Under the pieces are notes generated by a model, which was not told the DNA's origin, searched no databases, and saw nothing but the letters and a program-made list of their open reading frames with translations. Made by a program: the position numbers and the translations under genes. Shown in pieces: positions 1 through 64,000 of a stretch of DNA of 64,000 bases (positions are counted from its first letter, which is position 1; the number at the start of each line of letters is the position of its first letter). This stretch comes from Hemerocallis citrina (Eukaryota > Streptophyta > Magnoliopsida > Asparagales > Asphodelaceae), in the NCBI GenBank assembly GCA_017893485.1, contig CM030368.1, positions 111,235,549 through 111,299,548 of the forward strand, written 5' to 3'.

Positions 1-1433
1 GAATAATGTTTTTGAGATTAATAAATGAATTAAAGTGATTTTTGGTGATTTAATAAACAATTTTCTGAAATTTATCATTTTGCACGTGCAAAACATGTGC
101 AAATATTTACTAGGGAAACTCAAAGTTAGAAATTATTTTGGGAAAACCTAATATTTATTAGTAGGTATTATTTATGAATTTTCTGGAATTTTTTGATATT
201 TATTTGGCATATTTGCAAATATTACAAAAGAGGGATTTTTGTGCAAAATTACCACTTGCGGTAAAAACTCCAGTTTTTCAGATTTCTGGGCTGAGCATGA
301 TGGTTGGCCAACTCATAGGTAAAGAGCTTAATTTTTATTCTAATAGATTTGGTTTATTGTGCAAATTTATGAAAGAAGGGTCTTTTTGCAAAATTGCCAG
401 TTGGAGGCGAAAATTACAAAATTTATTTTTCTGGTTTGATATAGATGCCGGCCAGATCTGGGAAGATAATTTTGATTTTAATCTCAACTAAATTGGTGAA
501 TCTAGTTACCTAGTATAAAGGATCTATATATGTAAAGATATATTCAAAAGGAATATCTTGTAAAATCCTCTCAAAACCCTAAAAATTGGATTTCGGCCTA
601 TATAGGTAGCACTACAGCCGTCCCTCCTCTGCACAAAACAAAAGGATATTTTTATTATTTATTTTCTTGGAGTTTCGAAGCGGGGATCTTGGATTTTTGC
701 AAAAGGATAAGCTTTTCTTATTCTCTATTATTTTCGTTGATTCTTCAATAGAGTGAGTGACATATGTTTGATTTCTTGTTATTCTATGTATGCTAAATAT
801 GATGATTCGTTTAGTAGAATGCATGTTAGATGATTGTAGGATGATATAATGAATAATTTGATGGATGGATAATTAAAAATAGAACTTTTCATGAAAACTA
901 TGTAATTGATGATTAAACCTACTATATAGATGATCTAAGAATGATAAAAACTTAGTAGAACTCGTGGATATGCTGCTTTCTTTTATTTCCTTACTGATCT
1001 AATCATGTAAGTCGAGATTTGAATGAGTAATAATGTGTATGAGTAGATAAAGATGAATTCTTTACTGATTTGTATGTATATTATCTGTTGGATGCTTTGA
1101 ATGAGTAGAACTTGGGTAATGATTGTTGTAGCGCACATAATCAAGGGTAAATTGACATAACTAGTATGTATATGTGTTAAAAAAATTGCAAGAAAGGTTT
1201 TCAGATCAAAAGACCGAGTCTTTATGTGTTGAAATTGGATTCCTTGGTTTCGGTCTGATGGTGCAGGCCGAAACTTGACTTTTTTTGAGTTTCGTGAAAT
1301 TTTCAAGAGGATTTGATCTATGTTGATACTGGGATTGAATTAAACAATATACTACTCATATACAGTGATTTTTGTTGAAGTTACTGATAAATATACACAT
1401 CTATAAACATATAAACATATATATATATGTATA

Positions 1434-1482
<49 letters not shown>

Positions 1483-1703
1483 ACAATATCCTGATTTGTA
1501 GAATTTTGATGAAAAATTTCTCTTTTGTAAATTTGATGAGTGTTTGATTTGATTGATAAACTCCAGTATGTTAAATAGGTTGTATTTGATCATCTCAGGA
1601 TTTTTATTTCACAAATTTTTGCTTTTAAAGTTTACAAACTATGTATCAGTTGAGAGGTGCACGAATATTAAAGGTGTTTTTGAATATGTCAGTTGACCGC
1701 ACT
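1..1703 (+). repeat. Left part of an old gypsy-type LTR (outermost layer)
   Basis: This stretch is AT-rich and has no credible gene; the short ORFs in it are chance. I read it with 5280-6195 as one diverged LTR of the C-type superfamily, split by the reversed LTR at 1704-5279. The support is in the right half, where several short blocks line up in order with 17040-17240. In this half I see a CACGTG-like patch near 85, a TATATAGG motif near 600 followed by a short pyrimidine-rich, GC-richer leader, and long AT-rich sequence, the same order as in the better preserved LTRs. Two related segments (about 210-270 and 350-410) look like a diverged internal duplication. The LTR start would lie left of the window. 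Classification is inference. Confidence 0.45.
1418..1484. repeat. (AT)n microsatellite
   Basis: Almost pure AT dinucleotides with a few GT interruptions. It generates a spurious minus-strand ORF rich in Tyr and Ile. Confidence 0.95.
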
Positions 1704-4700
1704 TGTCATGCCCCGCTTCCCAAAAAGGAAATACGAAATACGGATACGTGACTAAGTCCAGCGAATGGCTTTCACCATTCTTAAGCTGTCAGAATCTTTA
1801 TAACATTTCACAGGAATAACAGATAATAAGCAAGGAGAAATCAACCACGCATGTATAAATGAATCAATACACCAACAGAATTTATTTGTAACAAAATTTA
1901 ATAATCTCAAATAAACCAGATCTGAACAAGTCGATAATTCTGGGTCACAATGCCCAATACAAAATAATCCAAGTAATAGATACGTTTATTCAAACTAAGC
2001 AACAAGAAATAATAATAGCAAAACTCCAACATCTAGAATCTCATATCACCTACTCCATCGGGCAGTTGATCACCATAATTTGCAATTTAATAAATTGCAG
2101 GAAGAGGGAAAAGAGAATAAAATGTCCGTCAATGCAAGTTACGGGCTGCTTGTAGTGCAGGCACAAGTACAGAAAAAAAATAAACAGACATAAAATAACA
2201 GCGAAAACAACATAGCATGGAATAGATATGACAGCAAAACAGAATGTCTAACATGAATCAGAAAACAAAATCAAGTAACAGGGTGTGCTAACAGGTACAT
2301 GTAATATGTAACAGATGTCAAGTATCATTCAAACAGGTAGGCGAATAACAGATGTCAGGTGTCATGCAACCAGATAAATAGGTAACATTTGTCAGGTAGC
2401 ATGTAACAGGTAAACAGATAACAGATATCAGGTTATGTCAAGTCTTGTATTTATTTCTATACAAGTAGCACTTCATGCGTCCCATCCATTTACCACATGG
2501 TTGCTACATTCAAACAAGTTTGGTTTAGATGTCATAGTGCTCAAGTATAGGGCCGTGTGCTCAAGTATCAGATAACAGATAACAGATAACAGATACAAAT
2601 ATATAGAACCTACGGGTTCTCTTCTGAGTACACCTTCCTATAGGGAAGTGTGCATTCAGGTAATCAGATAACATAATCGTATATCATGCAGTCATGGAAC
2701 ATGCAAGAGATAACAGATAATCATATGAGAAATACGGGCCCCCTTCAAAGTACACATTTCTATATTATCCACTACTAGATCTTTCCCTTAACCCCGGCTT
2801 GGTTATTTTATTATTTTTATCAAACAGGCATGTATGTGTCACAAACAGATTAGGAATAACATGGCATAAACAAGTAATAGGTTCAGATTGAAAGATAAAC
2901 ATGTACAGATGGAAGGCAACTCATAAATGATTAGGGCAACGAAAATTCTAGTTCAGGACAGGAAGACAGTACTGCACCAAATCTGGGATTCCCGTTGCCA
3001 CAAATATGCAAAACTGGATCCGTCAGAAAATCTAGAAAATAGGATCTCAGCCGAATCTAGCAATTATATATAAGTCATATCGTATTTCACAAAAATAGGA
3101 CTCAAAACATAATTGTATCCAGACAACATGTTCAGCCAGAAATCAGAAGTTCGTATTCATAAACAGAAAAATGACATAAAAACTTACTGATTAAATCCAA
3201 CAAAAATCCGGGGTATCTCCTAGTATGTTTAGTATCAGAAAATAAAGTGTCATAATTTTCTAATATAGATAGTTTAGTTTATTAAAATCAGAAGACAGCA
3301 ATATACGAAAATTTTGCAAATCTGAAATCATAAACAAAGCAGTACTAAAACAGCAATAGGATTACAAAATATAAATTGAAATCCAGATCTGTCAAAAGGG
3401 TGATAAAATAGATACAGCAGGGTACATTTCATATTCACAAAGTTTTTATAAAAAACAATTAGAATCAAGTCGAAATTATGTCTTTACTAAATAATATGAA
3501 AATTCTGCAAGTATAATAGTTGTTTGGAAGCATGGAATAGTTTATAAAAGTTATCAATTAAATTCACAAAAGTTAGGGGTTAATCCCAATCAAGTCTAGT
3601 TGTATTCAGTAAAATATTGGATCAAAATATTATCTTTAACATCAGTATAAAAATAAATTACCACACAGAATTCATAAAAAAACAGAATCTGTAATTTTCT
3701 ACACATCTGTAGTAAAACAAGAATATCTTACAACTCATAAATCGAAACTGAGATCTGTCATAAATTCTGGGAAGTAGACAGAAAATTTTAGAAAGTAGAC
3801 AGAATTATCTATAATTCGTATTCACAAATAATTTTCATATACTAATCTTAATATGGTTTAAAATACTGAACAAGAATGGGGTAACCGCAAAAACAGAAAT
3901 CTTCTTTATGTATAAAATTAACTAGTTCATATGAAACACCTCCAAATCATAACAAAACGTGAAATAGGGTATACTAGTTGTCCAAGCAACATTGTATAGG
4001 GTATTTAACAGATCTACAACAGGGTATACTACCAGTCTACGTCAAGCATGCAAGATTCACACATCATATTATGGATCACTACCAACATACACATATATAT
4101 GAAGAATTCAGATTATTTGTACGTTATTTCATGTCGTGTGTTTAATACGACAACTACGGGCAAATCAACACATATGGACAAGATCTAATAGGGTTTTCAT
4201 GAGAATATATCTTGAAGCAACTGCACTACAGGCGGTATTTAGTACTTGAATATGCAACAGAAAAGTATACAAGTTACTTGCCTGAGAGACGATGATGAAA
4301 ATGAAGTAAAAGCGAGAATAACGGGAACAGATTTTCGGGCACGAACACAACGAATGAGCAAACAACAAACTATGAGCACACAGTCACAACTCGAGATCAC
4401 ATACGTACAAAAAGACCGACCAACGACAACCCGAGGTGTGCACGATCGAGAGAAACGGCAGGCTACGGCACGATGGCATCGCTACTATGCTTGTCTTGCT
4501 GCTCGCTGTCAGATGACCGGAGGGGACAGCGCACAGGGGGTGCGCGTCGTTGCTGCGTCGGACAGGGAGGCAGGGGACCGGGCATCGGGTGCTGCTGATG
4601 CTGTAGCGATCGCGAGCAGGGAGGGGAGGTGCAGGGGCATCTGGGTGGTGCACGTCGACGGAGGAAATGGCACTGAGAGGTGGAGGTTGGCGCTGTAGTT

Positions 4701-5279
4701 GCTGATGGAAGGGGAGAGGGGGCTGGCACCGGTGTAGGGCGGTGCCGGGAGGTGTAGGGATGATCGAAAGATGAGTTTGAGGAGTGCAGGCTAGGGTTCG
4801 GGAGAGGGATGAATGGTGAAGGCAGCTAGGGGATGAACAGGGTAAAAGAAATATATGGTTATATATATAGGGGTAGAGTATTAGGGTTTATGCTGACGGG
4901 TTGGGGTTTAATGGGTTGGGTTTTAATTGGCTTATAGGGTATCCAAGATCCAATAGGGATTTTGAATAGGATTTGGGTATAAATAGATCCAAATAAAATA
5001 GGATGATCCAAAATAACGAGGTGGGAACAAACCGAACAATTAAAATAAGGCATGAACAATTCATAATGAGGATCAAAAGTAATGGTTTGATCAAACAGAG
5101 ACGAAACAATAGGCTGAAAATTAAATCAAGGAGATCAAATAAAAGACGACAAAACAATCGATGAATTTATTGAAAAAAAAAGAGATCCAATACACGGTTC
5201 AAAAAAAGATACAAGATGAATAAATACTCAAAAAGAACAATACATCCAAAAATACAGAAAATGAAGAACAGGGGTTACA
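1704..5279 (-). mobile_element. Solo LTR, A-type gypsy, reversed
   Basis: Read on the minus strand it runs from TGTAACCCC at 5279 to GGGGCATGACA at 1704, about 3.58 kb, and matches the LTR at 6196-9579 over its whole length. Shared landmarks include the GC-rich leader (about 4380-4800 here), the splice-donor-like CAGGCAAGT near 4276-4283, the block around 4150-4230, and the terminal GGGAAGCGGGGCATGACA. No primer binding site lies beyond 1704 and no clear polypurine tract lies beyond 5279, so it is not the edge of a full element. The flanking pentamers (1699-1703 GCACT and 5280-5284 ACACC) do not match convincingly, so solo-LTR status rests on missing internal sequence, not on a TSD. Confidence 0.8.
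2280..2620 (-). repeat. Degenerate short-unit array inside the LTR
   Basis: Irregular repeats of roughly 10-20 bp based on AACAGATAAC and CAGGTA, at the LTR position where the 6196 copy carries ACTTGATAC-type repeats and B-type LTRs carry TTACTG repeats. Confidence 0.6.
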
Positions 5280-6195
5280 ACACCCATTTAACATACAAAG
5301 TGTCGGTCGACTGTCAGTTTTGGATTTTTGGGATTTTTAGCTTGACATTCGACCGTCGTTTTTTGAAATAGGATGACAGTCAACCGTCAGCTGTGCTACT
5401 GGTTGCTTCTGTTGAGTTTCATTGTTTTCTTGAACGACTATTTCTTCGAACTTGTGGATTATTAATCTACTATTTTAGATGAAGTTTTTGCTACACAATA
5501 CTATATTTAACAGAGAGTTACATTTTGATTATAATAGAGTTTAACTCGTAATTTCTATGGCTTTAGAAAGAGAATTATATATGGATTTCGAGAGGTTGAT
5601 GTTTTTGTGATTTTTTTATATGACTTCAAAATGTGAAACTCAATTGTTTAAGAGATTTAATCTTAGATTTTACTTTTGGAAATTTGTAGGTATTTGGATA
5701 AATTTGGATTTGTTTGATTAAAATGTTTTCTTAATATGGACGAATTGATGATGGAATTAAGAATTTTATTGTGAGATTTGTGTTGATATTTGAGTTGTGA
5801 GTCTCTAGAGGTTGAGTGGGATTCCTGTAAACCGGCAGATGAGATTTTGTGGATATTGGCTAGTTGGGGCCTTGGTCTTGTTTTAGTGGAATTAAGTCTG
5901 GCAGGGTACACCAACTCTAGGGAGAGGAGAAATTTTGTTTTAATTAATAATAATAAACCTAAGGACAAGCACTAGTGGAGATGTGATAGAACTTGGGAAA
6001 CGTAATTATGTGCTCTGTTGTTAGTCCAACAGATGTATTCCAGGACTGTGTGTTGTTGTGTCCCTAGTGTATTCGCGTGTCGACACGGAATGTCTAGAGG
6101 ACAGTTTGTATGTTCGCGTGTTGAGGGTCGGCAGGCCTATTCACGGAACATACAGTGCATTCGTGTGTCGAGGGTCGGCAAGCCTATTCACGGAA
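5280..6195 (+). repeat. Right part of the outermost old LTR
   Basis: No gene is visible. Between 5790 and 6010 several short blocks line up in order with 17040-17240 of the solo LTR at 9731-18059: a CTAGAGG block, a CCGGNA block, the CAACTCTAGGG block, and the AAGGAC...AGTGG.GATGTGA block. This makes it the same LTR superfamily, strongly diverged. Near 5300-5400 there are repeated GTCGAC/GTCAACCGTC words on both strands. It ends where the A-type LTR begins at 6196. Confidence 0.5.
6113..6195 (+). repeat. 47-bp tandem duplication
   Basis: Two copies (from 6113 and from 6160) share TTCGYGTGTYGAGGGTCGGC and then RCCTATTCACGGAA. A more degenerate third copy begins near 6072. The second copy ends exactly where the LTR at 6196 starts. 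Confidence 0.8.
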
Positions 6196-6683
6196 TGTAA
6201 CCCATGTTTTCCATTTTATGTATTTTTTTGGGTGTTTTTTTTCCTTCTCTTTTTGTGTATTTTCTTTTATTGTATCCATTTTGGAGTATATTGGATTTGC
6301 ATTTTCAATATATTCATTTATTTGTTTTGTCGTCCTTTATTTGAACTTCTTGATCCTGCTATCTCTTTTTGTGTCGTCTCTGTTTGGCCGAGCTCTTATT
6401 TTTTTGATCTCCATTATTTTATTTGTTCATGCCCTATTTATTTATCCATTTTGTGCCATCTCATATTTTTTATTGGATCTATTTTTTTTTTCAAAACCCA
6501 TTTACCCATTATTATTTCCATTAGCACCCTAATTCCCAATATCCACATATAAAACTAAAACCAACTACCCTTATATCCATTTAAACCCCATTAAACTCGA
6601 AACCCACTTTCTGTTCCTATCCCCTACCCGTTAGCTGTCACACCCCTAACCCTAGCCCCATCTGCATGTTTATATCTATACCC

Positions 6684-6750
6684 TATATATATATCTTCTC
6701 AACCCATGCACCGTTCACCCAACTCTCAGCTGCCCTCTCTCTCTCTCTCG
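6684..6750 (+). promoter_or_regulatory. Probable core promoter of the A-type LTR
   Basis: A TATATATATATC stretch at about 6684 is followed within 50 bp by a CT-repeat (Y patch-like). It sits at the position equivalent to TATAAAAA in the B-type LTR at 43595. The exact start site cannot be read from sequence. Confidence 0.45.
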
Positions 6751-7148
6751 CATCTTTCTGCACCCCTCTCGCTCATCCTTCTCTCCCTGGTTCCCCTTTT
6801 CGAAGCTCCAGCAAGTGCCAGCAGCAGCCGACTCCCTGTCACGACCTCTTCGCAGGCCACCAGACAGTGGTGACCTTCCTGACGTGCCGTCATCGACAGC
6901 CAGCCCAGCGCCACCACAGGCTGACAGCGACAACAGCAGTCGACAACCCTGGCCTCTCTCTCGCTTCCCCTTTGTGTGCGAGTGGGTTTGGTGTGCGTGT
7001 GTTAGATCTTGGGTATTCTTGGTTCGTGTGTTTCGTTGTTGTTCGTGTGTTCATTTTGGTTCGTGGTTCGGTTGTTCGTTGAGTTCGTGCTCTGGGAATC
7101 CGTTCCCATTATTCTCGCTTTTGCTTTGTTTTCATCATCGTCTATAAG

Positions 7149-7150
7149 GC
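7149..7150 (+). other. GC-type splice donor in the LTR leader (A)
   Basis: AAG|GCAAGTAACTTG has the consensus of U2-type GC-AG introns (AG|GCAAGT). The same string is kept in every A/B LTR copy. The acceptor would lie just before the gag ATG (GTATAG ending at 18083). Confidence 0.45.
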
Positions 7151-8639
7151 AAGTAACTTGTATTATTTTCTTTGTGTAATACAAGTACTAAATACCGCCT
7201 GTAGTGTAGTTGTATTCTAGAGACAGTTCTTGTGTGAACCCCTTGTTGATCTTGTTTCTATTGTGTTGACCCGCCCGTAGTTGCCTCATTACACACATGA
7301 CATAAAATAACTTAGAGATGACCACTTCTTGTTGTATACATGCATGTTGTTCACGACTTGTTGTGTGATCTCGTATGCTTGATGTGTTGATTAGTAGTGT
7401 AACTTATTGTAGACTTGCCAAATACCCTATACCATGTTTCTTGGACATCTAGTACACCCTATTTCATATTTGGTTATGTTTTGGATGAGTTTCATATGAA
7501 CTTGTTGATTTTGTGCATGAAGGAAATTTTTTGTTTTGTCGATTCCCCATTTTTTATCAGTATTTTAGACCTTATTAAGGTAAGTATATGAAAACTATTT
7601 TTGAATTTGAGTTATAGAGAATTCTGTCTACTTTCCAAATTTTTTGACAGATCTCAGTTTTGATTTATGAGTTGCGAGTTATGACTATTTTACTACAGAT
7701 GTGTTCAAAATTCTAGATCCAGTTTTATATGAATTCTGTATGGTAGTCTATTTTTCTACTGATTACAACTAGACTTGATTGGAATTAATCCCTATTTTTT
7801 GTGGATTTAATTGATGCCTTTTACAAACTATTTTATACTTGCAAATAACTACTATACTTATAAAATTTTCTTGCTGTTCAGTAAAAATACATAATTTCAA
7901 CATGATTCTATTTGCTGTCTATAAAAACTTTGTGAATATGAATTATAGCCTACTGTGTCTAGTTTATCACCCTTTTGACAGATCTGGATTTCGATTTGTA
8001 TTTTGTTAGATATTGCTGTTTTCGTACTGCAGTGTTTAAAATTTCAGATTTATAAATTTGCCGTGCCTTGCTGTTTTCTGATTTTACTTGACTATTCTAT
8101 TTATGTTGAAAAATTATGAACCTTTATTTTCTAATACTAAACATAGTAAGGAGTACCCCAGATTTTTCTTTGATTTAATCAGTAAGTTTTGATGCCGTTT
8201 TCCTGTTTATGAATACAAACTTCTGATTTCTGACTGAATATGTTTTCTGGATTAAATTCTATTTTGAGACATGTTTTTGTGAAATACCATATGACTTGTA
8301 TATAATAGCTGGATTCATCCGGGAGTCTATTTTCCAGATTCTTCGACGGATCCATGTTTGCATTTTTGTGGCAACGGGAATTCCAGATTTAGTGCAGTAG
8401 TGTCTTGCTGTCCTGAACTAGAATTTCTGTTGTTCTATCCATTTATATGTTGTCTTTCGCCTGTACATGTTGATCTTTCAACCTTAACTTGTTACTTGTC
8501 CATGCCATGTTATTCTTTCCATGTCTTGTACACACACATGCCTGTTGATAATAATAACAAGAAACTAAGCCGGGGTTTATGGGAAAGATCTAATTGTGGA
8601 AAATACAGAAACGTGTACTCGAAAGGGATCTATAGATCA

Positions 8640-9030
8640 TACGTGATTACTTGATACTTAATACTTGGAACTTGACACGTGATTACTTGACACTTGCGCA
8701 CTTGACACGTGATTACTTGCCACTTGCACAACTTGACACGTGATACATGATACATGGAGCTTGGAGCTCGATTACTTGATACTTGTCCTTGAGTACACTG
8801 CCCTTTATTGTCCACTATGAAATCTAAAATGAAATTGTTTGAATGTAGCAACCATGTGGTAAAAACCTGGGACGCATGAAGTGCTACCTAGATAGTAATA
8901 AATACAAGACTTGTACATGATACTTGATTCTTGACACTTGTTACTCGTCTACTTGATTCTTGATACTTGGTACTCGTTAGTTGTTTACATGATACTTGTT
9001 CACCTGATACTTAATACATGCCACTTGCAC
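8640..9030 (+). repeat. ACTTGATAC/ACACGTGATT short-repeat array
   Basis: Degenerate units of about 10-20 bp built from ACTTGATAC and GACACGTGATT, several with CACGTG. They fill an LTR region that carries different repeats in related LTRs. Confidence 0.75.
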
Positions 9031-9579
9031 TTGTTCATCTTGCCATGCTAGTTGTTTTCTTTTGTTATCATGTCTATTCCATGTTATTTGTTTACCCTTT
9101 TCCTGTACTTGTGCCTGCACTACAAGTGGCCCGTAACTTGCATTGACAGGCGTTTTGTTTTCTTTTCCTCTTCCTGCAATTTGTTAAAATGTAGATTATG
9201 GTGATCAACTGCCAAATGGAGTAGGTGATCTAAGATTCTAGTTGCTGGAGATCTTGCTATTATTATTATTATTTCTTGTTGCTTATCTTGAATAATGTAT
9301 CTTTTATTTTGATTATTTTTTGTATTGGGCAATTTGACCCAGAATTATTGACTTGTTCAGATCTAGTTTATTTGAGATTATTAAATTTATTTCATGTAAA
9401 TTCCTATTGGTATACTGATTCATATATGCATATGTGGTTGACTTCTCATGCTTCCTACTCTGATTATTCTTGTGAAATGTTGTAAAGATCCTGACAGCTT
9501 ATGGATGATGAAAATCATTTGCTGGGCTTAGTCACATATTCGTATTTCGTATTCGCTTTTTGGGAAGCGGGGCATGACA

Positions 9580-9730
9580 AGGTTTTTAGTAGTATCAGAG
9601 CCCAGGTTTTGCTAATGTATTAGTTTAACAAATATATTAGACAAGTTTGACTCGACCTGAGATTGGCTCAATGGTACACAGACCATGCATACATAAATGA
9701 ATTATAATCAACTTTGATCTGGATGCTAAT
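9580..9730 (+). promoter_or_regulatory. Element A leader with tRNA-Met primer binding site
   Basis: TAGTATCAGAGCCC at 9590-9603 is one mismatch from the plant initiator tRNA-Met primer site (TGGTATCAGAGCC). It sits ten bases after the LTR end. The leader is cut at 9730 by a solo LTR and resumes at 18065. Confidence 0.85.
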
Positions 9731-10278
9731 TGTAACACCCTGGATTTTTAAATCTTATTTATATTTGGAGTTGTTTGATTTTACGTGTTGTGCACGTGCA
9801 AGTATATGCATGCATTTTTCTAAAAATATTTCATAAACTAGCAATCCCAATTATTCTTCTTTTTTAGAAGCCTAATTTAATCCTAAGCCTAATTTGTCTC
9901 TTTGTAGCCCACATTAATTAATTAATTAATTAAATTAGTAGGGCCCATGGTCTCTTGGCCCAATAGTAAGCCCATTTAATTTAATTCTTTCTTTATTTTA
10001 GCCTAACTTGTAGTGTAGACCCAAATAATAGACAATTAATTAAACTAACATGAACAACTTGTAAGTGGGGGACACTAGGGTGGCACGTGCATGAACTAAA
10101 GTGTGCAAGGCACACCCTTGAGCTTGGCCGGATTATGCATGGGAGGAGAGGGAGAGTGGATGAGGTGGAAAGGTGGTTACTCCATCATGGGAAGTTATGA
10201 TAACTCCCTAATTTATCTAGGCCCTAGATCCTTAACCACTTGATCTAATCCTAGCCTTCTACTCTCACTAAAAATTTG

Positions 10279-10286
10279 TATAAATA
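10279..10286 (+). promoter_or_regulatory. LTR TATA box
   Basis: TATAAATA followed directly by a C-rich run (10286-10313). The same TATAAATACCC module occurs at 30267, 38765, 56887 and 20470 in other LTRs. Confidence 0.75.
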
Positions 10287-10592
10287 CCCCCCACCCCTCC
10301 CCCCCTACATTAGTTATCCTTCCACCTAATCTATATCAAAAGAGAAAGATAAAAAAATTCAATTAGAGAGCAAAAGATTGAGAGAATAGTAAGTTCAAAA
10401 GATTGAGTGCTGTGCCATTGTGTGTACTCTTTCCCATTGGAGGCCGACATTTCTTCAAGGAGCAAGGGGAGAGCTCGGGTTTGCTTCAAGCTAGGAGGAG
10501 ACGACTTGTGGTGGCTCAAACTAGGAGAAGAAGACCTCTTTTGATCATTCTCGGAGTTCTTTGGAGTTCATTTTGTTTTTTCTCCAAATAAG

Positions 10593-10594
10593 GT
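10593..10594 (+). other. Candidate leader splice donor (C-type LTR)
   Basis: CTCCAAATAAG|GTGGGC, about 310 bp after the TATA box, conserved in all four C-type LTR copies. Confidence 0.4.
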
Positions 10595-13387
10595 GGGCAA
10601 TTTTCTCCAACTTCTAAATAGTTACCATGCTAGGTTGTGTTTTGATCATGCTAGAATAGATAAGTGAAAATATTGCTTTATGTCAGTACCATGATTTAGG
10701 AGAAAAATGAACATATGTGAAATTGATTGAATGATATGATTAGAATTGTTGTTGTGGTAATTTGATATTGCTCTAGCATGTTAATTTGGAATGAATGATT
10801 CTCTGTGTTGAAATATTCATGTGCGTGGGAAAAGTGCAAATTTAAGAAATGTGCTTATGTGAAAAATTCAAATTATGAGAATCTCCTTGTTATTAAAATA
10901 AGATTGATTAGTAAATTATGCATGTTTACGGTTAGTATGTGTAACACCTCGGATTTTAAAATACCGAAAATATTCGTTTTTAGATTTTGTAAGGGTGAGA
11001 ATTATTTTTAAGTGATATCTTATTTTATTTATTTTGAATATTGATATTGGTATGAATATTTGTGGTAGATTGATATTATTGTTATATTAGAGTTAAAAGA
11101 TGAGATTTTATGTGAGGAAATATAGTTTATTTTGTTTTATAATTTTGGGAAATTATTATAAGATAATTTAATGTATTTGTCTTGTTCGTATTATTATTAT
11201 AGAAAAGAGATGGAGTTTAGTTGTAATATTTTGAATTTGGAGGGCTTATAGGTAATTATACCTTTCTATTATTATTAAAATATATATTATATTTCCAATA
11301 TAACCCCTTCCCCATTTTATTTCCCTTTTCTTTCTTCTCCCTTCCTTCCTTCTATTCCATTCCGATCGAAACCAGAGAAGCAACCGAACCCAACTTCCGG
11401 TCTCTTCTCTCTCCTCCAATCTACCCAACTACCATATGATTTTCGAATTAATTTGGGGAGATGACTAAGTGAGGGATGCTCTACCTAGTGGTGGAGTCAA
11501 TTTGGATAAACAACCACGGAAAGGTATATCCCTTTTTATTTTATTGTATAAAATTTAGTTGGGTTAATTTTTATGGAGTAGGATTATTTTGGTAGAGAGA
11601 TTTAGAGATGTTGAAAGTGGAAGATTTGAGGAATTAGTGGATTGTTAGAGAAATTACAAGTTGTTAGTAAATTAGAATTTTGGGTTTGTAAAATAGAGAT
11701 ATATACATATAAGAATTATCTCTTGTATGGTTGTAAAAATTATAGTGAGCCATTAGAATAAAATGGGGAGTAGTAATTTTGGCATAAACTCGAACTATAG
11801 GGTTTATGAAATCGGGTAGAAAACTCGATCCAAATATTTATAGAAAATGCATATGAGGGTGTAGAGTTTTATGAAAGTATTAATATGAATTTAGGATGAT
11901 TTCTATAGGCTTCCAGCTCAATTAAATTGAGTGAAATGGATTATAGGTGAAAGGTGCACGCCGGGTATTCGGTGTAATGCCCGAGCGATATAGAGTTGAG
12001 AATTTGATGAATTCGGAGGCGTAGATGAGTCTCATTATTATTGTTGACACTAATTTGAGATATTAGGACAAAGGGATTGAAGAAATTAGGAAATAGAAAA
12101 TTTTTCTATTAGAAAGCCTCCGATCAATAGGTAAGTTCTTGTATTGGGGTTCGAATTTGAAATCCGTCGATGTAGCTCGCCTACATATGTTATTTGTGAC
12201 ATGTGGGTGGAGACGGATTTGAATATGGAAATCCGTAGGTCGTGTTTTGAGTTTCATGCTAATCGATCCTATAATTTCCTATTTAGGTTGAAAAGTCGAA
12301 TTTCGACTGGCTACAGGACGGACGTGGGACATCGTTTACTCGATCCGTCAGGTGAGTATGTTGTATTTATAAATATTTTATATTGTGGCTGAATTTCATG
12401 GCCTTTTGATATGTTTTGTGGGATTTATGCCAAAAGTGGATTTTTATTGAAAATACGGATTTTTAAGGAGCCAAAATGGGTTTTTGAGAGATGTGGTGAA
12501 AGTGACTATTTTAAGTATATAAAATCTATAGTACGGGTTATTGTGATGTGTTGAAGTATAAAAACTAATTATATTAGATTGTTTATGCATATTTTTATCC
12601 AGTGCATATTTTGTGCATGTTTTGGGGTATATAGGCCTTTATAGGTAATTATAATTACATGGAGCATGGTGTATGAGCTAGTATGCTATAATTAGATGTT
12701 ATAAGATTTAATAAGAGGAAATAAGGGATTTTGGCCCCTTTTTCTGGGAAACCCGCATGTGTGGTGTGTAATTGTAATATATATATAGATGATTATGACG
12801 TGTGATGCAATGGTTGATGAAATTAATAATTGGGTACATGTTTACATTTTAATTATGTTCGAAGTGAATTAATGGGCAATAATATGATATTATTCTGTGG
12901 TGAATTATATATTTTGATACGCTTACGATACAGACTAACACCTTATAATTCTTTTATTTATGATATAACTTGGTGTATGTCTATATGTGATTTAATGAAG
13001 TAGTATATAACATGGTATTCATAATGGGTGATGTTATGGCAAGTTAAATAACATGGTGCATTCATAATGTGTAATACTATGACATGATGATTTTTATGCT
13101 AAATGACATGGTGTATGTATATATGTGATACAACGAGATGATAATTAATATCGTGGACACCGGAGATGCATCAAATGGTAAGATCAAGATAAGATGGTAA
13201 AGTGTTAATTAAATGTGTTATCAATATACGTGACTCAAATCAAAGTGGTAGCTATTCTTGAATTAATAAGTGAAGCGCTTGTGTGATAAAGTAAAATGGA
13301 AAGATGCAATGATTAATGCTAATAACAGATGGTTTTGTTGACCAGTACCTACAACAATCCTGGGTGTTTGGGCTAGACCTCCTAACG

Positions 13388-13790
13388 CCCAAGGACCGGC
13401 TTGGGAATAGTGGACCCAAACTATGTTTGGGGATAAGTGGATTTTATCGCCCAAGCTATCGGCTTGAGGCCCGGTTTCCCTCGATGACAGCCGTCGCGAG
13501 GAAGTACCCAGTTTAACTGGGACGTGTTTTTTTTCCTCCTGGCTATCCGCTGGGAGGAAGTACCCAGTTTACCTGGGACGTGGTTTTTCCCTCGATGACA
13601 GCCATCGCGAGGAAGCACCCAGTTTACCTGGGACATGGTTTTTCCCTCGATGATAGCTGTCGCGAGGAAGCACCCAGTTTACCTGGGACGTGGTTTTTTT
13701 CCCTCCTGGCTATCGGCTGGGAGGATGCACCCAGTTTACCTGGGACGTGGTTTTTCCCTCGCTAGTTCGGCTAGGAGGAAGACGTAGCCT
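13388..13790 (+). repeat. Array of 55-57 bp units, each with two hairpins
   Basis: Five units start ACCCAG at 13506, 13562, 13617, 13672 and 13729. Each holds one hairpin CCCAG-(TTTAM)-CTGGG and a second with CCTCG...CGAGG or CCTCC...GGAGG arms around a TGGCTATCSGC or GATGACAGCC core. Just upstream are further hairpins: CCCAAG/CTTGGG (13388-13405), CCCAAA/TTTGGG (13415-13431) and CAAGC/GCTTG (13452-13466). Similar isolated CTATCGSC hairpins recur near 14320 and 14386. Confidence 0.9.
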
Positions 13791-14942
13791 CGGACGAGTA
13801 AGACTCTGTGTGAGCATCGGGCCGCGTGTTTACTGGGCTGTCGGCTTTCAGTATGTTGGGATACTATGGCTCACTGGTCGACAAACTAATAAAATAACTA
13901 AGTGTTAATAAAAATGTGAAAGTACAGAAGTGAATTGTGAATTGTGTATGAGAAAGAAAGTGATTGTGAATGGAGTAAATGTGAAGGAAAACGAGTTATG
14001 AGTTAGTATATGAAAAGAAGTGATAAATGAAGTACGTGGTTAATTTAAAATGAGAATAATAAAAGTGACATGTGTTATTATGAATAGTACATAGTAATTG
14101 TATTATGTATGTGATCATTAAAGTAAAATACAGATTGATATGAGTTGTACCTTGGAACTGTGTCAAGGAACTACCTGCCCGCTATTTCTGTGGAAATGGT
14201 GGGAACTACCTGCCTTGGCATAATTCGCAGGGTAAGTTGGTATGATAGTGGTAATGATTAATGGAAATGAAGAATTAAATTAAGTGAAGATGATAAGTGA
14301 TTGAAGTGAATTAATAACCAAGCTATCGCCTTGAGACGTGATGTGATATTATCCAAATTGTGTGTTTGAGGTGCAGTGATTATTACCCAAGCTATCGGCT
14401 ATGGGGTGTGATATATTGTGGCCCCAAATTGTGTTTGGGGATTAAGTTAAAATGATAATAATAAGATATATTACATATAAGAATGAGAATTTCTAATGTG
14501 GTATAATGAGATGGGAATGAACCAAAAAGCATGTTTTTGATGTAAAGAGTATAAGCATTCTATCAATAATGTGTTAATGATGTGATGAGATGTGAGAGCA
14601 TTGCCATAAGCAATAAGATGTTATATTTGCATCATAAGACATGAATAAATGTGGTATTATGAGAATAGAAGCATTTGTAAGAAGTGATAATTGATAGGGC
14701 ATAATAAAATAAATACCAGTATTATGAGATTGGTTATGAAAGTGGTTATTATGAGAGTATGTTGTATTATGAGTTGTATTCATATAAATGGTTATTAATG
14801 AAAGGAGTAATAACATCATGTAGTTATATTCATAAAATTCTATTATGACGATACTTGTGGAAGAATGAATATTTGGGTTAGAGAATTTAAATTGAAAAGT
14901 AATGGATTGTATGTGTATTCGTACTATGCGGATGTAAAATAA

Positions 14943-14944
<2 letters not shown>

Positions 14945-15016
<72 letters not shown>
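14945..15016. repeat. (AT)n microsatellite
   Basis: About 36 uninterrupted AT repeats. It produces a false minus-strand ORF of 186 codons. Confidence 0.98.
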
Positions 15017-15018
<2 letters not shown>

Positions 15019-16372
15019 GAGGTTGAGGTGAAGTATATTATGAAATGTGGAAAGTTATGGATAATTAAATAGTTGAATGCAGGATTGGCAAAGTATTTGA
15101 TATATCGCCGTATTGATGATGTTGTTGTGTTCATGATTCAGGTTGCATTATCTTAACTTGGTATTTGTAAGTTTAAATTAATTTCTTTTTACTATTTTAA
15201 TTTGTTATTAGATTAATAACTATACTCACACCAGAAATGGCTGACCCCTTAGTGTTTGGAGGGTTAGGGGAGTCTGAGGACTACCCTAGATTTCCTACTG
15301 TTGCAGGTTCTCATCAGTGTAGAGGTGAGGCGTGGATTGGTAGGATGAAGTTTTATTTTAAAAATTTGTACTAATTAGCTATGTGAATAGTAAAATTTAG
15401 GATCTAAATTGTATTATGGATGTATAAGCATGTATATGACGATGATGAGTATAGTGTGGGGTGGTATGGTATGTTTGTGACTCGTAGCTATCTCGTTGTA
15501 GAGTACCGGGCTCTGTGGTAGGTTTTACAAGGATTTTTCTAAATTTTTACCTCGTTTTCAAAGAAATTTATAGTTTTTATTTGATATTTGATAATCCGTT
15601 ATGAGTTTGGCCCCCAGAGCATTATATTATATTACCTGTATGTTTCTGCTCATTTTGGCCTGGGGAGCCCGTGAAATTATTGTATGTATTGTGAGCTACG
15701 GAATTTTGAGCAGAATTCCGTAAGATGTGTTTCGGAGTAAAATTTACAGGGGAAACTCTGCCAAAATTTTTCCTGAAATTTAACTTTCTTAGTTTATATT
15801 TAAAGTGATATAGAAATTGAAAGAATTGAATTTGGAGAAAAAAAAAATTTGGGGTGTTACAGTATGATTGATACTAAATAATCCTAAAAGTTGTATGTTA
15901 GTTGTTGGAAAAATGAACATTTTGTAATTTAGGCCAAGTTCAAGAAATGATCAATTTGTGTGTTAATCAAAAGGAAAGAAGAAAACTCATTAGTCTAACA
16001 AAGAGGAACCAAATTATGATTGAAAAATATCAAGAAAAATTTCTCTTTGAAAAAGAAGTTGTTAATAGAACATTATGTGATTTCATGTACACATTGTATA
16101 AATAAAAGAGTAGTACTTTATATGAAAAATGAAAATTTAATGGCTTTAAAGACCCTTAATTTACGGTTTAATTTGAAAGAAATCCAGTCAGGAATTTATT
16201 TAGTTTTAAAGAAGAACAAATCACATTTTCGAAGAAACGGATCTTTTAATGAACTAGAATAGCTATAGTCATATACAAAACAAATTGAAATTATTTTCCC
16301 TACGGGTTAATCACTCTGTCCATACTGGTCAGTGGGTTCAAATTAAAAACGTCACTGTAGTAGGAGGTCATG

Positions 16373-16553
16373 GGTTCGAATCTTGGCATAAACTCTTTAT
16401 TTTTATTTTTTGAAAATAATCCATTACTTAGACTTCGAGTATAAATGAATTAAAACACCCCTTGTAACACGTGGGCGCTTTGTCCTTTTTGGTCAGTCGC
16501 TGCGCCACAGTACGTTACTGTAGCGCTGTTGCTGTTGCTGCGGGTTCGAAACC
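16373..16553 (+). other. Two B-box-like motifs, diverged tRNA-like pair
   Basis: GGTTCGAATCT (16373-16383) and GGTTCGAAACC (16543-16553) match the pol III B-box core. They lie 170 bp apart at the LTR position where C-type LTRs have paired tRNA-like modules. A-box motifs upstream are weak here. Confidence 0.5.
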
Positions 16554-17264
16554 TGGCTTTTGGCCAAGGTTTAATTTTCGATTTTTTTGGGGGAAATTAA
16601 TGTTTTTAAATGTTTTTTTTGTGAAATTAATTTCTAAAAATTATGTTAATTATCCTGAGATTAATTTGAACTTATCTCGAAAATTTCTATGGATTGATTA
16701 AGAATTGTAGATCAAGATTAAAGATATTATAAGGGTGTTTAATGTGACAATTAAAGTAATATGTATTTCTCTTCTTTATGGAAAATTATGTGAAGTTATT
16801 TTGAGAATTCATGATTTAATGCAAATGTGAATAATTTCGCTTGGTTTAAATAAATGACATTTTAGACTTATGAATGCAAAGAAAAATTATGAGATTAAAT
16901 ATGTAATTTGAGAAATTGTGAAAATGAAATAATCTTGTCTCTTTATTGTGGAAATTAATGCATAAATTGAAATGAAAAAGAATCATGATAATTAATGAAA
17001 ATATTGATGAGTGTGAATACTCAATTTATGAACATGGAATGAGATTTTGAACTAGAGGCTAGCTAAGTCCTATTACCGGTAATTGAATGAGTTATATTTG
17101 TTGAGATGAATTATCGAGATGAAAGACCAAGTTGGTTATGTGGTTGATTAAGACCGGTATAGAGGAAAGAGCTAACTCTAGGGGTTGATTTTATTCATGA
17201 TTCAAATAATTAAGGACTAGACACATAGTGGTGATGTGACGAAAGTGAGAGAAAAACACGAGTA

Positions 17265-17730
17265 TGAGGGCCAACGAATTGGCGGTGTGAGAGTGATTCA
17301 CAGATTGCCTGGATGCGTCATGACACGGCGTGAGCACTACTCTAGAAATTCTCGTCTCGGTGGCGACACTTGTGGGGTGTTTGGTGACTACGGGTGGTGC
17401 CATCGTTCCACGACGGAGGCTGAATTGTCCATAGATTGCCTGCATGATGCGTCATGTCAGTGCATGGGATTCCCCTCCAGATTGTCTGGACATGGACTCG
17501 TAATTCATAGAACACCTAGGATACTTACCATAGTTACCGTAGTAGTTTAAGTCATGGCGTGGGACTGAACCCTACAAGATGAAGTACGATTAAGGGCTTG
17601 CCCTCGGACCTATGTAGTATGGGATGCATAGTATCCGAACAAGTGCACATTAGTGTCATATAATATAACAACTGCATTAAGGGCTAAGTCCACAGCACAA
17701 TATGATATCTATAGGATAGTCCCCGTAGTT
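17265..17730 (+). repeat. Conserved 3' LTR block
   Basis: This block stays alignable with 32175-32600, 40645-41060 and 58790-59230, while flanking LTR sequence has diverged much more. It holds two TGCGTCA words (17314 and 17448), where the other LTRs have TGAGTCA. Confidence 0.7.
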
Positions 17731-18086
17731 TTGCTTGTGACAAGTGTGTGCTTTCTATGTAGGAAAAAATTGATGTTCTATATCCTTGCGTCAGTTGAAT
17801 GAACTGACGAGCCCACAGTTTCTATGCAGGATAAAGAGATTGACAAGATTAAAGTATGCATGTTGCTTAAAGAATGTTTCAAGTGTTGTATATTTTATTC
17901 ATGTAATTATTGTAAATTGCTTTCACTATTTAAATATAATTTAAAGATGTAACTCTGATGTAATAAAAGTTTTAATTTCATTGTAAAATTGTACAAAGAG
18001 AAGTGAAAAGATCTTGTGGAACTTCGAATTCAGTCTGTTTTGGAATTCGAGGTGTTACACTAATTGTTTATGATCTTGTATAGACT

Positions 18087-18578
18087 ATGGCTCGTAGTGG
18101 TTCCACTTCTCGTTCCTAGGAAGATCAGCCCGGGCTCGAGGCCGTTACCAATGTGTTGGAACGGTTGATCAATATGCAGAAAAATCACAGTGACCTGGTG
18201 ATGGCTGCTTTGGAAGCTGCTTGGGTTTTGCCTCCCGCTGTGCCTATGCAGGCAGCTCTCCCTCCCCGTCCAGGTACAGTCACAGATTTCATGAGTCTGC
18301 ATCTGAACAGATTCTTCGGCACTGAGATGCCTTTGGAGGCAGAACAGTGGTTGATCCGGACTGAGCAGTTGCTTTTGGCAGCAAGAGTTGCTGATGGTTA
18401 TAGAGTGGATGTGGTGACCATCCAGCTGGTGGATCTGGCTCACATTTGGTGGAGGTTCAAGTCCGAGATGCTCTTGCGACCAATTGCTTGGGCTACGTTC
18501 ACTAGGAGCTTCTTGGAGAAGTTCTTCCCTAGCAACACTCGAGTGGAAATGGAGCAACAGTTCCTGGTCCTGAAACAG
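18087..18578 (+). pseudogene. Element A gag, first exon (decayed)
   Basis: Gypsy Gag, the structural protein of the virus-like particle. The ATG at 18087 (MARSGS) aligns with the gag starts of element B (46807) and its tandem partner (55176). An in-frame TAG follows after about ten codons. From there the frame is open to codon 164, with the typical Gag core: RFFGTEMPLEAEQWL, the LAHIWW motif, and FTRSFLEKFFPSNTR. It ends in ...LVLKQ at a GT donor. A 492-nt exon ending in phase 0 fits the reading frame after the intron. Alternatives to Gag are unlikely. It is non-functional because of the early stop and downstream losses. Confidence 0.85.
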
Positions 18579-18656
18579 GTTGGTCATTGTTCCATTATTG
18601 GAATTTTTTTACATATTGTCCATGCACTGTTGTAACATGAGACTTTCTTGAAACAG
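18579..18656 (+). other. Candidate intron within gag (element A copy)
   Basis: 78 bp with GT...AG ends, breaking gag between LKQ and GSMSVDEY, a stretch that is continuous in element C. Both borders carry TGAAACAGG-like repeats. Removing it restores phase 0. Confidence 0.7.
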
Positions 18657-19108
18657 GGCTCTATGTCTGTGGATGAGTATGCAGCGGAATTTACAAGACT
18701 TAGCCGCTTCGCAGCCGTTCTTCTGGCAAACGAAGAGGATAAGGCTCATAGATTCATACTGGGACTTGAGCGAGACATTAAGGTGTAGCTTGTCTCCCTT
18801 CGCTTGCGTACCTATGTTGAGGCTCTTGAGGAAGCTCGAGCTCAGGAGCAGGCTCGTGGTGGGTTTGCTCCTCCCCAGCGGACTGTTCTGCACTCTGTTG
18901 TTGCTCGGCCTTCTGGTGGGCCGGTTCGGAGGTCTGTTCCCATCGATCATGTCAGGGTAGCTCCTTACTCTTTTGCGGTTCCTCAAAGGGTTGGTTTTTG
19001 TGACTTTTGTCGACTTCTTGAGCATGAGTGCAAGGACTACAAGCATGCCAACCATCGCTATTTTGGATGTGATGCTGCTGACCATTCAGTGCAGGATTGC
19101 CCACAGAT
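18657..19108 (+). pseudogene. Element A gag, second exon with decayed zinc knuckles
   Basis: It resumes with GSMSVDEYAAEFTRLSRFA, the conserved Gag helix region. It carries an in-frame TAG near 18786, then an RPSGGPVRR basic linker. The first CCHC knuckle has lost its last Cys (CDFCRLLEHECKDY). The second has Gly-Cys in place of the first CX2C. It ends DHSVQDCPQ. Directly after, sequence jumps into reverse transcriptase, so the Gag tail, gag-protease intron, protease and reverse-transcriptase fingers are missing. Confidence 0.85.
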
Positions 19109-19866
19109 CGGGATGATCATGTTGAGCATCTTAGGTTGGTTCTGTAGACTTTGAGGTAGAATCAGCTCTGTGGGAAACTCAGTAAGTGTGTGTTTTGGCT
19201 CGACAAAGTCACTTTCTTGGGGAACATTATCTCGGGCGATGGTATTTCTGTGGATTCGGCCAAGGTTGAGGCTGTGAAGGATTGGCCAGTTCCCAAGTCA
19301 GTTTCAGAGGTGAGGAGTTTCCTTGGTCTAGCTGGCTATTATTGGAAATTTGTCCAAGATTTTTTGAAGATAGCAGGACTGTTGACTAAGCTGACTGGGA
19401 AGGATCAGAAGTTCTATTGGTCTGAGGCTTGTAGTGAGGATTTTGCTGAGTTGAAGAGCAGGTTGATGTTAGTGCCAGTGTTGACTATTCCCGATGGTTC
19501 AGGCGGATTTGTTGTTCACTGTGATGCTTCGGGTAAGTGTCTTGGTGCAGTTCTGATGCAGAAGGGCCGAGTCGTTGCTTATGCATCGAGGCAGTTGAGG
19601 CCGCATGAGAAGAACTATCCGACTCATGACTTGGAGTTAGCAGCAGTGATCTTTGCTTTGAAGTTATGAAGACATTATTTACTTGGGGACCGAGTGGAGA
19701 TCTTTACAGACCACAAAAGTCTCAAGTACGTCTTCACCTAGAAGGAGTTGAACCTGAGGCAAAGGCATTGGTTGGAGCTTATGGCCGATTATGACATCAG
19801 TTTGCAATACCATCCTGGTAAAGTGAACTTGGTGCCAGATGCTTTGAGCAGGAGACTGGCAGCTAT
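19109..19866 (+). pseudogene. Element A reverse transcriptase (C-terminal) and RNase H remnant
   Basis: The reading starts inside the RT thumb region (..EHLRLVL..) and continues with the gypsy connection motif [11 protein letters not shown], a VHCDAS RNase H Asp motif, [37 protein letters not shown] and [16 protein letters not shown]. The catalytic RT box (FIDD) and everything before it are deleted. Stops include TAG near 19151, TGA at 19667-19669 (Trp to stop) and TAG at 19739-19741 (CAG to TAG against element B). The solo LTR at 19867 interrupts it, and it continues at 25267. Confidence 0.9.
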
Positions 19867-20469
19867 TGTAATATCCCGGACGGATATTACCTTGTATAAA
19901 TTATTATTTTATTATTATTTTATTATTATTTTGCTTTAATTCCAAAATTGGAATATTTTGGTGATTTTCGCCCGGTTTGTTCATAGACATTATCTGTATC
20001 CAGATATCGGTCAGTATACATCCGTATTGTATCAAATTGATATCGTGACCTTCCGAACTAATAATAGAATTTATTTTATTATTATTTCCGAGATCAAATT
20101 ATTTTTATACGGATTATGAGAAGATTTTCGGTATACAGACATATATGTGCACATACGTATAATATGTCGATTAGTACATTATACAAATTGTGTGTTGTGT
20201 ATTTTTGGACAACACTTGTCTTGTTTATGACAAAACCTATTAGATTGTTAGGGTTTATAAGTGGTTAACCTAGGTTAAGTATGCATGAGGAAGTTAAGGA
20301 AACCCTTCTAGAAACCCTCACATAACACCTCCACCACATAACACCATAACCTCACCATACCTCCACCTCATCCCTACCACCCTAGGAGTATGGCCGGCCC
20401 CCATATTGTGGAGGGACTTTTATGCAATTGTGTGCATGCACATTTGCACTCTCCACCCCTTCTCCCACC

Positions 20470-20477
20470 TATAAATA
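20470..20477 (+). promoter_or_regulatory. LTR TATA box
   Basis: TATAAATACCCCC, the same module as in the C-type LTRs, although the rest of the LTR is unrelated by eye. A donor-like TTGTAG|GTATTC follows at 20586. Confidence 0.7.
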
Positions 20478-21299
20478 CCCCCTTCCTCCACCTTTGTCTC
20501 ATTTTAGAAAGATCAAAAAGAAAGAAAGAAAGGAAAGGAAAAGAAAGAGAGAACACCATACTAATTTGAGAGTTTTCCCATTGTAGGTATTCCATAGAGA
20601 TTTCTAAAGGCTAGGAGGAAGGAGAAGTAGTAGCATAGCAAGTCCTTCCAACTAAGAAAGGAAGGTGGGGGTTTCTCTTTTGTATGTTTGTTTGCTTGTT
20701 TGTATTGTTGTTTTGACTTCTTCTTCTTATCCTCCTTGTTTTGTTTTCTTTGGTTCTTTTGGGAATGGTTTGTTGTGATGGTATTGTTGTATGTATGTTT
20801 GTAAATGTTAAAGATAATAACCACATGAAAAGAAAAGAAATGAATAGTAGTAGTAATAAACATAAAGATCAAATCTTTATAGTTGTAGTTGTTGTTTTGT
20901 GTTATGAAATTGGACTAAAATGAACACATACACATGGACTTGGCATATACAACCATTTTTGGTTGTAGGACTTGAATGTGGATTCACACATAAAGCATAT
21001 GAACTTGTATACAACCATTTGGGTTGTAGGACTTGTATTGAACTTGGACTAAAAAAAAGATAAGCATATGTTGGTTGAACCAAATGAAGGTTCTTACCTT
21101 ATTTTTATTATTGTTGTTTCTTTTATAATCTTAAGTAAAAAGAACCTAAATTAGATGTTAGTTTTAATTATGAAAAAGAAACTAACCTAAATCACTAGTT
21201 GTAGAATGGTCAAAAAAATCTCTTTTTATGTTCAACTAGTGTTAATAAGGAATAAATACTAATGAAGATTTGGTAGAAAGGTTAGTAGATGTTCATATT

Positions 21300-21560
21300 A
21301 AAATAAAGTAGTAGTAGTAGTAGTAGATGATTAAAAGAAGTAGTTGTAGATGTTTATGTTCATGTTAAAATAAAATAGTAGTAGTATGCTTAAATAAAAT
21401 GGTAGTGGTATGTTTAAATAAAATAATAGTAGTATGATTAAATAAAGTAGTAGTAGTAGGGATTAAAATAAAGTAGTTGTAGATGGTTATGATATGTAAA
21501 ATGTTAGTAGCTATTCATGATTAAAATAAAGTAGTAGTAGTTGATGTTCATGTTTTAAGT
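21300..21560. repeat. (GTA)n-rich interspersed array
   Basis: AAATAAAGTAGTAGTAGTAG units recurring every 35-60 bp with TTCATGTT spacers. Confidence 0.8.
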
Positions 21561-21774
21561 AAAGTAGTGTGGTAAATGTTCATGTTAAATAAGTAGCATT
21601 AGTAGATGTTTATAAATTTGTATTAGATATTCATGTTAAATAAAGTTTTGGTAGAGGTTTATGTTCAAGTAAATTTGTAGTAGATGTTATGTTTCAATAA
21701 AAATAGTAGATGTTCATGTTTCATGCTAAGTTAGTAAGTATCATGCTTAACTATTATTCATGCTAAGTGGATAA

Positions 21775-22130
21775 ACATGCTTAGGATGTTGTAGGATTTA
21801 TTCTAAAATTACCCATCATGTTTAAGAATGATATTCATGCTTAGGATGTTGTAGGATTTATATCAAAAATACCTACCATGTTTAGGAATGATGTATACCA
21901 TGCTAAGTGTATAACCATGCTTAGAATGTTGTAGGATTTATTCTAAAATTTTCTATCATGTTTAAGGATGATATTCATGCTTAGGATGTTGTAGGATTTA
22001 TTCTAAAATTACCTATCATGTTTAGGAGTGATATAAATGTTGTAGGATTAATGCTAAAAATTATCTACCATGTTTAGGAGTGATATACATGTTGTAGGAT
22101 AAATGCTAAAATTACTTACCATGTTTAGAA
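21775..22130. repeat. Roughly 60-bp tandem array
   Basis: Five to six degenerate copies built on CATGCTTAGGATGTTGTAGG, an ATTCTAAAAT core and TACCATGTTTAGGAATGAT. Later copies are shortened. Confidence 0.85.
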
Positions 22131-22259
22131 GTATATATATATATATATATATATACTTAGGAATGTTGTATGTTCATACTAGTAGTCATCCATGCTTAGT
22201 AAGATATTCATGCTTAGTAGTTATTCATGCTTAATAAGATTCATGCTTAGATGATAGTG

Positions 22260-22580
22260 GGAAAGTAGTATACCATCTAGCTAAATTTGTCTATGCTTAG
22301 ATGATTGTAAGAAAGTAGTATACCATGCTAGTTTCATTTATCTATGCTTAGATAGTTGTAGGAAAGTTGTATACCATGTTAGTTTAATTGTAGGTAAGTT
22401 GTATACCATGCTAGATTAATGGTAGGAAAGTTGTATACCATGTTAGTTTAATTGTAGGTAAATTGTATACCATGCTAGATTAATGGTAGATAAGTTGTAT
22501 ACCAAGCTAGATTAATGGTAGAAAAGTTGTATACCATGTTAGTTTAATTGTAGGTAAGTTGTATACCATGCTAGATTAAA
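22260..22580. repeat. Roughly 32/64-bp tandem array
   Basis: Repeats of GTTGTATACCATGYTAG followed alternately by TTTAATTGTAGGTAA or ATTAATGGTAGGAAA, giving a 64-bp higher-order dimer. Confidence 0.85.
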
Positions 22581-23504
22581 TAAATATTCATGCTTACATG
22601 ATACCCATGCTTAGATAAGTATATGTTCATGCTATGTTAGTAGATGATCATGCTTAATCATTATTCATGCTAAGTAAATAGGTGTCACGCTAATTATTGT
22701 TTATGTTAAGTTAATGGTATCTATGCTAATGATATTCATGCTTAAAATATAGTAGATACTCATGCTTAAATCAAGGGAACTATCCATGGTTAGTTGTAGT
22801 GATTTTTATGTCATGTTCTATCCATGCTAGGATTGTTGTAGAAACTCATGCTATGTTGTAGGTTGATACTTAACTAGTATACATGACTAGAATGTTACTA
22901 AAACGTACACCATGCTATATGTTAATGTTAAAGTAGCATACCATGTCTAGGAATGAGGTATACCATGTTAAAGTTTAAATACATGCTTAGAATGTTGTAG
23001 GATTAATGTTAGAATACCTACCATGCCTTGGAATGTTGTATGTTCATATTAGTTATATATCCACGCTTGGGTCGTGGTGATTAATCATGATAAGTAGTAA
23101 GCATTCACGGTCAAGTTATAACCTATGCTTGACCATAGTGGACTTCATGTCTAGATCATAATAATTTTCATGCTTAAGCTTGATATAAGTACATGCTTAA
23201 TCAAATTCATACTTAGGACTATTGTGGTGAGCGGTTATGTTATATAATTAGATTGTCGTAGAAAGATGCTTGCAATTGTATGCCATGCTTAAGGCACTAT
23301 AGGTTGAAGTAATAAGGATTGGGAAGACCACTAGTAGTAGTCAGTTGATAATAGTTGTTATGTCGCCTTCGGTTTTTCAATGGTAGAATACCGATCATAG
23401 ACTATTAGTAGATTCTTCTGTTACTTCTAATAATAGAAGATCGAGTTTGTTAGTAAGAACTTTTGGTTGCTTCTAGGATTGATTACCTGTATGGTTGTTT
23501 GCAG

Positions 23505-23775
23505 ATGGTTGTGCTCGTACGTGGCTCGACCGGTCCGTATGTAGCTGTGGGTCTCATACGTAGTTTAATTGGCTCGTATGTAGGTTGTTGTCTCGTACGC
23601 GGCTCGACCGGCCCGTGCGTAGCTGTTGGTCTCATACGCGGCTTATTTGGCTGGTATGCACGTTTTTATCTCCTACGAGGCCCGCCTGGCTCGTAGGTAG
23701 CTATTGTTTCATACGTAGCTTATTAGCTCGTATGGGGTTGTTACTCGTACCTAGCTTGTTAGCTAGTACACAGTT
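23505..23775. repeat. GC-rich ~34-bp tandem array
   Basis: Degenerate units around CTCGTACGYGGCTCGACCGG and CGTATGTAGCTGTNGGT, rich in CpG and CGTACG words and strikingly GC-rich against AT-rich neighbours. Confidence 0.8.
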
Positions 23776-25266
23776 GTTGTGCTCGTCTAGGGTGATATTG
23801 TTTCCCTAAGGGCTATCGACCATCAAGACATATGTTTTCTTACCCTAAGGAACTGTGGAGGAGTCGCTCCTTGTGTACCGTCGAATCTTAACCAGGGTAG
23901 GTTGATCGAGGACCGGAGTATAGACGGAATTCAAGTTTAGGGTAGCGGCATGCATGTATATTCGCACGGCCGAGGTCTTGGATCGATGGGCCAGGAACCG
24001 GATCCCGAAGGATTCTGGTGAGTCTAGGTTGAGCAGCCTAGTAGAGTTGTCTTGCGAAGCCTAATTTAAGGCCTAGCATGTTATGTTTATAATATTATCG
24101 TCCCTAGGATTGTCGAGTCAGGGACATCATTAAGGTAGTGACTTATAAAGATCATTTTGCTCAGACCCTTGCCGAAAAGAGAGGAGTTGGTTGTAGGGGG
24201 CGCCTTACGACCAACTTGTCCCATGAAGCAGGCCTTAGGTGGTGATAGTGGGTTGTACCTTCCCGTCAAAGGGATACGCACGGTGCCGTCTCACAAGTTG
24301 AGGACACGGGTTGCGTATCTCGCGCTGTTAATTCCTGAAGTGCCGTGGCTGAGGGTGCCACAGGGTAGGCTTCGCGCTACCCTGCACTTGCGAGACCCCA
24401 GAGGGTGCCACAGGGTAGGCTTTGCGCTACCCTGCGTTTGCAAAATCCTATGATTTTGATTTTGGAATGACGATCGTCTGTTTTTTGAGTGAGGTCCGGT
24501 TAGCTGGGTAGTAGTGGCGAACATAGACACCACTGGCGTACTGCATCAGTGGGACATGACCACGTCTGCAACCTCATCAGTCACGTGTAGGTGTCAGGAA
24601 CAGGTTGTGTACAATTAGAAGTTCATAACGCGGGTTCAAATTCCTATATATGGAGAAACGGCTTGAGATGGGGTCGCATGTAGTATGGGTTGCATGTTGC
24701 TTCGGAGACTCGCTGACATTAGAATAGAAAGCATCCTAGTTTTATTAAATATCGCATTAGAGTCTAGTCATAGCACTCACAAACACTTAAACTACACCAA
24801 CACCATTGCCATGTTTTGTATGTTGTTTGGGAGATTCGCTGCTTTGATATCAGCCTTTAAGCATCAGTGAATACTGACGTCCCCACTTCCATAGGTACTG
24901 GATCGCCGAAGTACAAGGGCGAGATTCAGGAGGACTCAAGGCGAGGAAAGCAAGGAGTCAATGTCTTATTTAATTCCGCTGTAATATGTGTGTTGTTATC
25001 TCAAGTGAGAGTTACCAAGTATTGTTCTTCATTCCTTGTACTCTGATGTAAGATGTTGAAGGTTGTAATACTCGAGAATGTAAAGGTAGTATTGTAACTC
25101 TATTGTAATGTATTGCAGTTGTATAATGTTCAGACTTGTAATACATTGAGTGTTGAATAAAAAGTTTTAAATTCTCCTGTTTTCTGTGTATTGTGACTAA
25201 TTGAAGAAAAGGTCTTGGCTCGTATCTCGGTTTTCCCAGTATTGGAAATCGGGGCGCTACAGCTAT

Positions 25267-26029
25267 GTTCCTGACTCAGCAAAGAGTGATTTTGTTGAGC
25301 AGATGCAGAGGTTGGAGTTGGATGTGTTGTTGCCGAGTTCTGATCAGAGTTGTTTGGTGCTCCAGCTTCAGTCGTCTCTTGTGGAGCAGATCAAAGAGGC
25401 GCATGCGGGTGATGAGCAGTTGCAGGGTTTTCGAGTTGAGCTTGAGTCTGGTTCCAGAACGGACATGGTTATTCATGCTGATGGATCGCTTCGTTTTGGG
25501 TCCAGGTTGTGTATTCCGAAGGGTGAAGTTCGTCAGAGGTTGCTTGAGGAAGTCCACCAGTCATCGTATTCTATCCATCATGGAGGTACTAAGATGTATC
25601 GGGATTTGAAGCTTCATTTCTGGTGGCACGGTATGAAGAGGGCTATGGCTTAGTTTGTATTTCAGTATTTGATCTGCCAGTAGGTTAAGGCAGAGCATTA
25701 GAGGACCGCCGAACTTCTTCAACTGCTTCCCATTCTAGAGTGGAAGTGAAAACATATCACTATGGATTTTGTGACCGCTTTGCCGAGGAGTCCTAAGGGT
25801 CATAATGCTATTTGGGTGATTGTCGACCGATTGACAAAGAGTGCTCACTTCATCCCCTTCAGTGTTAGATAGTCTTCTGAGAGCCTAGCTGAGAAGTACA
25901 TGCAAGAGATCATCAGACTTTATGGGGTTCCAGTCAGTATTGTATCCGACAGGGATATAAGATTCAGATCTCAGTTTTGGGAGAGTCTTCAGAGTAGTTT
26001 GGGGAGTAAATTAAAGTACAGTACAGCTT
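25267..26029 (+). pseudogene. Element A integrase, N-terminal part
   Basis: It continues element A pol after the solo LTR. Visible are the linker (DQSCLVLQLQSSLVEQIKEA), the H2C2 finger region (HQSSYSIHHGGTKMY...LICQ, second His retained), [12 protein letters not shown], the first core motif [12 protein letters not shown] and the second Asp motif VSDRDIRF. It is interrupted just before the FHPQTDGQ/Glu motif by the copia insertion. Stops include TAG 25651, TAG 25681-25683 (CAG in B), TAG 25699-25701 (CAG in B), TGA 25747-25749 (TGG in B) and TAG 25869-25871 (CAG in B). Confidence 0.9.
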
Positions 26030-26354
26030 TGTTGGATCCTGTAGGCAAGACAAATAACACTAGAAAGGGGGGTGGGGTGGGGGGGGGGGTGAATAGTGTT
26101 GTTTAAAAAATTACTTAAGTAATTGATCTTTTCGAACTGTCCAGTCGACTGAAAATAAAGATACAGTCGACTATTGCGTCAGAGTAGAAAAGTATCTTAC
26201 TGAAGAGTTACTAGTCTGATCAGTGGACTTAGCGCGAAAATCTAGTCGACTTAGCAGACAAGTTTTCGAAATAAAACATAGTAAAATTGAAATTGCAAGT
26301 TGAGAAAATACAACCACGACAGAGTCAATCACAGAGTACACAACGATGTATCCT
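26030..26354 (-). mobile_element. Truncated 3' LTR of the copia element
   Basis: Collinear with 29406-29720, including the G-run near 26070 and the AGTCGACT words. It stops at GATGTATCC (about 26354), where integrase sequence begins. This is the deletion junction. Confidence 0.9.
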
Positions 26355-27086
26355 TGTTAAAATGAAACATTTGTATCCAAATACTTTAAAATAAGATACT
26401 TTAGAAATTCTTTCAAAAAATAGTTCATAACAAGTTTTCTTAAACTTAGGCCCAATCAATATTCTTTTTAAAACATAACATGCTGTAGAAACAGCTTCAG
26501 CCCAAAAGTATTTAGGAAAATTGCTTTCAACAAGCATAGTACGTGCACACTCTTGCAATGTCCTATTCTTTCTTTCGACCACTCCATTTTGTGGTGAAGC
26601 TCTAGGAAATGCAAACGAATGTGTTATACCATTCTTGTTGCAATATTCTGAAAACGTTTCATTCTCAAATTCTCTACCATGATCACTTCTAATAGTGACT
26701 ATGGTTAGAGATTTTTGATTTTGAATTCGTTTACAAAAATTTGCAAATTCTTCAAAAGCATCATACTTATGTTTTAAAAGAAAACCCATTTAAATCTTGA
26801 AAAATTATTTACTAAAACAAATACATATATACTTTTACTTAAAGAAGCGACTCTAGTAGGACCAAATAAATCCATATGGATTAATTACTCTAGTAGGACC
26901 AAAAAAATCCATATGGCTTAATTCGAGAGGCCTACTAGTAGAAATCATTTCTTTTGTCTTAAAAGTAGATTTGACTTGTTTTCCTAGTTGACATGCATCA
27001 CATAACTTATCTTTCTTAAAAGATAGTCTTGGCAGTTCTTTAACTAGGTTGTACTTAGACAATTTAGCAATATTTTTCATATTCAC
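26355..27086 (-). pseudogene. Copia integrase (GAG-pre-integrase and core)
   Basis: On the minus strand: the HHCC finger remnant (KLCDACQLGKQVKSTF), the core start SHMDFFGPTR, then a 37-bp direct duplication (26851-26887 repeated from 26888) that shifts frame, and the core. The canonical VDDFSR motif reads VNNFSR (26804-26809), so the first catalytic Asp is lost. The later IRSDHGREFEN and GVVERKNRTLQE motifs (Asp and Glu) remain, followed by FPKYFWAEAVSTACYV. The frame runs straight into LTR sequence at 26354, leaving no reverse transcriptase. Confidence 0.9.
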
Positions 27087-27133
27087 ATGGCCAAGTCTCT
27101 TATGCCAAAGCCAAAAATCATTGTTAGAAGCTA

Positions 27134-27515
27134 CTAAACAAACATATTAGAGAATTCATTGGTTTTTAAACATAATTCATAGATGTTATTTTTCCTAAAT
27201 CCTTGAAAAATTACTTTTTTCATGGAAGAATCATAAATTAAACATGCATCTTTTTCAAAAACAATTTTATATTCCTTTCCACATAATTGGATAATACTTA
27301 ACAGATTATGCTTAAGACCACTAATAAGAAAAACTTCTTCTATAGTAGGGGTAGTGTTCTTACTGACCATGCCTATTCCAATAACCTTCCTTTTGTTGTT
27401 GTCACCGAATGTGACTGTTCCTCCATCTATTTCTTGTATGGAAGAAAGAAGGTTAGCATGACAAGTCATATGCTTGGGGCATCCGTTGTCAAGTATCCAA
27501 CGTTCTCTTTTAGGT
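27134..27515 (-). pseudogene. Copia protease region
   Basis: An aspartic protease entry motif, RWILDNGCPKHMTC, is encoded at about 27470-27505. The family motif is D-S/T-G; here the codons at 27482-27493 give Leu-Asp-Asn-Gly, so Ser/Thr is Asn. It is followed by GGTVTFGDNNKRKVIGIG and FLISGLKHNLLSI, the usual region linking protease and integrase in copia Pol. A frame break separates it from the integrase finger. Confidence 0.88.
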
Positions 27516-28077
27516 ACCTATAAAATAATCATTGTGAATATGGTACCCTTTTCATTGGGTCCGAAAGGGATTAGTTTTTGGGAAGCTAAACCCAAAGTGA
27601 GTTTGATTTACCACCAAAAGCGGGAATATAATTTACAGAATTACATACATTAAGAACATAAGAATTTATATAAGTAATTCTATCGTTTAGACTCAGATTG
27701 ACTGGGACCCAAATGTTTTTAGTCTGTCCAGTCGACTTTATTGTACCTTTCAGTCGACTGTTATGAGAAGCCAGTCAACTGGGAGGTGAAATAGGTCGAC
27801 TTATCTGAGATTTCGGTCACTTTAAATAGGAATCCAAACTTCTGGACAGACTACTGAAATTAGGGTTCAATCGACTGATCTGAACTACAGAATTACTATT
27901 TTCTTGGAAAACAACAGTTTTTGGTTTCTAAAAAAACTCATATAATTTGCTCTTAACACTAGAAATAGAATCAGTCTTATTACTAGTAGTATTCTTAGAA
28001 ACATGATGTTTCTCAAGAGACTTGAAAACCAAGTCCAAATTTCTTATTGGATTGAACTTAATTTTGGAAAACTTCAT

Positions 28078-29279
28078 TTAAATTCTCCTTTTCTTTGTTA
28101 AACTTTGATAAATTTTTGGGTATCTCTTCATAATTTTTTTAAGAGATACAAGATCTTTATCCAAATTAGAAAGTCGAGAATTTAACAACTTGACTTCAAC
28201 ATTTAAGTAGAGATTCTCTTGAGAAAGTGTTTGATTGACTTTCTCTAAGTTTTTAAGTCTAACTTTCTCCTTCTTAAGTTCTTGAAAAACCTCATTGAAA
28301 GCATCTAATAAGTCATTTGAATCAAAGTTATTACTTACTTCATTTTGTGTGGCCACGAAACATACGTTCGCAACTTCGTTTGACTCCTCATTCTTTTCTT
28401 CCGATGAAGAGTCGCTATCGTCCCAAGTTGCTTGGTATGCCTTCTTGTTCTTCATATACTTGTTCTTTGTGTACTTGTCCTTCTTGAAGTTAGGAGCCTT
28501 TCCTTTTGATTTCGCATTCTAATGGGCAATCATTCTTCATATGACCTGTTTTGTTACACTTGAAACAAGTGGGAAGTTCATTAGTATCTTTAAATTTGGA
28601 TTAAATTTACATTTTCTAAGAAACTTCTTGAACTTTCTAGTGAACATGGCTATCTCTTCTTCATCTTCTTCTTCATCTTCGGAGTCCGACATAGCCTTGA
28701 AAGCGAGTGTCTTCTTCTTTGATGTTGAGGTTCTTCCTTCTTGCGTTCTTCAAGTTGTACTTCATATGGCATATGATTTTTCACAAGATTCTCAAGAGAA
28801 AGTTTTGTTAAATTGTTGGCTTCTTCTATGGCGATGGTCTTCTTCTTCCATTCAGAGGTTAGGGCATGAAGAACTTTCCTCACCATTTCTGCTTGAGTGT
28901 ACGTTTTTTCAAGAGCCACAAGAGAATTTGTAATGTCCGTGAACCGTGTTATCATATCTGACACATTCTCGTTCTCCTTCATACGAAACATCTCGAACCT
29001 GTGAACAAGAACATATATCTTAGATTCTTTAACTTTATTAGTACCTTCATGAGTTACCTCGAGTGTGTGTCAAATTTGATACGCTGTTGTTGCATTGGAC
29101 ACACGATTGAACTCCTCTTTGGTAAGAGCACAGAATAGAGCATTCATCGCCTTTGCATTGTTCATTGTGTTGCCCATTATTTCATCGTTCCATTGTGCAT
29201 ATGGAATTGTTGGAGCAGTGTATTCTGTCTCAATCATGTTCCAAATCTCATAGTTGATGGACTGAAGGTAGATCTTCAT
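28078..29279 (-). pseudogene. Copia gag
   Basis: Three blocks in order on the minus strand match the UBN2-type copia Gag: MKIYLQSINYEIWNMIE...KAMNALFCALTKEEFNRVS (29279-29070), MFRMKENENVSDMITRFTDI... (28991-28650), and a CCHC zinc knuckle CFKCNKTGHMKNDC (28567-28526). An acidic/coiled-coil tail follows (DSDSSSEEKNEES, then ELKKEKVRLKNLEKV, 28455-28078). Frameshifts and stops separate the blocks. It begins about 110 bp after the primer site, as expected. Confidence 0.88.
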
Positions 29280-29390
29280 TCTACACTTTCAATAGTTATT
29301 GTTTGTTCCATCGAATAGCGGTGGCCTTTGTGTGGATTGGCCTTCATGGTATTGGCTTGCATTTGAAGTAGATTCCATTGCACTCAACCA

Positions 29391-29405
29391 GACTCTGATA
29401 CCATG
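29391..29405 (-). promoter_or_regulatory. Copia primer binding site
   Basis: Minus-strand CATGGTATCAGAGTC, the initiator tRNA-Met site, adjoining the LTR edge at 29406. Confidence 0.92.
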
Positions 29406-29723
29406 TGTTGGATCTTGCAGGCAAGGCAAATAACACTAGAGGGGGGGGGGGGGTGAATAGTGTTGTTTAAAAAATTACTTAAGAAATTGAACTTTTCGAA
29501 CTGTCCAGTCGACTAAAAATAGAGATACAGTCGACTGTTGCGTCAGAGTAGAAGAGTATCTTACTGAAGAGTTACTAGTCGGATCAGTCGACTTAGCGCG
29601 GAAATTCAGTCGACTTACCAGATAAGTTTTCGAAATAAAACACAGTATCATTAAAATTGCAAGTTGAGAAAATACAACCACCACAGAGTCAATCACAGAG
29701 AACATAGCGATGTATCCTGGTTC
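29406..29723 (-). mobile_element. Copia 5' LTR, inner part
   Basis: It starts TGTTGGATCTTG on the plus strand, carries a 14-base G run, and is cut at 29723 by element C (TSD GGTTC 29719-29723). It continues at 41481. Confidence 0.92.
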
Positions 29724-30070
29724 TGTAATACCCCGATTTTCATTTATGAAAATTATTATTTTATTTTTGCACGTATTGTGCACGTGCAATTTTTATGTAG
29801 TATAAAATCTTATAATCATTTTCATTATGGATAATGTGTATATATATATGTATATGTGTTCTTTAATTGTTTTTATAAAGGCCAATTTTTCTTCAAATAA
29901 GCATAAGTCTTTTTAGCCCAAATCTAATTTATTTTGTAAACCATTATTTGGCCCATTAATTAAAGCCCATGAATTTATTTTTCCCTTTTATCACAACTTG
30001 TAATGTAGACTACTTTTATAAGAGTATTTTTATAAAATGTACAACTTTTTATATGGAGAACTAATGAATG

Positions 30071-30093
30071 CACGTGCATTGCACGTACACGTG
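30071..30093 (+). promoter_or_regulatory. Paired G-boxes upstream of the LTR promoter
   Basis: CACGTG at 30071-30076 and 30088-30093, about 180-200 bp before the TATA box. The 3' LTR has three (38552, 38569, 38586) through duplication of a 17-bp unit. CACGTG is a well-known plant bZIP/bHLH site. Confidence 0.6.
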
Positions 30094-30266
30094 CATGAAG
30101 CACACTATGGGCCGGTTTTGAATGGAGAGAAAAGGAAAAAGAGAAGTGGAGTTTTGGGTGGTAGTTGTTTGGATCATGGTTGGTTACTACAACTTCTCCT
30201 TAAATCCTAGCCTTTTATCTTTAACTCCTAGATTAATCCTAACCCTTCATTTGCTCCAATTTTTAG

Positions 30267-30274
30267 TATAAATA
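30267..30274 (+). promoter_or_regulatory. TATA box of the element C 5' LTR
   Basis: TATAAATA followed by a run of C. It lies in the LTR third expected for a promoter. Confidence 0.8.
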
Positions 30275-31190
30275 CCCCCCCCCCCCTAGCCTAGTTATTC
30301 TTGCACTCTTCATTCTCCAAAAAACCTATAGTAGAAAATACATTTGTTAGTAGTACATTATTAGAAGGAAGTGAGATAAAAGATTGAGAGTTTGTGGGTG
30401 AGTTGTGCTTGCAACCAAGGAAGGCCGGCATCACATAGGAGCTCACGAGATTGCATCTTTTGAGGCTCGGTTTTGCACATCAAGGAGGAGGAGGAACACT
30501 CTTTTGGCAAGCTCGTGAAGGACTCTTTTGTTTAGGAGGTGTTGCAAATTTTGTTCTCTCCAAATAAGGTGGGTGATTTTCCATATTTCTAATTAGATAT
30601 CATGCTAAGATTGATTGAAATGATAATGCATGAAAGTGATTAATAAGAGTACACTTAATGGGAAAAATGACTTATTAGTTGATTGAATTGATGCTAAATA
30701 GATTGCATGTTATTCCGTCATGAATCTTAAGTTGTATGTGAATTGTTTGTAGCTATGGAATGCTTGAATTAAAATTTGTTGTTAGTATCAAAACTAAATG
30801 CAAATGCTAGTAGATGAAATTGTTGCTTTATGTGATTAGATGGACTTTTGTGATAATGTTTAGAATAAGTAACTTGAAATATGTTTTTGGGTTTGTAAAA
30901 GGAAAATAAATAGGGAATTGATATAGGAAATATTAATGTTAAGTTGTATAAGAAATGTCAAAATGAGATGTGATAGTAGTAGTATACAATTTAAATTAAT
31001 TGTATCAAAAATATGTGTTAATTACGGGAAAAATTATTTTTTAAAATTACTGGAGTATCAAATATTGTTTAAATGGATAGTCTGGAGATTTAGTGAAAGC
31101 AAAACTAAAATAAGAGCTTTGAACATCGAAATGTTCTAATTGAACAGAGAATTGATTGAAACAAAATTCGAGTTGTAGTTGAGACAACTT

Positions 31191-31283
31191 GAGCCTATAG
31201 CTCAAGTGGTCGGTAGGCTCTTTAGCGCTACAGTGGCGCGATGTAAGTGGTCGAGGTTGCTGGTTCAATTCTTGAGAACACCA
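31191..31283 (+). other. tRNA-like module 1 (A box/B box) in LTR
   Basis: A-box-like TAGCTCAAGTGG (31198-31209) and B-box-like GGTTCAATTCT (31262-31272), ending ACACCA. The start GAGCCTA pairs with TAGGCTC 16 nt later. Distance from A box to B box is 64 bp, as in tRNA genes with a long variable arm or an intron. It is not a functional tRNA by eye. Confidence 0.55.
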
Positions 31284-31364
31284 ATCTTTTTATGTGCATT
31301 TAAAATCTAATCAATTTTCAGTCCGAGAGCATTTAAGTCTCTGACCTTTCCTTATATTGATGAA

Positions 31365-31436
31365 CACAAGTAGCCCAGTGGCTAGTGTGCGTGGTTGGTT
31401 TCCCTTGGGTCACTGGTTCGAATCCTGGCTTGGCCA
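31365..31436 (+). other. tRNA-like module 2 (A box/B box) in LTR
   Basis: TAGCCCAGTGG (31371-31381) and GGTTCGAATCC (31415-31425). The 44-bp spacing equals that of an intronless tRNA gene, and the B box is a perfect match to GGTTCGANTCC. The stems of a cloverleaf are only partly paired. Confidence 0.6.
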
Positions 31437-32174
31437 GAATATTACATTTTTTTGAAAAAATGATTTTGTGGGTTTCTTGAGGTGTAAAAATTATGAAAAA
31501 ATACTATTGTTATTCAAAATTCATGTGAGACCTATGAAAATTAATTAGGAGTTATTGGAAGGAAATAAAGTATATTTTGGGAATAAAAGTATAGTTAGAA
31601 CTATAGCTTTACACTCTTATATTTCATGAAAAATGTGTTTTTCATAGAAAATTGAGATAAGTGCTAGAAAAGAAAATTTTGAAAGAAAGAAAGTATATGT
31701 TGTGAAGTTTGTATGAGTTATTCTTATTAAAGAATAGTGTGACAATAGTGAGTGGTGAATATTCACTTTGACTATATATTTGGGGATATGATTTTAATGT
31801 GGAAATAAAGGTTGGTTATGAAATACATGATGTATAATTGAACTCCATATATGGTTATTGACTCATGAAAAGTTTAGAAATCATGTGATTGGAAAAGAGA
31901 AATATTATTGAGTGAGAACTCAAATATGTGAATTTGTGAAATGAAATTGAAAATTAGGGTTTAGCCAAAACTCATCCCGGCAAGTGAAAAGTGATGAAAT
32001 ATGATTATTGACATTGAAGAGACCAAGTTTGGGTCGTGTGAAATGAAAATAATAAGACCGATAGTAGTGCGAGGGCTAACTCTAAGAGATTGATTTTGTT
32101 CATGATTTCATCATAATTAAGGATTAGTTACATAGCGAAGATGTGATGAAAGTAAGAGAAAAACATTGAGTATG

Positions 32175-32600
32175 AGGGCCATTGGATTGGCGGCGAGAGA
32201 GTATCCCACGATGTCCCATGATGAGTCATGATAGGGCGTGGATACTGCTCCAGAGTACCGTCCCGGTGGCGACGCTTATGGGTTGTTTGACGACTGCGGG
32301 TGGTGTCATGTCTATGGTAGAAGCTGAATTACCACAGGATGCCTGCATGATGAGTCATGTGTCAGTGCGTTGGGATTCCCTCCAGGGTGCCTAGACATGA
32401 GTTCGTATGTCAGAAAACATCTAGGATACTTACCGTAGTTACAGTAGTGGATTAAGTCATGACGAGGGATTGAACCCTATAAAATGAATAACGATTAAGA
32501 GGCTTGCCCTCGGACCTATGTAGTATAGGATACATAGAATCCGAACAAGTGCGCTTTAGTATCATGTAATATAAATAACTGCATGGAGGACTAAGTACAC
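32175..32600 (+). repeat. Conserved 3' LTR block with paired TGAGTCA
   Basis: ATGATGAGTCATG occurs twice (TGAGTCA at 32222 and 32351). The block is shared with 40645, 58790 and, more distantly, 17265. TGAGTCA is a bZIP (GCN4-like) site. Confidence 0.65.
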
Positions 32601-33006
32601 AATCACAACACGACATCAATAGGGTATTCCCTTTAGTTTGATAAGTGACAAGTTTGTGTTTGTTAAATATGGAAAATCAGTTATACTGTTTCCGGCATAG
32701 AGGGGATGGTCGTGTATAGTGTTCGTCGGTTGAATAAACTGACGTACCCACAGTTTTGTATGCAGGGTAAATTACATGATAAAGATTAAAGGAGAAATGA
32801 TGCTTAGAGATTATTCAAATGTGGATGTACCTTTATATAAATGTTGTAAATTTGCTTTCGCAGTAAAATGTATAGTGTAAAGATTTCTATGTAACTCTGA
32901 TGTAAAGTTAAAAGTTTTAAATTTCTTGTAAAATTGTACGGAAGAAGTGTAAAGATCCTGTGGAATCTCGAATTCAGTGTATTTTGGAATTCGGGGCATT
33001 ACAGAG

Positions 33007-33020
33007 TGATATCAGAGCCA
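33007..33020 (+). promoter_or_regulatory. Element C primer binding site
   Basis: TGATATCAGAGCCA, an initiator tRNA-Met site with one change, three bases after the LTR. Confidence 0.92.
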
Positions 33021-33161
33021 CGCTTCACACTAGTACAAATTTATAAGGAACGACACCCTAGAAGTGGACATTAGAGTGTTTGTTGAGTCTAGAGATTTAA
33101 ATGTAAGTTACTTACATTTGTGTTGCTCTATGACTTATGCTTCTTCCTCCCTATTTCTAAG

Positions 33162-33584
33162 ATGGCTGATCACTTCGACCCTGCTAGAGATGACAATTGG
33201 CATATCATAAAGGAAGATTACTATCCTGGACAAGCAGATTCTGTGGAAGAGTACTACCCAGGGCAAGAAGACTCCGACGGAGAGGAATGGCCTGAGTCCC
33301 GAGAGATCACTCCACCTCCGGACTCATCTGATGACTCTTCTGACGAAGAAGAGGAACCAGTTCCAAGTAGTCTTGTGATATCTCTTCAGAGACAGGTAGA
33401 AACACTGGGGGAGAGAGTTGGACTATTGGAGGCTCGGTTGGCAAAGCGCAAGGACGATTTTGCAGTTCTCAGTCATCGTGTATGGGAACTCGAGAAGATG
33501 AAAAATATGACCGATGTGCTGAAGGAAGAAATTGAAGAACTACGGGGAGAGCTTCGTGAAGCCAAGAGGAACCGTAAGAGTTAG
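33162..33584 (+). CDS. Extra ORF ahead of gag: acidic plus coiled-coil protein
   Basis: An intact 140-codon ORF whose ATG (MADHFDPARDDNW) follows an excellent 3' splice-site sequence by zero bases. An upstream in-frame GTG at 33120 is less likely. Residues 1-70 are acidic, with a duplicated YYPGQ.DS motif and runs of Asp/Glu/Ser/Pro. Residues about 75-137 form a predicted coiled coil (VETLGERVGLLEARL... EEIEELRGELREAKR). It lies between the primer site and gag, 104 bp before the gag ATG and in another frame. I do not recognise a family. It could be a detached Gag N-terminus or an accessory protein. It has no disruption, although pol has several. I found no in-phase acceptor that would join it to gag. 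Confidence 0.65.
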   Translation: MADHFDPARDDNWHIIKEDYYPGQADSVEEYYPGQEDSDGEEWPESREITPPPDSSDDSSDEEEEPVPSSLVISLQRQVETLGERVGLLEARLAKRKDDFAVLSHRVWELEKMKNMTDVLKEEIEELRGELREAKRNRKS

Positions 33585-33688
33585 ACCATTGTATCGTCTA
33601 CTGCTTTCATTTTGATGTCAAAAATGTTTTGAATTCGAATATATAAAGTTTGAAGTTCAATGAAATGGAAATATTGACTTAAAAGTTC

Positions 33689-34720
33689 ATGGATCTTTTG
33701 CATCAGAACATGGCTGGACAAAGAGTAAGAAATGGTGAAAGTCTAGACTTGGAAACGAAACTCGCGAGGGTCTATCAGACACTCAATGCCGTGGCCATGA
33801 ATCAGAACCAAGGAAGGGTACCTGCGAATCCGGTGCCCGAAGCAATCAAACTCGTGGAATTATTCAAACGGATGAAACCACCGGTGTATGAAGGGAAGTC
33901 AGACCCTGATACGGCTGACAACTGGATCAGGCAGGTAGAGACTATTTTCGAAGTCTTGGAGACCCCTGAAGGCAGTAAGGTGAAGTTGGCGACTCTGCAA
34001 TTTAAGAAGGATGCGGCTGTGTGGTGGCAGTCGATGAAGCAGAAAATGGGAGGTATTGTTCTCGTCTGGGAGGAATTTTTGGAGGAATTCTGTAGTCATT
34101 ACTTTCCTTCAGACGTCCAGGAGAAGAAGGCCATGGAGTTTCTGTCGTTGCAACAAGGTGGCATGTCAGTTAGGGAGTATGAGACTAAATTTACTCAGCT
34201 CTCAAGGTATGCTCCCCAACTGGTAATGGATGAGGCAAAGAAGGCTCGTAAGTTCGAGCATGGATTGAGGCTGAGCTTGAGGTCCCGGATGATACCTCTT
34301 GGTATCAGAAGGTTTGACAAACTGGTCAAGCGCGCGGCAGCCACGGAAGCAGACATGGAGCAGTTTCATGTTGTTCTAAGTCGGAGGAACAACTGGCAGT
34401 CTGGAAAGAGGCCCGCAAATTCTGGGAATTTCAAGGGTCAACCATCGGCACAAAGGTTTAAACCGACAGGGGCAAACGCTATCAATGTGGTTGGAGGACC
34501 TGGGAACAATGTTGTGAGACCTCCTGCAGTAAATTGCTACAACTGTGCTGAGACGGGACATTACAAATCTCAATGCCCCAAACTGTGGAGTGTTAATCGC
34601 AATGCACCAATGCAGCAGACTGGAAAGAGACCGTACCAACAAGGGCGAGTATTTGCCTTGACTGAAGCTGATGCTGATGAGGTGGATCATGTCATCACTG
34701 GTACGAGGACGGATGTTTAG
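33689..34720 (+). CDS. Element C Gag
   Basis: 343-codon intact Gag, the particle-forming protein. A second in-frame Met lies at 33710. The retrotransposon Gag core spans about residues 60-230, with PPVYEGKSDPDTADNWI, KDAAVWWQSM, FCSHYFPSDVQEKKAMEFLSL and GGMSVREYETKFTQLSRYAP. A CCHC knuckle CYNCAETGHYKSQC sits at residues 283-296. The LSLQQ/GGMSV region is continuous, unlike element A/B gag, where an intron interrupts it. The last five residues (TRTDV) are read from the candidate gag-protease intron, so unspliced RNA stops here and yields Gag alone. Confidence 0.95.
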   Translation: MDLLHQNMAGQRVRNGESLDLETKLARVYQTLNAVAMNQNQGRVPANPVPEAIKLVELFKRMKPPVYEGKSDPDTADNWIRQVETIFEVLETPEGSKVKLATLQFKKDAAVWWQSMKQKMGGIVLVWEEFLEEFCSHYFPSDVQEKKAMEFLSLQQGGMSVREYETKFTQLSRYAPQLVMDEAKKARKFEHGLRLSLRSRMIPLGIRRFDKLVKRAAATEADMEQFHVVLSRRNNWQSGKRPANSGNFKGQPSAQRFKPTGANAINVVGGPGNNVVRPPAVNCYNCAETGHYKSQCPKLWSVNRNAPMQQTGKRPYQQGRVFALTEADADEVDHVITGTRTDV

Positions 34721-34790
34721 AGGTTCATGTTGTTTCTTTTTCCCGTTTATTTAGTGAACTGTTACGTAATGTGTGTGTATTATGTAACAG
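34701..34790 (+). other. Candidate gag-protease intron of element C
   Basis: 90 bp, GTACGA...TATGTAACAG, with a U-rich tract, containing an in-frame TAG. Removing it joins HVITG to KLYLNGM in phase 1, giving a continuous Gag-protease frame. The same codon position is interrupted in element B (47978-48160). Confidence 0.7.
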
Positions 34791-35212
34791 GAAAACTTTA
34801 TTTGAATGGAATGAAAGCTATTGTTTTGTTCGATACTAGATCCTCTCATACTTTTGTGTCTCCTAAATTTGCTAAAGTGTTGGGAATTGAACCGAAGATT
34901 TTTTCAGACAAGATCTTAGCAGTAGCTACTCCATTAAGGGAGACTTTAACCACTGATCGGTACTATGTGGATTGCGAGATTGTGATTGGAGACAGAATCT
35001 TCAGAATTGATCTAATCGAGCTGACTATCTTGGGAGTCGATGTTATCATTGACATTGATTGGATGTCGGTGTACAGTGCAAGCATCGAGTGCAAGACCAA
35101 GACGGTAATAGTGAAGGCTCCAGGTGGACCTGAAGTCACTTTCCAAGGGAAGAAGAGGTGTTCTAGGTTGGTGGCAGCTATCCGCAAGGAAGAGATTCAT
35201 GTGGAAGTGTAA
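34791..35212 (+). pseudogene. Element C protease, altered active site
   Basis: The retroviral-type aspartic protease region follows the intron acceptor. The active-site triad reads Asp-Thr-Arg (34832-34840) in LFDTRSSHTFVSP, where the family has D-T/S-G; GGA to AGA would explain it. The second conserved motif is degraded (VDVIIDIDWM, where relatives have ILGMDWL). A TAA at 35210-35212 ends the frame two residues before the conserved VVRDYPTVF start of reverse transcriptase. It would normally cut the polyprotein. Confidence 0.9.
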
Positions 35213-36700
35213 AGGATTCCTGTGGTTAGGGACTATCCGACTGTGTTCTTGGATGATTTTCCTGGGTTACCCCCGCAACGTGATGTAGAGTTCAGCATCA
35301 CCCTTCAACAGGGAAGTGCACCCATTTCTAAGGCAATGTATAGGATGGATCCAGTGGAACAGGATGAGGTGAAACGGCAGATTGAGGAACTATTGGAGAA
35401 AGGCTTTATTCAACCTAGTGCGTCACCTTGGGGAGCACCAGTGCTTTTGGTAAAGAAGAAGGATGGATCGATGAGAATGTGTATCGATTACCGAGAGCTG
35501 AATAAGGTCACTGTTCAGAATAAGTATCCTATTCCCCGAAATGATGACTTGTTCGGTCGTCTACAAGGAGCAGCTGTTTTCTCCAAAATAGATCTTCGAT
35601 CAGGATATCACCAAGTTTGAGTGAAAGCCGAGGATGTGCACAAAACTGCATTTAGAACTCGACATGGGCATTACGAATTCTTAGTTATGCCATTTGGAGT
35701 GACGAATGCACCCGCAATCTTCATGGATTTGATGAACAGAGTTCTGAGGCCGTTCATTGATTCTTTCGTCGTGGTGTTTATCGACGATATTCTCGTGTAC
35801 TCCAAGTCAAAAGAGGAGCACACCGAGCATCTGGTAGCAGTTTTGAGGAAGCTGGAAGAGCAGGAGTTGTATGCCAAGCTGTCCAAGTGCGATTTCTGGA
35901 AATCTGAAGTGGCATTCCTAGGTCATATCCTTTCTACGGAGGGAGTGGCAACTGATCCTCAGAAGATAGAGGCAGTGAGAGATTGGGCTAGGCCTACTAT
36001 AGTGAAGGAAGTCAAAAGTTTTCTTGGATTAACTAGATACTACAGGATATTCATTCAAGGTTATGCTCAGTTAGCCGTACCGCTCACTGGTTTGACCAAG
36101 AAGAATGTGAACTTCAAGTGGACTGAGCAATGTGAGGCAAGCTTTCAGGAGTTGAAAGAGAAACTGACTACTGCACCTATTTTGGCTTTGCCTAGGACAG
36201 GTGTTAAGTATGATGTTTATAGCGATGCTTCACATCGTGGGCTTGGTTGTGTCTTAATGCAAGAAGGAAGAGTAATCGCTTATAGGTCTAGGCAACTACG
36301 ACCGCACGAGAAGAATTACTCGACTCATGATCTGGAGTTGGCTGCGATTATCTTTGCTTTGAAGCAATGGAGACACTACGTGTATGGTGAGAAATTGAAC
36401 ATGTACACGGACCACAAGAGTTTGAAGTACATATACCAGCAGAAGAATCTGAATCTGAGGCAGCGAAGATGGTTGGAAGTGCTTGAGGACATGCGACCTG
36501 AGATCAAGTATCATCCTGGGAAAGCTAATGTTGTTGCTGATGCACTTAATCGCAAGAGCAGTTTATCCAGTTTGATTACAACTCAGAAGCATCTGATGGA
36601 AGAATTGGATCGAGCAGGTATTGAAGTTGTCTTGCGGATTGGGAGCATCTTTAGCTCAGTTGAGGCTTTAGCCTACATTGAATGGAAGGATTATTACAAG
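35213..36700 (+). pseudogene. Element C reverse transcriptase and RNase H
   Basis: Copies element RNA into DNA and degrades the RNA. Motifs in order: [68 protein letters not shown] and the catalytic FIDD box (35777-35788). RNase H then shows [22 protein letters not shown] and VVADAL, so its D-E-D-D residues are all kept. One in-frame TGA (35618-35620) replaces an Arg codon in QV-VKAED, consistent with CGA to TGA at a CpG. A frameshift near 36690 precedes integrase. Confidence 0.95.
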
Positions 36701-38101
36701 TCAAGAGGTTGATGCTGATATCTTGGAGATGAAGGAGCAGGTTGGTGCTGGCAGGTTGCCCGGATTTCAAATCAGGGATGGAGTGCTGTGGTTCGGAGAT
36801 AGACTGTGCGTTCCAAATCAGGCGGACCTGAAAGAGAGTATTCTTCAGGAGGCACATGCTACTCTTTTGTCAGTACATCCTGGAAGTACTAAGATGTACA
36901 GAGACATCAAACCGCATTTCTGTTGGTCAGGTTTGAAGCGGGATGTGGCTGAATTTGTGGCGAAGTGTGAGGTTTGTCAGCAAGTCAAAGCCGAGAATCA
37001 GAGACCCGGAGGTCTATTACAACCGTTACCTATTCCGGAATGGAAGTGGGATAACATCAGTATGGATTTCATTACGAGATTGCCCTAGAGTCCTAAAGGC
37101 AATGATGTGATTTGGGTTATAGTCGATCGACTAACCAAGTCCGCTCACTTCTTGGCGATGAAACTCACTGCTTCGATGGACAAGTTAGCTGAGTTGTATG
37201 TTGGCGAGATCGTCAGGCTTCATGCTGTTCCGTCAACTATTGTGTCTGATCGAGATGCGCGGTTTACTTCGCATTTCTGGAGGAGTCTTCAGACAGCTTT
37301 GGGTACCAAGACGGATTTCAGTACTGCTTTTCATCCGCAAACCGATGGGCAGACCGAGAGAGTCAACCGTACTCTTAAGGATATGCTTCAGTGTTGTGTA
37401 CTAGACTTTGGAGGCAGTTGGGAAAGGCATTTACCTTTGGTAGAGTTTGCCTACAACAACAGTTTCAGACTAGCATTGGGATGGCGCCGTACAAAGCTTT
37501 GTATGGCAGGAAGTACAGAACACCTGTTTGTTGGTTTGAAGTTGGGGAGCGTCAGTTGTTTGGGCCTGAGCTTGTACAGCAAACCTCTGAAAAGATTGAT
37601 CTGATCAGGAAAAGGTTGGTAGAGACACAGAGCAGGCAGAAGAGCTATGCAGACAACCGGAGAAGGGACCTTGAGTTTGAGGAAGGTGACTTCGTCTTTC
37701 TGAAAGTATCGCCCAGTAAAGGTGTGATTCGATTTAGTAAAGGCGGGAAATTAGCCCCGAGATTTATAGGCCCGTACAAGATATTGAAAAGGATCGGAAA
37801 AACTGCTTACTGGCTTGAGTTACCGGAAGAGTTATCTCAGGTGCACATTGTCTTTCATGTGTCTATGCTGAGAGGTTACATTCAAGATCCGAGTCATCAT
37901 TTGCCGGAAGTGCCGGAAGGTTTGCAATTGGATCTCAATTACATCGAGTCTCCTGTCGAGATTGTTGATCGTCGAGAGGAAGTCATAAGGAATAAGACAA
38001 TACCGATGGTCAAGGTAGTCTGGAGAAACCATTTGGTTGAAGAGGCTACTTGGAAGTCTGAGGAGAGGATGTTGAGGGATTGTCATGAGCTTTTTGCATG
38101 A
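36680..38101 (+). pseudogene. Element C integrase with C-terminal chromodomain
   Basis: Inserts element DNA into the host genome. It has the H2C2 finger ([10 protein letters not shown]...CEVCQQVK), core Asp in [12 protein letters not shown] (codon 37125-37127), the SDRDARFTSHFW Asp, Glu in FHPQTDGQTER, then APYKALYGRKYRTP, the GKLAPRFIGPYKI fold and HVSMLRGY. The last ~50 residues (VEIVDRREEVIR...VVWRNHLVEEATWKSEERM) are a chromodomain of the plant chromovirus type, thought to steer insertion to heterochromatin. TAG at 37087-37089 breaks LP-SPKG and a frameshift lies near 37470. Confidence 0.95.
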
Positions 38102-38160
38102 ATTGTATTTTGTATTTTCTTGTACTTGTTGTGAGTGTTTTGTTTCTCGCTCTTGACTGT

Positions 38161-38196
38161 AGTTCCGGGGACGGAACTATTCTAAGGAGGGAGTGT
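38161..38196 (+). promoter_or_regulatory. Polypurine tract with an adjoining hairpin
   Basis: AAGGAGGGAGTGT just before the 3' LTR is the plus-strand primer. Immediately upstream AGTTCCG-GGGA-CGGAACT (38161-38178) is a perfect 7-bp hairpin. Confidence 0.75.
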
Positions 38197-38764
38197 TGTA
38201 ATACCCCGATTTTCATTTATGAAAATTATTATTTTATTTTTGCACGTATTGTGCACGTGCAATTTTTTTTGTAGTATAAACTCTTATAATCATTTTCATT
38301 ATGGATAATGTGTATATATATATGTATATGTGTTCTCTAATTGTTTTTATAAAGGCCCATTTTTCTTCAAATAAGCATAAGTCTTTTTAGCCCAAATCTA
38401 ATTTATTTTGTAAACCATTATTTGGCCCATTAATTAAAGCCCATGAATTTATTTTTTCCTTTTATCACAACTTGTAATGTAGACTACTTTTATAAGAGTA
38501 TTTTTATAAAAAATAAAATGTACAACTTTTTATATGGAGAACTAATGAATGCACGTGCATTGCACGTACACGTGCATTGCACGTACACGTGCATGAAGGA
38601 CACCATGGGCCAGTTTTGAATGGAGGGAAAAGGAAAAAGACAAGTGGAGTTATGGGTGGTAGTTGTTTGGATTATGGTTGGTTACTACAACTTCCCCTTA
38701 AATTCTAGCCTTTTATCTTTAACTCCTAGATTAATCCTAGCCCTTCATTTGCTCCAATTTTTAG

Positions 38765-38772
38765 TATAAATA
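38765..38772 (+). promoter_or_regulatory. TATA box of the element C 3' LTR
   Basis: TATAAATACCCACCCCCCC; same module as at 30267. Confidence 0.75.
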
Positions 38773-39660
38773 CCCACCCCCCCTAGCCTAGTTATTCTTG
38801 CACTCATCATTCTCCAAAAAACCTATAGTAGAAAATACATTTGTTAGTAGTACATTATTAGAAGGAAGTGAGATAAAAGATTGAGAGTTTGTGGGTGAGT
38901 TGTGCTTGCAACCAAGGAAGGCCGACATCACATAGGAGCTCATGGGATTGCATCTTTTGAGGCTCGGTTTTGCACAACAAGGAGGAGGAGGAACACTCTT
39001 TTGGCAAGCTCGCGAAGGACTCTTTTGTTTAGGAGGTGTTGCAAATTTTGTTCTCTCCAAATAAGGTGGGTTATTTTCCATATTTCTAATTAGATATCAT
39101 GCTAAGATTGATTGAAATGATAATGCATGAAAGAGATTAATAAGACTACACTTAATGGGAGAAATGGCTTATTAGTTGATTGAATTGATGCTAAATAGAT
39201 TGCATGTTATTCCGTCATGAATCTTAAGTTGTATGTGAATTGTTTGTAGCTATGGAATGCTTGAATTAAAATTTTTTGTTAGTATCAAAACTAAATGCAA
39301 ATGCTAGTAGATGAAATTGTTGCTTTATGTGATTAGATGGACTTTTGTGATAATGTTTAGAATAAGTAACTTGAAATATGTTTTTGGGTTTGTAAAAGGA
39401 AAATAAACAGGGAATTGATATAGGAAATGTTAATGTTAAGTTGTATAAGAAATATCAAAATGAGATGTGATAGTAGTAGTATACAATTTAAATCAATTGT
39501 ATGAAAATATGTGTTAATTACGGGAATAATTATTTTTTTAAATTACTGGAGTATCAAATATTGTTTAAATGGATATTCTGGAGATGTAGTGAAAGCAAAA
39601 CTAAAATAAGAGCTTTGAACATCGAAATATTCAAAATTCGAGTTTTAGTTGAGACAACTT

Positions 39661-39753
39661 GAGCCTATAGCTCAAGTGGTCGGTAGGCTCTTTAGCGCTA
39701 CAGTGGCGCGGTGTAAGTGGTCGAGGTCGCTGGTTCGATTCTTGAGAACACCA
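39661..39753 (+). other. tRNA-like module 1 in the 3' LTR
   Basis: A box TAGCTCAAGTGG (39668-39679) and B box GGTTCGATTCT (39732-39742), a better B-box match than in the 5' LTR copy. Confidence 0.55.
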
Positions 39754-39834
39754 ATCTTTTTATGTGCATTTTAAATCTAATCAATTTTCAGTCCGAGAGC
39801 ATTTAAGTCTCTGACCTTTCCTTATATCGATGAG

Positions 39835-39906
39835 CACAAGTAGCCCAGTGGCCAGTGTGTGCGGTTGGTTTCCCTTCGGTCGCTGGTTCGAATTCTGGCT
39901 TGGCCA
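39835..39906 (+). other. tRNA-like module 2 in the 3' LTR
   Basis: A box TAGCCCAGTGG (39841-39851) and B box GGTTCGAATTC (39885-39895), 44 bp apart. Confidence 0.55.
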
Positions 39907-41480
39907 GAATATTACATTTTTTTGAAAAAATGATTTTGTGGGTTTCTTGAGGTGTAAAAATTATGAAAAAATATTATTATTATTTAAAATTCATGTGAGA
40001 CCTATGAAAATTAATTAGGAGTTATTGGAAGGAAATAAAGTATATTTTGGGAATAAAAGTATAGTTAGAACTATAACTTTACACTCTTATATTTCATGAA
40101 AAATGTGTTTTTCAAAGAAAATTGAGATAAGTGCTAGAAAAGAAAAATTTGAAGGAAAGAAAGTATATGTTGTGAAGTTTGTATGAGTTATTCTTATTAA
40201 AGAGTAGTGTGACAATAGTGAGTGGTGAATATTCACTTTGACTATATATTTGGTGATATGATTTTAATGTGGAAATAAAGGTTGGTTATGAAATACATGA
40301 TGTATAATTGAACTCCATGTATGGTTATTGACTCATGAAAAGATTAGAAATCATGTGATTGGAAAAGAGTAATATTATTGAGTATGACAACTCAAATATG
40401 TGAATTTGTGAAATGAAATTGAAAATTAGGGTGTAGCCAAAACTCACCCCGACAAGTGAAAAGTGATGAAATATGATTATTGACATTGAAAAGACCAAGT
40501 TTGGGTCATGTGAAATGAAAGAAATAAGACCAGTAGTAGTGAGAGGGCTTACTCTAAGAGATTGATTTTGTTCATGATTTTATTAGAATTAAGGATTAGT
40601 TACATAGTGAAGATGTGATGAAAGTAAGAGAAAAACATTGAGTATGAGGGCCATTGGATTGGTGGCGAGAGAGTATCCCAGGATGTCCCATGATGAGTCA
40701 TGATAGGGCGTGGATACTGCTCCAGAGTACCGTCCCGGTGGCGATGCTCGTGGGGTGTTTGACGACTGCGGGTGGTGTCATGTCTATGGTAGGAGCCGAA
40801 TTACCACAGGATGCCTGCATGATGAGTCATGTGTCAGTGCGTTGGGATTCCCTCCAGGGCGCCTAGACATGAGTTCGTATGTCAGAAAATATCTAGGATA
40901 CTTATCGTAGTTACAGTAATAGATTATGTCATGACGAGGGATTGAACCTTATAAGATGAAGAACGATTAGGAGGCTTGCCCTCGGACCTATGTAGTATGG
41001 GATGCATAGAATCCGAACAAGTACACATTAGTGTCATGTAATATAAATAACTGCATTAAGGACTAAGTACACAATCACAAAACGACATCAATAGGGTATT
41101 CCCTTTAGTTTGATATGTGACAAGTTTGTGTTTGTTAAATATGGAAAATCAGTTATACTGTTTCCGGTATAGAGAAGATGGCCGTGTATAATGTTCGTCG
41201 GTTGAATGAACTGACGTACCCACAGTTTTGTATGCTGGGTAAATGACATGATAAATATTAAAGGAGAAATGATGCTTAGCGATTATTCAAATGTGGATGT
41301 AGCTTTATATAAATGTTGTAAATTTGCTTCCGCTGTAAAATGTAAAGTGTAAAGATTTCTATGTAACTCTGATGTAAAGTGAAAAGTTTTAAATTCCTTG
41401 TAAAATTGTACGGAAGAAGTGTAAAGATCTTGTGGAATCTCAAATTCAGTGTATTTTGGAATTCAGCGCGTTACAGGTTC

Positions 41481-42603
41481 GGTCCTCCCGGCCTACATCC
41501 AGTCCCCAAGCAACTCAGTTGAGATTTTCCACTATTCTTGAATTATGTACAAGAATACCCTCCGGCGTTTGACAACAACTATGTCAAACCCGTAGACCTC
41601 TCTCACCACTAGAGAGAGCAAACCCACTCTACACCCAAGAGTGAAAAACCGACTCTACAACAAAGAACCCTACTCTCCAACCCAGAGGACCACTCTCATA
41701 ACCCAAGAGTGAAAAACAACAACAAAAAGAGTTTACAATAACCTCTAGCCTTGTTTGTGATTTGTGCTTTTGTATAGTGGCTATTAGGTTAACTTCAGAA
41801 ATTAGTCTAAAATGAATTCGATGTTATACTAGACTAAATTTCAGAGAACCAAGACTTAGACAATTTGTATGCTTTTGAAATGCTTGTTCTTCTCAAAAAC
41901 AAAAAGCTTGAAACTTAAAGAAATACTTGGAATTGAGTTATAACCTTTGCCAAATGAGTTGTATACTCTTTTTATAGAGTTAGAAACATTTGGACGTTGA
42001 GAGGTTGAATCCCAATTGCCATACAACGGTAGTAAAAAGATTTGATTTTGAAAAACCAAGTTTTAAAATCAGAAAACTGTCAAAACGACTTGAACAGTCG
42101 ACTAGGTTACCATAATGAGTCAACTGGCCAGAGCTTCTATGAGTTCAGACAGTTTCGTACTATGACAGTCGATTGGTTCCAACGAATGGTTGACCAGTAC
42201 TCAACATCAGAACTTATTCAATCTTGTTTTGACCTTTTAATTTTGTAAAACACTTAGTTATTAAAAGTATGTGTGAGTGTGTGTGTGACAAGGCTATTAC
42301 AAGTTTCTAAGACTCAAAGAATGAAAATTACAATATTACAAGATACTTTTTACAAAATATTTGAAGCACTTGAATTTTTTCTTGAACTTGAGTCTTTGGC
42401 CTTTGTCTTTATGTCTTGAATCTTGCTTGATCAATGTGGCTTGAGCTTAAACTTTGTGGCTTGATCAATTACTCTTGAAAGCTTCATTGGATTATTTTGC
42501 CTTTGTGTATTTCACCTTGGCATTGACTTTGATACACTCTGCAAGAGATATGTGATAGAACAACTTTGTATTGTGTTGTAGTCATCAAAACCAAGAATCA
42601 ACA
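41481..42603 (-). mobile_element. Copia 5' LTR, outer part
   Basis: Continues the LTR broken at 29723. It holds ACTCTC-type small repeats (41600-41730), AGTCGACT-like words (42090-42200), and ends GAATCAACA before the TSD AGCTT. With 29406-29723 the full LTR is about 1.44 kb. No gene is seen. Confidence 0.9.
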
Positions 42604-43158
42604 AGCTTTTCATCCCCAGACTGATGGACAGTCAGAGAGGACCATCCAGATTCTTGAAGACATGTTGAGGTCCGGTATGCTACATTTCGGTGGATCTTGG
42701 GAGGACCATTTGCATCTCATTGAGTTCTCGTACAATAACAGCTTTTAGGCCAGTCTTAAATTTGCACCGTTGAGGCACTTTATGGGCAGAAGTGCAGATC
42801 ACTAGTGTGCTGGGATGACATTGGTGAGAGAAAGTTGTTGGGTCCGGAGATGATCACTAGGATAGCTAATGCAGTGACTCAGATCAGGAAGCACGTGCAG
42901 GCAGCTCAGGATAGGCAGAGGCGATGGGCTGATGTCCATCGGAGAGCTTTAGAGTTTGAGGTTGGTGACCATGTTTTCCTAAAGGTATCGCTTTAGCGCG
43001 GTGTCATTCGGTTTGGTGGTGGGGGCAAACTCAGCCTTAGGTTTATTGGACTGTTTGACATTGTGGAGCGAGTAGGCTAGGTGGCTTATCGTCTTGCATT
43101 GCCGCCATTTTTATCAGGAGTGCACAATGTTTTTTATGTCACACAACTCAGAAGATAT
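42604..43158 (+). pseudogene. Element A integrase, C-terminal part
   Basis: Resumes after the copia TSD with FHPQTDGQSERTIQILEDML (catalytic Glu region), then HLHLIEFSYNNSF. It has a stop at 42747 and a one-base deletion near 42765 (CCGTTGAGG against CCGTTCGAGG in element B). Further on are [41 protein letters not shown], and GGKLSLRFIGLFDI with two more stops. It is cut at 43158 by the LTR of element B, so the chromodomain is absent. Confidence 0.9.
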
Positions 43159-43594
43159 TGTAAATCCTGTTTTTCGTTTTTCATATTTTTTGTGTATTTT
43201 TCTCTTCTTGAATATTTTACTCTCTTGTATTTTCTTGGACCGTATATTGGAGTTGTTTTCAATATATATTCATTTTATTTCATTTTGAGCTCTTTTGTCT
43301 GATTGTTTGTCTTTTTGCTTCGTTCCTTATAGATTGTTGTATTTTCTCTTTATTGGATCTTGCACCATTCTCTTTTGCTCGTGTTTTGGGTGCTTGTGGT
43401 TTCTTTTGCCTAAGCCTATTGATAATCCTATTTGCATTTAAACCTAGATCCTCATAACTATCCCAAAAACCAATTGATAAACCAAGTCCTATTCAAATCT
43501 TAAATTTAAACCAACTTCTAATACTACTCCTATTGGACCCATAAACCCAATAACCCAATACCCAACATCTCCAGAAACCCTAAAATTAAAACCC

Positions 43595-43625
43595 TATAAA
43601 AACCCACCTATCTCTCTCTCTCTCC
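43595..43625 (+). promoter_or_regulatory. B-type LTR core promoter
   Basis: TATAAAAA (43595-43602) followed by a CT dinucleotide Y patch. In the second LTR the box reads TATGAAAA (52017-52024). Confidence 0.65.
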
Positions 43626-44168
43626 CCTACCGAACCCTAGCCCTTCTCATACTGTGCAATCCCCACCTTCAACCTCTGAAACCCTACTGCCGACTAACCC
43701 CATTGCTCCACCTCCCGACCACCAAAACCCCTCCACTGCCTTTCATCTCCATCTCCGACTGAACCCCATTACCGCCGACGGAACTTGAACCCATTGCCGA
43801 CCCTGCACCCGACCACCTCTTCGCCCGATCACCCCCTAACCCGAGCTCTCATCATCTCCGCCATCTCTCCCGTTCCCTCTCTGTTCTGTTCGGCGCGCCC
43901 AGCGATGCCAGCCGATGCCGATGCCGCTAGCGCCGGCATCCCTCCCTCTGGTCCCCTTTGCCGACTGCAGTTGCGACAGCGGCAGTCACCACCGCCGTCC
44001 ATTCTGCCGTGTTGTCTCTCTCTCTTGGTTGGGTTGCACGTACCCATAGTTTGCAAGTGTATTTGCTTTGGTTCGTGATTTGCGTTCGTGAGTTTTGCTC
44101 GTTGTGTTTGTTGCATGGGAATCTGTTCCCGTTATTCTTGGTGTTCTTCATTTTCGTCTTCGGTTAAG

Positions 44169-46804
44169 GCAAGTAACTTGTACTCAAATTCCTTTGTATG
44201 ATACAAATCAAAAATACTACTTATAGTGTAGTTGGGTTCTAGAGACAACTTGTGTGTATGTTATTTTTGATGGTTTTGTCTCTATAGTTCTATTTGACCA
44301 TAGTTGCCTCACGACACAATAATCGACATGAAAACAACTAGGTTTGACCATTCTTGATCTATTCGTATATGTGAGATAATTAGGTAAAATTATGTGTTTG
44401 ATGAGATCCATGTGATATGATGGTTGTGAATATATTACAAACTTTATTTCATGCTGTTTGGACACTTACTAGACTCTATACCATGTTTGATTGTGATTGG
44501 AACGAGTTTCGTGTGGTTTATGTTGGTTTTGTTTTCAAGAGAAAATCTGTATTTATCGATGATCAATTTTGATTTGTATTTTAGACCCTATTAAGGTCAG
44601 AGTTCTTAATTTTTGTATTAGACATGAATTGTAGAGAAACCTGTATTCTTGTTAAAATCTCTGACCTTGATCGATTTTGTTTTTGTATGAGTGAGTTATG
44701 GCTATTTTACTACAGAGGTGTAATCTATTTCTAGATTTCGTTCTTGATGATTTTGATGATTAAACTATTTTGATACTAGTCATAAATATATATTTTTGAT
44801 CTAAACCTTTGCACAGTATTTGTATACCTATCTAGTGATTTCCCAGAATTTTGGTGGATTTTTATTGATGAGTTTTATACGCCGTTTCATGCTTGTTTAT
44901 GAAAGCTATACTTACTGTATTTTGCTCGCTGTTCTGTAAAGAATCGTTTTTTTACCCTAGTTCCTTTTACTGTATGGAAAATATTTATGAAATAGGAAAG
45001 TTATCTTATTTTGTCTATTTTCATCTTCCTTTGACGGATTTGGATTTCATTTCACGGTTGACGAGATATCACAGTTTTCTTACGGCAGTGTTGGGAATTC
45101 CAGATTTGCCAAATTATCATTTCTTGATGTTTTCTGATTTTTGTTGACTGAACTAATTTTACTAGAATATTATGAAACTTTATATTATGATACTAGACAT
45201 ATAGGAGATTACTCCAGATTTTTCCTGGATTTATTTGAAGAGTTTTAATGCTGTTTTTCTATTAATGAATACGATTTACTGATTTCTGGCTGAACGCTTT
45301 TTCTGGATTAAAAACAGTTTTGAGTTATGATTTTGTGAAATACTATATGGCTTATATATAATCGCTGGATTCGTGTGGAAGTCTATTTTCCAGGTTCTTT
45401 GACGGATTCAGATTTGGATTTCTATAGTAACAGGAATCACTGTTTTAGTACTGTACTCTCATGCTGTCCTGAATATGAACATACACTGTTTTGCTCGTTT
45501 ATGTGACCGTATAACATCTATGCATGTTTATTCATTTCCCTGAACCTAATACTGACTATACCATGATAATTGGACACTATTTCATGCACTATCATGTCTG
45601 TTAATAACCATAATAAAAGTGATCAAGCTAGGATTTCTTAAGAAAAGATCTAGTAGTGGAAAATATGAAAACGTGTACTTGGAAGGAAACTAGTGTTCCA
45701 TATTGTTACTGTTAATGTTACTGTTACTTTTACTGCTAATTTTACTGTTATCTTTACTTCTACTGCTATTGTTACTGATACCTGAGTACAGTGCCCCATT
45801 ATGGTCCACTATGAAATCTAAAAGCAAAACTATTTGTTATAGCAACCATGTGTTATATTTTAGGGCGCATGAAGTGCTACCTAGCTAGTAATACCCACAA
45901 AACTGTAAGAACATAAGACTGATATTGTTAGACTGATACTGTTAGAATGATACTGTTAGACTGATACTGACTGATACTGTTATACTGTTACACTGATATA
46001 CTGAGCTTACTGTTACTGGACACTGTTAGTTGCCATATGACACTATACTTGACACATACATTGGTACTGTAAGTATACCATACTAGTTGACTTTGTTTTA
46101 CTGATTCATGCTAGTTATTACTGTTGATGCATTATTCCATGCTATTTGTTTACCTTTCCCATGTACTTGTATCATACATTATAAGTGGCCTGCAACTTGC
46201 ATTGACGGGTACTTGTTTTCTCTTTCCTTCTCCTGCAATTATTAATTACAGATTAGGATGGTCAACTGCCTGACGGCATTGGCGAAATGAGATATTAGTG
46301 CTGGATTTCTTGCTTATTAGTATTACTATTATTGTTGCTTTGAATAATGTATTTTGAGTACTTGGATGATTACTTTGTATTTGGGCGATGTGACCCAGGA
46401 TTTTGTCTTGTTGAGACTCTGATTTATTTGATCTTAATGTATTTTGTTTTAAGTAAATTCTGTTGGTTTATTAATTCAATTTTGCATGTGTGTGGTTGAC
46501 TCTTTTGCTTCCGACTCTGATTATTTTGTTAGATGTTGTACAGATTCTTGAATAGCTTATGGATGATGCAAATCATTCGCTGGGTTGAATCGCGTATTCA
46601 TATTCTGTATTCTTTTTGGGAAGTGGGGCGTGATAAGGCTTTTAATGGTATCAGAGGCCAGGTTTGGCTAATGTATTAATTGCCTAATATATTAGACAAG
46701 CTTGGCTCGAACTGAGATCGGCTCAATATTTCACCAACCATGCATACGTAAATGAATTATTATCAACTTTGATTCTGGATTCTAATTTTTTGATTTTTGA
46801 GCAG
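44169..46804 (+). other. Candidate leader intron of element B (GC-AG)
   Basis: The donor TTAAG|GCAAGTAAC at 44169 matches the GC-type consensus. The acceptor TTTTTGAGCAG ends at 46804, two bases before the gag ATG. The span is 2636 bp and removes AT-rich LTR sequence and the primer site. The equivalent interval in element C is 2593 bp. Inferred from sites only. Confidence 0.4.
45700..46030. repeat. TTACTG / ACTGATACTGTTAG arrays in the B LTR
   Basis: Degenerate hexamer-based runs at 45700-45785 and 45910-46030. Counterparts lie at 54120-54200 and 54340-54430, and reversed at 62100-62200 and 62335-62410. Confidence 0.8.
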
Positions 46805-46806
46805 CT
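46636..46806 (+). promoter_or_regulatory. Element B leader and primer binding site
   Basis: TGGTATCAGAGG at 46646-46657, ten bases after the LTR, is an initiator tRNA-Met site with a changed end. Confidence 0.88.
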
Positions 46807-47270
46807 ATGGCTCGTGGGAATTCTTCTCAGCCTGATCCGGTTGAGGCTGTCACTGCTGTACTTGAGCGGCTGATCAATCAGCAGCAAAACCACATCGATC
46901 TAGTGATGGATGCTCTTGAAGCTGCCTGTGTTCCGCCTCCCATTGTGCCTGTGTAGGAAAATATTCTGCCTCTTATGGATTTTATGAGGCTGCATTCCGA
47001 CCACTTTTCCGGTACTGAGATGCCTTTGGAGGCTGAACAGTGGTTGATCCGGACCGAGTGCATGCTCTTGGCAGCACGTATTACCGAGGCTGATAGGGTG
47101 GGCACGGTTTCCATCCAGCTGGTGGATTTGGCTCACATTTGGTGGATGACCGAGTTCGAGCGACTTGAGAGGCCTATTGCTTTGACTACTTTCACTCGGG
47201 GATTCTTGGAGAAGTTCTTCCCAGTAGTACTCGAGTTGAGATGGAACAACAATTCCTGGCCCTAAAACAG
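46807..47270 (+). pseudogene. Element B gag, first exon
   Basis: ATG at 46807 (MARGNSSQPDPVEAV). Conserved Gag motifs are FSGTEMPLEAEQWLIRTE, LVDLAHIWW and FTRGFLEKFFP. TAG at 46954-46956 replaces CAG, which is retained in the two sister copies. One C is missing in the run at about 47220 (TTCCCAG against TTCCCCAG at 55600), shifting frame just before the exon end. Restoring that base gives 155 codons ending LALKQ in phase 0 at the GT donor. It is otherwise the standard N-terminal half of a gypsy Gag. Confidence 0.9.
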
Positions 47271-47347
47271 GTTAAGTCATTATTCTATTTTGAAATTTTG
47301 TTACATAATTATTCAAACAATGTTGTAACATGGACTTCTTGAAATAG
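47271..47347 (+). other. Candidate intron within gag (element B copy)
   Basis: 77 bp, GTTAAG...GAAATAG, with TTGTAAC as a possible branch site about 20 nt before the acceptor. Unspliced reading adds 23 residues and stops at TGA, before the zinc knuckles. Confidence 0.75.
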
Positions 47348-47977
47348 GGTTCCAGATCAGTGGATGAGTATGTAGCTGAGTTTACTAGACTTAGCCGCTT
47401 CGTTGTCGTTCTTGTGGCAACCAAAGAGGATAGGGCTCGTAGATTCAAAAATCAGCTTGAGCAGGATATCAAGAGGCATCTTGTCTCTCTCCGTTTGCGT
47501 ACTTATGCTGAAGCTCTTGAGGCAGCTCGAGCTGAGGAGCAGGCTCGTGTTGGTTTGGTTCCTTCTCTGCGGATTGTTCTGCTTTCTGATGTTAGGCCTT
47601 CTGGTGGTCTCGTTCGGAGGCCTGTCCCAACCCATCCGGTCAGGGCAGCTTCGTATCCTTCTGCTGGTTTCCAGAAGGGTGGTTTTTGCGACCTCTGTCA
47701 GATGTTTTGGCATAAGCATAAGAATTGTTGGTGTGTCAACCGCTGGTGCTTTAGGTGTGGCCCACTGATCATTCAGTATGCGATTGTCCGCAGCAGCAGC
47801 AGGTGGCTCTTCCAGCCGGGGGTCCTATTTAGCAAGCAGGCCCAGCTCGTAGTCCAGTTAGGTTTCTGCTTCCTCCTCAGCGTTATATTTTCAGTCAGAG
47901 GACCGCTGTTCCGAGGAGAGGTCAGGCTTTCAACTTGACTGCTGCAGATGCTGAAACAGCTGAAGGAGTTGTGGTAG
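47348..47977 (+). pseudogene. Element B gag, second exon with two zinc knuckles
   Basis: Begins GSRSVDEYVAEFTRLSRF and is open over most of its length. Knuckle 1 CDLCQMFWHKHKNC is a clean CX2CX4HX4C. Knuckle 2 (CFRCG...) is damaged by small indels (compare CFWCGAADHSVRDC in the tandem partner). A GPV/R-rich linker leads to a tail ending AETAEGVVVG at a strong donor. The double-knuckle layout fits Tekay/Del-like chromoviruses and differs from the single knuckle of element C. Confidence 0.88.
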
Positions 47978-48160
47978 GTATCTTTTTTCTTTTTGTTTTG
48001 TTGTTGTTGTTTTGCTTTCTCTTTGTTTCTTTCTTTTGGTCTTGTTTTGCTTTCTTTCGGTCTTGTTTTGCTTTCTTTCCGTTATCTTTTTGCATTGTTG
48101 TTTCCCTTACCCTTGATTGTCTGCTTTTTTTTTCTTTCTCCATGTCTTTTGCTTCCGTAG
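47978..48160 (+). other. Candidate gag-protease intron of element B
   Basis: 183 bp; donor TAG|GTATCT, very long T-rich tract, acceptor GCTTCCGTAG. Splicing is in phase 1 and joins VVVG to VVLVCSFPARVLFD. The length is a multiple of three without stops, so retention inserts 61 mostly Phe/Leu/Val residues. Confidence 0.75.
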
Positions 48161-48637
48161 GTGTTGTCCTTGTTTGCTCTTTTCCCGCTCGTGTTCTCTT
48201 TGATATGGGGCAACCCATTCTTTTGTCTCCTCACGATTTTTTGCTCGCCATCAGTTGGATTGCAGCAACATGTCTGAGGCTTGGAACATTTTGATAGGTG
48301 GTGGTGTTGTCATTGTTCCCGTGAGTGCAGGCAATGTTCCGCTGTTATTGGGAATGCAGATTTCAAAGCCAACCTGATTATCATTGGGAATTCAGGATTC
48401 GACGTTATTCTAGGTATGGATTGGTTGGGTGAAGCCCATACCATTATTGATTGTCGTGCCAAGAAAGTTGTTTTAGGAATTCTAGATCAAGCAGAATTTG
48501 AGTTCCATGTCGGGGAGTCTTTCCTTGGCCGAACAAAGACTGCAGTTGTACAGGTGGATTGTGCGATGGAATTGCACTCAGGCTGTGAGGCTGCACCTTT
48601 AGTAGTTCGGGATTTCTTGGAAGTTTTTCCAGATTAG
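48161..48637 (+). pseudogene. Element B protease
   Basis: VVLVCSFPARVLFD is followed by Met-Gly (codons from 48202), so the D-T/S-G triad reads D-M-G. A frameshift near 48290 follows. The second half has NSGFDVILGMDWLGEAHTIIDCRAKKV, the conserved flap-to-C-terminal region, then APLVVRDFLEVFPD and a TAG at 48635-48637 at the reverse transcriptase start. Catalytically dead as it stands. Confidence 0.88.
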
Positions 48638-49920
48638 TTGCTTGGCTTAACCCCTGATAGGGAAGTGGAGTTCGATATTGATGTTCATCCTGGAACGACA
48701 CCGATATCGAAGAGTCCCTACAGGATGGCACCAGTTGAGCTAGCGAAGGTGCAGATTCAGGAGCTTCTTGATTTGGATTTCATCAGACCAAGTGTTTCAC
48801 CTTGGGGTGCTTCGGTTCTTTTTGTCAACAAGAAGGATGGTAGTCGTCGACTGTGTGTGGATTATCGGGAACTAAATAGTGTTATTATGAAGAATCGGTA
48901 TCCTTTACCTAGGAACGATGATTTGTTCGACCAGTTGAGTGGGGCTGCTGTTTTCTCAAAGTTGGATCTTCGTTATGGGTTTCACCAAGTCAAGGAGAAG
49001 GCTGCTGATATGCAGAAGACTGTATTCAGGACTAGATATGGGCACTAGAGTACCTTGTGATGCCATTCGGGGTCACTATTGTGCCAGCTGTATTCATGAG
49101 TCTTATGAACCTGGTCTTCTTTCAGTTCTTGGATAGATTTATGGTGGTTTTCATTGATGATATTGTGGTATATTCTCGGAATCGGGAAGATCACGCCGAG
49201 CATCTTAGAGTGGTTTTACAGACATTTAGAGAGAATCAGCTCTATGGAAAACTCTGCAAGTGCGAGTTTTGGCTCGACAAGATTTCTTTCTTGCGGCTCA
49301 TTATTTTTGGTGATGGTCTTTCTGTGGATCCAGCCAAGGTTGAGGCTGTGAAGGATTGGCCTATTCCTAAGTCAGTTTTCGAAGTTCGGAGTTTTCTTGG
49401 TCTTGCGGGCTATTATCGAAAATTCGTTCAAAAGTTTTTGAAGATTGTAGGGCCGTTAACCAAATTGACAGGAAAGGATCAAAGTTTTGTTGGTCTGGAG
49501 AGTGCAATGAGGCTTTTGTTGAGTTGAAGAATAGATTGACGTTAGTGCCTGTGTTGACTATTCCAGATGGTTCAGGCGGATTTGTAATTCACTGTGATAC
49601 CTCTGGTATGAGTCTTGGAGCAGTTCTTATGCAGAAGGACCGTGTCGTTACGTATGCATCGAGGCAGTTGAGGCCGCATGAAAAGAACAATCCTACTCAT
49701 GACTTGGAGTTAGCGGCGGTGATCTATACTTTGAAGCTGTAGAGACATTATTTACTTGGAGACCGCATGGAGATCTTTATAGACCACAAAAGTCCCAAGT
49801 ACGTTTTCACCCAGAAGAAATTGAACATGAGACAAAGGTGATGGTTGGAGCTTATGGCCGATTATGACATCAGTTTGCAATACCATCCTAGTAAAGTAAA
49901 CTTGGTGCCAGACGCTTTGA
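48638..49920 (+). pseudogene. Element B reverse transcriptase and RNase H
   Basis: Motifs: [60 protein letters not shown], frameshift near 49047, [13 protein letters not shown] and FIDD (49150-49161). Then [16 protein letters not shown], a frameshift near 49490, VIHCDTS (RNase H Asp), [13 protein letters not shown] 49740-49742 (Trp to stop), FIDHKSPKY, and [13 protein letters not shown]. The thumb/connection part is the direct counterpart of 19109-19866 in element A. Confidence 0.92.
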
Positions 49921-51475
49921 GAAGGAGACTGACAGTTATGTTTCTTACTCAGCAGAATGATCTTATTGAGCAGATGATGAGGTTGGATTTGGAGGTTTTG
50001 TTGCCGAGTTCTGGTCGGAGTTGTGTTGCGCTCAACCTTCAGTCTTCTCTTGTTGATCAGATCAAGGAAGCTCAGGCTGGTGATGCGCAGTTGCAGGGTT
50101 TTCGAGCTAAGGTTGAGTCTGGGACCAGAACGGACATGGTTATTCATGCCGATGGTTCGCTTCGTTTTAGTTCCCAATTGTGTGTCCCTAGAGGTGAAGT
50201 TCGTCAGAGGTTGCTTGAGGAAGCTCATCAGTCCTCGTATTTTATCCATCCTGGCGGTACTAAGATGTATCGAGATTTGAAGCTTCATTTCTGGTGGCAT
50301 GGTATGAAAAGGGTTGTAGCTCGGTTTTTTGCTCAGTGTTTGATCTGTCAGCAGGTTAAGGCAGAGCATCAGAGAACCGTTGGACTTCTTCAACCGCTTC
50401 CTATTCCGGAGTGGAAGTGGGAACATATCACCTTGGATTTTGTGACCACTTTGCCGAGGAGTCCTAAGGGTCACAATGCTGTTTGGGTGATTGTCGAATG
50501 TTTGACGAAGAGTGCTCACTTCATTCCTTTTCGTGTCAGTCAGTCTACTGAGAGCCTAGTAGAGAAGTACATGCAAGAGATTGTCAGGCTTCATGGGGTT
50601 CTAGTCAGTATTGTATCCGATAGGGATACGAGATTCAGATATCAGTTTTGGGAGAATCTTCAGGCTAGTTTGGGGAGTAAGTTGAAGTACAGTACAACTT
50701 TTCATCCCCAGACTGATGGACAGTCAGAGCGGACTATTCAGATTCTTGAGGACATGTTGCGATCCTGTATGTTGCAGTTCGGTGGATCTTGAGAGGACCA
50801 TTTGCATCTCGTAAAGTTCTCGTACAATAACAGCTTTCAGGCCAGTCTTAAAGTTGCACCGTTCGAGGCACTTTATGGGTGTAAATGCAGATCACCTGTG
50901 TGCTGGGATGATATTGGTGAGAGGTAGTTGTTGGGTCCAGAGTTGATCACCAGGACAGTTGATGCTGTGACTCAGATCAGAAAGCATCTTCAGGCAGCTC
51001 AGGATAGGCAGAGATGGTGGGCTGATGTCCATCGGAGGGTTTTGGAGTTTGTTGTTGGTGACCATGTTTTCCTTAAGCTATCGCCGTAGGGCGGTGTCAT
51101 TCGGTTCGATGATGGGAGCAAGCTTAGCCATAGGTTTATTGGACCATTTAAGATTTTGGAGCGAGTAGGCAAGGTGGCCTATCATCTTGCTTTGCCGCCA
51201 GCGTTATCAGGAGTGCACGATGTTTTTCATGTCTCTACAACTCTGGAGATATATTCACGATGAGAGTTACGTGATCGACTACTCTGAGTTGACCATGCGG
51301 CCGGATTTGACTTGTGAGATTCCGACAGTTGCTATTGTGATCGGCAAGAGAAAGTGCTTAAGAACAAAGTCATCAAATTGGTTTGTGTTGCGTGGAATCC
51401 TCGCTCGCCTAGTGAGTCGACTTGGGAGCTGGAGGAGGAGATTCAGCAGAAGTTTCCTCATTTGTTTGAGTAGTG
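49921..51475 (+). pseudogene. Element B integrase and chromodomain remnant
   Basis: The H2C2 finger is intact (HQSSYFIHPGG...CLICQQVK). The first core Asp is changed: VIVEC replaces VIVDR. The SDRDTRFRYQFW Asp and FHPQTDGQSER Glu remain. TGA at 50790-50792 replaces TGG, with stops at 50926 and 51086. GDHVFLKLS and [13 protein letters not shown] follow. A poor but recognisable chromodomain tail (KVIKLVCVAWNPRSPSESTWELEEEI) ends at LFE, followed by the polypurine region. Confidence 0.9.
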
Positions 51476-51544
51476 GTTGCTTTGTTTTGTTTTGCTTTGT
51501 TTTCTTTTCTTTTGGGGTTACCCTATGTATCTTCTTTTTGAACT

Positions 51545-51579
51545 CGAGGACGAAATTCTTTTTGTTAGGTGGGTAGGAT
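51545..51579 (+). promoter_or_regulatory. Element B polypurine-type region before the LTR
   Basis: CGAGGACGAAATTC, then TTAGGTGGGTAGGAT up to the LTR start at 51580, the usual gypsy layout. Confidence 0.65.
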
Positions 51580-54500
51580 TGTAACTCCTATTTTTCGTTT
51601 TTCGTATTTTTGGTGTATTTTCCCTTCTTGAGTATTTGTACTCTTTTTTTTTCTTTCTTGGACCGTATATTGGAGTTGTTTTCAATATATTTTCATTTTA
51701 TTTCATTTTGAGCTCTTGTGTCTGATTGTTTGTCTTTTTGCTTCGTTCCTTATTGATAGTTGTATTTTCTCTTTATTGGATCTTGCTCTATTCTCTTTTG
51801 CTCGTGTTTTGGGTGCTTGTGGTTTCTTTTGCCTAAGCCTATTGATAATCCTATTTGCATTTAAACCTAGATCCTCATAACTATCCTAAATCCAATTGAT
51901 AAACCAAGTCCTATTCAAATTCTAATTTTAAACCAACTCATACTACTACTCCTATTGGACCCATAAACCCAATAACCCAATACCCAACATCTCCTGAAAC
52001 CCTAAAATCAAACCCCTATGAAAACCCACCTATCTCTCTCTCTCCCCTACCGAACCCTAGCCCCTCTCATACTGTGCAACCCCCACCTTCAACCTCCGAA
52101 ACCCTACTGCCGACTAACCCCATTGCTCCACCTCCCGACCACCAAAAACCCATCCACTGCCTTTCATCTCCATCTCCGACCGAACCCCATTATCGCCGAC
52201 GAAACTTGAACCCATTGTCGACCCTGCACCCGACCACCTCTTCGCCCGATCACCCCCTAACCCGAGCTCCCATCATCTCCGTCATCCCTCCCGTTCCCTC
52301 TCTGTTCTGTTCGGCGCGCCCAGCGATGCCAGTCGAAGCCGACGTCGCCAGTGCCGAGCGTCCCTCCCTCTGGTCTTCTTTGCCGACTGCAGTTGCGACA
52401 GCGGCAGTCACCACCGCCGTCTGTTCTGCCGTGGTGTCTCTCTTTCTTGGTTGGGTTGCACGTACCCGTAGTTTGCACGTGTATTTGCTTTGGTTCGTGA
52501 TTTTCGTTCGTGGGTTTTGCTTGTTGTGTTCGTTGCATGGGAGTCCGTTCCCGTTATTCTTGGTGTTCTTCGTTTTCGTCTTCGGTTAAGGCAAGTAACT
52601 TGTACTCAAATTCCTTTGTATGATACAAGTCAAAAATACTACTTATAGTGCAGTTGGGTTCTAGAGACAACTCGTGTGTATGTTATTTTTTATGGGTTTG
52701 TCTCTATAGTTCTATTTGACCATAGTTGCCTCACGACACAACAATCGACATGAAAACAACTAGGTTTGACCGTTCTTGATCTATTCGTATATGTGAGATA
52801 ATTAGGCGAAATTATGTGTTTGATGAGATACAAGTGATATGATAGTTGTGAATTTATTACATACTCTATTTCATGATGTTTGGACACTTAGTAGACTCTA
52901 TACCATGTTTGATTGTGATTGGAACGAGTTTCGTGTGGTTTATGTTGGTTTTGTTTTCAAGAGAAAATCTGTATTTGTCGATGATCAGTTTTGATTTGTA
53001 TTTTAGACCCTATTAAGGTCAGAGTTCTTAATTTTTGTATTAGACAAGAATTGTAGAGAAACCTGTCTTCCTGTTAAAATCTCTGACCTTGATCGATTTC
53101 GTTTTCGTATGAGTGAGTTATGGCTATTTTACTACAGAGGTGTATTCTATTTCTAGATTTTGTTCTTGATGATTTTGATGATTAAACTATTTTGATACTA
53201 GTCATAAATATATTATTTTGATATGAAACTTTGCACAGTATTTGTATACCTATCTAGTGATTACCCATAATTTTGGTGGATTTTTATTGATGAGTTTTAT
53301 ATGCCGTTTCATGCTTGTTTATAAAAGCTATACTTACTGTATTTTGCTCGCTGTTCTGTAAAGAATCGTATTTTTACCCTAGTTCCTTTTACTGTATAGA
53401 AAATATTTATGAAATAGGAAAGTTATCTTATTTTGTCTATTTTCTTCTCCCTTTGACGGATTTGAATTTCATTTCACGGTTTACGAGATATCACAGTTTT
53501 CGTACAGCAGTGTTGGGAATTCCAGATTTGCCAAACTATCATTTCTTGATGTTTTCTAATTTTTGTTGACTGAACTAATTGTATTGGAATATTATGAAAC
53601 TTTATATTATGATACTATACATATAGGGGATTACCCCAGATTTTTCCTGGATTTATTTGAGGAGTTTTAATGCTGTTTTCCTGTTAATGAATACGATTTA
53701 CTGATTTCTGGCTGAATATGTTTTCTGGATTAAAAACAGTTTTGAGTTATGATTTTGAAAAATACTATATGGCTTATATATAATCGCTGGATTCGTGTGG
53801 AAGTCTATTTTCCAGTTTCTTTGACAGATTCAGATTTGGATTTCTATAGTAACGGGAATCACTGTTTTAGTACTGTACTGTCATGCTGTTCTGAATATGA
53901 ACATACACTGTTTTGCTCGTTTATGTGACCGTATATCTTCTATGCATGTTTATTCGTTTCCCTGAACCTAATACTGATTATACCATGATAATTGGACACT
54001 ATTTCATGCACTATCATGTCTGCTGATAACCATAATAAAAGTGATCAAGCTGGAATTTCTTAAAGGAAGATCTAGTAGTGAAAAATATGGAAACGTGTAC
54101 TTGGAAGGGAACTAGTGTTCCATACTGTTACTGTTAATGTTACTGTTACTTTTACTGCTAATTTTACTGTTATCTTTACTTCTACTGCTATTGTTACGGA
54201 TACCTGAGTACAGTGCCCCATTATGGTCCACTATGAAATCTAAAAGCAAAACTGTTTGTTGCAGCAACCATGTGTTATATTTTAGGGCGCATGAAGTTCT
54301 TCCTAGCTAGTATACACACAACAATGTAAGAACGTAAGACTGATACTGTTAGACTGATGTTGTTGGACCGATACTGTTATACTGTTACACTGATATACTG
54401 AGCTTACTGTTACTAGACACTGTTAGTTTCCATATGACACTATACTTAACACATTCATTTGTACTGTTAGTATACCATGCTAGTTATTATTTTTGATGCA

Positions 54501-55004
54501 TTATTCTATGCTATTTGTTTACCTTTCCCATGTACTTGTATCCTACATTATAAGTGGCTCGTAACTTGCATTGCCGGGTACTTGTTTTCCATTTCCTTCT
54601 ACTGCAATTATTAATTGCAGATTAGGATGGTTAGCTGCCCGACGACATTGTCGAAATGAGATATTAGTGCTGGATTTCTTGCTTATTAGTATTACTATTA
54701 TTGTTGCTTTGAATAATGCATTTTGAGTATTTGGATGATTAGTTTGTATTTGGGCGATGTGACCCAGAATTTTGTCTTGTCGAGACTCTGTTTTATTTGA
54801 GCTTAATGTATTTTGTTTCAAGTAAATTTTGTTGGTTTATTAATTCAATTTTACATGTATGTGGTTGTCTTTTTTGCTTCCGACTCTGATTATTTTGTGA
54901 GATGTTGTAAAAATTCCTGAACAACTTATGGATGATGCAAATCATTCACTAGGTTGAGTCGCGTATCCGTATTCCGTATTCTTTTTGAGAAGCGAGGCGT
55001 GACA
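51580..55004 (+). mobile_element. B-type LTR, second (shared) copy
   Basis: TGTAACTCC...GAGGCGTGACA (3425 bp). Same landmarks as 43159: mutated TATA (52017), GC-rich leader (52060-52470), GC-type donor at 52591, and TTACTG arrays. It serves as 3' LTR of one unit and 5' LTR of the next. Confidence 0.93.
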
Positions 55005-55175
55005 AGGCTTTTAGTGGTATCAGAGCCCAGGTTTGGCTAATGTATTAGTTGCCTAATATATTGGACAAGCTTGGCTCGAACTGGGATCGGCTCAATATTT
55101 CACCAACCATGCATACGTAAATGAATTATTATCAACTTTGATTCTGGATGCTAATTGTTTGATTTTTGTGTTACT
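55005..55175 (+). promoter_or_regulatory. Leader and primer site of the second tandem unit
   Basis: TGGTATCAGAGCCC at 55015-55028, a perfect initiator tRNA-Met site, proving that another internal region starts here. Confidence 0.9.
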
Positions 55176-56336
55176 ATGGCTCGTGGGAATTTTTCTCAGC
55201 CTGATTCGGTTGAGGCTATCACTGCCGTGTTTGAGCATCTGATCAATCAGCAGCAAAACCACATTGATCTAGTGATGGCTGCTCTTGAAGCTGCTGGGTT
55301 CTGCCTCCCATTGTGCCTGTACAGGAAAATCTTCTGCCTCGTCCAGGAACAGTTACAGATTTTATGAGGCAGGATCCCGACAGCTTTTCCGGTACTGAGA
55401 CGCATTTGGAGGCTGAACAGTGGTTGATCCAGACCGAGCGCTTGCTCTTGACGGAACGTGTTGCCGAGGCTGATAGGGTGGGTGTGGTTTCCATCCAGCT
55501 CATGGATTTGGCTCACATTTGGTGGATGGCCGAGTCCGAGCGACTTGAGAGGCCTATTGCTTGGACTACTTTCACTCGGGGATTCTTGGAGAAGTTCTTC
55601 CCCAGTAGTACTCGAGTTGAGATGAAACAGCAATTCCTGGCCCTAAAACAGGTTAAGTCATTATTCTATTTTGAAATTTTGTTAAATAATTGTTCAAACA
55701 ATGTTGTAACATGGACTTCTTGAAACAGGGTTCCAGGTCAGTGGATGAGTACGCAGCTGAGTTTACTAGACTTAGCCGCTTCACTACCGTTATTGTGGAA
55801 ACCAAAGAGGATAGGGCTCGTAGATTCACAAATCGGCTTGAGTAGGATATCAAGAGGCATCTTGTCTCTCTCCATTTGTGTACTTATTCTGATGCTCTTG
55901 ATGCAGCTCGAGGTGAAGAGCAGGCTCGTGGTGGTTTGGTTCCTTCTCTGCGGACTGTTCCGCATTCTGCTGCTAGGCCTTCTGGTGGTCCTGTTCGGAG
56001 GCCTGTCCCAACCCATCCGGTCAGGGCAGCTCCGTATCCTTCTGCTGGTTTCAAAAAGGGTGGTTTTGCGACTTCTGTCAGTTGTCTGGGCATGAGCGTA
56101 AGAATTGTTGGCGCGTTAACCGCCAGTGCTTTTGGTGTGGTGCCGCAGATCATTCAGTACGCGATTGTCCGCAGCAACAGCAGGTGGCTCTTCCAGCCAG
56201 GGGTCCTGTTCAGCAAGCAGGCCCAGCTCGTGGTCCTATTAGGCCTCCGCTTCCTCCTCAGCTTCGGATTTTCGGTCAGAGGACCGCTGTTCCGATGAGA
56301 GGTCAGGCTTTCAACTTGTCTGTTGCAGATGCTGAA
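55176..56336 (+). pseudogene. Gag of the second tandem unit (with intron)
   Basis: ATG at 55176 (MARGNFSQPDSVEAI). One T is missing near 55300, shifting frame. Then QENLLPRPGTVTDFM, TETHLEAEQWL, LAHIWWMAES and FLEKFFPSSTRVEMKQQFLALKQ to the donor at 55652. The second exon starts GSRSVDEYAAEF at 55729, with TAG at 55843-55845 (CAG in element B) and a frameshift near 56060. The clearest second zinc knuckle in the window is CFWCGAADHSVRDC, followed by a PARGPVQQAGPARGP linker. A solo LTR interrupts it at 56337. Confidence 0.9.
55652..55728 (+). other. Candidate intron within gag (second tandem unit)
   Basis: 77 bp, GTTAAG...TTGAAACAG, nearly identical to 47271-47347. Confidence 0.75.
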
Positions 56337-56368
56337 TGTATTGCCCTGATTTTCATTTAATGAAAATT

Positions 56369-56390
56369 ATATATATATATATATATATAT
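56369..56390. repeat. (AT)n microsatellite near the LTR start
   Basis: Eleven AT repeats replacing the TATTATTTT stretch of the other copies. Confidence 0.9.
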
Positions 56391-56886
56391 TTGCACGTAG
56401 TGTGCACATGCAATATTTTTAGTGATCTTTTTCATTATGATGAGTATAGATATTTATACATGTGTTCTTTAATTATTTTTAAGTAGAGGCCCTTTTTCAA
56501 TTAGACAAAAAGCCTCTCTTTTTAAAAATCCCAAATTTAATTCAATTTATTATTTTGGCCCAAAAACTAAAGCCCATGAGCTATTTTATTTTTAAATACA
56601 ACTTGTAATGTAGAATACAATTTGAAGATTTTTTTTTATGTAAAAATATAATGTACAAATTTTTGGAGACCAAGTTACATGCACGTGCATTGCACGTACA
56701 TGTGCAAAATGCACATGATGTACTAGGCTGGTTTGGAACTTTTGGAGAGAATAGGAATTTTCAAGTGGAGTCATGGTGGTGGTGGTTACTTGATCATGGG
56801 TGGTTAGTGTAACTCCTCCTTAAATCTTAGCCATTTGTTCCTAACTCCTAAGTTAATCCTAGCCTTCCATTTTTCTAGATTTTTAG

Positions 56887-56894
56887 TATAAATA
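56887..56894 (+). promoter_or_regulatory. LTR TATA box
   Basis: TATAAATACCCCCCTCCC, same module as at 30267. Confidence 0.75.
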
Positions 56895-57825
56895 CCCCCC
56901 TCCCCCCCTAGCCTAGTTATTCTTGTGCTAATTATTCCTCCAAACCTATAGTTCAATTATATTATCTAGTAGTTTATTAAGTGAGTAAAAGATTGAGTTT
57001 ATGTGTGGGAGTTGTGCTTGCAACAAGAGGAGGCCGGCATCAATCAAGGGAGGCTCGGGTTTTGGTGTGCTTGGGGTTGTGTGGGCGCCGACGAGGAGGG
57101 AAATCACTCTTTTGGCAAGGACATTTGTTTAGGAGGTGTTGCTAGTTGTATTTTCTCTCCAAATTAAGGTGGGTAAATTTTCCATATTTCTAATTAGGAA
57201 TGCATGCCAGATTTGAATGGAAAGTATGATGCATGAAAAATATTAACAAGAGTACGCATTTAATTGGAAAATTGACCTATTGATTGATTGAAATGTTGAT
57301 GTGAAACTGTATGTGGTTCTATCATTAAAACTTAAGTTGTGTGCGAATTGATTATAGCCATGGATTATGTGAAGAAAACTTCACTATTAACATTAAAAAT
57401 TATATGCAAGAGTTAGTAGATTGGCAATATTGCTTTATGTGCTTAAATGGACATTTTATGATAATGTTGTGATGAATGAAGTAAATTGTAGTTAGTATGT
57501 TTGTGAAATGAATAAACACAGAAAATTGATGTAGAGAGTAGTGAAATTAAAATGTCGAAAAGAAAAAGAAATGTGTTCGTAGTAGTATATAAATCTAACC
57601 TAATTGTATGGTAGAAAGGTGCTAATTATTGGGAAATACATATTTAATTATTGGAAAATTATTTTTATGTACTGAAGTATAATTCATGATGGGAATAATT
57701 AATCTGGAATTTTTACAGCATGATAGTGAGAGCAAAATGAAATGAGAACTTGATGAAAATCGAAATATTTTCCTAAACAGAGAGGGTTGATATAATTAAA
57801 AAAATGAGTTGCATTATGACAACCC

Positions 57826-57917
57826 GAGCCTATAGCTCGAGTGGTCGGGATGCTTTTAATCGCTACAGTATACACGGAGTTTCTCAGAGGTTGAGGGATC
57901 GAATCCCGTTGACACCA
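57826..57917 (+). other. tRNA-like module 1
   Basis: A box TAGCTCGAGTGG (57833-57844) and B box GGATCGAATCC (57896-57906), whose flanking G and C extend a GGG/CCC stem around a 7-nt loop. Ends ACACCA. Confidence 0.55.
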
Positions 57918-58001
57918 TACATTTTTGTTTCAAACACTTAAAAAAATATTAAGAGTCAGCCGAGAGCATTTAATGCTCTCAGCTCTGTTTCATACCGCTG
58001 C

Positions 58002-58075
58002 TGAAAGTGGCCTAGTGGCTTGTGCTTGTGGCTCGGTTCTCTCTGGTTGCGGGTTCAAATACTGGGCTCGGCCAG
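58002..58075 (+). other. tRNA-like module 2
   Basis: A box TGGCCTAGTGG (58008-58018) and B box GGTTCAAATAC (58052-58062), spacing 44 bp. Between the modules is a perfect hairpin GAGAGCATT/ATGCTCTC near 57962. Confidence 0.5.
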
Positions 58076-59617
58076 TATTTTAAGGTTGAGAAAAAATATT
58101 TTTTTGGGTTCTTGATGATTGAAAAAATTAGGGAAAAAAATATGATTATTACTCTAAAATTATGTGGGACTTATTGGAAATTATTTGAATGAAGTGGAGT
58201 ATATTGTGAGAACAAAAGTATAATTTAGAACTATAGTTCTACACTTGCATTTTTATAAAAGTTGTACTTTACAAAAGCACTTGAAATGAAATATTAGAAA
58301 AGAAATATGAATAAGAAAGGAATTATGTGAAGTGATGTGAATTATTCTCATTGGAGAATAGTGTGACAAATTATGAAGAGTGAATATTCATTTTTGATCG
58401 TATAACTAGTGATGTGGTTTTTAATGTGAAAATTATATTTCATGAATTACATGATGAATAATTGAATCCCATGTATAGTTATGGACTTTTGAATAATTTA
58501 AAAATCATGATTGGAAAAGAGAAATAATTTTGAGTACGACAACTCAACCATGTGAATTTATGAATTGAAATTGAAAATTAGAGTGTAGCCAAAGCTCACA
58601 CCGGCAAGTAAAAAATGATAAATTATAACTTTGACATTGAAAAGACCAGATTTGGGTCATTGTGAGTGAAAGAAATAAGACCGGTAGTAGTTAGAGGTCT
58701 AACTCTAGAATCTTGATTTTGTTCACGATTTCATTAGAATTAGTTACATAGTGAAGATGTGATGAAAGTAAGAGAAAAACATTGAGTATGAGGGCCATTG
58801 GATTAGCGGCGAGAGCGTATCCCATGATGTCCCATGATGAGTCATGATAGGGCATGGATACTACTCCAGAGTACCGTCCCGGTGGCGACGCTCGTGGGAT
58901 GTTGGACGACTGCGGATGGTGTCATGTCTATGGTAGGAGCTGAATTACCACAGGATGCCTGCATGATGAGTCATGTGTCAGTGCGTTGAGATTCCCTCCA
59001 GGGTGCCTAGACATGAGTTCGTATGTCAGAAAACATCTAGGATACTTACCGTAGTTACAGTAGTAGATTAAGTGATGACGAGGGATTGAACCCTCCCAAG
59101 ATGAAGAACGATTAAGGGCTTGCCCTCGGACCTATGTAGTATGGGATGCATAGAATCCGAACAAGCGTGCATTAGTGTCATATAATATAAACAACTGCAT
59201 TAAGGACTAAGTGCACAATCACAACACGACATCATTAGAGTATTCCCTTTAGTTTGATATGTGACAAGTTTGTGTTTGTTAAATATGGAAAATTAGTTAT
59301 ACTATTTCCGGCATAGAGAGGATGGCCGTGTATAATGTTCGTCGGTTGAATAAACTGACGTACCCACAGTTTTATATGCATGGTAATGACATGATAAAGA
59401 TTAAAGAGGAACAGATGCTTAAAGATTATTCAATGTTGTTGAATATTTATTTAAGTGTTGTAAATTTACTTCCGCTGTGCAATGTAAAGTGTAAAGTTTT
59501 ATGTAAACTCTGATGTAAAGTGAAAAGTTCAAATTTCCTTGTAAAATTGTACTAAATGAAGTGTAAAGATTCTGTAGAACTCTCGAATTCAGTTGTATTT
59601 GGGATTCGGGGCGTTAC

Positions 59618-59810
59618 ACTGAAACAGCTGAAGGATGGGGCAAGTATCTTTTTGCTTTTTGTTTTGTTGTTGTTGTTTTACTTTCTCTTTGTTTCTTTCT
59701 TTTGGTCTTGTTTTGCTTTCTTTCCGTTATCTTTCTGCATTGTTGTTTTCCTTACCCTTGATTGTCTGCTTTTTTTTTTCTTTCTCCTTGTCTTTATGTT
59801 ATCTTTCTGT
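59618..59810 (+). pseudogene. Gag end and gag-protease intron of the second tandem unit (truncated)
   Basis: After the TSD the sequence resumes ...ETAEG, a donor-like CAA|GTATCT at about 59645, and the T-rich intron of element B. It breaks off near 59800-59815, where A-type LTR sequence starts. The acceptor and the whole pol are missing. Confidence 0.85.
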
Positions 59811-61493
59811 GTTGGATCATGGGTATTCGTCGTTCGTGTGTTTCGTCGTTGTTTGTGTGTTCGTTTTGGTTCGTGGTTCGGTTGTTCGTTGAGTTTGTGC
59901 TCAGGGATCCATTCCCATTATTCTCGCTTTTGCTTCGTTTTCATCATCGTCTATAAGGCAAGTAACTTGTATTATTTTCTTTGTGTAATACAAGTACTAA
60001 ATACCGCCTGTAGTATAGTTGTATTCTAGAGACAATTTTTGTGTGAACCCCTTGTTGATCTTGTCTCTATTGTATTGACCCGCCCGTAGTTGCCTCTTTA
60101 CACACATGACATGAAATAACTTAAGGATGACCACTTCTTATTGTATACATGCATGTTGTTCATGACTTATTGTATGATCTCGTGTGCTTGATGTGTTGAT
60201 TAGTAGTATAACTTGTTGTAGACTTGTCAAATACCCTATACCATGTTTCTTGGACATCTAGTACACCCTATTTCATGTTTGGTTATGTTTTGAATGAGTT
60301 TCATATGAACTAGTTGACTTTGTGCATGAAGGATATTTTCTGTTTTGTCGATTCCCTGTTTTTTATCAGTATTTTAAACCATATTAAGGTAAGTATATGA
60401 AAACTATTTTTGAATATGAGTTATAGAGGATTCTATCCACTTTCCAGATTTTCTGACAGATCTCAGTTTCGATTTATGAGTTGCGAGTTATGACTATTTT
60501 CTTACAGATGTGTTTAAAATTCTAGATCCAGTTTTATATAAATTCTGTATGGTAATCTATTTTTCTACTGATGATAAAGAAAATATTTTGATCCAAGATT
60601 TTGTTGATTTCAACTAGACTTGATTGGGATTAATCCCTATTTTTTGTGGATTTAATTGATGCCTTTCACAAACTATTCTATACTTGCAAATAATTACTAT
60701 ACTTGCAGAATTTCCTTGCTATTCAGTAAAGATACATAATTTCAACATGATTCTATTTGTTTTCTATAAAAACTTTGCGAATATGAATTATAGCCTACTG
60801 TATCTAGTTTGTCACCCTTTTGACGGATCTGGATTTTGATTTGTATTTTGTGAGATCTTGCTGTTTTCGTACTGCAGTGTTTAAGATTTCAGATTTTACA
60901 AATTTGCCGGGTCTTGCTATTTTCTGATTTTATTTGACTATTCTATTTATGTTGAAAAATTATGAAACTTTATTTTTTGATACTATACATACTACGGAAT
61001 ACCCCAAATTTTTTTTGGATTTAATCAGTAAGTTTTGATGCCGTTTTCCTATTTATGAATACAAACTTCTGATTTCTGACTGAACATGTTTTCTGATTAA
61101 ATACTGTTTTGAGACATGTTTTTGTGAAATACCATATGACTTATATATATTTGATGGATTCAGCCGGGAGTCTATTTTTCAGATTTTTCGACGAATCCAA
61201 TTTGCGTGTTTGTGGCAACGGGAATTCCAGATTTAGTGCGGTACTGCCTGCTGTCTTGAACAAGAATTTTCGTTGTTCTATCCTTTTATGTGTTGTCTTT
61301 CGCCTCTACATTTTTATCTTTCAACCTGAACTTGTTACTTGTCCATGCTATATTATTCTTTCCATTTCGTGTACACACACATTTCTGTTGATAATAATAA
61401 CAAGAAACTAAGCTGGGGTTTAAGGGAAAGATCTAATAATGGAAAATACGAAAACATGTACTTCGAAGGGGATCTATAGATCCTACGTGATTA
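59811..61493 (+). mobile_element. Partial A-type LTR (middle part)
   Basis: Matches 6196-9579 from about 7010 to 8655, including the GC-type donor AAG|GCAAGTAACTTG (donor 59958). Its left part was lost in the junction with element B, and its right part is cut by the reversed LTR at 61494. It may be element A's own 3' LTR. Confidence 0.85.
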
Positions 61494-64000
61494 GTCACGC
61501 CTCGCTTCCCAAAAAGAATACGAAATACGGATACGCAACAAAAGCCCAGCGAATGACTTTCATCATCCATAAGCTATTCAGGAATCTTTATAATATTTCA
61601 CAAAATAATCAGAGTCGGAAGCAAAAATGTCAACCACACATGCATAACTGAATTAATAAACCAACAGAATTTACTTGAAACAAAATATAATATTCTCAAA
61701 TAAATTAGAATCTGGACAAGTCAAATATCCCGGGTCACATTGCCCAAATACAAAATAAATATCCAAGTACTCAAAATACATTGTTCCAAAGCAACAATAA
61801 TAATAATAGTAATAAACAAGAAATCCAGTACTAATATCTCATTTTGCCAATACCGTCGGGCAGCTGACCATCCTGATTTGCAATTAATAATTATAGGAGA
61901 AGGAAAGAGAAAACATGTAACCGTCAATTGCAAGTTACGAGCCACTTATAATGTAGGATACAAGCACATGTGAAAACTAACAAATAACATGGAATAATAC
62001 ATCAACAGTGATAACTAGCATGAATTAGTAAAACAAAGTCAAGCAGCATGGTATTCTAACAGTACAGATGTTTTATATCAATTACAGTATCATATGGCAA
62101 CTAACAGTGTCCAGTAACAGTAAGCTCAGTACACCAGTGAATCAGGATAACAGTATAGCAGTATCAGTCTCACAGTATCAGTCTAACAGTATCAGTCTTA
62201 TGTTCTTACAGTTTTGTGTGTATTACTAGCTAGGTAGCACTTCATGCACCCCAAAAACACAACACATGGTTGCTACAACAAACAGTTTCGCTTTTAGATT
62301 TCATAATGGACCATAATGAGGCAGTGTACTCAGGTATCAGTAACAGTAACAACAGCGGTAAAGTAACAGTAACAGTAGCAGAAAAGTAACAATAACAGTA
62401 GCAGTACGAAACACTAGTTCCCTTCCAAGTACACGTTTTCACATTTTTCACAACTAGATCTTCCCTTAAGAAACCCCAGTTTGGTTACTTTTATTATGGT
62501 TATCAAACAGACATGATGGTGCATAAAATAATATCAAACTAACATATTATAATCAGTATTAGGTTCAGGGAAACAATCAAGCATGCATAGATGATATACA
62601 GTCATATAAACGAGCAAAACAGTGTAGCACTAAAACCGCACTAAAACAGCGAATCTCGTCGCTACAGAAATGCAAATCTAGATCCGTCAAAGAATCTGGA
62701 AAATAAACTCCCAACCGAATCTAGCAAATATAAATAAGTCACATGGTAATTCACAAAATCATAACTCAAAACTGATTTGAATCCAGAAAACATGTTCAAT
62801 CAGAAATCAGTAAAACGAATTCTCAGTCCGAAAAACAGCATCAAAACCTCTCAAATAAATCCAGGAAAAGTCTGGGGTATTACCCTATATGTTTAGAATC
62901 AAAATATAAAGTTTCATAATATTTCAGTAAAATTAGTTCAGTCATCAAAAATAGGAAAATATCAAGAAACGATGGTTTGGCAGTTCTGGAATTCCCAACA
63001 CTGCTATACGAAAACTGAAATATCTCGCAAGCCGTGAAACGAAATACAAATCCGCCAAAGGGAGATAAAAATAGATAAAATAAACTAACTTTTATATTTC
63101 ACAAACATTTTCCATACAGTAAAAGGAATCAGGGTGAAAACGCAATTCTTTACAGGACAGCGAGCAAAATACAGCAAGTATGACTTTTGTAAACATTCAT
63201 GAAACGACATATAAAACTCATTAATAAAATCTAAAAAAATTCTGGGTAATCCCTAGATAGGTATAGAAAAACTGACCAAAGTTCTAGATCAAAATAATAT
63301 GTGTAGCACAAGTATCAAAATAATTTAGTCATTAAAATCACCAAGAAATGAAATCTAGAAAAGATCTACACCTGTGTAGTGAAACAGTCATAAGTCACTC
63401 ATACAAAAATGAAATCGAGCAAGGTCAGAAGGGTTGGAAAGTAGATAAAATTCTCTAATACTCATGTTTTATACCGAAATTAAGTTACTGACTTCAAGAC
63501 AGTCCAAAGCAGCAACCAAAACAGATCAGTGACAAAATACAGACTTTTCCCTTTAACAACAACTCAACATATATCATACAAAACTTGTTCAAAGTACAAC
63601 CAAACTTGAAATAGAGTCTACCAAGTGTCCAAACATCATGAATTAGGATAATTAACATATCTAAAACAAGTCTATCACATGGATCCAACAAATGCACAAT
63701 TTCTCATAACTAACTCACATATTCGAATCACCTCAAATAAACGGTAAATCCTAAGTTGTACTCATGTCTTAAATGTCGTGAGGCAACTATGGTCAAGTTT
63801 TCATAATAGAGACAAAACCCATCAAAGATAACACACACACGAGTTGTCTCTAGACCCAACTACACTATAGGTGGTATTTTTGACTTGTATCAAACAAAGG
63901 AATTGGAGTACAAGTTACTTGCCTTAAACGAAGATGAAGAACGATGAAAATCAAGAGTGACGGGAGTGGATCCCCACAATGAACAAAACCCACGAACGAA
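61494..64000 (-). mobile_element. B-type LTR, reversed, runs off the window
   Basis: Plus-strand start GTCACGCCTCGCTTCCC is the reverse complement of a B-type LTR end. It is collinear (reversed) with 52500-55004, including TTACTG arrays, the GGCAAGTAACTTG donor (63912-63924) and the start of the GC-rich leader at the window edge. Whether it is a solo LTR or part of an element cannot be told. No primer site lies left of it, so it is not a 5' LTR facing left. Confidence 0.9.

Follow-up and report, generated by a model that had tools for sequence, protein, structure and literature searches.

Why do two retrotransposon families carry, at the same codon between gag and protease, GT...AG segments that have no sequence in common? 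The question is raised by elements B and C, two gypsy-type LTR retrotransposons, identified as such by profile matches of their pieces, which lie in a 64,000-nucleotide stretch of Hemerocallis citrina DNA (the window). We found that the B segment evolves as introns do and that both segments are absent, exactly to the base, from close copies elsewhere in the genome. The behavior of the two segments supports their designation as introns. Judging from sequence, it is probable that they are spliceosomal introns of chromodomain-type gypsy elements, that spliced RNA is sometimes reverse transcribed, and that an RNA retaining the junction intron would yield Gag and one from which it has been removed would yield Gag-Pol.

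Structure of the elements

The features of both elements are collected in Table 1. Pieces of element C gave profile matches to Retrotrans_gag, a zinc knuckle, the RVP_2 protease, reverse transcriptase (RT) and RNase H, and pieces of element B gave matches to RT and to the integrase zinc-binding domain; a profile search with the gag and protease pieces of B returned no match. A Tf2-type SH3 domain was found in both elements, and the Chromo profile scored 24.4 bits in B and 18.4 bits in C, both of which fall below the cut-off of 25.1. On the basis of motif likeness, both are candidate members of the Tekay (Del) clade of chromoviruses. Element B has a candidate primer site, TGGTATCAGAG, directly after position 46645, which presumably matches tRNA-Met. 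The end of the B leader, TTGATTTTTGAGCAGCT (46790-46806), stands directly before the gag ATG and resembles a 3' splice site, so that B may also possess an intron in its leader. Between 42601 and 56336, an integrase piece of the B family is followed twice by an LTR and an internal part, all in head-to-tail order and with the middle LTR shared, as in tandem recombinants. An LTR-like stretch of a C-related family (56337-59618), 76% identical to the C LTRs, is inserted in the second B copy about 22 bp ahead of its junction intron.

Table 1. Features of elements B and C and their positions in the window
Feature	Position	Strand	Remark
B intron I2, gag-protease junction, 183 bp, phase 1	47978..48160	+	
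B intron I1 within gag, 77 bp, phase 0, in-frame stop	47271..47347	+	
B gag exon 1, degraded in window copy	46807..47270	+	
B gag exon 2, degraded	47348..47977	+	
Degraded B pol, from protease through chromodomain-like tail	48161..51473	+	
Second B copy: gag end (about 25 bp) and most of I2, behind inserted LTR	59619..59795	+	
C junction intron (gag-protease), 90 bp, phase 1	34701..34790	+	
In-frame TAG within C intron	34718..34720	+	Stop codon in 29/30 copies
C gag (capsid, zinc knuckle), without I1	33683..34700	+	
C protease (RVP_2)	34791..35212	+	
C 5' LTR	29724..33004	+	Repeat pair, 94% alike
C 3' LTR	38197..41476	+	Repeat pair, 94% alike

Position and limits of the junction introns

The coordinates and phases that an earlier note on this DNA had assigned to the two GT...AG segments were verified, and its observation that they share codon and phase while being unrelated in sequence is borne out. 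The boundaries read GTTGTGGTAG/GTATCT...CCGTAG/GTGTTG in B and ATCACTG/GTACGA...TAACAG/GAAAAC in C (slashes mark the predicted cuts), and each intron interrupts the Gly codon of VxxG, one base of which lies upstream. When offsets of up to 30 nt to either side were scanned, GT and AG stood at the required distance at offset 0 alone in either element. Translations read after exact excision gave VxxG and 13 residues to the protease Asp in C and in B, as in uninterrupted relatives. The earlier reading of the intronic TAG also holds for C, where unspliced RNA would end as Gag and spliced RNA would enter Pol. An in-frame ATG is found six bases past this TAG (34727-34729), from which the frame is open into the protease. 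For B, the stop-in-intron picture has to be corrected in that the retained I2 of the window copy is free of in-frame stops; among 50 B-clade copies, however, 41 would acquire a stop or a shifted frame if I2 were retained.

Sequence evolution of the junction introns

Matching copies were sought in the 3.78-Gb genome. For B, a 401-bp query, which favors intron-bearing copies, gave 3,799 first-look candidates; the best 40 were scored, all 40 of which extended across the junction, and 20 of these, including the window copy, were aligned. Among the 20 copies, pairwise divergence was 0.180 in I2 versus 0.097 and 0.085 in the flanks, and I2 had 2.9 indels per 100 aligned bases compared with 0.15 and 0.23 in the flanks, a roughly 20-fold and 12-fold excess. 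The length of I2 ranged from 156 to 183, with remainders modulo 3 of 0, 1 and 2 in nine, five and six copies, respectively. Its 5' end was GT in 16 of the 20 (GC in two, AT in two), its 3' end was AG in all 20, and in 19 of them a branch-like TTGAT preceded that end by 40-48 nt. The T content of I2 was 0.59-0.63, as opposed to 0.33-0.36 in the exons, in the six copies measured. In a wider set of 50 B-clade copies, GT was found in 44, TTGAT in 39 and AG in all 50, the last figure being partly by construction because many 3' ends were located by AG. In B, the limits of I2 are kept while its interior changes in sequence and length, and it is U-rich with a branch-like motif, both of which are marks of a spliceosomal intron. 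Given its fast divergence, free length and T-richness, I2 therefore behaves as an intron, unlike a coding spacer.

For C, 30 copies (the window copy included) were fetched from the best 40 scored of 6,533 candidates and, the window copy apart, were 94-96% identical to the query. The intron was 90 bp long in 27 of the 30, 89 bp in two and 87 bp in one; it began with GT in all 30, ended with AG in 28, and retained its internal stop in 29 (TAG in 26, TAA in three). Its T content was 0.42 versus 0.30 in the exons, a weaker difference than that in B. Divergence was 0.027 in the intron versus 0.037 and 0.022 in the flanks; these copies stem from a burst too recent for the interior to have diverged, and the comparison is silent on selection. 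A tandem-duplication origin of the C intron was considered and found to be unsupported, since identity at offset 90 was 0.26, which is ordinary for the region, and the p values were 0.006 for the exon-1 tail against the intron's 3' half and 0.89 for the other half. None of the 2,026 candidates in a protein search with C gag reached E <= 0.001, and the six pattern-matching stretches obtained when viral contigs were searched with C RT included no relative.

Copies lacking the junction intron

A search with the protease profile PF08284 (RVP_2) was used in addition, which yielded 46,181 candidates, the best 150 of which were scored. This search favors uninterrupted frames, the DNA searches with B and C favor intron-bearing copies, and the frequencies derived from them are biased accordingly. 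The starts of the 150 matches on the profile (copied by hand) were two-peaked, with 102 at positions 2-6, six at 8-15 and 42 at 19-23, and the second peak corresponds to the point where I2 breaks the frame. From the first group 30 of the 102 were fetched, all uninterrupted by profile match (24 from the B clade, six from other families). All six of the middle group were fetched, and four carried I2 while two were uninterrupted by profile match. From the last group 35 of the 42 were fetched; 26 carried I2 and nine were gag-deleted. By eye, the gag-deleted copies (L083, L084, L088, L095, L096, L097, L104, L106 and L109) join the primer-site leader to the 3' part of I2; such derivatives occur in at least two families and are perhaps a recurrent non-autonomous form.

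In all 24 B-clade copies that lack I2, the flanks are joined as AG/GT with zero bases remaining. Intronless L055 lies near intron-bearing L094/L098, L065 near L099, L066 near L101, L057 near L085 and L100, L061 near L082, L076 near L090, L079 near L116, and L056 and L062 near L115 and L119; L052 and L068 are placed among L003-like copies that carry I2. In the samples taken, no intron-bearing copy was found for L063/L074/L078 or L064/L071 and no intronless copy for L089/L091/L093. Relatives with an uninterrupted frame had been named in the earlier note as a result that would speak against the intron. Such relatives do exist, but in the B clade they mostly occur beside intron-bearing copies and the break between the two forms is exact, so that there they argue for splicing.

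A tree was constructed from 240 bp upstream of the junction for 50 copies with and 24 copies without I2, drawn from B and its sister families. The I2 state changes 17 times on this tree (16-18 over bootstraps), at least 12 of the changes being forced by well-supported (starred) branches, with 25 of the 71 inner branches open. Shuffled labels required a mean of 20.5 changes, and 19 of 500 shuffles were as low as the observed 17; the I2 state is thus nearly as scattered as shuffled labels. Smaller trees gave eight changes (gag, 640 bp), eight (300 bp downstream) and four (pol, 1,350 bp, with fewer rows). The gag and downstream flanks are concordant in grouping L061 with L082/L087 and L057 with L085; in the pol tree, from which L082/L087 are missing, L061 is placed elsewhere on a poorly supported branch. 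Change counts on a tree do not in themselves separate gain from loss, and the changes are read as losses because I2 sequences align among B copies and removal is exact. A gain of I2 only within B, with intron-free families between B and C, was dropped once intron-bearing members of those families had been sampled.

Places in the whole genome at which the exact flanks lie 0-30 bases apart were also collected, with no selection for frame. All 17 such places in B and all seven in C, which may stem from fewer events, were exact removals, and in B the other 30 lengths within this range were all empty. Random deletion would give a spread of lengths, so that a single exact length counts against it. 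With up to three mismatches allowed, the exact joined junction of C was found at 70 places (six of them without mismatch). The pattern for the exon/intron border, which is shorter, matched 6,908 places; backward controls gave 0 in both searches. One variant recurs among the 70 joined places, which indicates that some intronless C copies have multiplied. Intronless L123 is 96.7% identical to intron-bearing L025, and L125 and L126 are 93.7% and 91.8% identical to their nearest intron-bearing C copies; L122 and L124, at about 86% identity, represent an older subfamily. A tree of five joined places and 21 of the 30 intron-bearing copies (nine were left out owing to unfitting anchors) shows four state changes among the 26 copies, only one of which is forced by starred branches.

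A second intron in B gag

The gag of B contains a second intron, I1, with the boundaries CAG/GTTAAGT...AAATAG/GG, which the earlier note had overlooked. It was compared in 20 rows, consisting of 18 fetched copies (the window copy included) and two further stretches of the window; L002 and L007 were left out since their sequence could not be aligned there. I1 is present in 18 of the 20 rows. L003 is rearranged at that spot, and L014 lacks I1 almost exactly and keeps I2. Fifteen of 16 I2-less copies of the B superfamily keep I1, and L067 is without either intron, so that all four states occur (both introns, I1 only, I2 only in L014, and neither). Short repeats are found at the I1 ends of L014 and L067, and the absence of I1 from these copies is not base-perfect. 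By eye, L051, L055, L064, L065 and L071, from diverged sister families, carry an I1 of other sequence at the same base, the I1 stretch of L071 being open and in frame, while I1 is absent from the sister-family copies L063, L074 and L078.

Alternative explanations

The earlier note had proposed an ancestral intron. This holds within the B clade, where the junction intron is old as judged from the several diverged families whose intron-bearing copies are interrupted at the same base. As for whether the B and C introns go back to a single ancestor, the odds for one origin or for two are about even. Two origins would mean separate insertions at a conserved proto-splice site, CAG/GT, within the VxxG codons, and the VxxG codons of uninterrupted copies indeed often read GCAGGT or ACAGGT. 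The introns of B and C also show no visible resemblance in sequence, and of the 40 hits scored for the L060 family, 21 aligned straight through the junction, the others being mostly short matches elsewhere. Identical codon and phase, on the other hand, fit common descent. Three lineages, the B clade, C and the families of L053-L060 type, are distinguished in an unrooted protein tree. Because exact loss is frequent, the lack of an interruption in a third lineage says little against a common intron. Moreover, one L060-type hit, C1:439471722, starts exactly at the first post-junction base and may be an interrupted copy.

A different explanation for the scattered distribution is that co-packaged RNAs exchange the intron-bearing and intronless states through template switching, with no fresh loss of the intron each time. 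Reverse transcription recombines, and many subfamilies hold both states. In L061, L057, L052 and L068, however, both flanks group with intron-bearing copies, so that each exchange would require a pair of crossovers no more than a few hundred bases apart, and an intron-free RNA template would be required anyway. We consider this explanation improbable.

Exact losses could also be DNA deletions between short end repeats, in which case the segments would be merely intron-like inserts. AGGT stands at both ends of I2 and GG at both ends of the C intron, and a microhomology deletion could therefore yield the same product. That this accounts for the losses is nonetheless very unlikely, given that among gaps of 0-30 bases every removal was exact (17 of 17 B places, 7 of 7 C places), that the C repeat is just two bases, and that the sequence of I2 evolves like an intron. 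The chance is equally slim that the C segment is a translated spacer, with Gag stopping at TAG and Pol produced either through readthrough of this stop or from a restart at the ATG at 34727, for although it is in frame with a single stop and its 90 bp are kept in 27 of 30 C copies, exactly these 90 bp, with the limits GT...AG, are missing at 70 genome places, its B equivalents are of free length, and the TAG context does not fit the leaky-stop consensus.

Proposed mechanism and significance

If the segments are spliceosomal introns whose spliced RNA is sometimes reverse transcribed, reverse transcription would normally copy unspliced RNA, and an intron-free RNA that is occasionally reverse transcribed would leave an exact intronless copy in the genome. 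Judging from the border counts of C (6,908 versus 70), copies with the intron seem to be much more numerous than those without it, in which case unspliced RNA would be the usual C template. Retention or removal of the junction intron would decide between Gag and Gag-Pol. In the B clade, removal of I1 would also be needed in order to read through the capsid, and the two introns would divide replicating (unspliced) from translated (spliced) RNA. Exact loss would speak for splicing of some RNA, not for control of the Gag to Pol ratio.

A broader proposal is offered tentatively, as a possibility that we hold to be rather doubtful as a whole. In a large branch of plant gypsy elements, an old gag-protease intron may act as the switch between Gag and Gag-Pol, B and C having it by common descent, and I1 may help to sort packaged unspliced RNA from translated spliced RNA. 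Copies of spliced RNA would then arise continually yet seldom give rise to lasting lineages, and selection at the level of the element would keep the introns.

A spliced junction intron, if true, would provide a plain answer to how these families achieve a greater output of Gag than of Pol. The exact intronless copies would naturally record the RNA that had been reverse transcribed and could be used to gauge how often it was spliced; they also suggest that a retroelement can retain an intron despite a life cycle that removes it. Annotation based on reading frames would label elements of the B and C type as broken at the junction.

Comparison with known systems

Most groups of plant LTR elements have a single-frame polyprotein (PMC6317226), and a 2025 review describes introns as generally absent from plant LTR elements, with Ogre and EVADE as exceptions (PMC12786077). 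Ogre carries an intron that is spliced between GAG-PROT and RT (PMC6317226). This element of the Tat lineage of Ty3/gypsy is spliced within its polyprotein, as B and C would be; its intron lies between protease and RT, however, whereas those of B and C lie between gag and protease. B and C further differ from Ogre in having a chromodomain-like tail and many exact genomic losses and, in B, a second intron in gag.

In the Ty1/copia elements BARE1 and EVADE, facultative splicing yields a Gag RNA apart from the full-length RNA (PMC3735527, PMC12786077), and the BARE1 intron is U-rich (PMC3735527). Their spliced RNA encodes Gag only, which is opposite to the direction proposed for B and C, where the spliced RNA would encode Gag-Pol. 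CRR is a chromovirus of rice. It is also a spliced gypsy element, in which rt is spliced out and two ORFs are created (PMC3735527); unlike that of B and C, this splicing does not connect gag to protease. The sunflower elements Tyran and Varan are plant LTR elements with spliced isoforms that have a truncated gag (PMC7730604), and the structure of these isoforms differs from that of B and C. Tekay members are missing from the expressed set described for sunflower in the same source (PMC7730604).

Loss of an intron via an RNA intermediate was observed in Ty elements with an artificial intron (PMC12786077). That intron was placed by experimenters, whereas the intron of B and C is the element's own and has been lost many times in one genome. 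For Diaspora of soybean, packaging and reverse transcription of a spliced subgenomic RNA was suggested as a one-step change (PMC1142308); this proposal explains the loss of env, while B and C lose a small intron and have left many exact products. No report of a chromovirus intron at the gag-protease junction or in gag was found in the literature searched, in which subscription journals are thinly covered. Splicing of a polyprotein is itself known from Ogre; the gag-protease position, the repeated exact loss and the intron in gag had no counterpart in that literature.
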